From NCBI RefSeq assembly GCF_901000735.1, contig NC_081543.1:22277515-22341514 (forward strand): a stretch of 64,000 nucleotides of DNA, written 5' to 3'. Every line of letters starts with the position of its first letter. Positions within the stretch are counted from its first letter, which is position 1. The translations under genes and the position numbers were made by a program. The notes beneath the pieces are model-generated. The model was not told the origin of the DNA, searched no databases, and was given only the letters and a program-made list of their open reading frames with translations. This DNA is from Corylus avellana. Its lineage: Eukaryota > Streptophyta > Magnoliopsida > Fagales > Betulaceae. This document shows, in pieces, positions 1-64,000 of this stretch.

Positions 1-1912
1 ACTTCATTACAACTTGTAGGACATAAGGATTGAGCTTTTTCTTGTCCTCTTAAAAGGATGGCATTATAATTAAGGAGAATGTGCAGGCTATTTTGTCAAT
101 TCTATCTTTCATAACAAAACAAAACAATTACAATAAATACTCCAGTATAAACTGGATCACAAGTACTCCAATCTAAAACTATACTTTTGAAGAACACCAA
201 CAGAAGTCATTAAATAGCATCTTCTACACAACCCAAAATTGCCTTTTATCTTTATCATGACTTCATCCACATATATGATCTTTTCATGCAGCTGCAGCAA
301 GGTCTTTGGGCATGCTCTATGAAATTTCATAGTATCAAAGAAAGTAGTGGGTGATTTACCATCACTCCCACTGGTAAATCACCATGATCCACTTCTTCAA
401 ATTTTTCTGTTTTATTCCTTTTGCAGTTCTTCCATATTGTTTCTTTGACCCATTTGATTGTTCTCTCTGTTTTCTTGAAGTATTCTCACCCTGAACATTA
501 ATTAGTGTGTATTACACTTTATCAGCTTCTGGGGTTTAGCGCTTTTTCTTTTTCAATTTGAAATTGAGTGATCCATTGCAAATTTTGATTGATCATCTAT
601 AATTTGTAATGTGAATTACTGACTTGCTGAATTTTCCATGGTCAGAGCCCTTTTGATTGCAGAGAGCTTTTATAATTGTTCAATTGATCGGAGGAAAACA
701 TAACAAAGATTTTGGAACTTCAGAATTTTTAAAAAAAATTAAAAATTAGAACGCAGAAATTATGTATAGAAGTAATAGAAGCAGTGCATGTAAGTATATG
801 CAATTATCTTTTTGTTATCGATATCTTGAAGAAATTTCTAAGTTTTGCATATAATTTGGATCATCCATTATATTCCTTTCGTTGACTTAATCTTTTATGT
901 GGTTTATGCAAATGCTAATACACGTATCTTAAAAGAGTAAGATGGAATTCAATATTTTTTTGGCTTTTTTTTCACAGTGAATGGTGTAGGGGTACTTCTT
1001 GTCAATGATTGATTTACTCATAAACAGTTTGAGATCATATGCATATAAACTAGACAGATTTGTGCTTTAAATTTCAAAGTCTGAATGAATGAAATTTTCA
1101 TTAACCAACAAAAAAACAACACACTCTTGCAAATCAGCTAGAACTCCAGGAAACAAGAAGCCTCCTGATAACTCAGCTATACAACACCTTACAGACTCAA
1201 AAAACAGACTCTTACAACCAAAATGGCCTTTACCATATAACTACTTGCACAAAACAGCAGTATCTATAAAGCAACTATATCAATTACACTCTCAGACTCA
1301 AAAAAAAAAAAAAAAAAAATCCACCAGCAAAAGAAATCTATACAACCAAAGATTCTCAACAACACCAGCAGACCTTCAACTTCTGCAGAAGTTGTGACCA
1401 GCAGTCTACTCCTTTCAAAACACAACCGAAAACACTATTCAAACAATTTATTAAGCACACCCACTACTTTCTTTCTTTCTTTATTTTTTTTTAAAAAATG
1501 AATAAAGGGAATCTGAACAAGAAGACCTTCACCTGGTTCAAACATAGCAATATATAAAAGAAGAATAAAATGATAATCACGAAAGGAAATGCACTCTAAC
1601 AACAATAAGAGAATCACATCTGATTGTGTGTAAGAAAAATTTCAAATACATAGTCTAATAAACCACTCAAAAGCGTAAAACAACCGTTTTTCATTAGTCT
1701 CTAGGGATGCCACTATGGAATCGATGACTTCATGAAGCACAAGAGGCTGCTCCTTTCAGGAAGAGGATTCAACAAAAATAGGCAATAAGAAAGGAAGCAT
1801 ACAGCTGGCCATACTGCCCATGCGACTTAAAAGACGAGTCTCTTTTAATTTTGTTTTTTTTTTTTGGGTCGCCTTTCCAATTTTTTTCCATTTTCTATTA
1901 ATGAATTGTTAC
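1..1912. other. AT-rich stretch without a recognisable gene
   Basis: I see no coding exon here on either strand. It contains A and T homopolymers and one perfect 12-bp hairpin (350-361 with 372-383). If the RPN9 fragment kept its last exon, that exon would lie here on the minus strand, but I could not find it. Confidence 0.5.
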
Positions 1913-2741
1913 AATTGTCCAGACGATCGCGCAAGGATGTGATCTGTGGAATCCCCAATACTCTTGGCTGCATCCAGGATACATGCACTGTTCCCTCAAC
2001 TTGATCAATTAGGCCCTCAATCAGATGAACCTGCAATAAAATTCTCTCAGTGGTTTGTATTCAATCAAAAGTTGTTCCACAAAAATTATGTAGTTGGTGA
2101 GGGAACAAAGTTTTCTTCTTTGATGCAAATGGTGTGAATAAGTTTTTTTGCAATCCCTAGATAATTTAATGAGAAACATATAATGTTAAAAGTGATTAAA
2201 CAAAAGAACTGATGTTGCAAGAAACATGCCAAGTAGGAAAGTCGCAAAGGTAGTAAACATTCACAAAGCATTTAAAGATCAATTACTCTTCATTAATATT
2301 TCAAGGGCATGGGGACTTACAGAAAGGCTCTTCATAAGAAGATGCTCCACCTCCTCGATAGAAAGTTTTGTGCGCTCTACAATGATACTCAAAGGTATAG
2401 TTCGATCATCAGATGACCGACTGCAAGGAAACATGTAGTAGTTAATCAATTATGCCAATTGTATCGGAAAAGACTTTGCTCTGGCACAAATCAAAGGTAG
2501 AACCCAAAAAAGAAAGAAAAAAAAAAATAGCACAAATGCTAAACCTGAAAATAATTTCCATCAAGCAAAGAATATTTATCTTTTCCACCAACTTTTTCTC
2601 ATTCTCAACTAATGCTGGTTGAGCCCTCAGAGCAGCATTGTGCACATGACATAGTTCCTGATAACGAACTAAATCACCAGAGTTGAATGCCTGAAGAATA
2701 TAGTAGAGCCACTCAACCTTTGTCCCTAGAAGACTCTTAAT
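1913..2741 (-). pseudogene. RPN9: RPN9 (26S proteasome lid subunit, PSMD13-like) 3'-part fragment
   Basis: Three consecutive minus-strand exons encode the C-terminal, PCI-domain part of proteasome regulatory subunit RPN9, a structural lid subunit of the 26S proteasome. The exons are 2741-2545 (LLGTKVEWLYYILQAFN..LVENEKKLVEKINIL), 2420-2321 (DDRTIPLSIIVERTKLSIEE) and 2030-1913 (VHLIEGLIDQVEGTVHVSW, then QPRVLGIPQITSLRDRLDN). They have consensus splice sites, matching phases and no stop codon. The family is about 386 residues long; this piece covers roughly residues 245-360. The upstream exons (N-terminal half) and the final ~25 codons are absent although sequence is available on both sides. 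Identification is from recognised family sequence; the truncation is seen directly. It is probably a captured fragment rather than a working gene. Confidence 0.85.
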
Positions 2742-3299
2742 CTGCAAAAAGTAAAAGATGTCACCACCCATCATAGGAGGCTGCTAAAAAGAAGCATCTA
2801 AAAATTTAGTAAGAGAAAAGACTCAGTATCGAAAAGCGAATTCATGTCACATCAAGAAACTCTTTCAAATGATCCAATACTCCAAAAAAATTACAGATCC
2901 ACCAGGAACATAAAAAAACATAAACTCTAGAGCAATGCGTGATGTGTAAGCCATTAAAATCCAAATCCAATTTCCATCCTTTTTGTCTTTTGGGTTGGTC
3001 TTGGATACCCATTGCTTTAACTTTATTCGTCTTTGTTTATGGTAATTCTATTTTGGGGTCATTTGGTTGCTGAGAAAATTTGGAGGAAAGAAATAAGAAC
3101 TTGGATTCTCATAATGGTTTTTGGTTTGAAAGTGGGTATTGTAATATGCCAAGTCCTATCGTCATTTTTCCATGCTGAACACTAATATCCTGGATTTAGA
3201 GTTTATTTGTGCTTCTTTGGAAAAGATTCCCCTCTAGATAACCTTCATGAAAACATGTCTAACAAAAAGAAACAAAGATGAATCCCAGGAAAGACTCAC

Positions 3300-6200
3300 A
3301 TAGTAAAAGGTGAAAGTGGTCTTGGCTTCGGTCCAGTATGGTGCTGATTACCCCCTGGTTTATCTGCTTTTGGAGATTGAGCTATGTTGTTCACTGACAA
3401 CGTAGCCATGTTGAATCCACCATCCGCATCAGATGTTGGGAGGAGTGACGTGGTAGGTGCATTAGGAGATGGGGATGTAGGGGGCTTAAAGTCATCATAT
3501 CTGAAAACAAAGTGTGCGCATTTTGTGTGGGAATCATTAAAAAAGAAGAAAAAAAAATTAGTTGTGAAAAAAATAAACACTAAAAGGTCATAACAAAGCA
3601 AAGAGAGCAAGGCTGTTCAGAATGGCTGATAAGAAAATAAAACAGCATTTATATTCTTGACACAAACTTAATCAGTTCGACAGCTTGTCATGTTGACTCT
3701 GACTTCAACCTTTAGGCAGATGGGAATAATGTAGCAGAACACCTTATTTGAAGGGTGAAAATAGATGAGAACCACATGAGAACCACTGAGGAGTAAACCA
3801 CCATAACACCTATGTTGTTTTGAAGGGATCAAATAGGTATCTTCATAATCATGAATTACTGAGGGTCATCACAACCACTAGATTCGTCTATATGCTGCAT
3901 ACAGAAGCCTTTTGAAAATTACAGAAGCAGTTACTAATTTGCTTACAGGAGGGATTTGTTTCGTCTTTGTTTTCATTTTTTTAATTGATTCTTGTTGGTA
4001 GGCTGCAATCCCGTAGCATACTTTTTTTGCCAAACTTAACGTAGCCTTTACTATTTAGATTGAACATAGAAAAAGAGTTGTACTACCAAATTTTATACTT
4101 CATTCTTAAAAGTGGAGATTATAATAGCAGATCTACTTTATGATAAAAGCAATCTCCATAGAAGTAGTTGATACTACTTCTACTGGTGTTGATGCACGGT
4201 AAGGAGTTCCTTTGGAACCACTTGATAGTGGAGATGGAGAGCTAGGTGGCTTTAAATCCTCATAACTAGCAAAATCAAATCAGCTCATAAAGAAACTGTC
4301 CAATATCTATGATTCAACAGAAAAGTATCAGAAATGGCTTATGCAACATATAATCGGCAGGATGAATATCTGCTTACACAAAATAAGGAGAGAGGGTTGC
4401 CTCGCCATCGCTTTTGCACTGGAAGGCTCCTTCTCAATGGTAGGGCTTGCTTCCTTGGATTTGACAGTCTTAGATGGTGCTAAATCAGGCCCAGCTGCAG
4501 CACCTGGATCCTGATAACACCAAAAGGAAGTAATTTTTTTTTGGCTCCTAAAGTAGTTGGCAATATTTCGTGAGCTATCCAATGAGATAGGAAAATCAAT
4601 TGATTGATCTTTCATAATTGAAGTCATGATAAGGTACCAATGATTCACCCTACCTCCTAGCTATTAAATTACCATTTATCCTAAAATCTTAAGCTAATAA
4701 GAAATGGTTAATTTAATCATTTAATTAATATTCTAACACTCCTCAAGTGTGGGCTCAAATTCTACATTAACAAGTAAAGTCCAACACATTGAATATTTAT
4801 TTGAAATGAGAGGTGAATTATAAAGACATGGTTTGAACCAATGATCTCTCCTCTGATATTATGTTAAATCACCACTTATTTTAAGCTTAAGCTAGCCATA
4901 GGTCATAATTAAGAGCAGGACCTCTGACCAACCCCATCCATTAAGATTTCTATACCACCATCTTAGCATGGCTTTAGCCCCATGTAAAGGATTTATCATC
5001 TCCTGACAGGATATGGAGGAGAGGCTACAAGAGAGGAGCCATTTCTGCTCCAGGATATTCAATATGCTCTCCTTTTCAAACAGTTTGAAAACAAGAGTTG
5101 CAGAAAGTCTAGACCATTAGAAGACAAGAGTTCGATAATGAGAAAGTTGAAAGCTCAATAACAATCAGAACAAAATCAATTAAGGAACATAGAGATCAGG
5201 TTTAGGCTCCAGTGTAAATGAATTTTATTATTTTAGGTAAGTAAACAGCTGTAGATAGAGCTAAATGATGAAACACATTCCGCTTAGATTACCCCTAGTA
5301 GTCAAATTTTCAAATTTTTGCTTCAGTAGCTTAAGCCACTCATTTCAAGCATGTTTGATGTCCATGGAATACAAGTCAAAGTACCTTTCGAGAGTAAATG
5401 TCAGCACGTTGAGATGGTATCTTTGCAAGAAGTTCCTCCATCGGAGTCAATGGTGCAGATGTCTCTGCAATTACCTCCACTACTTTACAGTATGAAAGGC
5501 TGCAGTTTTTGGCCATGACTGCCATGAGCTCTGCTACCTGCATCAATTGAAGTTGCTTCTGTTGTTGATGGGATTATGACAAGTTTCTTTCACCAAATAT
5601 AGATATGGATGTCTACAATTAGTTTTGCAGATAGAAATGCAAGTAAAAGATGACAAGACACCATTCAGAGAGATAAATCACTGCAGTGAATGAATCGCAG
5701 GTAGTAAGAATGCACATCCAGCATAGTTACAATTTGCATCTAAGCATAAACGGATAAGCACTATGTGAGAAAAAATCACAAATTCACACTTACAATAAGT
5801 TCTTTTGGTTTGGAAATGAAGTTAAGTACATAAAAATTAGATGTCTCTTTAGCATTTGATCTTTCAGTTTCACTATTTTGTCAATATAATTGAAAAGTTT
5901 TCTTCCTTCTGGGTACAACATGCAATATAAGCTGAGTAAAGTTTTTCAACTTTAAGAAAGCAATCAACATATAAAACATTCCCTAGCAACACAAATCAAA
6001 TTTGGAAAAGAAAAAACGAAACCTATGATCCAAAGCATCATTTCCAATTCTCTCTTTAATTCCTTAGCAAGTATACTTGGGAAAGGAAAAAAACAAAGGG
6101 GGAATCTTTGAGAAAAAAAAAAAGAACAAAATCACAAAGAATATGGACTTTCAATTATATCCCAATCAGCCAAGTAAACTAAACATAATTTACTATCTAT

Positions 6201-7032
6201 TGATAAATTATTCCATATTTTTCCATATCTATTTACATTTGACCTTAATTGCCGATAAGATGACTGGTCACACGTTATGATTCTACTGAAATTATAAAAT
6301 GTTTCAACCTTGAAACTGAGAGCATGCAGCAACTTAGCTATCACCTTTACAGCTTTTATTGAGTGGCAGGACAACATTCAGAGAGCTTTAAATCATTTTC
6401 CAGTCACATAAACAGGGCCTTGTTGAATACTGAATGAATTGAATGATACAATACATAATCGGTCAAAAAGAAAACATTTTTAGGAGTTGTGCTCATGGCT
6501 GAAATATTATTGCCAACTTGGGGAAAATGTACAGGAAGAATACCTGAAGGTTTGACACCTGGCCACCAAATAAAGTATCTTCCTGTGAGAGGGCAATATT
6601 ATGGGTTTCCTTGTAAGCATCAGTGGGCCGTTCCATGCCTCCAAGTCTCACTATCTGAAAAAAGACTGTTAAATGAGTAACCAGACACCACAAATCCCCA
6701 TATTTGTCAAACTTATCTGCAATTAATACTATTAACACTCACAGTGTAGGGAAGTCCACTGGCTAGCAGTGCTTCTTCTGCCTTCCTTTTCCAAATCAGA
6801 ACCTCCCAAAACAAACTATAGAAGCAGAAGAGAAGGACAATCAATAAAAGAAAACTAATGAAGAAGTATACATAGAGTACTTGTCTTTTGTTGAAAACTG
6901 AACTATAAGCAACATACTGCAAATTGTGACGAGGAAACTTCTAGACTTACTTTAGAATAGCAGCAGGAAAGCCAACCTTGTTTGTTCCCAATGAGGTAAG
7001 CAAAATGAAGTGTTTAACTTTCGCAGCAGTTG
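3300..7032 (-). pseudogene. TIC62: TIC62-like gene fragment (Rossmann C-terminal part plus FNR-binding repeats)
   Basis: Minus-strand exons match TIC62, the chloroplast inner-envelope/thylakoid protein that anchors ferredoxin-NADP reductase. Exons: 7032-6951 (HFILLTSLGTNKVGFPAAI), 6815-6743 (WKRKAEEALLASGLPYT), 6654-6544 (GGMERPTDAYKETHN, SQEDTLFGGQVSNLQ), 5537-5385 (CKVVEVIAETSAPLTP), 4510-4378 (linker), about 4265-4135 (YEDLKPPSSPSP repeat) and 3500-3300 (YDDFKPPTSPSP ... PRPLSPFTM repeat). The last two carry the Pro/Ser-rich repeat typical of the FNR-binding tail. The 5' exons (transit peptide and NAD(P)-binding GATGxxG part) and the last exon are missing. In exon 4510-4378 the LSPYF repeat is in another frame than the exon start, so a 1-nt frameshift is likely. 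The exon after it meets TAG at 4135-4133. I read this as a decayed fragment. Confidence 0.85.
4640..4900. repeat. short element with ~32-bp direct terminal repeats
   Basis: Two similar segments, near 4664-4696 and 4862-4895, both resemble TTAAATyACCAyTTATyyTAA followed by TTAAGCTA. They lie about 200 bp apart in direct orientation inside an intron of the TIC62 fragment. This could be a very small terminal-repeat element or its relic. No coding capacity. Confidence 0.35.
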
Positions 7033-7624
7033 CTGCACAGCAATAGAAGTAATAAAATAAGCATTTCCAAGCTTAAAGTAAATGTAATTGGTTGACTTAA
7101 TCAAGTTCTGCCCTCAAAAGGAAAAATCAACTGCATTTTCGTTCCCATCTTCCCAAATAATAGATTTCAGGCATACAAAGGAGAAAATAAAGCTATTTTT
7201 TGGCCTGCTTGAGTTCAGAAACCCTTCCATGTCAAGTACAAGGCAAGTCGGAGCATGATGATTCATGAGAAGGGGAATAAATATACAAAGTTCAGAAAAC
7301 TTAAAACTATGGGTTCAAGGTTATTTAACCCATAATTACAAAGTGAGAGAATTATGCAGATGTTGGCCCTTGTGTCAATTATTTGGAATACCTGATGTAA
7401 GCAGAAATCCACAAGCGGAAACCAAAATTCATACTGTAGACCATTCCACATGTTCAGCGCTTACAAAAACCATGCACCCACCATTCCACACTTGCAAAAA
7501 CTATACACCACCATCAGCCAAAAAACATCACTGCTTCCAAAAAATTCTTGTAACATGTACTAAAGCATTAGCTGAACAAAAAAGAGCAATGCTTTCAAAA
7601 AAACAAAACATCATGCTCAATCGC

Positions 7625-10600
7625 CTATTCAAATAGATTGAAACCCGTATCCTGCAGCAAATCAACTTAGTAAGTTAGCAAAACAAAAAAACCGTTATAA
7701 GTTATTAAAGAATAAAATTAAAATAGAAAAGAAAAAGGAAAAAGGAGAATGACAATGAACAATGTAAGTTGACAATAGCAGGGAGCTTCAAGTGTGTTTA
7801 CCTTAATAAAAGCAGTTTCCTGCGTTCCAATTATGCGATCATATTGAGTGTCAGTTATTGAAGCCAATGGAGCTTCATTTGTGTTAAATTCCCTTTCTTG
7901 AATTTCTTGGCAAGCCTTCAATTTAAAAAAGATACCAAATGTGTTACGATATGCTTGAAATGTTTGTATGCGATCACGCGTTTAGTAAGAATAAGTGAAA
8001 CACTCATAAAAGGAAGAAAAATAAGCAACCTGATTTTTTCTCCCCTTCTGGTTGGCATTGTTGTGACTCTGATGTTTCTTTTTTGTTTTTGTCACGACTT
8101 TTTCAACTGTAGACACCATTCTTTTGAATGGTGGCTTGCCTTTACATTTAACCGCTATAGGACTAAGAACCTTGGTACTTTTCACTACTACACCATCAAT
8201 GCCTTCATTACTTTTGGAAGATGCGCATGGAATATCATGGGAGGGTGGACTGGGTTCATACCTTGAGCACTTGTATTTCGCTAGCAACATGTCTATACAA
8301 TGCATGGCATCCATGTAATAGTCCTCACTGGTTGATGTAAGCGTTGCTAATTCACTACATTTTTTCAACAAGCAATCATATCTTTGGGCATCAGGGTTGC
8401 AACTGAAGACATTATAACTACTCTCAATAAGAGTATATGCGCGCTTCAAATCCTTTCTCCATCGGTCAAGAAAATATTTTGTGGGCAAAGATTTCACTTT
8501 CTTTAATGTCAGTACAGCAAGGGCATGCCTACACAAGATTCCTCTACATTCAAACAACCCACAAGTGCATTTAACTTCACATTCATCTCCATTAAAGTAA
8601 ACACAAAAATTCCGCTCTTTTGTGTAATCATCAACTGTTACCTCATCAGATACTTCGTAGGTAGAAATTGCACCTTCACTTTTAATAAGAGAGCAATTGC
8701 AATACATCAAGCAACTAAACTCCTGACGAACTTCTTTGAACTTTGCATTGGTATAAAGTTCTTGAAATTTCTTCTCAATAGAAAAATGAGATACACAGGG
8801 AATGGTGGCATTAAAAGAATTGAAATCAGCTACTTTCTCATTCTCAACCTTTCTCCTCAAAGCATTGTCAAATTGGTCAACAAATTCCTTCAGCGTGCTT
8901 CTGGAGTTCACATAATTATCAAAAAATGCATTCATACTTTCACTTCTTTGTGTAGTTTGCATTCCGGCCCAAAATGTATCTTTTAAATACGCTGGTATCC
9001 AATGAGCCCGCTCACTATATAACCAACACAACCATGCATTATCCCGAAGATTATACTTTTCCAGTACACCTTGCCAACTGTTATCAAATTCAACACAAGT
9101 TTGAGAGTCGTAGATTGCACTTTGTATGGCACTCTTCAAGCCACACTTGTATTGAGCATGTGATCCTAGCTTCTCTGGGAATTTTTTCATAATGTGCCAT
9201 AAACAAAATCTATGTCGGGCTCTAGGAAAAACTTTTGCAATTGCACTTTTCATAGCCTTATCCTGATCTGTTATTATTGCAACTGGAGCTTGGCCGTTCA
9301 TGCATTTCAACCATGTTTCAAACAACCAAACAAATGTGGTCGTATCCTCGCTTGATAGTAATCCGGCCCCGAAAAGTATTGACTGACCATGATGATTCAC
9401 TCCCACGAAAGGAGCAAATGGCATTTTGTATATATTGGTCAAATACGTCGTGTCAAATGTAACCACATCCCCAAAATACTTATATGCAGCCCTGCTTCGT
9501 GCATCAGCCCAGAACACATTCCTTAGCCTAGAGTCGTCGTCCAAATCCATCACAGCGTAGAAGCCATCATTCATTTCTCGCATTCTAGTAAAGTAGTCGT
9601 AAAGTACTCCAGCACCTCCTTTGCCAAGCCGAAGATGTCTTGCCTTGTTAATAAAATTTCGACAATCTCTCTCCATGAATGACAGATTCTCATACCCTCC
9701 ACCTTCAACAACAAGAGAGTTAAAGTTCTTACTCACACCTATCCCAGCTATATCGTTTAATTCGAGCCTTCTTTTCACATTATCATCCATCCTCCTATAG
9801 CATCGAAAAAATCTTGTTTTACTAGGGCTTAAAGAATGATTGTGGTTCACATTAACAGTAGTCAAACACCATGCTCCATCCCTGAACGATGCATTGATCT
9901 TGGCCTTACACCCAGTTTTCGTTGTCGGATTAGGCTTGTGAATATTAATTGCATCAGTTTGCTTCTTGCCATAACGAGCACATGTGAGGGTGACGTACTT
10001 ATGACTCCCGTCTGGATTATTTTTACCTCCTTTAGATGTCACCCCAAACCCCGATTGCTGAGCATACCGCCTATAATATAGTATTAGTTCTTTTTCAGAA
10101 CTAAACTTCATTCCTCCCTCCGGTTCTGCTTCTTTCTTATTGGATTGCACATCATTGTCATCCTTGTCTACCAACTCTAAATCACAGACAACTTCATTTT
10201 CATCTAGATGACAAAAAAAAAAAAATACAGTTACCCAATCAACATATCGGAACAAGATTGGAATCACAACATTTACTAAATGACAATCAACAACTAATGA
10301 ATAAAATTTACTATAAGAAAGAAACTCAATGATATTAATAAAAGAGTGTAAAGACTAACTAACCAATTTGAGGGGCAACTTCAAGGAATGGCTCGTCGTC
10401 ATTTGGAATCTATGTAAGCAGAGAATTGTTAGGTTCATAACAACCCCATTGCCAACTTTTAACATGTAATATATTCTCTCCTTTAAAAGCAGAGAAATAC
10501 TACACTTACCAAAAGTTTCCCCTAAAATTGGTTTCCAAGTGATATGTCACCATCCCATAAGATGGTCAAACATTTCCCAAAATAATAGATCTTATGAAAT

Positions 10601-12208
10601 GTTAAAACATCATTTGGGAAAGGAATTTTATGGAGAAATTTTAGTAAGTGTAGCATTTTCATTAGAAGCAACATATAAATACTTTACATTGAGAATAGGG
10701 ATGTGAAACGATTATTAAATTGGGAGGGTGGGGGGAACCTCTAACATTAATACCTGCATCAATTGCTCAGGCATTACAGATTCAGATCCCATCACAAGTG
10801 GTAATGAGGCAGGAGGCACTAAAGCTTCACCAATGGCCCCAACAGTGTGACTTTGTGTATTGGCTCCTGCGGAAGTTATAGTGAGTACAAAATCATCACA
10901 ACCAAGAGAGGATGAAAATATAGATGGTCACACATAAGCAGGAATCATTTAGGTTGAAATTGAAAAATATACCATCTGCAACCATATGGTGAAACCTTCT
11001 TTTCTTACTTCCATAAGAATCCTACATTGATTGGCACGTTTTCATAAGACAACAAATAAAGAACAACATATCAACAGAGCAATGTAAAGTTAATGCTATA
11101 AATAAATATTTCAATCATTACGGCGTATGCATACGTAAAACACCAAACTGATCAATTGAGAAACCAAACCCTATTGATTGATGATATAATGTACCTGTTT
11201 CTCATTATTCTTTTCAATTGCATCTAATGTACCCTCATTATCACTATCAACACTATTAGCAAGAGGGGAAGACAAACAATGTGAAGCACTGTCATTGCAT
11301 GCGCTTCCAGGAGTTCCCATGGATTTTTTAGTGCAAACTCGATCATTTCCATAGGGGCCCTTCCCTTCCAACTCTATATTGACATGTAGTGGGTTTGGAG
11401 TCTACAGAAGATATAGGAAAAAACTTAGATGACAAATTCATAAACTTTACAATATTTATACGCAGCAGCGATGTGCTTAATCGTGTCACACGTGCAGCAC
11501 GTGTTTGCATTGTAATATATATAAGTGACTAGGATTACCATGGTCATATTGCAGCACGTGTTTGCATTGTAATATATATAAGTGACTAGGATTACCGTGG
11601 TCATATTAGGATGAGTATAAACTCCCCATGGAGGCAATAAACCAGGGTATGGAACTGGCATCCCATATGGTGGAACTGGCATCCCATATGGTGGGATCAA
11701 CAGATGCTGAAACATCACCAAGAAAGAAAATAAGAACCTTATATCCTATACATAATGTATGCATCTACATGATCCAAAGCATAGCTATAATTCACCTGGC
11801 TTCTTGATAGATAGGGGTTGGGAGTTGTAGAAGCAACTGTTGAGGCAAAAAATGGGGCCTGCGTAGCTCCAAGATAATAATAAGCATAATCAAGAAACAC
11901 TGGGTATCCGAAATTAATCCATATAAATAATGAAAAAAATTCATAGTCATAATGATTTTTTTGGTTCTTTAAAAAAAACTAAACTAAACATATTCTTATC
12001 ACGAACCTGCAAGGAGCTCGACCAATCAAAATAATGCGTTGTTGGTATTTCCTGAAAAAGTAAATGACAATACTTTAAAACACCTGAAAATAATAATAAT
12101 AAAATGTAAAAGAATATAATTAGGGTGTTAAGAAAAAGACAAGGATACCTGAGCTGAAGAAGATGGTTTGGAAGGATTAGGAGGCTTGCTCTCTTCCCCT
12201 ATCCCCAT
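7625..12208 (-). CDS. Chimeric GBF N-terminus / FAR1-related MULE transposase gene (11 exons)
   Basis: Predicted exons, 5' to 3' on the minus strand: 12208-12149, 12051-12007, 11858-11796, 11706-11596, 11401-11195, 11021-10973, 10866-10754 (GBF part, 216 codons), then 10409-10364, 10203-8030, 7915-7802 and 7651-7625 (FAR1 part, 786 codons plus stop). All boundaries are GT-AG and all phases agree, giving about 1002 residues without a stop. The first part is a G-box-binding-factor proline-rich region (DWSSSLQ, PPYGMPVPYPGLLPPWGVY); it ends in MPEQLMQ, where relatives continue into the bZIP basic region. The second part has a FAR1-type zinc-finger DNA-binding domain (about 262-352), a MULE transposase core with candidate acidic residues D482 (VTFDTTY), D544 (ITDQDKAM) and E653 (SESMNAFF), and a SWIM finger (CTC...CRH, 777-791). 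The start ATG at 12208 is the usual GBF start. The fusion is inferred from splice phase; transcription is not shown. The two 3' exons are the least certain. Alternatively this is a separate FAR1 gene downstream of a GBF fragment. Confidence 0.7.
8030..10203 (-). CDS. FAR1-related / MULE transposase main exon
   Basis: One uninterrupted 2174-nt exon carries all the recognisable FAR1-RELATED SEQUENCE domains. These are the FAR1 DNA-binding region beginning GMKFSSEKELILYYRRYA, the MULE transposase DDE region (FDTTYLTN, AIITDQDKAMKSAIAKVFP, FCLWHIMKKFPEKLG, RSESMNAFFDNYVN), and a SWIM zinc finger followed by a basic tail (KGKPPFKR, TKTKKKHQSH). FAR1/FRS proteins are nuclear transcription regulators domesticated from Mutator-like transposases; a still mobile MULE would look similar. 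The frame has no lesion, unlike the hAT transposases further along, so it is either under selection or young. No initiator ATG precedes it inside its own splice-bounded exon. Confidence 0.9.
10494..10660. mobile_element. MITE (TIR GAAATGCTACACTTACC), copy 1
   Basis: A roughly 167-bp element with terminal inverted repeats (left GAAATACTACACTTACC, right end the complement of GAAAATGCTACACTTAC) and a similar internal inverted part (CCCATAAGATGG / TCTTATG). It is clearly related to the copy at 24234-24402. It lies in the intron joining the GBF and FAR1 halves of the chimeric gene. Confidence 0.8.
11494..11607. repeat. Tandem 57-bp duplication over a splice donor, with G-boxes
   Basis: Two adjacent 57-bp copies (11494-11550 and 11551-11607) differ at one base. 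On the minus strand each carries an ACC(A/G)TG-type exon end followed by GTAATCC, so the GBF exon 4 donor exists twice. Each copy holds CACGTG (11498-11503 and 11555-11560), and a third CACGTG lies at 11489-11494. Confidence 0.9.
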
Positions 12209-13204
12209 CAAGTTGTTTCAAAAAAAGAAACCTTCAACTTATGCCTTTTATGAGAAGATCACTTATATCCTTAATAATATCTATATATAATCGTCTTAGT
12301 TGATAGAGTAACCAAAGAAGGTACACTAGAAAAATCTAATACAACACCTTGTTTGGCCAACCTGCAAACAAATTTGCATCCATAAATGTCAAACGAATAA
12401 AACATTAAAACACTTTATTTCCTTACTGGGGGGTAAGGAAATAAATTCAAGGGGCTGCCTCCAATTTTGATCAAAAGTAAACAATTATGATGGAATGTAC
12501 ATGACGCACCACATTTCTATTGAATCATGTATCATATTTAGAAGTGTTTCATGCTTCAGTAAGCATTAACAATACACAAACGTTCAAAATTTTCTACCAT
12601 CTTTTTTGTTTTTGTTTGTGTATTCTTTAATGATTTTGAGCATCCAAAGCAAGCTACAATGATTATAACTCAGATTTACAAATAGCACAAAATCATTGTC
12701 TATTTCCCAGCCTAGAAAAAAATGGTTACATTTGCATTACTCTCTCAATGCATGTTCATTAACAATTTCTCAATATGGGATAAAAATGGGCACATAGGCT
12801 TGCTCCCTCACTCACTCCTACCCCACGATTAGGCATTAATCTAAAACACTTTGGAAACACCTAATATGATTGCTCCATGATTGTAAAGATGATGCCACTG
12901 AAAGTTAGACCAATCATTGATCTTCGCATGCAATATCTAAGCATATATTTGAACTAAGGTAATATAAAAAATAAAAAAGGAAGAAAAAGAAAAAAGAAAA
13001 AATCTTCCTTTTTCTTTTCTTTTTTTTTTCTTTCAAATTATCTTTTTTTGATAAATAAGTTGAATTGCAAAATTCGGTCATTGGTGAATGCCCTCACCTA
13101 ACAGTTAACGAAAAAAATCAGTTTGTTTTTTTGACCAATATAAACCATCCATACCACCGCAATACCGCTAAAACCATGAAGTGAATCATCTCTAACTGTC
13201 ATAC

Positions 13205-13308
13205 CTTGGACAAAATTCCAGGATTTGTAGCCCCTCCAATGTAGTTCAAAAGCAAAACCCTTCCAACTGGTGCTCGATTGGGGAAAAGTGATGAGCTATA
13301 TATAGTTC
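13205..13308 (-). pseudogene. Single exon of chloroplast protoporphyrinogen oxidase (PPO1/HEMG-like)
   Basis: A 104-nt minus-strand exon with consensus acceptor (GTTGCAG) and donor (GTATGA) encodes [20 protein letters not shown] followed by [14 protein letters not shown]. This stretch is diagnostic for plastid protoporphyrinogen IX oxidase, the enzyme making protoporphyrin IX for chlorophyll and haem. No other exon of this gene of about 530 codons is visible nearby, so it is an isolated fragment. It sits between the ITPK exon and the GBF exons, all in the same orientation. The exon itself has no lesion. Confidence 0.8.
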
Positions 13309-14530
13309 CTGCAACACCAAAGAAAATCCACATGCTGAATTTGGCAGGAAATTTTCAAAGCATCCTTAACAGAATATTAGTTCTTACAATCAAACTTTTG
13401 ACTGTTACGACGAATTTCAAATTGCAGAAACTTTAAAAACCTACACAAATATTTTGATTTTCGATAAAGTCACTAAACAAGCCTTTTCTTTTCCTTCAAT
13501 TTCTCAGCAACCAAACAAGAAATGCAATAAAGACCAGTCACCATGAGACATCAATTTGTAATAACCCAACCCAAGCATCTCTACAAAACCTCGTATCTTC
13601 AACAACCCATGAGCCCATTACGAAATGAGCTTAGACCATTGCAAGTCCTCCCTTGACCATCCGAACTACTTAAAATTTGCAATAAATAAGTAGAGAGTAC
13701 AAGGTATCTAAACATTGAGACAGTGCTAAATCATCGGACCCAAAAACTTAAGCTAGTAGGTAGATGTGCCCAATTAGCATCCAAACCCACAACTAATCCC
13801 ACACCAACCGGTGTAGAACTCTCTAAACATTCTCCATGTGATTCTTGGAAAGGATGACAAAAAGAAACCAAATATGCTAGAACTGATAATAGAGTGACCT
13901 TTTGCAATTTCTCTTTTTTGAAGCAATTATAAACAAGCTTGATTCAAAGCACAAAAACAAGAAAAACAAGCCCAAAAACACAAAATCAGCATTAACAATA
14001 TTACACCAGAAAATTCTACATGTATGCACAAAACCTACAGCAAGTTGAATAATGCACCAATAATCTTAAATAAATTAAATTAAATTAAAAATTACAACAA
14101 GTTGAATAGCCCCTGAAGAGAAATATAAGAGAAAACTAAAGGAATTGAGAGTGAAAGTGCTTAAAAATTTGTTTGAAATCTCAGCACCCAGAAATAATCT
14201 CCACTCAAATCAGCTTTTCAATTCCTAAAGACCCAAAAAGATGATAATATTACTTCACGCTCACCATTTCTCTTCCCCCATTTTCCAGAACAAGCTCAAA
14301 GAGAGAGGACGAGAAATCAAACTCACCAAAACAAGCGCAACAAGAGAAAATCGGAGAAATTAAATAAGTATTATCCACATTAAAAGAAAAAAGGCAAGGC
14401 AATAGACTGGTCACCAGCTTATAGTCAAAACACCATAGACAACCAACAAAACTACAAGAAAAGCTCAACAATCAAAGAAACTTCACAAAGTTAAACAACA
14501 AGCGGAGTTCCAAAAGAAATCATCACTAAC

Positions 14531-14612
14531 CTTATGCAAAACAACGTCGAAAGGACCTTGATCGGACAGAGGCCTCTTTAAATCAATGGGTACAAAAAAT
14601 ATCCCCTTATTC
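14531..14612 (-). pseudogene. Single exon of an inositol-tetrakisphosphate 1-kinase (ITPK) family gene
   Basis: An 82-nt minus-strand exon bounded by GCTGCAG and GTTAGT encodes NKGIFFVPIDLKRPLSDQGP followed by FDVVLHK. This resembles the N-terminal region of plant inositol 1,3,4-trisphosphate 5/6-kinases (xGPFDxxLHK), which act in inositol-phosphate and phytate synthesis. Nothing else of the gene is visible before the gap at 15016. The family assignment is from memory of the conserved motif and is less certain than the neighbouring fragments. Confidence 0.6.
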
Positions 14613-15015
14613 CTGCAGCACAAATAACATTTTATTGGTCAGAAAACAGTCGTGAATTTCAGTCATCAAATGGATAAAAGCTCCCTTCCTCCAAAACGTA
14701 CCCAACAAAGAAATTTAAATATTGTAGCTTCTACCTAGCTAAAAGAGATCACACATAATTAAGCAAACGGGACAAACCATTTCAGATCAGATAGCCATCA
14801 AAGTGTTTCCACTAACAAAAATGCCGGTGACGTTGGGGAGAGGAGAGGACGCACGGTGGAGAAAAGGGGTTGGGGAGGAAAAATGGAGAAAGGAAAGGGG
14901 TCGGTCGACGGTGGGGGAGAGGAGATCACGGCGCCGGTTTCAGTGGGACCACGGAGCCGGAGCATGCGCCGGCGTCGGTGGAGAGAGTTTTCGGTGGAGG
15001 GAGAATGGGGTGGAG

Positions 15016-15128
15016 NNNNNNNNNNNNNNNNNNNNNNNNNNNNNNNNNNNNNNNNNNNNNNNNNNNNNNNNNNNNNNNNNNNNNNNNNNNNNNNNNNNNN
15101 NNNNNNNNNNNNNNNNNNNNNNNNNNNN
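15016..15128. other. Assembly gap (113 N)
   Basis: Run of undetermined bases. The flanks are G-rich (GGGGTGGAG / TGGGTTTGGGGGG). Frames predicted across it are artefacts. Confidence 1.
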
Positions 15129-15622
15129 AATGGGTTTGGGGGGAAATTTTTTGGGTGGGGGGAAATGCTGTCGAAGTCGTGCCTCTGTTTTGATATATAT
15201 ATATATTTTAAAAAAAAAAAAAAAAAAAAACCAGAGGCTACGACGTGGCATGTGCCACGTCAGCAGCCACGTCAGTGGCGTGCGTTACTATTCACGCACG
15301 CCGCGTAGCGTAGATCATTACTCATATAATATACACTAAAAAATTAAAAAAAACAAAAAAAAACCCTACAATCTTTCTTTCTAATTCTCATTAGCCGAAC
15401 CCAGCGACCCACACAGCCGCACCTCCATCCCCTTCCCCTCCATCCTCTCTCCGTCTCTCGACTCTCACTCTCACTCTTGCCGGCATTGCCGCTCTCTTTG
15501 CTCTCACTCTCTCAGACTCTCACTCTTGCTGCTCCTCTCTCACTATCGCCGCTCCTCTCTCTCTCTCGCCTCTCCCTGAGCACTGACCACCGTAGTCCGC
15601 TCCCAGGTTTCTCTCTCTCTCT

Positions 15623-15730
15623 CTTGGCTCTCACAAATAGGGTTTTTTGTTTCTTTATCTTGGCTCTCACAGATAGGGTTTTTTGTTTCTTTATCTTGGC
15701 TCTCACAGTTAGTGTTTTTTGTTTTTAATG
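15623..15730 (+). repeat. Three tandem 36-bp repeats in a CT-rich leader
   Basis: The unit CTTGGCTCTCACA(A/G)ATAGG followed by GTTTTTTGTTTCTTTAT begins at 15623, 15659 and 15695. It follows a CT-rich stretch (15360-15620) that probably is the 5' untranslated leader of the hAT transposase downstream. Confidence 0.85.
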
Positions 15731-16085
15731 ATTTTTTTGTTCTAGATTCTTGTTAAGGATTGCATTTAAATTTGGGCTTTTGTTGAAGTAATGATTTTAA
15801 TGTTGAAGTAGTGATTTTTTGTTAATGTTTGATTTTTTGTTCTGTATTGTTTGATTTCCATGCCCTTGCAACCATGCTCATGCTCATTTTTGGACCATTT
15901 TTGTACCATCAGGACTCAATCTCTTCGTGGACCTTCTCTGTGAAAGGTAATTGTCTAAGTTGAAAGGCTCTTGTTGCTCCTGGAGATGATTTTACTATTT
16001 TTTGTCCTGCAATTTCATGTTGAAAAATGAGATGATTATGCAATATTAATTTGTTTTTTTTTTTTTTACCACTTATTGTAGACTC

Positions 16086-19000
16086 ATGGATGGTCATTCA
16101 ACTAATGGTATTGGTTCTAGTTCTGCTTCATCTACTCATAGTGATAATGTTAGCACTCAAAACCCTAGTTCAGCTCTCCCACCAAAACCTAAAAAATCTG
16201 AGCAAACATCAATGGTTTGGGAACATTTTACCAAGGTAGAGGGGGGTGATCCTGAGGATCCTAAATCACAATGCAAGTATTGTAATAAATTGTTTAGTTG
16301 TCACACTAGAAGGCTAGGTACTTCATCCATGCTTGTGCATTTGAGGAATTCTTGCAAAAAAATATCTCGGTAGTTGTGATAAAGATAATAAGTCACAATC
16401 AAAGTTAAGTTTTGAGGTTAAAAGGGAAGGACAAATGGCAGTGGGAGAAGGATCTGTTCGTAATTTGGTGATTACAAAATACAATGCTATGAAAATAAGG
16501 GAAGTAATTGCTAAGATGATAATTAAGGATGAGTTGCCATTTAGGTTTGTGGAAGGTGAAGAGTTTCAGGATTTGATGAAGACACTTGAGCCTAGGTTTG
16601 GAATTCCTTCTCGTTATACTATGATGAAGGATTGTGTTGAGCTCTTCATGTCTGAGAAGGAAAAGTTGAGGGCAATGTTCATCTCAAATAGTGTTTGGGC
16701 TTGCATTACCACTGATACGTGGACTTCGGTGCAGAACCTTAATTACATGGTAATCACCTCCCATTTTATTGATAGTGATTGAAACTTACACAAGAATTTT
16801 AAACTTTTGTTTAATTCCTAATCACAAAGGCGATACCATTGAGGAGAAGATTTTGTTGTGTATGCTTGAGTGGGGTGTTCGTAACATTTTCACTATCACA
16901 GTTGACAATGCTATTGCCAATGATGCTGCTTTGGAATACGTGAAGAGGAGAATTCGTAGTAAGGAGGGCGCCATATTAGAGAGTCAGTTTATGCATATGA
17001 GGTGTTGTGCATACATACTAAATCTTATTGTGACTGATGGTTTGCAAGAGGTTGATGACTCCATTGTGAGGGTTAGAAGTGCGGTGAAGTATGTGAAGTC
17101 TTCACCTGCAAGATTTGAGAAGTATAAGGTTTGTATTGAAAGAGAACAACTTTTTTTCAAGGGTTTGTTGTGTCTTGATGTTCCAACTAGATGAAACTCT
17201 ACATTTTTTATGTTGGAAGGTGCTGAAAAATGTCGAGCTGCTTTCCAACTTATGGAAGAGTTTGATAAAAACTTTAAGCCTACGTTGACTGAAGAAAAGA
17301 ATAAGAAAAATGGTTTGGGACCTCCTACTTCTACTGATTGGAATCGAATTAGGACTTTTCTCAAATTTCTCAAACTTTTTTACGATGCCACAATGCGAAT
17401 TTCAGGGTCTTTGTATTGTACATCTAATATGTACTTTCAAGAAATTTGTGGCATTCAAATGCATTTACAAGAGTATATTGATAATGGTGATTATGTATTG
17501 AGTGCTATGGCGGAGAAGATAATGACGAAGTACAACAAATATTGGGGGGATCTTGATAACAATGATAAGGTTAACTTGATGATGTTTGTTGCGGTTATAC
17601 TTGATCCACGAACCAAATTAGGGGCATTAGAATATTGGTTCAAAGATGTTCTTGGTGTCGATAGATGTATTGAAATGATGAAAAAATTGAGGTGCATCCT
17701 TAACAAATTATATGATCACTGCAGCTTCGGAGATAGTGCATCTCAAGTTCAACATGGTAGTGAATTGTCTCAAGGTTCCTCAATAACAATAGAAGAAAAT
17801 GAGAATGCTAACCTTTGCTTCATGAATAGGTTTCACAAGTACCTAACTTCTAAAAGTGATATTGAAAGCAAATCGGAAATGGATCGATATTTGATGGAGG
17901 ATGTTGAGAAAGCGAATGCGAATTTCGATATTTTAAATTGGTGGAAGGTGAATGCTGTGCAAATTTTAATACTCGCAAGTGCACGAATCGTTTGCAATAT
18001 AATGTTTTGCAAGTGCGATGTCAAACCCACAAGGAATTGTGTTTTTGAAAGAGCAATTTATATCTAAACTAATTAAATCCTAACCTAGTTCCAAAAGGGT
18101 TTTGAATTTGGAGTTTTGAAAATTAAAAGATGAAACATAAACTAATTAAAATAAACTAAGAGATAAAATACTAAGGTTTGGGAATTCACACTCACCTAAT
18201 CATAACAACATACTTCCATGTTTATCAATATTAATCTGAAGTTCTCACAATTAAAATCTTAGATATGTTTTACTAGGCTTTAAACAATTAATCAAAATCA
18301 TCTCATATATCCATTCATTACACAAATCACAAAAGGAATCCAATATCAATTAAATCATCAGATGTATCCGTAGAACAAATCACAAGGGATATCCAATTTT
18401 TAGGCATATAAAACTAAGCAATCAATTATTTGAAATTATCTTAAATCATCAAGTGTATCATTGAATCACAACAAGATATCCAAGAATTATTCCTCACATT
18501 GAAAAGAAGTGAAACAATTGACATTAAGCTCAATAAAATTAGAATAATAAAAACTTACATAAAAGTAACGTTGTTCTTCATTGGTGAGGCTTCATCCCCA
18601 ACCTTAGTTGAGAATTTAACTCCGCATAAATAAAACTAAAATCTAAACCTAAACTTAACTAATGAGAAAAACTGTAGAATCTTGCTCTCTGGTATTGTGT
18701 ATCTTTTCTTGAATGCAAAAAAGTTTATTTAGAGGCTTAGGAGAGTCCTAGAAGCCCTAGTCAACCTAGATAATTCGGAGGTCTGTCCCCCAGTCCAAAT
18801 AGAAGTCTGAAATCGAAATAGGATTCGTCTTGATTTGTGTCTTTTTTTTTGGAGCAATTTTGGCATTGTAATTGTCCGAATTAGGAAAACCCTATTTCAC
18901 AATGAACTGTATTATTTTGAGTTAGCTTTCCAATGCCACTTGAATTACCTCGATCCGATAGTTGAGTGGAAAGTTATGGTCAAAATACTAAGACATGTGC

Positions 19001-19690
19001 AGAATCTGAATTTGAATCAAATTTGAAATTTAATCCAATTTGAAATTTAATCCAATCTAATCTTTAATCCGATTTAACCTTTTCTTGGATTTGGTTAAAT
19101 TTAACCACATCATCTAGGTCTTCTCAAAGTATGCTTTCTTCCAAACTTTGCATTTTTCCCTTTAAAGCTGTAGATTTTCTTCAACGACCTACAAAATACT
19201 AAAAACACAAAACATTAAATAACAACACAACTAAAGGATTAACTACTGTAAATAAAGGAGTCCAAATATGCAATATTTGGCACTTATCAGTGAACTCAAC
19301 CAAATTCTCAATAGTTGCCAAAATAGCATGAGATGTGTTGGTCATTTCCATTACAACAGTTGCTTCAGAGTCAGCTTTTAGCACCAAAGGATGTGTGTTG
19401 GATCCTTTTCGCAGTTCACTGGCCCCAAAAATAGTTGAAGCATTGATATGTTCACAAAAATGGTTAAGATCAACACCCCTAAGTTATGACTTAAATATGG
19501 TTGATGATGCTGAAAGTTATAAGATCGATTCAGGTTAGCGTTTTGATCATTTTAGTTTACTTAATATATTTTGCTATTTACAAATTTTATTTATCGGTTT
19601 CAATTGATATTGTAATGTTTTTTTGTTTTTGTTTCATTCTTTGTAGAAGTAATTTTGAAGAACAACAGCATTTTACTTGAGGATGATTAG
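16086..19690 (+). pseudogene. hAT (Ac/BED-type) transposase gene, decayed and split by a solo LTR
   Basis: Reading starts at ATG 16086, just after an acceptor (TTGTAG). A BED zinc finger follows (CKYC ... HLRNSC, to 16373), then the hAT catalytic core (TDTWTS, ITVDNAIAND, CAYILNLIVTDGL, to about 17950) and, beyond the inserted LTR, the C-terminal dimerisation domain ([31 protein letters not shown], 19295-19535). A last small exon probably ends at 19690. It moves DNA by cut-and-paste when intact. Lesions: a frameshift near 16365-16375; TGA in place of a conserved Trp at 16781-16783 with a frameshift just after; TGA for Trp of TRWNST at 17192-17194; TGA at 19329-19331; and the insertion 17953-19289. 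It cannot encode a working transposase. Confidence 0.88.
17953..19289 (-). mobile_element. Solo LTR (1337 bp) inserted in the hAT transposase gene
   Basis: It begins TGCTGTGCAAATTT and ends GGCACTTATCA, i.e. TG..CA in reverse orientation. It is flanked by the direct repeat GTGAA (17948-17952 and 19290-19294), a 5-bp target-site duplication. It is the reverse-oriented relative of the LTRs at 61279-62664 and 58276-59546. No internal sequence remains, so it arose by LTR-LTR recombination after insertion between the conserved NWWKVN part and the dimerisation domain. Confidence 0.93.
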
Positions 19691-20159
19691 TGTCTTAGCA
19701 ACTTGAAGTTGCATTCTGCTTGGACCTTGGTGGCTACTGCTGTTGAAGCATTTTTTTTGTTGGCTACTAGCCTTAATTTTATTTGTTGGCTGCTGAACTT
19801 TTATTTTCTCTGTCTCTTAAATTTTATGTGTTTATGGCCTTTAAATTGTTTTTGGTTTTTTGGTTTTTTTTTTTTTTTTTGGGTTTTGTAGTTGGGTTTA
19901 TTTTTTGTAATTGTAGCATCCTTGAACTAGTAGTTGGATTTTTGCATTTTGATTATTTTTGTTTTGCATATTTGATTCACAAAACAAATAAAAAAGCCCA
20001 TTATTTATATGACAAATGAAAAAAAAAAAAAAAAAAGGCTTTCAGACTCAACCCAATCAACTAATTAAAAAAAACCCAATCTACCATTAAAAGCCCATTA
20101 ATTAAAAGCCCAATCAACTAATTAAAAAAAACCCAAAAAAAGCCCATTAACATAATACC

Positions 20160-20304
20160 TAAACCCTCACCGCAAACCTGCACCTTCCTCACCCGCCCTG
20201 CGTGGATAATGGCTTTTGTATGCGGGTTCAAATATTCAAAGCCGCATATTGTAGAGCGGGCGATAGAAATGGGCAGTACCCGCCCCGACCTGCGCCCAGG
20301 CCTA
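20160..20304. mobile_element. Probable 3' terminal region of the first hAT element
   Basis: A GC-rich block with repeated (A/G)CCCGCC and GCGGGT words ends TGCGCCCAGGCCTA. This is typical of hAT subterminal repeats and of a terminal TAGGCCTGGGC. The matching left end was not found; it may lie in the gap at 15016. Confidence 0.4.
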
Positions 20305-20368
20305 AGCTTTAGACTGGACCTGCATCTCGGCGGAGAGATGTGGTGCGACTTTGAGATCATTATCAAGA

Positions 20369-20410
<42 letters not shown>

Positions 20411-21113
20411 AGGGGGCGACCAACTGTAGCTACTCTATCAGGACGTTACTATGGTAACATCTACCTGCTAAAAATTGTTCATGAGGGCCCTAAATGATAA
20501 GAACCGCAAGCGCTCATTCAAAACCAATTGAGCCATAGCCTCACCCAGTCCCACCAGAACATCAATGAATTCCTAAGGCGACTAATACCAATTTGGCTTA
20601 TCCGCTTATGTGAGTAATTCTCCATTGAGGAGATTCGAATCCACTTCCTAATACATGACTGAATCTCATTGGAATTTCCTTAAGACCATTAAACTATTGC
20701 CATGGGTGGTCACTATCGAGAGTTCTTGATCCCTTTGTCTTGTAACGTAGTGAAATTTGAAAAAATAAAAATAATAATAATTACAAGTTAATTATTATTT
20801 TCTGAGACGTTAGAGAAGGAAATTAGAAAGGTTCCATAAAATGTGGGCCACATGAACATGACTGGTGGAAATTAAAAACGTTTTCGAAAGAGTAGTCGTC
20901 TTGCCAACCGTATTGAAAAGGATGGGATTGTGGTCCAAGAATGAGGAGGTGAATAATGAATGGTAGCCTTACGACTTACTAGGCAAAATAAATAAAAATA
21001 AAACTTTATTTATTTATTTTTTAATCAGCTTTGAATTGAATAAATACCAAAAAAATTCCTAATAAAAAACAAAAAAAAAAATCCTTACATTTCTCCTTTG
21101 ACCATTTTTCTTG

Positions 21114-21151
<38 letters not shown>

Positions 21152-23696
21152 TGGTTTGAATCCTAACCCACCGCAACTCCTAGCTAAATGGTTTTCTATT
21201 TCTTATGTCATGCCAATTGGATTGGGGTTGGACTTTGAAACTTAGAGTGAATGAGGGACCAAATGTTATTCAAGAAAATGGACGAAATTAATAAGAGTTG
21301 GCAGAAAATTAATACAACGGCGGGTACAATTAATACAACAGTACGACTCTCACCAAAAAATAGTAATTTAAAAACAACATTGGACCTGGTCCTCAATTGT
21401 CAAACCGTTGACCCAACTACACTTTATACAAACATTACGTCTCACCAAAAAATAGTAATTTAAAAACAACATTGGACCTGGTCCCTAATTTTCAAACGGT
21501 TGACCCAACTGCATTTCCTTTATTTTGCTAATAACTCACTGGGGGTATAGAGCTGCCAAAAAAAAAAAAAAAAACACTCATGGGGGTATGCATGAAATAG
21601 GATCATCTTCGATAACGGGAGAATATTTATAGTTATATTTAAAAAATATTTTTATTTTTTCACTTTTTGAGATGACAAAAATACCATTCAATATAACAAT
21701 TTGTATTGGAGAAAATTCTAACTCGTTTGTCTAACCTGTTACTTACAATAACAGTTGATAAAACATTATGACCCTATGAAAAAAAAAAAACGTCCAATAA
21801 ATATAAGAAAATTTCTTATAAAGTATTATGTCTCCATATATATAACATGTGTTTTTTTACATGATTTCTTTTTACTTTATTCACACATGTTTTAAAAATA
21901 AATTAAACTTTTAAAAAATAGATTGAAGGAGAAAGTTAAGGTTATGGCTAACCCCAACCTACTATAACAACCAATACAACATTTATGAGTAAAAAAAAAA
22001 AAAAGTGGCAATACAGCATTGAGGCAAGATTTGAGACATTCCTACCACCAATTTATAAGAATTTTATAGGGGAAACTTTACAAAACGCCATCAAACTTTC
22101 ATGTGTTTTGAAAATACTTTTGAAAATTAAAAATTTTGAATTAAAAATATCTAACTTTCAATTTATTTCAAGTATCTCCTTCGGTTAAAATTTTTTATTA
22201 AATCTTGTCAAAATTTTTAAAATATTCCTATCTTTTATTATAAAAAATAAAATTAAAAATTAAAAAAATAAGAATATTTTAGGTATTTTGACAAAAATAA
22301 CAAAAAATCCTAACTAAATGAGATAATTGAAAAATATTAAAAATTCGATACGTTTTTAAACTTTAAAGAGTTGAAACCGGTAAAAATTTAACAAAAATAT
22401 CTAAAAGTTTCTCCAAATTTATATCAGAGTCAACACTCATCTTTATTTCACGATCCACCCCATTGGAAGGGTAATGATGGTAGCTAGAGAGAGGGGGCCG
22501 GTGGAGCATTTAAAGGGACTCATGCATATGCCGTGCAAGTATGTGATATTTTATGCCCACTAGACCTGCAATCTTAGACCCTTGATTCCTTTAAAATTGA
22601 TTTGACACACATTCTGTTAAATTGAAGCTGCACAAAAAGGTAATTCATATAGAAAAGGTTGGCATTACTAATTTACTACCAGTTAATTTTAGGTGATGAT
22701 ATATGTCCTCAGCAATTAACAAACCAATTGTAATCAACAAATAAGGAAAAAAAAAAAAAAAAAACCAATGCCTATTACAAGATATCTCTTGAGAATTTGG
22801 ATTTATGAACAGGAGAGGGGACACTCTTTTTAAAATAGAAGGGTAAATTTTTTTCAAAAAATGTAAAATGACAATTTTACTTTTCTATTTTAAAGGATCG
22901 ACTCCTCTCGAGTTCATTACTCAGTCCATCTCTTGAACTCTTAGACAATTTCAAGAGGTTGCATTTATGAGGACAGTTTTTCTTTTCTTTTCTTTTTTTA
23001 TTTAAAGTAAAATGGAGATGAATTAATTTATAATTTATATTTTTTTAACAAATCTAATGGTATATATGTTTTCACATGCTAAATATATTGTCACATCATT
23101 CTAAATTTTTTTTAAATGATAGTGTGAACGGTTAAATGCAATAAAACAAAATATAAATACATTAAAAAAAAAATTTCTCTATTTCATCCAAAATTGAAAG
23201 GGCCCTATTCCTTTCCTTATACTAGTCAACATTGGAATGTTTTTAACCCAATGAGAGTTAAATGGACAGAAATTTCCTTCGATTTATTTTAATAAGTGAC
23301 AAGTGTCATTTAACATATTTGAATTTATCAAAAATTGATGTTTGGGTTCATAGATTACTAGAATGGAAATAAATGACTCTAAAAATATTTTTAAAAAAAA
23401 ACATGTGAGATATGACATTTGACACTTACTAAATTAGGTTGGAAGAAATTTTTAAACCAGTTTAAAGAAAATTTGCGTCTCATTTAAATAGAATAAGTAT
23501 TAGTTTGGTAATAGTTGGGGCAACAAAGATGGATTTGGCAACAACTTCTACGGTTAGTTATTGGTTACAAACAGCCAAAACTAACATGAAGACCTTTAGC
23601 AAGACCCAATCATTTTACTGCCACAACCCATCAAATTAGGAAAATATCACCAATAAAATTAGGAAAATCTTCAACCAAACCTAATCTAAGGATTAG
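20305..23696. other. AT-rich non-coding stretch
   Basis: No gene seen. It contains a (TA)n microsatellite at about 20370-20408, a (TTA)n microsatellite at about 21113-21150, a direct repeat with 92-bp period (21349 and 21441, unit starting CTCACCAAAAAATAG), and an AT-rich fold-back-like block at about 22065-22425. Confidence 0.6.
22065..22425. repeat. AT-rich fold-back (MITE-like) element, related to 34977-35390
   Basis: The ends GGGGAAACTTTACAAAACG and (reversed) GGAGAAACTTTTAGA are inverted relative to one another. Much of the interior also folds back on itself. Similar blocks occur at about 27345-27600 and 34977-35390. No coding capacity. Confidence 0.4.
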
Positions 23697-24110
23697 GAAA
23701 TAGCTAACTTTGCAAGCTTATGCGCTGCTTCGTTTGCAGTTTTTTTAACATGTCCCACCAACCATGACCGAAGGCTATTCAACAAGATTTTTGCATCATT
23801 CAACACATGCCCATATCTACTTCAGCAACTCTAGTCTCTAGGCAAGGCAAGAACTATCTTCAGCACATCTCCTTCCATTATGATATTTTGAAAACCCCAA
23901 TCTCTACTTAATTATGCAATCTTTTAGGCCGCCACAGCCGAGTTAGAGATGTAGGGTTTAGTAGTGCACAACGAGGCTAGCATGTTCCCTTCATGATCTC
24001 TAACTATTATCCCCACACACATCAACTATTTGTTCTTATCCACAGCAGCATTCCAGTTTATCTTCATCTTCCCTGTTGGTGGCTTTTCCCATCTCACGGG
24101 TAGCACAATA
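23697..24110 (-). pseudogene. LINE (L1-type) RNase H relic 1
   Basis: The minus strand encodes a fragment including HVKKTANEAAHKLAKL, the C-terminal end of the RNase H-like domain that follows reverse transcriptase in plant L1 elements. Upstream parts are interrupted. It is one of three such relics in the same orientation within 2.6 kb. Confidence 0.6.
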
Positions 24111-24233
24111 ATATTTGGTGAGAAATGTTACACACTCAAATATTTATTTTTTGATGTGACATTAAAAATTATCATTAAAGTTTAAATAAATCACTATTAA
24201 ATTTTGAATCAAATGATAATTTTTATGAAAGAT

Positions 24234-24402
24234 AAATGCTATACTTCACCAAATTTTCTCTCCAAAATTGGTTCCCAAGTGATATGTCACCCATCTCATA
24301 AGATGGTGACACATTTTCCAAAAATAATATATTTTATGGGATGGTGACACATCATTTATGAACCAACTTTTGAGAAAAAAATTTGGTAAGTGTAGCATTT
24401 TC
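24234..24402. mobile_element. MITE (TIR AAATGCTACACTTACC), copy 2
   Basis: 169-bp element; left end AAATGCTATACTTCACCAAA, right end the complement of AAATGCTACACTTACCAAAT. The interior also folds back (CCCATCTCATAAGATGGTG). Same family as 10494-10660. Confidence 0.85.
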
Positions 24403-24654
24403 CTTTACGAAATATACACTTCAAAATATAAAAATAAAAGTGTATAGCATTATCATGTATCATATTAAGAAGATAAGATAAATGATAAAATTCTTTCATT
24501 TTTCAACAATCTTTTAACTATCTCTATAATGAATGGATGAATCCACTATTGAATTTGAGTGGGGTCCAAATGAGTCCACAAATTTAATGGTTGATATATT
24601 AAATTTGTAGGATGAGATGGAAAAAATATTAACGTTAATCAGTTCTCGAAAAGA

Positions 24655-24833
24655 GAAATGTTAAGGGTACTAAATTTTTTACCAAGAGATGAATACCAAG
24701 ATGACGTGAAGCTTATCCATTGGAGAGAATCAAAATAATTAATAAAGAAAAATACTACGGGTACCAATGAATATGCTTCACATCATTTTGGTACCAAATC
24801 TTTTGGTAAAAGATTTGGTACCAATAGCATTTC
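24655..24833. mobile_element. MITE, second family (TIR GAAATGxTAxxGGTACxAAA)
   Basis: Left end GAAATGTTAAGGGTACTAAA; right end the complement of GAAATGCTATTGGTACCAAA. About 179 bp, no coding capacity. Confidence 0.75.
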
Positions 24834-25130
24834 TCATCATATTTGGATGTGCCCTAAGGTCAAGATCATTGGCTTGTGAATTTTATAGCAAATTGCCAAA
24901 AATAAGACAAAGGGCAAAGCAGACACTACAAATATGGAATAGATATGAAGGGTTACAAGATCATGTTTGTTAAAGATTTTGTTTTCAATTTTCAAGGTTT
25001 TTTTTAATTTTTTTTTTTTTAACAATAGATTTATGAGATTTTCACTACTCAAAAATTATCTTTCTCTGCGAGTATAATCTTACGAATACAAATTGAAAAA
25101 TCCTCTCTCCAAAACTGATCGGCACTTTGA

Positions 25131-25345
25131 GATAAGGCCAGTTTGGCTAGTCGCAGTTTGTTGAGGTGGCACACCCTCCAAGAGAAGCAATTAAGAAGAT
25201 GTTTTGCATCATTCATCAATTACCTATATCTACCCCCCAACAACTCTCATCTTTACATAGCACTTGAACTATCTCCAAAACATCCCCCCTAATAGTATGA
25301 TATTACGTAATCTCAGGGGCAGCTCAAGCCCTATGCAACTAGGGA
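25131..25345 (-). pseudogene. LINE RNase H relic 2
   Basis: Minus-strand translation gives degenerate pieces such as DVLEIVQVL, LMNDAKHLL and LRLAKLAL, with stops. This resembles the same RNase H tail as the relics at 23697 and 25495. Confidence 0.45.
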
Positions 25346-25494
25346 CCTCAATTAAATAAGGAGAATGCTTCTTTTTTTTTTGTTTGAAAGGAATGTTTGA
25401 ATATTCATTACTTAAACCGGGACTTGCTCAGCGAAAACACAATAGTGAATACAATGAGGATAATTCTCTATCCAGCTATGTTTATTCTCAAAAA

Positions 25495-26272
25495 CTAAAG
25501 ATAGCTTAGCCAGCCAATGGGCACTTCATTTGTCTCCCTTGGGGTATGAACTATCCTCCACTCTTGAATCCTTTGCCGACTCTGTTTTATATCTTGCACC
25601 ACATGACCATATCTACCCCTTTGAAGTTCTTCATTTCTTATTGCCTGGACAACCTCAAGAGCATCCCCCTCGAAAAGCACCTTCCTCAACCCTAGTTGGA
25701 TACTAAATTCCACAGCTTGCCAAGCTGCCAAAGCCTCTACCTATGCTGAGTCATTTCCGATGTGCATGGAATCACTAAGGGTAGCTACAACGTGGCCTGC
25801 ATAGTCCCTCGCAACAACCCTGATGCCCATCTTGACTCTTTGCTTATCAAGGGATGCATCCCAGTTCACCTTAATCCAGCCTTCCGGGGGTTTTGCCCAC
25901 TTTTGAGGTGTTCCTTCAACATTCGGCTTCTTGATATCATTCCCCGCGAGGGGATGATATGCCAATGAGGTTGTCCATTAATCAAAATGGAGTAGGAAAC
26001 CATGCGGACACATGTCATAGTCAAGTGGATCCATTTCGTAGCAAACCCCAATTTCTGCACTATCCTCTCTAAAAACTGCCCCTCCACTCTATTGCATGCC
26101 TTGCTCATGTTCAGCTTAAGCACCATAAATCCATTTTTCCCTTTCATCCTCCCATTCATAGTGTGTAGGCCTCAAAAGCCACGAGAACATTGTCAATAAT
26201 GAAGGCACTCTGAAAAGGAGATATAATGTGTGGCAACATCTTTTTTAGCCTGTTTGCTACCACCTTGGCTAT
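25495..26272 (-). pseudogene. L1-type LINE relic with RT and RNase H joined by a deletion
   Basis: The minus strand from 26272 shows the L1 reverse transcriptase region (AKVVANRLKKMLP, SPFQSAFI, GFMVLKLNMSKACNRV, LINGQPHWHIIPSRG). Near 25950 it passes directly to a linker and RNase H domain (PPEGWIKVNWDASLDKQ, GLRKVLFEGDALEVVQAI, EWRIVHTPRETNE). The YxDD part of the polymerase and the sequence up to the RNase H are deleted. LINEs retrotranspose by target-primed reverse transcription; this copy cannot. Confidence 0.85.
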
Positions 26273-26277
26273 AAGAA

Positions 26278-26427
26278 AAATGCTAAGTGTTCTTTTTTAG
26301 TGTTCTCATGTTCTTAGGTGAATATTATTTTCTAAAAAAAGCAAAAAATAAAATGGCTCTTATTTTTCTCACTAGAGTTTTAGAAAATAATATTCACTTA
26401 GGACAAATAAAACACCTAGTATTATCA
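26278..26427. mobile_element. MITE with inner inverted repeat
   Basis: Internal inverted repeat CTTAGGTGAATATTATTTTC / GAAAATAATATTCACTTAGG with related ends (AAATGCTAAGTGTT... and its rough complement at 26405-26427). About 150 bp, immediately next to the LINE relic. Confidence 0.65.
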
Positions 26428-26429
26428 TT

Positions 26430-27934
26430 AAATAAGGCCACCAACTAATAATTATGAAATAAATATATATTTAAAAAATATATATATATTTTAAGGCTCT
26501 AATAAGGTAAAAAATTAATAAATAGTATCAAACTAATGCCTCTAATTATGGTACTAGTAATTACTTATTTAAAGTCATTATTCATATTGATGGAAAGTCT
26601 CCACATCTAGAAATTTTTGAAAAGTCCATCATGCTTACTCTTTTGAAAGTCCGACATGCATAAATTTTTCCATCATACGTTCATTTTGAATTAGAAAAAT
26701 GATACATGTCACTTTTATAGAGTAGGTTGAAAAAAATTCATCTAACTCAGTTTGAAAAAGAACTTTATCTATATAGATTTGGCTTACCGGATTTGGCCAG
26801 AAGAGCAAATCCTAAAATATCATGTTGATTAAGTTTTTATGAAATAAATCAACGGTCAACTATTTTTGTAGGGTATAGTCACCATCATGCGAGATCATCG
26901 CTTTAATATTCTATCCACTCCATACTAACTTAAATCATTTTTCAAAGATCGTATCTCCGACTTTTTCTACTTATTTATTTTTGTAGTTGCTGACACAATA
27001 ATATTAGATCTACAATTTATTAATATGTAATTGGATTGCCTTAGAATATTTAAACGTCATTATCAGATAATGATATGATCCTGAGAATAACATCTCTTGT
27101 TAATACCCACAAAGATAATGTTGTTAATGCATTATTTATGTCTCACAAGTTTCTTTTCTTTTCTTTTTTTAAAGTGGAGAAATTTGTTACGATAACTGCA
27201 CTAGAGAAAGATTAGCGTCATGAAATGTGCTTTATAAGTATTAAATTACTCCCTTAATATATACTTAAATTAAAGGAAGATAACCTAATACTTGGTGTGT
27301 TTGGTAAATACTTTGTTATGTGAATAGTAATAACTTTGAACTAGCTAGTACGCGTTTTGAGAAGACCCCTTTAAATTTGAAAAACTCTTAATTTCACCTC
27401 CTAAACTTTCAATTTGATGCAATCGACCTACCTCCATCAATTTTTGCCGTTAAACTCTAACGGAAACTACTAAAGAGACAAAATTACTTTTCAATTTTCA
27501 TTTTATTTTTTTAATTTTCAATTTGAAATTAAGAGTAAATTTAGAATTTTATAAAAGTTTCAGTGAAGTTTTCCCTAGTAAAATGTGATTGATGTGATAT
27601 AAAGGTGAAATAAAATTTATTTATTTTTTATGAGAAAAAAATGAATAAAGTTGTTTGATAATAAAAAAAAAAAAAAATTTTGTAGCAGTTTGTTTTCTTG
27701 GGAACCCTTGGATTCTCTGTTAAAAACAATTATTTTTGATAGCTGTTTATTTATGCCTCAAAAATATTGATATAAGCTGCTTGTTTTCTTGTGGTTTATT
27801 TATGGGAGCAAGCCATAGACCGATGACGGATGAGTTATCAGTCATAAAGAAGAATTGTCACCATCGTAAAAGTAGTGAAGAGAATTGCGTTTGGTAGAGC
27901 ACTAATAGCGGAGATGAAAAAGCTAGGAAATTAA
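26430..27934. other. AT-rich non-coding stretch
   Basis: No gene seen on either strand. Contains poly-A tracts and, at about 27345-27600, one arm of the AT-rich fold-back family (GCGTTTTGAGAAGACCCC ... TTGATGCAATCGACC). Confidence 0.5.
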
Positions 27935-28140
27935 TAGGGCTGGCAAAGCGGGTCCGCGGGTCGACCTGTTTACAACCCGCATGTACCAATGACCCGTTTA
28001 GGCAATACCCAAACACGACCCGTTTAATAAACGGGTCGGACCCCCGACATGACACGGGTTTTTTCACGGGTCAACTGACATGACCCGTGAGACCCGTTTA
28101 AAATAACGGGCCATGCTGAGTCGACACGACCCGTTTACCC
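27935..28140. mobile_element. Terminal/subterminal region of the second hAT element
   Basis: Begins TAGGGCTGGCAAAGCGGGTC, followed by a dense array of ACCCGTTTA / ACGGGTC words in both orientations. This is the usual makeup of hAT ends, where transposase binds. It lies downstream of the minus-strand transposase at 28602-30615. Confidence 0.7.
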
Positions 28141-28601
28141 GTTTAATTTAAAAATGATTTTTTTTTTTTTTTTAAAAAAAATAATAATATTTTTAGCAAT
28201 TATCTCTTGAAATTAAACTCCTAGCAAGCTAGCCACACCAAATCACTTAATAGTTATAAGTTAATAGACATAATTGTCTAATCAAATAACAAAAAAAAAA
28301 AAAAAAAAACTACATCATTACAAATTTACAAATACAAATTAGGTTCTCATTTTTGCCACTTGTTATCCACTCTTGAATAGTTGAATGATCCACAAATATG
28401 CTCATTTTAACATGCTCCAAATGAACTTGGAATCTCACAGGAATTGATACTATCTAATATCAGAACATCCTCTTCTTCATTATCTACTGTCATTAAAGCT
28501 TGTTCTATATCAAAAGATAAGAGAAATTAATGTCATTAAAGTAAGATAAAAAATACAAGTAAATGAAAAAAAAATTTAATATGCAAATAACTAATATTAC
28601 C

Positions 28602-30615
28602 TTACTGTCCATATAACCAATCTCTAGTGCAAATTAACGCCTCAACAATATCAGGTTTAAGTGAACTCCTATACTGATCAATCACACGTCCACCAACACT
28701 AAAAGTGGATTCTGAAGCAACAGTCGAAATAGGAATACTCAAAATATCACGAGTCATAGTAGCTACTTCAGGATAACGAAATTCATTTCCTTTCCAAAAT
28801 GAAAGAATGTCAAATGTCGTATTCTTTTCCACATACTTGGGCTCGTCCAAATAAAGTTCTAATTGAGTCTTTTGTGCATCAGAATCGACTCCATCAAATG
28901 CTAGAAATTCCTACATGAACAGAGAGAATATAAACATAAAATTAGTAAGTGGTTATGAGTATATATATAATATACTAAGTTAGTAAGTTACTAATGAGCT
29001 AAAAAACTTATAATATTATTCACCTTTTCTCAATCTGGGTCTTCTTGTAGCCGAACGACTGTGGAGCTTGAAGTTGTAAGAGTACTATACTCCATAAAAA
29101 GTTTGATTAACTTGTTATAAACATTATTATACTCTTCAGAATCAGCTCCATAAATCTTCATATAGTAGTATTTTACAAGCCGAAGCTTGTAACGAGGATC
29201 CAAGACAACTGTAATGGCCAACGCTACACTAAATTCTGACCAATATTTCTCAAATTTGGTGAGCATTTGATTTGCCATTAATCTCTTATACCCATCTTCG
29301 CTCGCAACTTCTTGCCTCAAGTTCACATAAATCAATGCAACTACAGGAAAGTATAAATTGGCTGTGGGATATTTGGTACCAGAAAAAGCACATGTAACAC
29401 GATAAAAGCAGCTTAAGAAAGTACTAATATCAATCACCCTTTCTCACTCAAGTGAACTAGGACAAAACTTATAGTTTTTATCAGTCATCTCCAAATAAGC
29501 AAAAGCACGCCTATAGTGAATAGCACTCTCAAGCATAAGATATGTCGAATTCCATCTGGTTGGCACATCTTGTCTTAACCCCTTGTTATTGTCCAATGAC
29601 ATTTGATTGACAGCATGAAGAAAACTTTGTTTTCTCACTTGTGATCCTCTAAAATACTTAACACTATCTCGAATATTTTGAATAGCATCAGTGATCTCTT
29701 TCAATCCATCTTACACAATCAAATTAAGAATATGGGCACAACAACGCATATGAAACAACTCACCTTCACAAAGAAGGGCTTTTCTCATGTTTAATGTTTG
29801 TTTCCGTTTCTCAACACAGCCATCATTAGTAGAAGCATTATCTAATGTTATAGAGAAAACATTTTTATCAATTCCCCACTCTTGTACCAAACTATCTATC
29901 TTGTCAGCCAAAGATTCACCATTATGTGGTGGGGGCATAAATGAAAAGCTTATCACCATTTTAGATGATACCCAATTTTTGTCAATAAAATGTGCAGTAA
30001 GGCAAATATACCCATCAGTTTTCAAAGAAGTCCACAAATCAGATGTAAAACTAATCCTCCTAGGACAAACAATTAACAAAGACTTAACCTTTTGTTTTTT
30101 CAACATATGCATCTTAACCAATTCAGCCTTAGCAGTATTTCTAGAGATTAATGGTACATCACTACGCAAGTATCTATGCATCTCTCTTACACCATCATAT
30201 TCAACATATGAAAATGGCAAGTCATGCTTAATAATCGTAGCAACCAACAATTCTTTATATCTTTTAGGACAAAATTTTGAGGACTTACTGACAGAGTTCC
30301 TTGATCTCTAGATAGAAGCAATTGCTAAATATCATTATTATTTTTCCTCCCACAAACCTTCATATGCTTCTGTAGATTTCCAGTTCCATGTGAACTGTTA
30401 GCTATATATTTATGATCACAAAACTTGCATTTTGCTCATATCCTTGGGTCATTTGGATCTTTAGAAGGAACTTCATCAAAATGGGTTCAAACTGCTGAGG
30501 TCTTCTTACGCTTCTTCTGGACCCTTTTGTTCGTCATCTGATTCGTATGAACAGAAGGATCTTCTATTGTATTTATTTCAACCACATCATCATCGAATAC
30601 AACCGAATCTTCGTT
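28602..30615 (-). pseudogene. hAT (BED-type) transposase gene with six in-frame stops
   Basis: The frame reads from about 30615 on the minus strand: an acidic N-terminus, a basic KKRKKTS segment, a BED zinc finger (CKFCDHKYI ... HMKVC), the catalytic core (FTSDLWTSLKTDGYI, ITLDNASTNDGCV, MRCCAHILNLIV), an intron (about 29024-28914) and the dimerisation domain (ISTVASESTFSVGGRVIDQY, SSLKPDIVEALICTRDWLYG). No frameshift was seen. In-frame stops lie at 30489-30487, 30438-30436, 30327-30325, 29713-29711, 29446-29444 and 29032-29030. Most replace a conserved Trp (TGA) or Gln (TAA/TAG), so decay has been almost wholly by C-to-T type changes. It is a relative, not a copy, of the hAT gene at 16086-19690. 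Confidence 0.9.
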
Positions 30616-31566
30616 AATCACGTACACACATAATCGTTAGTAAGTTAGTTAAAAATAAGTTCAAGGCTTCAAGTAAGAATCAAACTAGATTTAGTAACGC
30701 TACCACAAAACTAGAATTAAGTAAGCATTCATTCTTTGTCATTCATCAAACACATTATTTGTTGTCAAATTGTGTTTAGCAATTTTAGGCTAAAAACAAC
30801 AATGAAAGCTAAAAACAAAACTTGTATAATTTTTCTACATCAAAATACAGTAAATACTTATTCAAAATCTTAATCTTATGGCATTAACACACAATAGCAT
30901 AAATTATTAGCAATATAAACTAAGCACAATCTATGTGGTTCAAGAAAAATTGTATGAATTGTTTCTCCTAAAGCTCCCAACAACAATAATATTGAGATTC
31001 TAAGACAAGCCAAAACAATGTTGCAGCCTACAATAATAAAAATAATCCAAATTTTAATATCATGAAATCTTAAAAATTAGTTTTAAGTCAAAATGTTAGT
31101 TTTAATCTTTAACAACTAAGCCATACAGATACAACCCACACCAACTAATAACTATTAACTAAGCAGTCTAGGCCATTATTTAATTTAATTTTTTTTCTAA
31201 TTCACTAAGCCACTAACACACACTCACTTGACACTTCACACTTGGGACACTTGGCCACTAAGTTCACACTCCACGCCCACTCCCTCTGCAACATTGAAAC
31301 TTGCAATTTGCAAGACTACAAATTAACAAATTAACAATGCATTTAAGCCACAAAAATATAACAAAAAATATATTGATGAATAAAAAATATATATCTAACA
31401 AACTAACAAATTAACAATTCATTTAAGCCACAAAGACAAAGGACTGAAAGAATTAAAGGAACCTTGAGATAAGACCAAGTGATGTAAACCTGCACAATTA
31501 TTTGTTGACAACTGAGGTGAACAACAAGATTTCGTTCAGATGAACTGCAAGCAGTTCATCTGGTCC

Positions 31567-31671
31567 GAGAGAGAGAGTTTGAGAGAAAAAAAACGTCTTC
31601 TGAGAGAGAGTGACCGGTGAGAGAGAGAGTTTGAGAGGAAAGAAAATGTCTTCTGAGAGAGAGTGACCGGT
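31567..31671. repeat. Tandem duplication (~52 bp x 2), GA-rich
   Basis: Two adjacent units, each ending TCTTCTGAGAGAGAGTGACC followed by GGT. They lie in the GA-rich stretch (CT-rich on the minus strand) upstream of the second hAT gene, probably its leader or promoter. Confidence 0.8.
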
Positions 31672-31999
31672 GAGAGAGAGTCTTCTAACAACAACCACAT
31701 ACCAAGCAAATTCCACAAAATCATGTGCAAACAACAACCATCTACCAAGCCAAGCAAATCCCACAAAATCAGAGCATGAGACTTAAAAGAACAAGAGACT
31801 GAAGAGAGACATACATACTGGATGCGACATCGGCGGAAGAGAGAGAGCGCGGCAGTAGAGGAGATGAGGAGCGGCGGTGGTGTGGCATGGGGCTGCGTGA
31901 GGAATCTGAGGACTGAGGAGTGGAGGAGCGGCGAGAGAGAGAGGCCGGCAGTGGAGGAGCGGCGGTGGCATGGCCGTGGCGTGGGCGTGGGCAGTGGCG

Positions 32000-32165
32000 T
32001 GGCGTGAAGTCCGAAATGTTTGCCACATGCAGTCATCATCACAAGACAAGTGTCGAGAGAGAAATTGTGAAACCATGCTGAAGGACATGTGTAGAGTAGG
32101 TGGCTTCAAAATAGCTGATTGGGCTGGCATGAAATACAAGTGTCAAGGAAAGGGATGAACAATGA
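32000..32165 (-). repeat. Retroelement-derived segment shared (inverted) with 57980-58110
   Basis: The order of words AGACAAGTGTCGAGAGA, CCATGCTGAAGGACA, GGCTTCAAAATA, CTGATTGG and TACAAGTGTCAAGGA recurs in reverse complement at 57980-58110. There it is followed by a TATA-like TATAAATACCCC, suggesting an LTR promoter region. No coding sequence. Confidence 0.6.
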
Positions 32166-32279
32166 CACGTCGGTTTGGGTTCATTTCTTGGGGCTAAGGT
32201 GATTAGGGAATTTTAAGTAAACAATTAAGTATCTATTAGATTTCTAGAAGGCCTCTAATTGGTTAAAAAAAAATCCTAC

Positions 32280-32921
32280 TTTTATATATATATAAAATTA
32301 ATCCTCAATAAATATAATCCTTCTGACTACCACATACCTAAAAATCGTGGTCTACCAGGTTCATCAACCCATCCAAACAATTCCCAAATCACAGGTACTT
32401 TGAGTATTCGACAGCTTGACCTATTAAACTTGGAGAAATTATAAATTTTTCAATTTAAATCCAAATGACACAAAATTTGGCTTGAAATTTTCCTCATTCA
32501 AAGACGCACAACATATCCAAAGATCATAGCAACCCATAACTGTTTGGTACCTCAAAAGCCCCTCGAAATTCGTTGCCTCTGTTTGATTGAAATTCCTGTT
32601 TTGACACTTGCATCTTCTAAAAATCATAGCTCCTTCTACAAGCGTCCAAAAATCATGAAACTACTTTTTAAATCTTCCTTTCTCGTCATTCTATAAGGTC
32701 TTAAAATAGTTTTATTTAAGGTCACTCATTGAATTTTCGCCATCCAATACAATGTGACTTTTCTTTCAATAACCTACTAAAATTCTAACTAGCAATTTTC
32801 CATCATCTTTCATATTAAGCCTATTTACCTAACTTCATATAAATCTTAATAAAATTGCAAATCGTCTTTATCCTTGATATTAAGATCAACTTTCTTCTAG
32901 GTATATATTTCGGGGTATTAC
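32280..32921 (-). mobile_element. Truncated, reversed LTR fragment (same family as solo LTR 47584-50395)
   Basis: On the minus strand it starts at 32921 with TGTAATACCCCGAAATATAT, then ACCTAGAAGAAAGTTGATC, and stays collinear with the first ~650 bp of the LTR at 47584 (for example TTTTAGAAGATGCAAGTGTC). It stops near 32280; the remaining ~2.1 kb of the LTR is absent. Confidence 0.88.
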
Positions 32922-35400
32922 AATAATCAAGTAAGTTTAGCTATCCCTAAATTTATATTTTATGCTTTGTATTTGATATTTTCTGAAAGTTGTGTTTGAT
33001 CAACTATTTGTATTAGATATTTGGGGGGTTTTGCATGTAATGCTTGTGGAAGGGATTTTGTGGAGTATTTAGTTTATGGTATTATTTATTTGAAGTGGGT
33101 CATCTTCTCGTCTTTTTTGAAAGTTGTTTTCTGATAATTTTGTTAAAAGTTGTCATATATTTGGTCATCTTGTCATTGGTAGTCTTTGTTTATTGCTAAA
33201 GTATGGCCCCTTAATTTTGTTTTTGTTTTTCTGATCTAAGTGTGGTCCCCTAGTTGGTGCTTGCGTTTGACACGTGATTAGCAGTATGAATTTTATACAT
33301 TGAATAAAGTGGTCCCTTCCATTACTTTTCATTGTACTTTTCATGTTTGGTTGCTGACTTTAAAAGGCACAAATGTAAATGCATATTGGCAGGTCTGAGT
33401 ATAGGGGTAATGTAGTCCTTTGCTGCTAGTGTATTGGACCAATATGCATTATGTTCCAATAATTAAATATGTTGAGTGTCATTTTTTGATAAATGTTTGT
33501 GTCATATGCTTTTACACCTAAATAGGTGTATTGTATTAATGTTTGTGTCATCTGCTTTTACACCTAAATAGGGGTATTGTATTGAACATTTACAACTTTC
33601 TCATTATATTAGTTTTTAGTGTTTTATTTTGGGGTATTGTATTGCACATTCAAACCTTTCAATGTAATGAATGTTGCAGGATACGTGATGGGTATACATT
33701 TTATGATGTTTGAGGTGCACCATGGAGGTACTTTTAACGGGCAACATAGGTTAACATAGGTGCATCATTGTGGTTATACTGGCCGATCCATTACCCAACA
33801 ACGACTATATAGGTTAACACTATTCTAATTCATTTAATTAAACATGTCAAATTCATCAATTCTAACAAACGAATTTCATGTCAGATTCGTGAGTTGTATC
33901 AAAAGTTGTTAGCCCTTTATGTTGCTTGTCTGTCGAAGTATAAATATAAGATTATTGATGTCAACCATAATCTGACGCGTTTAATTAAACATGTTAGACT
34001 TTTTAACGCTAACCAACTAATTTCGTTAAATTCGTACTAAATTCGTGAGTCATGTTAAAAATTGCCAACTTTAATTTGGAATGGTTTTGCCACCAAATTT
34101 TTTGGAATTGGGTGGTTGAATTACTTCTATGAGCTGATTTAAATGGTTGGACCATCCTTGAAAAAAAGAAATTAATTAATTAATTATTATTATTATTATT
34201 ATTTTTTTATGTCCATCAACATCAACATCATTCGATCATCGCACATACAAATTTCTGGTTCAACCCATTTAAAAAAATTGCAACTATAATTTTTTTCATT
34301 ATGCATAATCACACAAATTAGGCTTTAACTTATTACTAAAGGATTTAGGCATAATGAGAAAAATTAAATTTCTGTGAAAAATTAAATTCTCAAACACATG
34401 TTACCAAATAATTTACATAGGCATAAAAGCCTTTGCTATTATTTTTAGTTGTGCAAGTTGTTTTGATCACTACTTTGCTCCCACATTTGCAAATTGGATA
34501 GCTCAATCCTCATTCGCTTACCTCACCTTCGGAGTTCTCCATCTTTCACCATCGTCACCTCCCCGGTACTAAGTCTCGCTTATGCCCTTTCAGACATCCC
34601 AACATGTGTTGGTGAGACTTTCGTTCTTCGGCTTCGAATGGGTGGAAGCTAGTTCCTCAGCTTTCACTTTTGTTCTTTAGCTTGGTAGTGGGTCTTTAGC
34701 TTCGAGTGGGTCTTCATCTTCATGTGGGTCGTGTTGGACATATAGGGTAGTAAGGGTGAGGGTGAAGATGAGAATGAGGGTATAACGGGTATGAACAAGG
34801 TAAAATAATCGCGTGCAGGTCACATGAGGACGATTCTGTTTGAGGTTAACAATTCAATTTGACGGAGGGGCTCAAATTGATTGCAATTGAAAGTTCAGGG
34901 GTCCAAATTGAAAGGTTTTAAAGTTCGGGGGTATGTCAAATCGCGTGGTAATTCAAAGGTGTAAAGTGAAATTACCGCAAAACTTTTATGAACTTTAACG
35001 TGTTTTGATATGACTCATTCAAAGTTTAAAAACTTTTAATTTTACTCACTTAACTTTTAATCTGATGCAATCTCTCATCAAACGTTAAAACAAACAGTAA
35101 AAAATATGAAATGATCTTTAAATTCCTAAACTTTTATAAAATTTCAAATTAAAAATTTTAAAAAATAAGTCATTAAAAAAAGTTAGAAAATTTTAAAAAT
35201 ATTTAGAAAATGAAAATTAGAGGGTATTTTGGTGTTTTTTATAGCATATATTAAGATTTAAAGTCATATCCTAATAAAAAAGTAGATTCCATCAAATCGA
35301 AAGTAAGAGGAATAAAAATGAAATTTTTTAAACTTTGTGGAATTTTTTCAAAATGCGTGGATATTCCTGAGTCGCTTGTGAAGTTTTCTCATCCATAATA
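32922..35400. other. Non-coding intergenic stretch
   Basis: No gene seen. It contains a tandem duplication of 46 bp (33494-33539 and 33540-33585; unit TGTTTGTGTCATaTGCTTTT...), a (TTA)n tract near 34185-34205 and an AT-rich fold-back element at 34977-35390. Confidence 0.6.
34977..35390. repeat. AT-rich element with ~90-bp imperfect terminal inverted repeats
   Basis: The left arm (AACTTTTATGAACTTTAACG ... TTTTAATCTGATGCAATC) is matched imperfectly by the complement of the right arm (AACTTCACAAGCGACTCAGG ... TTCGATTTGATGGAATC). Long inverted repeats with an AT-rich centre fit a MULE-like MITE. Related pieces occur at 22065 and 27345. No coding capacity. Confidence 0.5.
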
Positions 35401-35754
35401 TCTGTAACTATTATAATCCCTCTTAGTAATTGACCGTCCCATCACAGATCTAAACCCAAGACTCAAATCAGACGGCGGACGACAATTCAAACCTGATCTA
35501 GATCTTCCCAGGTCCGTCAAGATTTCAAATTCAACATTGCTGTTGACCAAACGGAATCACTTCCCTTGTTAAAACATGCTGGCTGTCGCTTTCCGTCGAC
35601 AAGTCAGTCAGGAGCGTTAGCCTCATAAAAACAATCTAAACAGAAGAATAAATAAAATAAAAAATAAAAAAGAAATCGTATTTACCACTTTCGCTACTGC
35701 GGCTGGCCACCCACAGCTACCTAATTGCTTAATTTTTCTTGCTATTGCTCTTTC

Positions 35755-35832
35755 TCTTGATCAATATAAAGCATTCAGATTTGTCGGAAGGCGATCGATC
35801 AGATTCACCGAGAGAGAGAGAGAGAGTTGAGA
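35755..35832 (+). promoter_or_regulatory. Probable core promoter/5' UTR of the LACS gene
   Basis: CAATATAAAG at about 35761-35770 could be a TATA element. A (GA)n tract (35811-35826) then lies directly before the ATG at 35833. (GA)n tracts are common in plant leaders. Placement is inference. Confidence 0.4.
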
Positions 35833-38800
35833 ATGTCGCCGAAGAAGTTCCTAGTGGAGGTGGAGAAGGCGAAGGAGGCCAAGGACGGGAGGCCTTCGAC
35901 CGGACCGGTTTACCGGAGCCTTTTCGCGAAGGGAGGGTTTCCGGAGCCGATTGGAGGAATGGAAAGTTGCTGGGATGTGTTCCGGTACGGATTCTTATGT
36001 CTTTGTTTGGTCGCTGAGAAAGCCAGGAGACCGGAAAAAAAAAAAAAAACTTTTTGAGTTTCTCTCTGTGTTTCTCTTTGTTGTTTGTGGTTTTGAAATA
36101 GGAAAAGAGTTAGGACGAATCTAAAACGGAAAGAGTTGATTTCTTTTTTCTTTCCAGTTTCAGTATGCCTTAGAATTCTGTTTTCGAGTTGGATTTATTC
36201 GAATTTTGACGTTGAAGAGTAGGTGCTTTTGCGAATTTTTAGGCACTATTATCAGAATCTAATGGTTCAAAATTTAGCACATCAATGGTTCTTCTGGGAA
36301 AATTTTGAGTATTTCAATTGCATATTCGATGAACTTTTCTATTTTTTGATGACTTTTTGATGAATAAACTTTTTTTTTTTTAAATTGTGAAATTAAGGAT
36401 TTCAGCGACTTTAATTTGTAGTAAAACCGGATCAAAGTGTTGGAAATTAAAAAAAGAGCTAAAAATTAGCTGTTTGTTTGTGCATGTGCTTTAGCTTTTG
36501 TGAATATTTTCCAAAGCGCTTAATTTTCTTGAAGATAAATAGTTCTGAATTTTGCTTGTTTCAGAACCTTGCTTAGTTTTATGCATGCTTATGGCCCTTG
36601 ACAAGTATTTATTTAGTTTCATTTTTTTTCCCATAAGAGACTGCAACAAATGCTGTTAGTTCTGAAAAATTGAAAGAGAAATGATTTCCATTCTTTTAGA
36701 GAAATGATAGTCCCTCGCAATTTTTCGTGTACTTTTTACAGCATGACTGTGGAGAGATGTCCTGCGAATCCGATGCTTGGTCGTCGTGAAATTGTGAATG
36801 GGAAGGTAAATAGATCTTGGAAATAGTTTATGTGGGTTTGACTCTCAGTGGTTACCTTTGCTGTTAGACGACCTGTTTCGACTTTGAGCTATACTCTAAT
36901 GTGTGGCTCATGTCTTTGCAGCCTGGTAAATATGTGTGGAAAACTTATAAAGAAGTATATGACTTGGTGATTAAAGTGGGAAATGCAATGCGAAGTTGTG
37001 GTTTTGGGGAAGTAAGTTTACTAGCTTGTATCAGTGCAATTTTACCTTTTGCCCAATACTTTGTTTGAAGAATCATCCACTTATTTGTCTTAACTTTATT
37101 TATTGCTGGATTGTAGGGAGCAAAATGTGGTATTTACGGTGCGAATTGCCCAGAGTGGATAATAAGCATGGAGGTCCCTTTTTTTTTCTTTGATTTCCCA
37201 CCCCACCCCTCTTGTCAGTCATGACAGAAAACATGCTAGTGGAGTAGATTTCCTCACTCCTAATGGCTTTTTTTTTTCTCTTGAGATTTTGATTAACACT
37301 GAAAACCTAATGTAGCCCTTTGTAATGCTCATGTGCGCTTCTGATTGTGGAAAACCTTCTTTTTATATGACACTTTAGGTATGCATATCCACTTCTACAG
37401 CATGGTTCTACATTAATATGCAATTAACTTAACTAAAACACAGGCCCATGTACTTTCTCTGGGTACTAAGTATTTTTATTATGTGGCTGATCGTCTGTTA
37501 TGTATAAGGCGTTTAACATCCTTTCCAAAGCTGAACTATGTATATGCATTAACCTAAATCTGAAGCATCACCTTAAATATAGTGTTGACGACTGTTTGAT
37601 CTCTTCTGATTTGTTGATTAGGTGCTGGTGCTATTGAATTTGTTATAAACCATGCAGAGGTTTCAATTGCTTTTGCTGAAGAGAAAAAAATTTCTGAGGT
37701 ACACTTGTTTATGTTTACTTTGTGTTTTGACTAAAGTTATTATGGGTGGATCTCAGTAGGATACTGCAGTCATTCTACAGTTGATTGTTACTTGAATAGG
37801 TCACCTTTTAGGCTATGATCGCTGTAATAGTGAACATTTGTGGCATTTTGGGAGTTTTTTTGTACCATTTTTATATGTTAAGATTTTTTTTTCCTTGCTT
37901 ATACATTGCCCTTTCAGGTGTTGAAAACATTTCCCAACACAACAAAGTACCTCAAAAGTAAGTGAGGCTTGTCGTCTAGATTCCTTTATTTATGCATATT
38001 GCAATAAGAGATAATTATATATATTTTTACTATATAGCACTTGTGAGCTTTGGCAAGGTTACACCTGAACAAAAGGAGGAAGTTGAGAAATTTGGATTAG
38101 CAATATATTCATGGGATGAGTTTTTGCAACTGGTAGGCTTTTTTATTTGACTTTTATGCTTCTTTTGTTTTGTTGTTTTGTTAATAGTTGTGAATTTAGA
38201 TTCAAGAAAATGCGCCGTTCTTGTATAATGGTGAATGTTTTCCATAAATGATCATATTATGGAGAACATTGTTTGTATGACTTATCTATATTTTACTACA
38301 ACACTGTTGGTCGTGTTATAATTACTGGGAAAAAAATGAATTATAACATTCAAGGCAAAGATTCAAGCTGGAAGTGGCATGTTCTATGAATAGTTTTGTT
38401 ATATGTCTATATATTTTTGAATGTAAAATTGTTTGACTTATTTCTCTAATGGTCATTGTTATTCATGAACCTGGGGAAAATGATATTTTTTCTATGCCCT
38501 TGTTATTTGTATATGGTTACTAGTTCTGACACAAGTTTTGGATGCCTGTTCCTGGCAGGGTGATGGTAAACAATTTGATCTTCCAGTGAAAAAGAAAAGT
38601 GACGTGTGTACTATAATGTATACCAGTGGAACTACTGGTGATCCCAAGGGTGTAATGATATCCAATGATAGCATTATTGATCTTTTATCTGGGGTGAAAT
38701 GCCTGCTAGATAGTGTTAAAGAAACGGTGATTTCCTTCTCATTTTAACTTTTCTTTTAGGTAAACATGAATAAAAACAATCGTCTAAAAATGTAGCAAGT

Positions 38801-41800
38801 AGAACTTCATTTGTTCTTGACACGAGACACTGACCCATCCATATGGTCATCTAATTTGATTAGTCCTTTTATCGTAAAATACTGACTTCTCACATATATT
38901 TTCTTTTTCTTATTAATAGCTTGAAGAGAAGGATGTATATCTTTCATATCTTCCTCTGGCGCACATCTTTGATCGGGTGATTGAGGAGCTATTTATTTTA
39001 TGTGGTGCCTCAATAGGGTTCTGGCGTGGGGTGAGTGTGATTGCTAATTATTTTCTCACTCTATGAAAGTTCAATATCATACTTGCTTATTTTTATTTCT
39101 GCAGGATGTCAAACTATTGCTCGAGGACATTGCGGAGCTAAAACCAACTATTTTCTGTGCTGTCCCCCGTGTGTTAGATAGAATTTACACAGGTGAACTT
39201 TCTCGTTTGGCTAAGCGTGCTAATGAGTTTGATTTATCTGTGTCTTTTTGTCCATGTGGGAAGTTATCAAGAGATTTAACATTTCAGTAAGGAAAATGCC
39301 CTTTTGCTGTGTGCATCATTTTAGCCGGGGCACTGAATTGCACCTTTTACCTTCTAATTCTTTCATTTTTACTGTGAAAAAAATGCATTAGAAAATTTGC
39401 ATCTCCAACTATAAGGTATCATAACTGCTCTGCCAACTTTCAGGTTTGAATCAGAAGATTTCCTCAGGAGGCTTTTTGAAAAAGACAGTGTTCAATTTTG
39501 CATACTCATAGTAAGTTCTATTCAAATTCTCCAATTACCTTGTGTAAATAAGAAAAAAAATGAGGTTTGCTTGTAAATATCTTTGTTTATTCAGATATAA
39601 GGCAACATACATTTGACTCCATTGAATTTACGTGAGATCAATAAAAAATATGTTACACTTGCGTTCTTGTGGATAAATAATGTTATTCCTAGTAAAATAA
39701 ATTTATCAATTAATATTCCCCCCCACACCCCCAAGAGATCATTCACCAATCGTCTTCTCTTAATACATTCTACATGTTAAATTCCATTTTGTGACAATCA
39801 TTACTTCTGCTAATATTATCATCTATTTTATTGTTATGCATGGATTGTCACTTTCTTTGAGCCGACAGCTAAATTTAGCCAACTACATTTAGTTGGTATA
39901 TCGAGTTCATTTGAGTTGTATTTAGTGCTTTTAATGCCTGGTGATCACTTTGATATTGTTTATTAATCTGATTATGGCCTTTTTCAATATATTTTGATTG
40001 CTGCAGCAAGTTGCATAACATGCGGAAGGGGAGTAAACATGAAGAGGCATCTCAAATTTGTGATAAAATTGTCTTTAGTCAGGTGGTGGAAATATACATT
40101 TTTGTCTTCCCATGCTCCTCCCTTTAGACATTATTAACACTGGCCGTATCTACACCCTCTTTACTTTTTGTATCTCATTGGTTTTTTGTGACATCCGCAG
40201 GTGAAGCAAGGGTTGGGGGGTAGGGTTCGCCTTATTCTGTCTGGAGCAGCACCTCTTTCCACTCATGTAGAAGAATTCCTGCGAGTGGTGGCATGTGCTC
40301 ATGTTATACAAGGATATGGTATGCCAATCTTCAGAAGTTACTGCTTACTAGATGCCTTCTTTTTCTTTTTGGGCTTGCATTGAATGCCTATGTGTTGCTA
40401 TTACATGATGAGCATGGATCATGTTATTCTGTGTCAATGTTAATGTAGGTCTGACCGAAACTTGTGCGGGGACATTCGTCTCACTACCAAATGAACTGGC
40501 AATGCTTGGTACAGTAGGCCCTCCGGTGCCCAATGTGGATGTCTGCCTAGAATCTGTTCCTGAAATGGGATATGATGCCCTTTCAGACACACCCCGGGGA
40601 GAAGTATGTATAAGAGGAAAGACATTGTTTTCAGGGTACTACAAACGTGAAGACCTCACCAAAGAGGTCATGATTGATGGGTGGTTCCATACAGGTTTGC
40701 CATATCATGGTCTTGTTTGATTTAAATTTAGTCCTAATTATTAATTGACTTCTCACTTAACCTTGCTGATGATGATCTTTGCATCAGGGGATGTCGGTGA
40801 GTGGCAGCAAGATGGAAGCTTGAAAATCATTGACCGAAAGAAGAATATATTCAAGCTTTCTCAAGGAGAATATGTTGCTGTTGAAAACTTGGAGAACATT
40901 TATTCTCTTGTAACTGCTATAGATTCGGTATGCCTCTCAGTAACAAACTATATTTTGGTTTCACTGGATGCATATGCTTTTGTTTTCCTCTTTCTCTTTC
41001 TTCTATTACACAGTAGGTAGCATGGATACTTCTACACATATTGTCATTTGTGGCTATGGCCCTTCACACCTGCACGAATCTAAGTAGCACAGCCGCTTTT
41101 GAACACAGCAAAAATGGTTATAACTATGGAGAATATGCAGTGTCAGCATGTTCATATGATGTTTTACTTGTGATGCCATGTCAATGCTACATTGATCCAC
41201 ATCACACATACATGTCTACCTGCAAGATCTCTGTGTCTTAACCTGCGTAGAAGTATGATATAATGCTAGCAGGCTCAATATGGTCACCTCTTCTGTGGAG
41301 ACAGTTCAGAAGAGGTGACAAAATTCTTCTATCAACTTAATCGTATGGTTATTCTTTTCTTATGAAGGACATATGATTTCAAAGGTTTAGTTTAGTTTAC
41401 ATGGGATGGCTCAGTTTATTATTGCAGCTTTGATCGACGCAGAAAAATCTCATGCTAGTTTGACACTGTAATTACCCTTTCAATTTTAGATATGGGTGTA
41501 TGGAAACAGCTTTGAGTCCTTCCTTGTCGCTGTTGTGAACCCCAACAAGCAAGCACTTGAGCATTGGGCTGAAGAAAACAGAGTCACTGGGGATTTCAAT
41601 TCTCTGTGTGAAAATCCTAGGGCAAAGGAGTACATTCTTGGGGAGCTCGCAAAGATTGCTAAAGAAAAAAAGGTTGCTAGCTTGTTTTCTTTGAGAACCT
41701 GGTCAATGAATAGATTTCTGACTTATGATGACTAAGCTCTTTTGTGTTCTTACCCTTTTGTTCTTGGCAGTTGAAAGGTTTTGAGTTTATTAGAGCTATT

Positions 41801-42022
41801 CACTTTGATCCCGAGCCGTTTGACATGGAACGCGACCTTATCACTCCAACCTATAAGAAGAAGAGGCCCCAGTTGCTTAAATATTATAAGGTCTCTCCTT
41901 TTTGTTCTCTGACATACATTGTGTGAACTTCCTATTCACTTGAGGACTGATTTTTTAGCCAAAATCCAATTATGATTATCTAATTTAATCGATGTCAATG
42001 TGCCAATTCACTATTAAGAATT

Positions 42023-42063
<41 letters not shown>

Positions 42064-42163
42064 ATCTACAATAGAAGATCTTTGTTGTGAAACTACTGAC
42101 TTGGATATTTTTGTTGCACAGAATGTCATTGACAACATGTACAAGAGCGGAAACAAGCCCTGA
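35833..42163 (+). CDS. Long-chain acyl-CoA synthetase, LACS4/5-like, 19 exons, exon 5 damaged
   Basis: Activates long-chain fatty acids to acyl-CoA with ATP; LACS4-type enzymes act at the ER/cytosol in lipid and wax metabolism. Exons: 35833-35984, 36742-36805, 36922-37011, 37117-37173, (37316-37378), 37622-37698, 37918-37957, 38038-38132, 38559-38726, 38920-39030, 39105-39192, 39444-39510, 40007-40082, 40201-40318, 40449-40694, 40788-40927, 41490-41672, 41771-41890, 42122-42163. Motifs: ATP/AMP P-loop [45 protein letters not shown] and the fatty-acid/AMP motif [18 protein letters not shown]. The start MSPKKF follows the (GA)n leader. With a normal 49-nt exon 5 the protein would be 660 residues, the family's usual length. 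Exon 5 instead measures 63 nt, keeps CNAH-like (TGTAATGCTCATG) and YDTL-like (TATGACACTTTAG) ends with extra bases between, and as read ends in TAG. So either this copy is a recent pseudogene or the sequence has local errors. Confidence 0.9.
42028..42061. repeat. (AT)n microsatellite
   Basis: About 17 AT units in the last intron of the LACS gene. Confidence 0.95.
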
Positions 42164-42510
42164 GCGTGATTGGAATTTGCTTCTGGACCCTTAGTTTTCT
42201 CCTATTTAACCTGCCCTTTTTTATTCTTGACTGTATATACGCTTATAGATAAATCAGCTGATTTATTTAAATTAAAATTTCTATTTGCAGTTTCCTGTAT
42301 TAATCACCCCTTTCTTGATACCTTAGACAAAAGTTACAATTCATCATATAGCTTATATATGGTGCATGATTTCACACATCAAGTGTGTTTTACAGTGATT
42401 TACTGGTCACTTCATCTGCCCATGACATTCGGGTTGATGGTTGTGGTGATGTTGATAACCTAGTGTTGAAGAGTTATCGACGGTCAAGATGGCATAGAGG
42501 ATTCGGAATT

Positions 42511-42634
42511 GGAGAAATGTTATACATATTTCCGCTTTTATACTTTTTTAACCGTTAGATTTTTGATGAATTATTATTGAATTTTATGATTTGAGTGTGG
42601 GGAGTAGGAGTAAAAGTGTATTTAGTATTTCTCC
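42511..42634. mobile_element. MITE downstream of the LACS gene
   Basis: Left end GGAGAAATGTTATACATATT; right end the complement of GGAGAAATACTAAATACAC. 124 bp with imperfect inverted ends, about 350 bp after the LACS stop codon. Confidence 0.7.
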
Positions 42635-43057
42635 AAGGCGTTGTTACAAGGGGTAGTCCTGTGAGGGTCTATTATAATTGCGTGTCCAGATCTTAATTCG
42701 TGATAGGGACTATACTCTAACGACGGCAGGTGTTAGTAACTTAGTACAGAGGCATTAACCTTGGCTTTCTGACATTAATTGATAGTTTGCCGTTTGGCTT
42801 TAGATTGTAGAGATGTGATAGGACTTTTATGGTAAAGGTCGTTGTGGGAGTTACTTTGTCAGGACAAAATTGGATGATGCGGACACGGCAATGTCTCTGC
42901 ATTAGATCCTGTTCTGCTGGCACGTTTCCATTTTTGTCCATTTAATGCCTATTCACTCATGATTTTAAAAATTAGAAAAAAAAAACCAAATAATTAATCC
43001 TAATTATGTTGAGGCTAAGTTAATGTCTATTGAAATCATGATAGATAAAATAGATAA

Positions 43058-43908
43058 TGTTAGAATATACAAAAAAAATGTATTTTCCTATATTTCATAA
43101 TTAGTTTGACATCAAATATTTTTTATTTAAGAGTTCATTGTAATGTCTACCTTATGAGTATTATGAATAGTGGACGTAAGTGTCTAAGAGCATTTCAAGA
43201 GCATTTCTAGCAGGACTTTTAAGTTAAATTTAACTAATATGTGCCATTTTCATGCTCCATTAGGCCTTTCAAAATGAAATTTTTTCAACAATTTGCTACG
43301 ATAGCAACTTGTGGGATTTTTTTAATTATTTTCTTTTTCCTTTCTCTCTCCCTTCTTCACTGCCTCTCTTCTACTTTGGTCTCTCCTTCTCGATCACTGG
43401 TTCAGTCATCTTCTTCCTCCACCACACATGAACTCACTGGTTCACTCTCCTTCAATTAAATCCGAAAATCACACCCCAAAATCCTTACCCATCCAACCAA
43501 ATTGACATCCATTTGAAAATCACACTCCAAATCCTTGCCCATCAAACCAAATCGACACCCATCCAACCATCTAAAAAGCACACCCCAAAATTGACAGCAT
43601 AAATGGATTTGTTGTTAATGGATAATCTTTGCAATCCTGGTTCAATGGTGGGGTGAATTTGAGAGGTGTTGTTGTGCGTGGTGAGGGAGAGAGACAGAAG
43701 TGGGAAAAAATAATAAAGAACAGATTGAAAAATAATATTTAAATAAAGTAAAGAGTAAAATAGATAGTCTGCTAGAGTTCATTGTGAAAATGTAGTAGCT
43801 AAAAATAGTAAAAGTTGTATTTTGAGTGGCTAAAATAGCCATCGCTGTTGGAGATGCTCTAACACCGAACCAGTCGTAAATTCTTTACAGATCATCAGTA
43901 TTTTAACA
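43058..43908 (+). mobile_element. Copia-type LTR (about 180 bp) split by a Harbinger-type MITE
   Basis: The LTR starts TGTTAGAATATAC and ends TTTTAACA. It is immediately followed by TGGTATCAGAAC (43909-43920), a primer-binding site complementary to initiator tRNA-Met with one change. Its middle is interrupted by the MITE at 43188-43859. The sequence after the primer site (to about 44540) is degenerate and holds no convincing gag. Confidence 0.75.
43188..43859. mobile_element. PIF/Harbinger-type MITE, 672 bp, TSD TAA
   Basis: The right end is the complement of GAGCATCTCCAACAGCGATG; the left end is GAGCATTT...GAGCATTTCTAGCAGG. It is flanked by TAA at 43185-43187 and 43860-43862. GAGCATCTCCAACAG-like ends with 3-bp TAA/TTA duplications are typical of Tourist/Harbinger MITEs. 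No transposase frame. Confidence 0.8.
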
Positions 43909-44544
43909 TGGTATCAGAACCACTTTCTTATGGCCTTCAATAAACGTCATTGATGTTTTTGGGTGTTCTCTCCAACAATCTCATTGTTCTACAACATCAA
44001 AGTGTTAGTCTCCTCCATGCATCGCCATCGACCACCACGCGCTACCCACAATTTATGCCCGTTCAGCCACACGCCACTAAAGTCCTCCAATTGTATCGAG
44101 ACTCATACCATCCCACAGATTTGTTGCCGCCCGTCCAGTAGCCATCCAAAAATCTGCCAACATGTACTCCGCGTGCTCCCACGCGCCACTTGTCATTGTG
44201 CGTTTGGAATTCACATGCCTCCACCGCCATACACGCGCCGCTACCAACGTCCGACCAGATTGATTGCTGCGCCACTCCACATATCCACTGCCGAAGATGC
44301 CAGATCTGTCAATCACGCCGTCATCAAAGCGTCCACGTGCCTCCACGCGTCACTGCAATCTCCTGCGACTTTTCTTCATGCTCTGTTGCCGGATCTCTTA
44401 TGTTGCCGCCGCCGGCCAGTTTTAGAGAAACCAACGCCGTTCCAGATTAGCGGCTTCCGATCTTCATCTAGGGGACCACACCGAGCACTTGTCCGAACCT
44501 CATGCCACCCTCAGGAAATCTTACTCTGAACTCTTTTGGCCTTT
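43909..44544. other. Degenerate retroelement leader, no supported gene
   Basis: GC-richer stretch following the tRNA-Met primer site. Open frames on both strands overlap one another and lack recognisable domains. I see no gene. Confidence 0.5.
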
Positions 44545-46577
44545 TGTAATACCCCGATAAAACAATAGTTTTTATTCATTATTAAAGGATTTTCTACAAA
44601 GAATGGTTAAAGGATTTATGAAAAGCCCGGTTTTATAACATAGAACCTAAGCCCATACCTATAACCTAAAACTCCTTAGGCATTTTGAAGCACAAACCCG
44701 AGCTTAACCCTTTTTGACTGAACGTACGCTAGGGTTATCTGACATATGCTACTTTTTTTAGTAGAGGACGTACGCGGGGGGACCACCGTATGTACTTCTG
44801 CAAAAAGTACAAGGATGTACGCCTAGGGACCACCCAAACGTACGCTACTTTTTAGAAAACCACCAAAGCACCCTTTAGACAGTCAAGTAAATAGTACTGG
44901 ACGTCCGCTACTTTTCAGAGGAGTTGGTAATGCCCTTAGACTTTCTTCACCTATAAATACCCCTCTAACCCACGCCCATTTCACCGTTCAAATCGCCCCC
45001 AAGCTTCCAGAATCCTTTTGTGAGTGTGTTCTTGTGAGGTTGTGTGTTTTGTGAATTAGAAGAGGTGTTTTCTTGGAGGTTGCTCTAGGAGGTAACCCCT
45101 TGCCCGTTATATGCTTTCACTACTATTTTTATTGCTTTCTTAAATGTTGTGAGTTTTCAAAAGATGTTATGTTAAGCTCTTTACTCTTTTCCTTACAAAA
45201 CAAGAAATGTTTTCAAAATAGTTTGGAAAGCTTCTTTGATTCCTTGTATTGCATGTTTTCTTGCGTTGCATGTGTTTATCTCTTAGCCTAGAAGGGGATA
45301 TAGTAGCCTATAGATTTTATAGAACCCTTACAACATAGTTTGGAGCTTTAGATGGAAGACCTAACTCACTGACTGGACGTACGCCCTCGAGCCCGGACGT
45401 ACGGTCAAAAAGCCAGGCACCAGCCCTTAAGCCCCACTCATGTGTATTTTAGAGTCTAGCAATCCTTTTGTTAGATAAGGCTTAGCATTTTACTCGTAAG
45501 GGTCCTTTAGAACTACACATAACGACGTGTTGTGTTGCGTTATAGCAGGATTTAGCAATGTCGGAGGATTCAAGCGAGTGTATGAGGTAAGTAAACACTT
45601 ATGAACTCTTTCCTTAAAAACGTGGGATATGTCAGTTGACTGACCACGAGTATGATATGAGCATGTCTACCTTTCATAATAACTTGGTAACTACTTTATC
45701 AACTGATTAATAAGATGCATTGTATGATATGGTACACAGGTACGTGCGGTATAATGGCCATGGGCTTACTATATAGACTTAATGCTATGGTCAATTGTGT
45801 GTGTTATGTGGGCTTTGGATCCAATGGTTTCGTGACCAAGCGCAATCATTCCCTAATGACTCGGTCACTATAGGATGGACATCATTAGTAGTGTGGGCCA
45901 TTCGAGGTCGGACTTGGTCGTGCCACTAATGTTATGTACGGTAGCGTACAATGGCTGGGGCACTGGCATTGTATTACAGGTCTCTCGGAACAGCGCTAAC
46001 CCTACTGAAAAGGGGTAATATCTCGGGTAGACTATACATGAGAGTTATGACCTATAAAATACTAGTTTTTCCTGCATTAAAATACTTAGGCGATTGCCGC
46101 CGGGAGTACACCCCACTTTTATTAACTAAAAAAATACTTTTATGGTGTATTAACAGAGACAATACCTCTTTTAAATGTTTACTAAAACTGTACGTTTATT
46201 TTTGCTTAAATGGGCTCAATCATGCCTAATTGTGAGGTTTACTTATTAAGTCGTTAGACTTACGCTGTTATTATCTTTTAGGAAGTTGTCACTAGAACTC
46301 AGGAGTGGTACGGTTGCCACTGCAGATTTTGCTTTAGAATCTTCATGCTGTTGACAGGTTTGCTTATTATTATTAGTTGCTCCATGTCTTAATTTTGAGA
46401 AATATGCTTGTCCATATGATGATTCAATAGTTTTTCTCAAATTTATATTACCTTCCTATGCATTAACTCTGATAATGCTTAGAGGGGTGATTCCTCATTT
46501 AGCCACAAGTTGGTTGAACTGAGGTAATTGCCAATAACCTTGCCAGGTTAGCCAAGGCTAATTTTGGGGGCGTTACA
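44545..46577 (+). mobile_element. 5' LTR (2033 bp) of a TGTAATACCCC-type LTR retroelement
   Basis: Starts TGTAATACCCCGATAAAAC and ends GGGGGCGTTACA, with inverted termini. The primer-binding site TGGTATCAGAGC follows at 46581-46592 after TTA. A TATA-like CTATAAATACCCC lies at about 44951, upstream of the likely R region. Its U3 carries repeated GGACGTACGC words. It resembles plant Gypsy-type LTRs; the clade is not determinable without pol. Confidence 0.88.
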
Positions 46578-46580
46578 TTA

Positions 46581-46592
46581 TGGTATCAGAGC
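46581..46592 (+). promoter_or_regulatory. Primer-binding site, tRNA-iMet
   Basis: TGGTATCAGAGC, complementary to the 3' end of plant initiator tRNA-Met, three bases after the LTR end. Confidence 0.9.
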
Positions 46593-46813
46593 ATATGGTC
46601 TTACCAACTAGAACTGCTAATCTAAGAATAGGACGTAACGCCTTAGCCATGATCTTAATGAATGGAGCATAGGATTGACCTAGAGTCTCTGATTGTTGTT
46701 TGATTGTGGTGCGGGCTATAGTAACAGCCTTTTTGATTGCTTAGTTTAAGAGTTGAGTGGGATCGCCTGTTTGCGTTAGAGGCACTTGATCCTGCTTCAC
46801 ACTCAATTGCGCG

Positions 46814-47290
46814 ATGGGTGCCGACGTTGGGCAACTGTTTGAGAGTGGCCAGCACGGGCCGTATGCGCTCGGGTACAAGCCTTCTTACCCCAAGCCCAAG
46901 GTTTCCACTTGCCCCTTTCGAAGGTCGAAGTCCCCATCTTGGAAGAAGATTTCAGAGGGAGGAGCTCAAGTAGATTTCAAGGATGGCCCGGCTACAGCAA
47001 AGTGGAAACACCGCAGTGTGTCAACAGTACGAGACTTTCCTCCTGTTCCCGGTAGATGCAACCCTTACCTTAGCGTGGAAATGAAGTGGGAGATGCACAC
47101 CCATCTAACTCAGATAGCAAATGAGTACGCTGAGATGGAATGTGAAGAGATTCGGCTGCTAAAGGCAGGTGCCCTACTTGCTGGATCTGACCGCCAGAAG
47201 ACCGGCTTCCTCTCTAGCATCGATAAGGATTACGAGGCACTAGTCAAGGATGAAGAAGATCCTATAGAAGAATCCGGCGGAGAGTGCTAG
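46814..47290 (+). CDS. Small retroelement ORF (158 aa), function unknown
   Basis: Open from ATG 46814 to TAG. It is rich in charged residues, with SVSTVRDFPPVPGRCNPYL then HLTQIANEYAEMECEEIRLL and an acidic end (KDEEDPIEESGGEC). No zinc knuckle, protease or polymerase motif. RDFPPGCG-like segments recur in short proteins of plant non-autonomous LTR elements; I know no function. It follows the primer site by 220 bp and is in the element's sense orientation, so it is probably the element's only, gag-position product. An A-rich tract follows at 47383-47394. Confidence 0.5.
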   Translation: MGADVGQLFESGQHGPYALGYKPSYPKPKVSTCPFRRSKSPSWKKISEGGAQVDFKDGPATAKWKHRSVSTVRDFPPVPGRCNPYLSVEMKWEMHTHLTQIANEYAEMECEEIRLLKAGALLAGSDRQKTGFLSSIDKDYEALVKDEEDPIEESGGEC

Positions 47291-47583
47291 ACCTAGGAGT
47301 TGGGTAGCTTTTGATTGAGTAGGGCACTAGGTAGTTGGATTATGTACCGTGCTTAGAAATGTGTTTTGTATCCATGTCTTTTAAAAAAAAAAAAGGTATT
47401 TCGAAAGAAAATGAACTTTTTCTCATACCTTGAGTTTTGTTTGCATACCGAAACCTACTTAGACCTTTTGTCTCTTAAAAAAAAAAAAAAAAAATTGGCT
47501 GTATGTACGCTTCCGTGATCGAACGTATGCCCAGAAACCCTAATTCTTCAGCGCCTCTTTTAGAAACGGCCGAACGTACCCTA

Positions 47584-50395
47584 TGTAATACCCTGAAATT
47601 TATACCTAGAAGAAAGGTGATCTTAATATCAATGATAAGGAGGATTTTCACTTTTATTAAGATTTATATGAAGTTAGATAAATAGACTTAATGTGAAAGA
47701 TGATGGAAAATTGCTAGATAGAATTTTAGTGGGTTATTGAAAGAAAAGTCACATTGTTTTGGACGCTGAAAATTCAATGAGTGACCTTAAATAAAACTGT
47801 TTTAAGACCTTATAGAATGATGAGAAAGGAAGATTTTAAAAGTGGTTTCATGATTTTTGGATGCTTGTAGAAGGAGTTATGATTTTTAGAAGATGCAAGT
47901 GTCAAAACAGGAATTTCAGTCAAACAGAGGCATCGAATTTCGAGGGACTTTTGAGGTACCAAACAGTTATGAGTTGCTATGATTTTTGGATATGTTGTGT
48001 GCCTTTGAATGAGAAAAATTTCAAGCAAAAGTTCGTGTCATTTGGAGTTAAATTGAAAGAGTTATGATTTTTTCCAAGTTTAATAGGTCAAGCTGTCGAG
48101 TAGTTGAAGTACCTGCGACTTGGGAAATTAATTGGATTGGTTAGTGATGTTTGTTAGCCACGATTTTTGGGTATGTCGTTGTCAAAAGGTTTACGTTTAT
48201 TGAGGATTAATTATAAAATTTTATGACTACATCTTCATAGGTTCATGTCAAGACACCTAAGTGCTAAGATGTAAGCATGCATAGTAAGCCACTTGATTGA
48301 CACCTAAGGTTACACATGTTACCCAGCATGCTTCCATTGCCTTCTCATTGAACACCTAGGCAGCTAAGGTGTCAAGCTTACTTGACAGCAGGTGGGTAGA
48401 GTGCATGTGGGACAAATGTCCCACATGTGGCCAGCTTTTACATCTTATAAAGGGGATCAATTTTCCCCCATTTGCTCACAGCTCAAGTGAGCGTGAGATG
48501 AGGGAGAGAACCGGAAGAAGAGAAGAAAGAAAGAGGAAGAAAATAAAGGAAAGAGAGGAGAAAAGAAAGAAAAGAGAGAAGAAGAAAAGAAAGAAGAGAA
48601 AGAAAGAGGAGGATGAAGAAGTAAAAAAAAAAAAAAAAAAATGAGAACTCTCCAAGGTAATATTTTCATATCTTTTATGGTACTTTTAGTATGAAGCTAA
48701 ACCCTAATTTTGTAGTAGGAATTAAATTGGGGCTTTTAGTGTATGAACACTTGAATTGCTATTTGGAGAAGTTAATTATATTTAGAGTGTTAATTGATCA
48801 TAAATTATTATGGGATCCATAGAAGTTGATGCTTATTGGGTTTAGATGCTAATACGTCTTGTGATAATTAGAGTAATTGTTGTAACTGTTTCTAAGCTTT
48901 TGATATTGGGAGTAAGTTGCTAAATTAAATGGCTTAGGAAGAGAGCGATATTATGGCTAGATAGACTTCTAAAGTTGTTAATTGTAGTCGGATGATTTTA
49001 AAGTAATAAGAATATTATAACCTTGGTGTTTTAGTGTAAAGCAATTGGTTAGATTAAGGCCTTAGTGGAGTTGATTATTAGAATTCTATGTGAGGCATAT
49101 AAATCAAGCATGGTAGGGTTGATGTCACTATAATGTTTGGCTAAGGATAGACGATGGCAGGATAAAGATTAGAGTTAAGATCCTTAGCAACTAAAGTGAT
49201 GCATGATTGAGACTTGAAAACGAATTGATGACTAAGGTACTTTTTACCTCCGCTGTAGGAATTGTGAGTTGGATACGGATTCAAAATAAGGGCATGCAAT
49301 GCCAGGTAAGGGGACACAATACCAAAAACCCCAACAAATTTTATTATAAATCTTTGGAAAAATGTTGGGGATTTTATAAAGAATTCACTTACATGATTTT
49401 CAATTGCACTTCCTTTCATATTTTAATGCCAAGTTTTATTCAATCATATGTCATTGTTTAAGAATTTTACGTGTTATAGTTACCCTATTTCATGATTTAT
49501 GCATGACTGCAATTATGAATGAAAAGAGCTCTCAAAGTTCATGGCATAGCATATAGTTACAAATGAGCTTACAGATTATATGAATTGTTATATGTGCATT
49601 CATGGTTATAAATGTTTAACTCGAGACACAATTATAGTGATGATCGGTACCGCATAGGGTAGCATGGCAAGCACACTAAGGGACGATTACGAGAAGGTGT
49701 GTGCTACCGTCCAGATGGCCTTCACTTAGGGAAGTTCCCAACCTTGTAGCTCTCCTCTATGACGACAGGATGAGCATATAGGTCATTTGGGACAAGCCAA
49801 CGTGCGCTGCTCATGGTAAATTTGTGGTGTCGAGTCAAAGGGTAAAACAGTTATTTCGAAAGGAAAGTAAAAAGAAGTGCTTACTCATTTTGCAATTATC
49901 ATGCTTATTTTGTTAATTATGTTATTCTGAATAAATTGTTATTGTACATGACTGAGATTTTGACATAGAAATCTGTATAGCATGTTTTATAGCATCTTGG
50001 TGTTGTGGTTACTTACTGAATTGTCAAACTCAGCCCTTCTCCCTATACATCTTTTTCAGATTGCTCTATATATCGTAGTACTGAGGACATGGGTACCAGT
50101 GGGCCTCTTAGTTGTTAAAGATCCCATCGCTGCTTTATAGACTAGCAAGAGCAGTAGCAGTAGAAGTGTCTAGGACTTCATTCTATAGATTAGACGGGTT
50201 TGGATAAGCATAGACGGTGTAACTTTATTGCTTATGAGATTATTGAATACTAGCACATTATGTGTTTGTGATTTTATAATGAGAGTTTACAGTACTCTGA
50301 TGATGTTATGTTTTTGTGGTGAACATATGGTAGGAGAAATTTTTATTTTTACAATTGCTCTCAGTCGCTTTACCTCTAGAACTTGGGGCGTTACA
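47584..50395 (+). mobile_element. Solo LTR (2812 bp), TSD CCCTA
   Basis: Starts TGTAATACCCTGAAATTTAT, ends CTTGGGGCGTTACA, and is flanked by CCCTA (47579-47583 and 50396-50400). No primer site follows and no internal region is present, so this is a solo LTR. It is inserted in the internal part of the element whose LTR is at 44545-46577. A reversed 5' fragment of the same family lies at 32280-32921. The purine-rich run 48485-48640 (GA-rich, ending in poly-A) makes a long low-complexity frame that I do not count as a gene. Confidence 0.92.
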
Positions 50396-50400
50396 CCCTA

Positions 50401-51018
50401 AACCTTATTCATTTCAATTTTGTCTCATTTTCTCTCGAACCAAACACACCCAATCGCATTTTCGGCCAAGTCTTCCAAGGATTTCAAAGGTATCTACCCT
50501 TTTACAAAGGTTAAAACAAGGTATGAAGATTTCCAAGCTCTTTTTTCAAACTTTCGCAACTTTAGGGTTTTGAATTAGATTTTCTGTTTTCTTGCCATTC
50601 TTGCATTTAGCTGGCTGGTTGTGAACTAGGGTCATGATATAGGGTAGTTATGCTTGCAATTGTGCATCTTTTTCCGTTTAAATCCTTAACCATTAGGATT
50701 GGGGATTTTTGCCCTAGATACGAAAGAACCATCTAGAACTTCCTTAATACTTGCAAGTGATGTGTTCTATAACTCCTTTGCGGTTTTTATTGAGATTAAA
50801 CCGAAACCCATTGACCAATTTGATCAATTTCGATCAACCTAAATCCTAGCTTTTGAATTTAGGGGTTTTTGCCTAAATTCGAATTTTGTTGATTTTGTGA
50901 CCTCCATTGGGTCTTATGGACCAAATGAAACCTAAAACCGATAATTGGGGATCCGATCTACCTTTTTGACCGATTGGATTTGGAAGTTCTCACCCAAACC
51001 AAAATTACCAAAATACCT
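50401..51018 (+). other. Continuation of the element interrupted by the solo LTR
   Basis: Sequence resumes at the duplicated CCCTA and has leader-like character (CCCTAAACCTTATTC, TCTCGAACC). It contains no supported frame and ends where a TG..CA-bounded repeat begins at 51019. Confidence 0.45.
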
Positions 51019-51923
51019 GTGACATCCTATAAATTTTATAGATTTAAAATAGAGTTATAAAGCATCTTTGTATATATTAAATGCTTTTATAAGTGCTCTT
51101 AATATTATTATGCAAAAGAACATTTAAATCAAAGCAGTAAAACCAGCCATGAGGCGGTAATGACAATAGTGTAATGAAATTTAAAGAACTTGAAATTAAA
51201 AAATAGTTGAGAAGTTGGAATCAAAACTAGAAAGTAATATTGATAAAATATCTTACAAAAGTAAGTGATAGAACTTACTGAAGTAAGTGATAGAAGAGGA
51301 GGGGATACTAGAAGAAATCGAAATATGAAAGCAGGGGAAGGGCTAGAGAGCTTCTGAAGTAATGGGTAATAAGCTTCTGCCTTACAATGGGGAGAGGGGA
51401 GCCATTATATAGGCAAATTACAAGTAGTAAAACAAAATACAATCATGGAGCAAGTAGTGAAAAGTAGATTTCGCAGCACTGTGTAGTCCGCGGTCAAAAG
51501 TAAACAGTAGAAGCATGCGCACTGTAGAGTCGGCGCCAATCTGGAACAGTAAAAGTTGTCAATCTGGAATAGTAACTATTGGCACTGTAGTGTCGGCAGA
51601 CAAAATATGAATAGTAACAGTAATCCTGCACAGTGTGTTGGCAGCAAAAGTGAATAGTAAAAGTGAACAGTACTTTAGCATAGTGATCTTCAAATAGTGG
51701 TGAATAGTAATCCGGAGAAAATTCTTTGAGAAGGGGAGAAACCAATTGTTTTGAAACCAGCTGTTATGAGCCAGTCTGCACATCTGAATAATTACTAGCC
51801 GTTATGAAGCCAGTCTGAAATCTGAGAACTAAAAGCCGTTATGAGGCCATTCTTGAAGTCTGAAGAGAAAAGGCTGTTATAAGCCAATCTGGAATCTGAG
51901 AAACTAGCCGTTAAGGACTAATT
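51019..51923 (-). mobile_element. Promoter-bearing terminal region (LTR-like or viral intergenic) of the minus-strand retroelement
   Basis: On the minus strand it starts near 51923 (TGATTAATTAGTCC, just after the purine-rich AGGGATAGAAG) and ends GGATGTCACA at 51019. It contains five degenerate 34-38-bp repeats (51760-51920) and recurring GTGAAyAGTA / GCACTGTAG words. A TATA box (TATATAA, 51411-51405) is followed by a CT-rich start region (GGCTCCCCTCTCCCC). This is the layout of an LTR U3-R-U5 and equally of a pararetroviral intergenic promoter. No second copy is visible beyond 57.5 kb. Confidence 0.6.
51760..51920. repeat. Five degenerate tandem repeats (34-38 bp)
   Basis: Units starting at 51760, 51798, 51835, 51873 and 51907 share G(C/T)(C/T)GTTATGAGCCAGTCTG and ATCTGAGAA; the last is partial. 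They lie upstream (on the minus strand) of the TATA box at 51405-51411, in the position of enhancer repeats. Confidence 0.85.
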
Positions 51924-51925
51924 AA

Positions 51926-53272
51926 TCATAAATCTTCTATCCCTGGGTAGGGATAATAATCTTGTGAATCTTCAAAATATGGAGGAGGAATCTGAACAGG
52001 ACTTTCAGACGATGATTCAGATTTTTCTTCTTCCTCGTCATCATCAGAATTATCATCAAGAGCAGCAAGGAGAGCTTTAATCTTTTCTTTCTTCTTGGAA
52101 GACTTCTTCTCTGAAGAACTGGATGAAGTAGTGGGAGAAGAACCAGGGGGTTTAGTCTTTTCTTTCGTTGGGGAAGTGATGAAAGTACTGGGAGTTACTA
52201 AGAGAGGAGATTTATTCTGGGGCAAAGTAGGAGCCTTGGGGGCTTAGGCCAATTCTTTAACGGAAATGACAATGGAATCAACTAGTGAGCATTTGTCCCA
52301 CCATTTGACATACCAATGTCATTGAATCTTGTCTTCTGTATGGATATATTGCCATTTCAGAATCCAAGGAATTTTAAATTTTTTGACAAAGTGTAACATA
52401 GGGGGAAACTTGGAACCATAAGCATCAACTTTGTAAGTAACCTTAAAATTCTGGAAAGCTTCAATTAATTTGAGAGGGAGAACTTCAGGGAGAATGCCAA
52501 ATTGCATCCACCATCTGGAGAACCAAAAAGGGAGAATTCCGCAGAAATTTTTATTAAAATTAATAAACCAAGAATGATCAAAATTCAAGGTTTGGTAAAG
52601 CATAAACTTAAACCAGGCTTCAATATAATCATAATAAGTAAAAGGAATGTTAAATCCGTTAAGGGATTTTGGGGCAGAGGGATGGTCTCCCCATTCTTTT
52701 TCAGAAATAACTCTTTTAAAATAGACACTATGGAAAAGTAATTTCTGAGGATTAATTTTGCAAAAAATAGTCTTAAAAAAGACGGAATCAGTTTGACGCA
52801 AAATACCAGAATAATATGCTAAATTCTTTTGAGGATGTTCAGGAATCCAATGAAAATTAGGAGGAAAATAGGAGAGGGCAATATCTCCAGCAGATTTAGA
52901 AGAAGATGAACGATTCAATTCGATAAAAAATAAATTATGGGAATAAGGAAGATTCACATAGGCAGACGTCTTATCATACCTAATGAAAGGACCTCGGGGT
53001 CTTTGGGAATTATCAGCAAAGGGATCATAAGGAGAAGCAAGGGTACTTGAATAGGAAACCTGGGAACCAGGGTTGAAGGGAGAAAATCTGTTGGTAATAG
53101 CAATAGAAGAAATAGGTAGGGAAGTAGCAACAGTAGACTCTGGTTTCAAGGCCAAAGCCTTGGAATCAACTTTTTCCTTGTCCTTTTTGCCAGCCATTGT
53201 GGCACTGCAAAAATTCATGAGGAATGAAATGGTTAAAACCTTAAGATTTAAAAACATACAAAATAATGTCAA
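51926..53272 (-). pseudogene. Third frame of the minus-strand retroelement, unknown function, two stops
   Basis: Frame starting near 53185 (MAGKKDKEK) or upstream at 53272. It is rich in aromatic residues, with WFKFMLYQTLNFDHSWFINF, FSRWWMQFGILPEVLP and IPWILKWQY. The same frame continues past TGA at 52321-52319 and a TAA near 52246-52244 into a Ser/Lys/Glu-rich acidic tail (SSSEKKSSKKKEK, DDNSDDDEEEE) ending at 51926. Similar aromatic-rich proteins accompany movement-protein-like retroelement frames in other plant genomes, as I remember them; no activity is known to me. It is described here as decayed: 317 residues open, then two interruptions. Confidence 0.55.
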
Positions 53273-53355
53273 AATTATATTTTGATGCAGTGTTTTAAAT
53301 CAAAAATGATAATATTAATATGCGCCATGTTCTAGGAATTGGGATGAATAATGAA

Positions 53356-55179
53356 TTATGGGAAAACACAATTGTTAGAGGGGTATAAAGTCCTAATAGG
53401 AATAGGGTTCTCATCACAATCTAACTCTAAACCTACAGGATTTCTAAACTTTATGCTCAATCTATTAATATCAATTTCAAATTTAGAGGCAAACTGGAAT
53501 TGAATATTAACACCAAATTTAACAGTTGAAACACCAATCTCGTCAACAGAGAATGGATAAAGCAAAGCAAGGAAAGGCATTCCAAGAATTACTCTTTTAG
53601 TCATATTTTTAACAAGAACAGCAGAGATATGAAAACGAACATCATTCTGGCAAACAACATGAGCATTATTTAATTCATATTTGATATGCAACTTGTTTCC
53701 ACTAGCATAATTCAATTTCTCTGTGGATTTTTGAAAATATTTGCTAGGAATAAATCCTTCTTGAATGCAATTTAAATCAGAACCATAATCAATTAAAGCA
53801 ATAACATCGAAAGCATAATCATGAGAAATAGTAATATGAATTTTTGAATACCATTTGGGAGGAACATTTCTATTAATCATACTGACAACCTTAACATCAT
53901 CAGAAAGAGGTTTATAGCTGGATTCAGCTTCATCATTATGCTTAGTCTTTTTATCAGAAACATTTTCTGGGAAACATTTTTTAAGATTTAAAAGCAAAAG
54001 CTTTTGTTGTAAATCTTTGTTCTCAGTTTTAATAATATGCAAGTCACTTTGCAAGTTAACAATATCTTTCTTGATGTTACCAATCTCATGCTGCAAATCT
54101 GAGATGGTAACTACTTTGGATTTTTGTTTTGAAAATCGTTTCAAAGTATCCTCAAGAGAGATTTTAGTGTTAACGGGTTTTTCAAAATCTTTTATCATAA
54201 GTTTTTTAAGTTTTTTAAGATATTCTTCTTTCAATTCAGGATTTTCAATTTTTGAAATCAAAGTAAGAAGCAGATCTTCTTGTTCTTCTGATTTGGTCAG
54301 AACCGAACAAGTTTTTGCGTTGCAGCACGAATCAGCACAACCAAATTTAACACAATTTCCAGAAATTTCAGAAGCAGAGTGATAATCAAAATCAGAGGAG
54401 GATAGAAAATCATTATCAGAAGAATAGTCAGAAAAATCATTGTTTTGAAAAATTCTAAAGATTTTTTCTTTATTCTTATCATCAATATCTAAAGCATTAA
54501 TCTCTTTTTTAATCTTTTTGGGGCACTTGTTAGCATAGTGTCCTGTTTCTCCGCAATTGAAACATTTATCTTTTGAAAAATATTTTTCAAATTTAGAATC
54601 TTTACTCTTTTTAGGATTTCTTGAAAAATTCTTATTAGGTTTATTAAATTTTCTTCTCTTATGACTATTGTAATATGGAGCGGGTGATTTCATGAAAATC
54701 TTGCTAGATTTCTTCCTATGCTTACGGGAGGGAGCAATAGGAGGCAATCCGAACTGTTCACAGAAATTTTCCATTTCATACTTAGCTTTCTTGGTGTTCT
54801 TTAACTGTTGTCTGATCATCTTCTGATCAATACACATTTTAATACCAAGTTTCTTGACATTAGAGAATAAGTCTCCATAAGTCAAGTTTTCGTAATCAAT
54901 GAGACTAGTATTAGAATTAATCAATTCATCTTTTACTTTGTGAGCAAATAATGAAGGCAATCCATCAATAAACTTTTCTTTCCAATAAGGTTTTTGATTG
55001 TCAGGTCTAACCATAACACGGGAAAGAAAAACATCTTGATACCATCTATAGTCAGACATAGTAGGGCATCGAAGATTATTCAAATAATCAGAAATACGAG
55101 AAGTAATATTAGAAGGAGTACCAACATAATTTTTAATAATTGTATAAATCAAGGTATTAACACCATTAGGTTCACCCAC
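53356..55179 (-). pseudogene. Capsid/zinc-knuckle/aspartic protease part of the retroelement polyprotein
   Basis: 607 open codons. The N-terminal part resembles a capsid region and is followed by a basic segment (KHRKKSSK, HKRRKFNKPNK). A CCHC zinc knuckle follows (CFNCGETGHYANKC), then a Ser/Asp-rich stretch, a predicted coiled coil (about residues 350-405) and a retropepsin-like domain (DVIALIDYGSDLN; the usual D-S/T-G triad reads D-Y-G here). It stops after the protease; no reverse transcriptase or RNase H follows. It lies in the same frame as the movement-protein-like frame upstream, separated only by stops at 55275-55273 and 55242-55240, so the two were probably one polyprotein. Order MP-CP-PR is that of Caulimoviridae; endogenous pararetrovirus or MP-carrying retrotransposon are both possible. 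Confidence 0.7.
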
Positions 55180-55272
55180 ATTCTCATGTTCATTAAGAAT
55201 GGGTAAGCCTTCTTCATTACACTTTACTGCTGTCCTGATCTATTTTCTTGTCTGTTCAGAGAGATAATTATC

Positions 55273-57489
55273 CTACCAATTTCTAAGAGTACCAGAAAAA
55301 CCAGTAGCAAGTAAATCCACAATATCAGCTTGGCTTTTATTGTGATTAGTAAGATAGGCGTTAGCAACCATAGACATATGATTCATCTTATTAAGCAGTT
55401 CTTGCTCAAACAAACCATCAATATTCCATTCGTACAATTTATCAGCAGAAACAGAAAATTGAGATTGGAGAAATCTTTCTTCAAATTGTAAATCAGGAGG
55501 AGTAGGTTTTGGATAAAAATTCTTTGTGGCATTGAAAGATCTGGATCCGTCAAAGATCCTTTGGAGTTTTGGCTCCAAGTCAATCTTGCCAAAGTTTTCT
55601 TCAAGAATTTTAATATCAGAATCAGTAGAATCATGAGAAATTTCAGAATCAGAAGAAGAAGCTTTTCTAATGGCAAAGTTCTGTCCATAAGTACTGGTAC
55701 GAGTTGTTTTTAACTCTGTCAATTCAGAAAGTATTTGGTTAACTTTCTCAAGGTTCACTTGAGAAGTAGTTTTCAAACCAGAAGATTTCTTTAAATCAAG
55801 AAGGGAAATCAGAGGTTTTTCAATCTTAGAAGGAATGGAAGAAATTTTTAAATCAGTAGAGGGAGAGGGAATTTTCTCTTCAATACGGTCTAATTGTTGT
55901 CCTATAATATGAAGAGATTGAGTAACAAAATTATTTTGCTCGATAATTTTCCTATCGTTATTAATAGGATCCTTATCATGGGTTTTGAAAGGGGAACATT
56001 TAACAATAACTTTATTACATTCAAGAAGAGTATTTTCAAGAGGAGGATGAGAAGATCTGACAACAGATTTATCTTCTTTAACAAAATTCTTTTTGACAAC
56101 ATTCAAAAAATTATCGATAGGGAAATGTTTTTGAAGATAATCAAAAAATAAAATATGTTTTTGGGACTCAATCATCATCTCAGTCCATTTGACTTTAATG
56201 AGATTTTGTTCATTTTTAGAATATTTGGCGCGGTAAGCGTGCCGTATATCACGATTTTCTTTTGAGTTAAAATCCTTGGACAAAGCTGGCCAATCAATAA
56301 CAGAAAAGAAATCTTTAATGGGAGCAGTAATAACATTACACTGATGATGAAGATTAGTGGGAAGAGGAGCATTAAGATCAGAAGCAGAAGGAGAAACAGA
56401 TCCACCTTCATCATCCGTTGGGGGATGATTTATGGTAGAGTAATAAGCAGGGGAAACTTGGGAATCGGTAGAAATTCCTTTAAGTTTCAAATCAGGGTTA
56501 ATCGTAGGATAAAGAGACTCATCCACATCCTTATCACGACGTCGGAGCCCTTCTGTGGTTGTAGAACTAGCAAAAGAATTCCTTCGTTCGTTAAACAAAA
56601 GAGGTCTTTTAATTCTGCTTGAAAGTCCTAAATCAGAAAAATTGATTTTAACAGATCCATCCATGTATTGTTGGATGTAATCAAGATTAGTGGCATCATT
56701 CACTACTCGAGAAGGTTTTGTAACATTTTTCAAAAGCCATTCGTTGGGGAGGTCAATCTCATCCCATCGAATCATTTTTGGGGTTTTAATATTAGCATTC
56801 TGAGTAGAACTTTGAATTAACAAAGTAGATTCACCTGGATTCTTGATCACGGCTTGTGGATCTAGATTTGTTTTCATCAATTTGTAATAAATACGGTAGA
56901 TGATAGCAAGAGGTCTGCTACCTTCTTCCATATTATAACCAGAAGTAAGAATATTCAAAGTTAAAGCTTTAAGAATATGAACATCATTTAAAGCAAGAGA
57001 AATATTAGGGAAAACATCAAAATGGACAGGACCATTAAACAGAGAAGACTGAATCATACCAAGAATACTGGTACGGAAATCAACAAATCTAGCATCACGC
57101 AAACATAACAAAACAGAAGCATTGATACCAAGTCGAGTCAAAGGCTTGACTGCAACTTGAACAGAACCAATATGCAAGAATTTGTAACCTTTAGCAAGAG
57201 AATCATTAACAAATTTCTTATTAAACAAGGTAATAGTTTGATTATTACCCGATATAGCAAATGTTTGTTCAACAGTTTTAACTGAATATTCAATTTTAAA
57301 AGAAGATTTCAACCAAGAAGTAGTATAAACATCACAACTCTTAAGCTTGGGGATATTCCATTTATCAAATTTAAAATCATTATCACCTTCAACAGAAAAT
57401 TGTTCAAAATTAACCACGTCAGGTGGTAAACTAGAACTAGAGCTAACAGAAGAATTAGATTTCCACATTTTGATACACAGACTACACAC
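55273..57489 (-). pseudogene. Movement-protein-like N-terminal part of the retroelement polyprotein
   Basis: 738 open codons from 57489 (or MWKSN at 57468). Residues about 30-250 resemble the 30K-type viral movement proteins of Caulimoviridae (KWNIPKLKSC, AVKPLTRLGINASVLLCLRD, FVDFRTSILGMIQSS), which in viruses modify plasmodesmata. A long Ser/Thr-rich linker follows, then a capsid-like start (LFEQELLNKMNHMSMVANAY, GFSGTLRNW) cut by TAG at 55275-55273. The retroelement is old: stop codons separate its parts and no polymerase is present. Family assignment is from recognised motifs, not from a search. Confidence 0.65.
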
Positions 57490-57769
57490 AAATCACTCAC
57501 TAGGCATCGGCTTACAGAATCTCATCCTAGGTACTCACTCACAAGGCAAACTTCCTAAGCATGTCCTTCCTAGACGCAAAACTATCCACACATACCCTTG
57601 GCCTAACCCACAGTTTCTTCTCCGCGGCCTAACACGCCAACCTAGGCTTTCAATGGGACTTATAGGTACCTGGCAAACTGTAGTGACGGGGTGGTGGACT
57701 ACCGTTCAACAACTAGGAACTCGACACAAAGAAAGGTTAACAGGGAGTAAATACTCAGAAGGGTCAACA

Positions 57770-57936
57770 GCAAGACGAGACACAGGGAGGTCAAGAGAGA
57801 GCTGGGTGTACATCAAGGCAGCAAAGTTACGCTTCCTCCCCCTCCGTTATTGGTATTAGAGCCATAAGAGTTCCGATCTCTTTGCTCCCTTGATGTACAC
57901 CCTGCTCCCTCTTGACCTCCCTGTGTCTCGTCTTGC
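57770..57936. repeat. 57-bp inverted repeat with tRNA-Met-complementary loop
   Basis: Arms 57770-57826 and 57880-57936 are inverted with three mismatches (GCAAGACGAGACACAGGGAG ... / ... CTCCCTGTGTCTCGTCTTGC). The 53-bp loop contains TGGTATTAGAGCC (57851-57863), close to the initiator-tRNA primer sequence, on the plus strand. Confidence 0.92.
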
Positions 57937-57979
57937 CTTCTTAGCTTCCAAGAAAAGAACAAGACCAACGTGTCTTTAT

Positions 57980-58175
57980 CCCTTCAATTCCTTGACAATT
58001 GTATCTCATGCATAGCCAATCAGGTATTTTGAAGCCACGTAGTAGACAACTGTCCTTCAGCATGGATTTCACCGTATTTCTCTCGACACTTGTCTTTCAG
58101 CTTGAATTTTTACTACATCTCTCTCTCTCTCTCAACTCTCATTGGTTATTGTATAAATACCCCAAAAGCTTTCAT
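57980..58175 (+). repeat. LTR-like promoter segment shared with 32000-32165, cut by a gap
   Basis: Plus-strand sequence related (inverted) to 32000-32165, continuing through CT-rich sequence to TATAAATACCCC (about 58152) and the gap at 58176. Probably part of an LTR; its end is not seen. Confidence 0.5.
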
Positions 58176-58275
58176 NNNNNNNNNNNNNNNNNNNNNNNNN
58201 NNNNNNNNNNNNNNNNNNNNNNNNNNNNNNNNNNNNNNNNNNNNNNNNNNNNNNNNNNNNNNNNNNNNNNNNNNN
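58176..58275. other. Assembly gap (100 N)
   Basis: Exactly 100 undetermined bases, the usual size of an unknown-length gap. Confidence 1.
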
Positions 58276-59546
58276 AGTCATATGCAATATAGCGTGTGTG
58301 CAAGTGCGAGGTCGATCCACAGGTAATTGTGTCGTGAAAACTAATTCTTATCTAAACTAATCCTATTTTAACCTAGTTCCGAAGTTTGTTGTGCATTTGA
58401 AATTGAAAACAAAAACTAAAACAAAGTGAAATTATTAAAAGATAAAAGGGGCACTAAGGTTTTTAGAATCCACCTCACCACATTAAAGCATACATTCTCA
58501 TGTGTTTGTTCATACTTCCGACAAACAATTAAAACCTATCCATGTTCTATTGTTCCTATTGAAAGATTTAATGAATCCATCCATTTTACAAATGACAATG
58601 CATATCCAATTTAGTTCAAAAGATCCAATGTGTCCATGCTTTGCACAAAAGACAATGGATATCCAAAGTAAATCAAAAGATGCAAAGTATCTGTCGGATG
58701 AAACACATTGAATATCGAACTTCGGCACAATCAAACACAATTTTGTCACATAATTGAATTGAAACGAACATACATTACAATATGGTTGGATTTGTACGAA
58801 CAAAACATAAAAATATAAAACTAATCAATGGTGAGGCTTCATCTTCAACCTTAGTTGAAGATTTAGCCTCTCATGACAAAAGAAATCATAAAGAAACTAA
58901 ATTACTTCATTAAAATTAAAAAACTTACAAAAGAATCGAGTTCCAAGCTACAAAAACCCAGAAAACACGAAATACGACCAAGAACGGCGCCCTCGGCGCG
59001 TCTCCGTATGTCTACAATGCAAAAGAATGATATTTATAAGCTAATTTTAGGGTTTCAGCACTGCCAAGTCGGCCGAGTGCGCTCGATCGCACTCTAGGTG
59101 CGCTTGATCGCACGCGTGCAACAAGTTTCCTGCTGCACAGGGCGCGAGTGCACTCGATTGCACTAAACGTGCGCTGGAGTGCACTTCTAGTCGGAATTAG
59201 CCCACTCTTGTGAAACATGACTTTGTAGATCTTTGAGTTAGCTTTCCAATGACACCAAGATCACCTCAATCCAAGCTATACAACTTTAGATATGGCATTT
59301 TTAGTGGGACTCGTCGGGTGCGAATCATCGCTCGATCCCAATTTGCTGCCAATGCTCCATGAAGTGTCTTAAGCCCCAGAATTAATAAAATGAGTTGCAA
59401 GTATCACCTTAAAGCCGCATTTCTCTCTTAACAGCCTGCAAATCACTAAAATACCAAAAGTATCCAAAAAATCAGAAATTAACACAGCTAAGAGTTTAAC
59501 AAACATAAGTTAAGGGGCCCAAATATACAATATTTGGCACTCATCA
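58276..59546 (-). mobile_element. 3' LTR of a minus-oriented gag-only LTR element, 3' end in the gap
   Basis: On the minus strand it begins at 59546 with TGATGAGTGCCAAATATTGT, preceded by a polypurine tract (AAGTTTGGGGGTATT, 59561-59547), and runs to the gap. Collinear but diverged from the LTRs at 17953-19289 (reverse) and 61279-62664. The polypurine tract next to it identifies it as the 3' LTR. Confidence 0.85.
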
Positions 59547-60885
59547 AATACCCCCAAACTTACATTTTGCTAGTCTCTTAGCAAAAAAAAAAAAAATGAA
59601 AACAAGAAACATAAGTCCGCTGTCGTGGGAGAGACGATTGCATTTAGCATATGCAACAAGCCTTTTAAACCCCTAGGCATCCCTAGTGGACGAGTGAAGT
59701 CTCATGAGGGTTTAACATGAATGATACCCACAAACATTGTCAGTGCTATGTCATTGACAAACACAATTTTCACACAAACACATGGTTCTCACATCATGAG
59801 CAGGTTTAACAAACTAAACACCACAATCAAATCATCAAGCCAACCACAAATCATTCAACTCAAAGGTGGAAATTTGAGACAACACAAGCTTCAATAGGTG
59901 CAAAGTGAAACTAACACGAAGTTAAAAGGCTTCAATTTTTCTCAAAGTTTGGTGTACCTCAAAATTCATAAGAATTCACACAGATGAAAACACCAAAGGC
60001 TTAGATCAAGACATGCATTTTATATATATATATATATATATATTTTTTATTTTTTATTTTTTGTGTAGGCTGTGCAATGTTCAGCTCCCTTAAGCTTTCT
60101 AATTGACCTATATAACGAGTGTTGGGCCAGTGACTCCCAAACCAAATGGTTTTAGGGCACTAGATGTAAAACATCCTTAAGGCTTAATTACTCAAGTCAA
60201 AAAGGATACGAAGTCAAACTAGCCATACAATCAATGCTTAGTAAGGTATGATGTCCGGTTACTCAATGAAAAGCTCAAACTGATGATGACACCTTTTTAT
60301 TTTTTATTTTTTTTATCTATCCTCAAGCCAAGGTTTCATCAACACTTCATCCTACAAATCGTAAGGCACACCCTAATCAATCCAAATCGTATACCTCACA
60401 GACTTTATGATAGTGTGCTTGTGATTCAACTTAGACATGTGAAGTCTCTCTAATCTACCAAATGAGTCAAATGACTCAGATTTCTAATGACATGCAGTGT
60501 TCAAAAGTTAAACACACTAATGACATGCAAACCACAGTTATGATGTAACTCATGCCCAATCACCAACATAACAGAATATATTTTTTTTTTTTTAAACAAA
60601 ACAAACAGATAAAAACAAACAAAAAGACAATGTGTTTTTCCACACCCCCAAACTTAAATGACACATTGTCCCCAATGTGGCAAGAGATACAATACCGTGG
60701 GATGAGGAAACTTGAGTGTGCAAAGGCCAGGGCATCCCCTAAACTTGAACACCAAAACACCTGTCAAAATCTAACAGCAATATTTCCTCATAGAAACAAA
60801 TATCAAAAGATTAATTGCTGATAGAAACAAAAAGAAAATGAAACAAAATAAAATAAAAATAAGAAAGAAAGAAAATGTGCAGAAA
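59547..60885 (-). mobile_element. 3' untranslated internal region of the minus-oriented LTR element
   Basis: No coding frame. It contains CCACATTGGGGACAATGTG and TTTAAGTTTGGGGGTGTGG (about 60680-60640 on the minus strand), sequence seen after the last ORF of Athila/Tat-like plant LTR elements. It also has a (TA)n tract at 60018-60042 and the polypurine tract at 59547. Confidence 0.7.
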
Positions 60886-61278
60886 TTAAAATGGGGAAGA
60901 AATTTTACAGTGCTTTCCCTGATCATTTGGATGTCCGACCAATCCCTTCCACCCTTTCTTCTTAAGAATTTGATATCCCTCTGGAAGGATGTTTCGCCAT
61001 CTTATGTAGCCAACTTGCTTGCTCCGAAGGATCTTTTTGGGACGATGGTTCCTAGGACTGCTCGTTTGTTTGCAAAGATCCTTGAGAGTCTTGGCATAAA
61101 ATGGCTCTTTGAGACATTGAATAACTGGAGCTTGGGGTTCATGAAGTGTCTCAAAAGGGATTGTGACAAAGGAGTGAGCTTCAGTACTCACTTCCTTGTT
61201 AGTGGACAGATTTGAAGTTGGCAGGGGTTCAATTTGCTCAACTTGCTCCTCTTTTTCTTTCTCCTCATGGTTACCCAC
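60886..61278 (-). pseudogene. C-terminal part of a gag-like protein, truncated by an LTR insertion
   Basis: About 130 codons on the minus strand: an acidic start (EEKEKEEQVEQIEPLP), then HSFVTIPFETLHEPQ and a basic C-terminus (RPKKILRSKQVGYIRWRNIL). The frame is cut at 61278 where the plus-oriented LTR begins. Its acidic start resembles the last residues of the gag-like frame at 63107-64000 (KEEEEKEEQVE), so it is the C-terminal half of the same family's protein. It ends with a stop and is followed by 3' sequence and LTR only, so this family has no pol. Confidence 0.7.
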
Positions 61279-62664
61279 TGATAAGTGCCAAATATTGCAT
61301 ATTTGGACCCCTTTATTTACATTAGTTAATCCTTTAGCTGTGTCGTTATTTAATATTTTGTGTTAGTTTTGTGTTTTTAGTGTTTTGTAGGTCATTGAAG
61401 AAAAACTGCAGCTTTAAAGGAAAAAATGCGAAGTTTGGAAGAAAGCATACTTTGAGAAGACCTAGATTGTGTGGTTAAGTCTAACCAAATCTAAGGAAAG
61501 GTTAAATCAGATTAAAGTTCAGATTTGATAAGATTTCGGATCGGATTCAAATTCAGATTCTGCACACGTCTTAGTATTTTGACCATAACTCTCCGCTCAA
61601 TTATCGGATTGAAGTGATTCAAATGGAATTGGAAAGCTAGCTCAAAATACTACAATTTGTTGTGAAATAGGATTTTCGTAATTCGTACAGTTACTATGTC
61701 AAAATCGCCCCGCAATTAAATGGTACAAACCTGGACGAATTGTATCCGATTTCAACTTGTAAAACCCAAAGTTTTAGGTCTATAAATAGGGAATTATCAG
61801 ATTAGTTGAGGGGGCTACGAATTTGAAGATTGCAGAGGAGAAAGAAGAGAGTTTAAGGTTTTCCTAACTTTTGAATCTCTACTTTGTGATTCTTATTTGT
61901 AAGTACTCGATTTTACATTATGAATTCAATCAATTTTGTTTTGTCTTTCAATAACCTTCAACTAAGGTTGAAGATGAAGCCTCACTTATGATTAGCAACT
62001 TTGTTTCATGTATGTAATATTTCCCAATTTAATGGTTTAATTGCTCTATTGTTTTACTTCTAATCAATTGGATTGAATAACTCTTGGATATCTTTTGTGA
62101 TTCAAGGATACACTTGATGATTTAAGATTATTCAATACAATTGATTGCTTGGTTTTCTTTGTTAAAAATTGGATTTCCTCTGTGATTTATTCTCTGGATA
62201 CAATTGATGTTTTGATAAAGATTGGATATTTTCTTGTGATTTACGGATACAGTTAATGATTTGATCGAATATAGGATTTCTTTTGTGATTTGGGTTATGA
62301 ATGGATACATAGGATCTTTTGATTAATTCTTTGAAGCAATAGTAAAACAAACTTAAGATTTATATGTGAGAACTTTGGGGAATATTATAGATCATGAAAT
62401 TATGTTGTTATGAATTTGTGAGTGCGGATTCCGAAACCTTAGTGTTTCGTCATAAGATTTCAATCACTTTAAATTGCTTATGCTTTGGCTTTTTCATTCA
62501 AACAAAAAAAAACTCTCAAAAATTTGGAACTAGACTAGGGTTTAATTAATTTAGATTTAAAATTGCTTTCAAGAATACAATTCCCTATGGGTTCGATCTC
62601 GCACTTGCAATCCATTAACTACAATTGATTCGTGCACTTGCGAGTTAAATAAATTTGCACAACA
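61279..62664 (+). mobile_element. 5' LTR (1386 bp) of a plus-oriented gag-only LTR element
   Basis: Starts TGATAAGTGCCAAATATTGC and ends TTGCACAACA. A TATA box, TATAAATAGG, lies at 61781-61790 with a likely leader after it. It is followed by the tRNA-Asp primer site. It is inserted head-to-head into the older minus-oriented member of its own family. The reverse solo LTR at 17953-19289 is its close relative. Confidence 0.92.
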
Positions 62665-62671
62665 AGTTTTT

Positions 62672-62687
62672 TGCGCCGTTGCCGGGG
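62672..62687 (+). promoter_or_regulatory. Primer-binding site, tRNA-Asp
   Basis: TGCGCCGTTGCCGGGG, complementary (one G missing) to the 3' end of plant tRNA-Asp (CCCCGGCAACGGCGCCA), 7 bases after the LTR. tRNA-Asp priming is typical of Athila/Tat-type Gypsy elements. Confidence 0.88.
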
Positions 62688-63106
62688 AATTGTTCAATTT
62701 TTGAAACCAATTTATTTCTAAATTAGTTTTATTCTTCTCCTAGTTATAATTAGGATTTTATTTTTCTGCAATTTGTTTTGTTTTATTCGTGTTACTAATA
62801 AAAAAAAAAAAAAAGATTGTTCTTGTTGTTTTTTGTTTTGTTTGGCTTGTTTTACAGTTCTGCCGCAGCACCTTCCGCACATCAGCGCGATCAAGCGCAC
62901 TCATAGCAAAAGCAGCAGTTCCGTAGATCTTTGCCAAAAATTTATTTATTTTTGTGAGTTTTTAAATTTTAGTTTTCATTTTTTTTTTTGTTGTGTTAGT
63001 TGTTCTTGTAGTTTATTTTATTTAAAAAAAAATTAAAATTAAAAAAAAAAATATATTGGTTAATGTTTTATGTGGGATATCTGCATGCTAAAAAGTGAGG
63101 GGAAGC

Positions 63107-64000
63107 ATGAATTTTCATTTTAATGATTTTAATGCATCTCCTAGTTGTAGGACACCAGCTCCTACCAACTACCCTCAAAATTTTTTCCCAAATAAACCAT
63201 GTTCATTTTGTTTCAATCCTTATCATGAGGAGAACAATTGTCCAGATCTGCGAACTGAGCTCAACGACTTATGGGACAAATTAGATCAAATCAGAGCAGC
63301 TAGATCTACCTTTTCATATGAACAAATGAACACCAGTTTCTCTAGCCCGGGGTTTGATTCAAATTTCAATTGTTATAACCCGGACTGGAGCAACCAATAT
63401 GATTTCTCAGGATCAGCTCAGGCTACAGGAAATTATGCTCACCAATTTGATGAATTGCACCATTCAGAATATCCACAGTTCGATCATCAAGCTCAACCTC
63501 TTGTTTATCAGTCTACCACTCAAGTGCCTGCACCACAGTCATCACTGGAAGACATGATGAAAGCATTCATGCAATCAATGGATAAGAACATACAAGAGAT
63601 AAAGCAAGATATGAAGAATACTACCCTGAGCAATTCCCAAGATATACAAGAGCTAAAAGGTTTCACCAATCAAGTCGTACAGGAGATGAGGAATTCCACC
63701 ATGGCTAACAACAGAGACATACAAGAACTTAAGCAGGCCATGACCAAGATAGAAGGACAGATCAGTCATCTAGTTGCTGACTTCAACAGAATAGCGGAAG
63801 AAGAGCTTCAAAGTCAGCTGATGGCTGAAAGGCACTACATGATTGATGAGGATGATTCCAAAAATTCTTATCATGAGCATGCCCAGGTCACCATCACACT
63901 TGAGAGTGAGGAAATTGTGGATAACAAAGAGGAGGAAGAGAAAGAGGAGCAAGTTGAGCACCCTGAACAAGTTGAGCACCATGAGAATAGTGAGCCACCA
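63107..64000 (+). CDS. Gag-like protein with CCHC knuckle, non-autonomous LTR element (runs off the window)
   Basis: Open frame from ATG 63107 to the window end, 298 codons without a stop. Near residues 32-45 it has a zinc-knuckle pattern CX2CX4HX4C (CSFCFNPYHEENNC), then a Gln/Asn/Ser-rich region. From about residue 145 there is a helical segment made of repeated blocks (SLEDMMKAFMQSMDKNIQEI, NSQDIQELKGFTNQVVQEM, NNRDIQELKQAMTKIEGQ) with coiled-coil character, then an acidic tail (ESEEIVDNKEEEEKEEQVE). The knuckle lies near the N-terminus, ahead of the helical part, the reverse of ordinary Gag order. The protein probably packages the element's RNA; that is inference. Its C-terminal counterpart is seen at 60886-61278. 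Confidence 0.75.
   Translation, partial: MNFHFNDFNASPSCRTPAPTNYPQNFFPNKPCSFCFNPYHEENNCPDLRTELNDLWDKLDQIRAARSTFSYEQMNTSFSSPGFDSNFNCYNPDWSNQYDFSGSAQATGNYAHQFDELHHSEYPQFDHQAQPLVYQSTTQVPAPQSSLEDMMKAFMQSMDKNIQEIKQDMKNTTLSNSQDIQELKGFTNQVVQEMRNSTMANNRDIQELKQAMTKIEGQISHLVADFNRIAEEELQSQLMAERHYMIDEDDSKNSYHEHAQVTITLESEEIVDNKEEEEKEEQVEHPEQVEHHENSEPP

What the first reader, a model, noticed from the sequence alone, without database searches (positions are those of the whole stretch)
7625..12208. In-frame fusion of a GBF proline-rich domain to a FAR1/MULE transposase
Seven GBF exons (216 codons, every phase consistent) stop exactly where the bZIP basic-region exon should follow. The next exons on the strand encode an intact FAR1-type protein that lacks its own ATG exon. 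Phase 0 meets phase 0, giving about 1002 codons without a stop. The GBF N-terminal domain normally regulates transcription; attached to a FAR1 DNA-binding domain it could make a new light-signalling regulator or a transposase driven by a host promoter. A chance phase match is 1 in 3, so transcript evidence matters.
Basis: partly seen in the sequence, partly recalled or inferred. Interest (0 to 1): 0.9.

Follow-up and report, generated by a model that had tools for sequence, protein, structure and literature searches.

The report
Transposase fused to captured GBF domain
A large plant jumping gene appears to have swallowed the front half of a host light-response regulator (GBF), which now stands in frame at the start of its transposase gene; the same join is found in several copies in this genome, two of them older relatives, so it is more than a chance neighbourhood.

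Summary
The fusion exists as described: 11 exons, 1002 codons, phase 0 to phase 0. It is not a lone host gene but the transposase gene of a large Mutator-like element. Of 10 copies of this FAR1 gene seen in the same genome, 8 carry the GBF part with it. The element's 5' end is at 15323, shown against an empty-site copy of the flank; a second locus shows the same. A tandem pair on C7, about 25% diverged, has the same junction; one member is an open 1016-aa fusion with a fuller GBF N-terminus. A GBF gene about 1 Mb away on C7 is the likely donor or its sister. A FAR1 relative without GBF has its own ATG 20 codons before the junction point; the fused copies lack that stretch. FAR1 is under purifying selection (omega about 0.4). 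GBF is near neutral in amino acids (about 1), yet both compared frames are open (neutral simulation P about 0.01). Best reading: captured GBF exons supply start codon and leader. Expression and other species are untested.

The parts
14825..15323 (-). 5' terminal region of the element; terminus at 15323 (GAGTAATGATCTAC...), interrupted by an assembly gap (N) at 15016-15128
   Evidence: End matches other copies; flank without element present as a second copy; inverted counterpart at the far end of copies C1_20.8 and C11_12.2
14531..14612 (-). captured exon of inositol 1,3,4-trisphosphate 5/6-kinase (ITPK), with AG and GT borders
   Evidence: PF17927 1.1e-11; borders, and found in the window copy only
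13205..13308 (-). captured exon resembling protoporphyrinogen oxidase (PPOX), with AG and GT borders
   Evidence: PF01593 0.0017, below its cut-off; PPOX name recalled; found in 2 other copies
12149..12208 (-). GBF exon 1 with ATG; similarity to C7 copies and host GBF starts at about 12284
12007..12051 (-). GBF exon 2
11796..11858 (-). GBF exon 3, with substitute acceptor downstream of the native one
11596..11706 (-). GBF exon 4
11195..11401 (-). GBF exon 5 including the remnant of a former intron
10973..11021 (-). GBF exon 6
10754..10866 (-). GBF exon 7, internally shortened; ends ...MPEQLMQ (C7_B: ...MPEQWIQ)
10410..10753 (-). junction intron; contains a short dispersed repeat at about 10495-10658
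10364..10409 (-). exon 8, first FAR1 exon (IPNDD...); its start corresponds to a point inside coding sequence in the GBF-free relative
8030..10203 (-). exon 9: FAR1, MULE and SWIM domains
   Evidence: MULE 1.8e-35, FAR1 3.7e-14, SWIM 9.8e-08
7802..7915 (-). exon 10
7625..7651 (-). exon 11 with stop codon
5376..7110 (-). fragments of a TIC62-like gene inside the element (name recalled)
   Evidence: shared at 99% with C2_43.4 and C11_9.5 down to 5667; no telling family match and no PDB match for the pieces tried
2442..2783 (-). captured fragment of 26S proteasome subunit 13 (Rpn9)
   Evidence: PDB 8amz_O 3.6e-32 and 26S proteasome subunit 13 chains

Best explanation
The gene is the transposase gene of a large Mutator-like element of the FAR1/SWIM type. 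In an ancestor, the first seven coding exons and part of the 5' leader of a GBF gene became joined to a FAR1 transposase gene. The GBF exon 7 donor splices to an acceptor at a point that is coding in a GBF-free relative, and the transposase lost its own ATG stretch. Shown: gene structure, copies, element end, donor-like host gene, selection contrast. Inferred: the transcript is spliced across the junction; translation starts at the GBF ATG; the GBF peptide is tolerated as a leader whose frame, not whose sequence, is kept by selection on the transposase; the promoter of the window copy lies in the element or in other captured sequence. Still possible: the GBF peptide helps, for instance in activation or protein contacts.
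For: 8 of the 10 copies of this FAR1 gene seen carry GBF and FAR1 together. C7_B is an open 1016-codon fusion with 12 exons and GT-AG introns at the same junction. FAR1 omega 0.41 (0.33-0.50) for WIN vs C7_B, ML 0.43 over four copies. GBF omega 0.99 (0.62-1.61), ML 1.12; C7_A vs C7_B 0.92. Under neutral substitution about 4.4-5.0 stops were expected in the two GBF frames and none is seen, P 0.007-0.012. GBF exon indels WIN vs C11_5.4: 3 of 3 multiples of three, introns 2 of 7; intron indels WIN vs C7_B 5 of 23. The GBF-free relative reads MDISSSRLDNEGKVESLYTH-IPNDD from its own ATG; exon 8 starts at IPNDD; a search with that N-terminus found it in no fused copy, and GBF was found neither in the relative's locus nor in the 2 kb before it. 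Copies about 99% identical on other chromosomes, and two flanks present with and without the element, indicate recent movement.
Against: No transcript data. Splice sites were chosen knowing the frame, exon 3 of WIN and the acceptor of C7_B's seventh piece among them. The simulation treats substitutions only, and the copies compared were picked for being intact. C11_5.4, counted as open, has lost the exon 4 acceptor AG; its 90-nt exon 4 could be skipped in frame. C2_33.2 has a broken FAR1 but a GBF part whose only clear fault is the exon 3 acceptor, so GBF and FAR1 intactness do not go strictly together. A conserved in-frame Met opens the FAR1 domain, so FAR1 could start there. Synonymous divergence is higher in FAR1 (0.53) than in GBF (0.24) or introns (0.29). 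The host GBF is closer to the C7 copies (about 0.16) than the WIN family is (about 0.28): with a single capture this needs faster change in the mobile lineage or conversion between host and C7 copies. GBF exons did change somewhat less than introns on the WIN branch (20 of 282 vs 34 of 335 sites), so weak constraint is possible.
Confidence: 0.68

Rival explanations
1. Chance neighbourhood: a GBF fragment beside a FAR1 gene that is transcribed and translated on its own from an internal start.
For: Near-neutral amino-acid change in the GBF part; a conserved in-frame Met at the start of the FAR1 domain; no RNA evidence.
Against: Same junction in window-type copies and in the about 25% diverged C7 pair; GBF frames open against expectation; native FAR1 ATG stretch missing in the fused copies. 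The 45 codons before the Met have omega 0.55, but with an interval of 0.25-1.39 that decides nothing.
Confidence: 0.15
2. Domesticated chimeric regulator: the tandem C7 genes, or the family as a whole, serve the plant as a GBF-FAR1 transcription factor, and the mobile copies derive from it.
For: C7_B is open, keeps a strong MFMR match (2.8e-26) and lies about 1 Mb from a GBF gene with a bZIP match; apart from one short palindrome no inverted repeats were seen in the 40 kb around the C7 pair.
Against: GBF part omega about 0.9 also within the C7 pair; C7_A is broken; the window copy sits in a multi-copy mobile element.
Confidence: 0.2
3. Two independent captures: WIN and C7 lineages each joined a GBF piece to FAR1.
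For: Host GBF is closer to the C7 copies than WIN is.
Against: Same junction with an alignable junction intron; GBF, introns and FAR1 are all about 1.5-2.1 times more diverged between WIN and C7_B than between C7_A and C7_B; 9 exon sites where window-type and both C7 copies agree against the host (without an outgroup these are not proof).
Confidence: 0.12

Closest known systems
Kaonashi (KIU) genes with a transduplicated ULP1 domain in VANDAL-type MULEs
   Same: A mobile MULE carries a captured host coding domain that is kept across lineages (PMC13317346 and PMC2528002, passages read)
   Different: KIU is described as one of three coding genes of a non-TIR element; here a transcription-factor N-terminus is joined in frame to the transposase itself, in an element family with inverted ends
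Pack-MULEs / transduplication
   Same: Several host gene fragments carried between the ends
   Different: Pack-type elements are non-autonomous (PMC8903248, abstract start in a listing); this one carries an open transposase frame
FAR1/FHY3/FRS genes
   Same: FAR1, MULE and SWIM domains
   Different: Those are described as domesticated (PMC2528002, passages); this family is mobile and fused to GBF exons
Vertebrate host-transposase fusion genes (recalled; only search listings seen)
   Same: Host exons spliced in frame to a transposase
   Different: There a host gene gains a transposase domain; here the element gains host exons and still moves

Membership tests
Mutator-like element (MULE) | MULE transposase domain | tested here: met
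   PF10551 1.8e-35
Mutator-like element (MULE) | terminal inverted repeats | tested here: met
   Copy C1_20.8: 279-bp inverted ends, 87%, the outermost part of its left end missing. Window copy: 5' end only, the other end not found before an assembly gap
Mutator-like element (MULE) | 9-bp target site duplication (recalled) | tested here: inconclusive
Mutator-like element (MULE) | multi-copy and mobile | tested here: met
   10 copies of the FAR1 gene seen, two others about 99% identical to the window copy on other chromosomes; two empty-site flanks
FAR1/FRS domesticated family | FAR1, MULE and SWIM domains | tested here: met
FAR1/FRS domesticated family | immobile host gene | tested here: not met
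   for the window copy
GBF (G-group bZIP) | MFMR N-terminal region | tested here: met
   PF07777 1.1e-12
GBF (G-group bZIP) | basic leucine zipper | tested here: not met
   no PF00170 match in the window or at C7:2.19-2.20 Mb among the 39 listed
Pack-MULE | carries host gene fragments | tested here: met
Pack-MULE | no transposase gene | tested here: not met
   open FAR1-MULE-SWIM frame

The most novel reading that the evidence does not exclude
The element took over a host regulatory domain: the proline-rich GBF part makes the transposase act in trans on chromatin or transcription, for example relieving silencing of its own family or steering insertion towards GBF-bound genes.
Probability: 0.12. 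Interest if true: 0.85.

Novelty: new variant of a known kind. Interest (0 to 1): 0.62.

Why it matters
It would show a transposon replacing the start of its own transposase with exons of a host transcription factor and still spreading. The frame is kept while the amino acids drift, which separates 'needs an open reading frame' from 'needs this domain'. A donor-like gene, an older tandem pair and mobile copies coexist in one genome, so the route from capture to spread can be tested directly.

Tried and rejected
Homologues in other species: the protein database is switched off, so conservation outside this genome is untested. PDB by sequence for the transposase: 0 matches. Right-hand end and target site duplication of the window element: the contig stops at a gap and the other copies could not be extended. 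A DNA search for all GBF-bearing copies did not complete, so copy numbers are lower bounds. Regular-expression search for the ends timed out; BLAST replaced it. Rejected: LTR element; the long direct repeats beside three copies (WIN, C2_43.4, C11_9.5) look like the second haplotype placed behind N gaps, and for the first two they show the site without the element. Not supported: capture of the GBF promoter by the window family. Not shown: amino-acid selection on the GBF part. An apparent frameshift at the end of exon 4 of C2_33.2 was an alignment artefact; its exon 4 donor is normal. Literature: titles and abstract starts listed showed no GBF-FAR1 fusion, and one search listed 0 papers; this covers only the open-licence library. 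One search (hazelnut and Mutator) listed 0 papers.
Full report
WHAT IS THERE. On the minus strand, 11 exons from 12208 to 7625 join into one frame of 1002 codons plus stop. The first seven (216 codons) match the GBF N-terminal family MFMR; the last four hold FAR1, MULE and SWIM domains. Exon 7 and exon 8 meet in phase 0. In-frame stops stand 4 and 11 codons before the ATG in 7 of 7 copies that have exon 1 in hand.

COPIES. A search of the window's own genome (370 Mb, 12 contigs) with a stretch of exon 9 gave 9 matches, the window included. Fetching around them showed a tenth, the second member of a tandem pair on C7. GBF and FAR1 lie together in 8 of the 10: the window copy (WIN), C2_43.4, C11_9.5 (first three exons lost in an assembly gap), C11_5.4, C2_33.2, C1_20.8, C7_A and C7_B. 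C11_12.2 and C1_31.3 lack the GBF part. Frames: WIN, C2_43.4 and C7_B are open throughout; C11_9.5 is open over what is present; C11_5.4 is open but has AA for AG before exon 4. C2_33.2 is broken in FAR1, with an inserted stretch, and has lost the AG before exon 3, while the rest of its GBF part looks sound. C1_20.8 is broken in FAR1, lacks exon 4 and has changed acceptors before exons 3 and 7. C7_A is broken in FAR1 and has a 2-nt insertion in exon 1 and a partial exon 5. These numbers are lower bounds.

ELEMENT. The terminus GAGTAATGATCTAC lies at 15323 and recurs in other copies; copy C1_20.8 has 279-bp inverted ends at 87%, the outermost part of its left end being absent. The flank next to the WIN terminus (91% over 1395 columns) and next to the C2_43.4 terminus (99% over 2586) reappears further on without the element, the likeness stopping at the insertion point, behind N gaps. 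I read this as the second haplotype: the insertions are recent and polymorphic (inference). From 15323 the WIN element runs past the window's left edge; stretches shared with other copies reach to about window -8056 (23.4 kb) and the contig stops at a gap at about -9490; its right end was not found. It carries other host fragments: an ITPK exon (found in no other copy), a PPOX-like exon, TIC62-like exons (name recalled), a proteasome subunit 13 fragment and a threonine deaminase fragment in L025.

THE OLDER FORM. C7_B reads as 12 exons with GT-AG introns and 1016 codons: 260 of GBF, with a longer exon 7 ending MPEQWIQ, then the FAR1 part starting at the same point. That GBF genes continue with the basic region after this point is recalled. 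Three other MFMR loci (C7:1.19 Mb, C7:5.39 Mb, C3:11.78 Mb) have a bZIP match 2-7 kb downstream on the same strand. The 801 bases fetched from C7:1.19 Mb hold open exons 1-4 and match the fused copies through introns as well; C7_A and C7_B are at 0.155-0.165 difference and WIN at 0.25. Similarity of WIN to this locus, and to the C7 copies, starts about 76 nt before the ATG. The C7 copies match the host to the end of the piece in hand, only about 25 nt further, so whether they keep the GBF promoter is not known.

HOW THE FRAME WAS JOINED. A FAR1 relative without GBF in C11_12.2 (about 50% identical, broken by stops later in its frame) starts MDISSSRLDNEGKVESLYTH-IPNDD in one exon. Exon 8 of the fusion starts at IPNDD. 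That N-terminus was found in none of the fused copies, and no GBF match lies in the relative's locus or the 2 kb before it. So the acceptor stands where the relative is coding, and the native ATG stretch is gone or changed beyond recognition.

SELECTION. Nei-Gojobori, WIN vs C7_B: GBF 0.99 (0.62-1.61), FAR1 0.41 (0.33-0.50); WIN vs C11_5.4: GBF 1.48 (0.64-5.26), FAR1 0.37 (0.24-0.57). ML over four copies: 1.12 and 0.43 (runs, values read). C7_A vs C7_B: 0.92 (0.52-1.71) and 0.56 (0.43-0.74). Against a neutral process, both GBF frames are open (P 0.007-0.012), and GBF exon indels between WIN and C11_5.4 are all multiples of three (3 of 3; introns 2 of 7). Of WIN against C7_B, the intron indels are 5 of 23 multiples of three. 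Frame kept, amino acids free: this is what is expected if the GBF exons serve as start codon and leader of a selected transposase. The P values lean on splice choices made with the frame in view and on copies chosen because they are intact.

RESULTS AGAINST. Synonymous divergence of FAR1 is about twice that of GBF and introns. The host GBF is closer to the C7 copies than WIN is, which with one capture needs faster change in the mobile lineage or conversion. C-to-T and G-to-A changes make up 15 of 54 WIN-branch changes, no clear deamination excess to explain faster change. GBF exons changed somewhat less than introns on the WIN branch (20 of 282 against 34 of 335), so weak constraint remains possible. 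A conserved in-frame Met opens the FAR1 domain; the 45 codons before it have omega 0.55 (0.25-1.39), which decides nothing.

COMPARISON. MULEs with captured host domains are known: ULP1 in Kaonashi elements of Arabidopsis and in MULEs of grapevine, melon and rice (PMC13317346, PMC2528002, passages). A study of 18,744 FAR1 genes (PMC8599713, abstract start in a listing, and a term search of its main text) holds neither 'bZIP' nor 'chimeric'. I saw no GBF-FAR1 fusion in the titles and abstract starts listed; one search listed none.

VERDICT. A real fusion, a transposon's own gene, shared by several copies of two ages; a new variant of gene capture by MULEs. Transcription, translation start, other species and any role of the GBF peptide remain open.

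Noticed in passing
window 2442-2783, 5376-7110, 13205-13308, 14531-14612; L025:6972-7805: The element carries fragments of at least five other host genes (proteasome subunit 13, TIC62-like, PPOX-like, ITPK, threonine deaminase); the first four stand in the same orientation as the transposase.
   Followed up: partly
window 15324-16677 and its second copy at about window -9591 to -10948 (L025/L035); flanks of C2_43.4 and C11_9.5: Flanking sequence appears twice around three copies, with N gaps between: the assembly seems to hold both haplotypes in series, with and without the element.
   Followed up: partly
about window -5866 to -7400 (L025), in reverse orientation: A diverged C-terminal FAR1 piece lies inverted towards the far end of the same element and in at least three other copies, facing the fused gene.
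   Followed up: no
C11:12.225-12.227 Mb (start of L019): A GBF-free FAR1 relative with its own ATG, broken by stops further on, next to a truncated copy of the fused family.
   Followed up: partly
window 10495-10658 and 24230-24405: A short dispersed repeat sits in the junction intron of the window-type copies and again at 24.3 kb.
   Followed up: no
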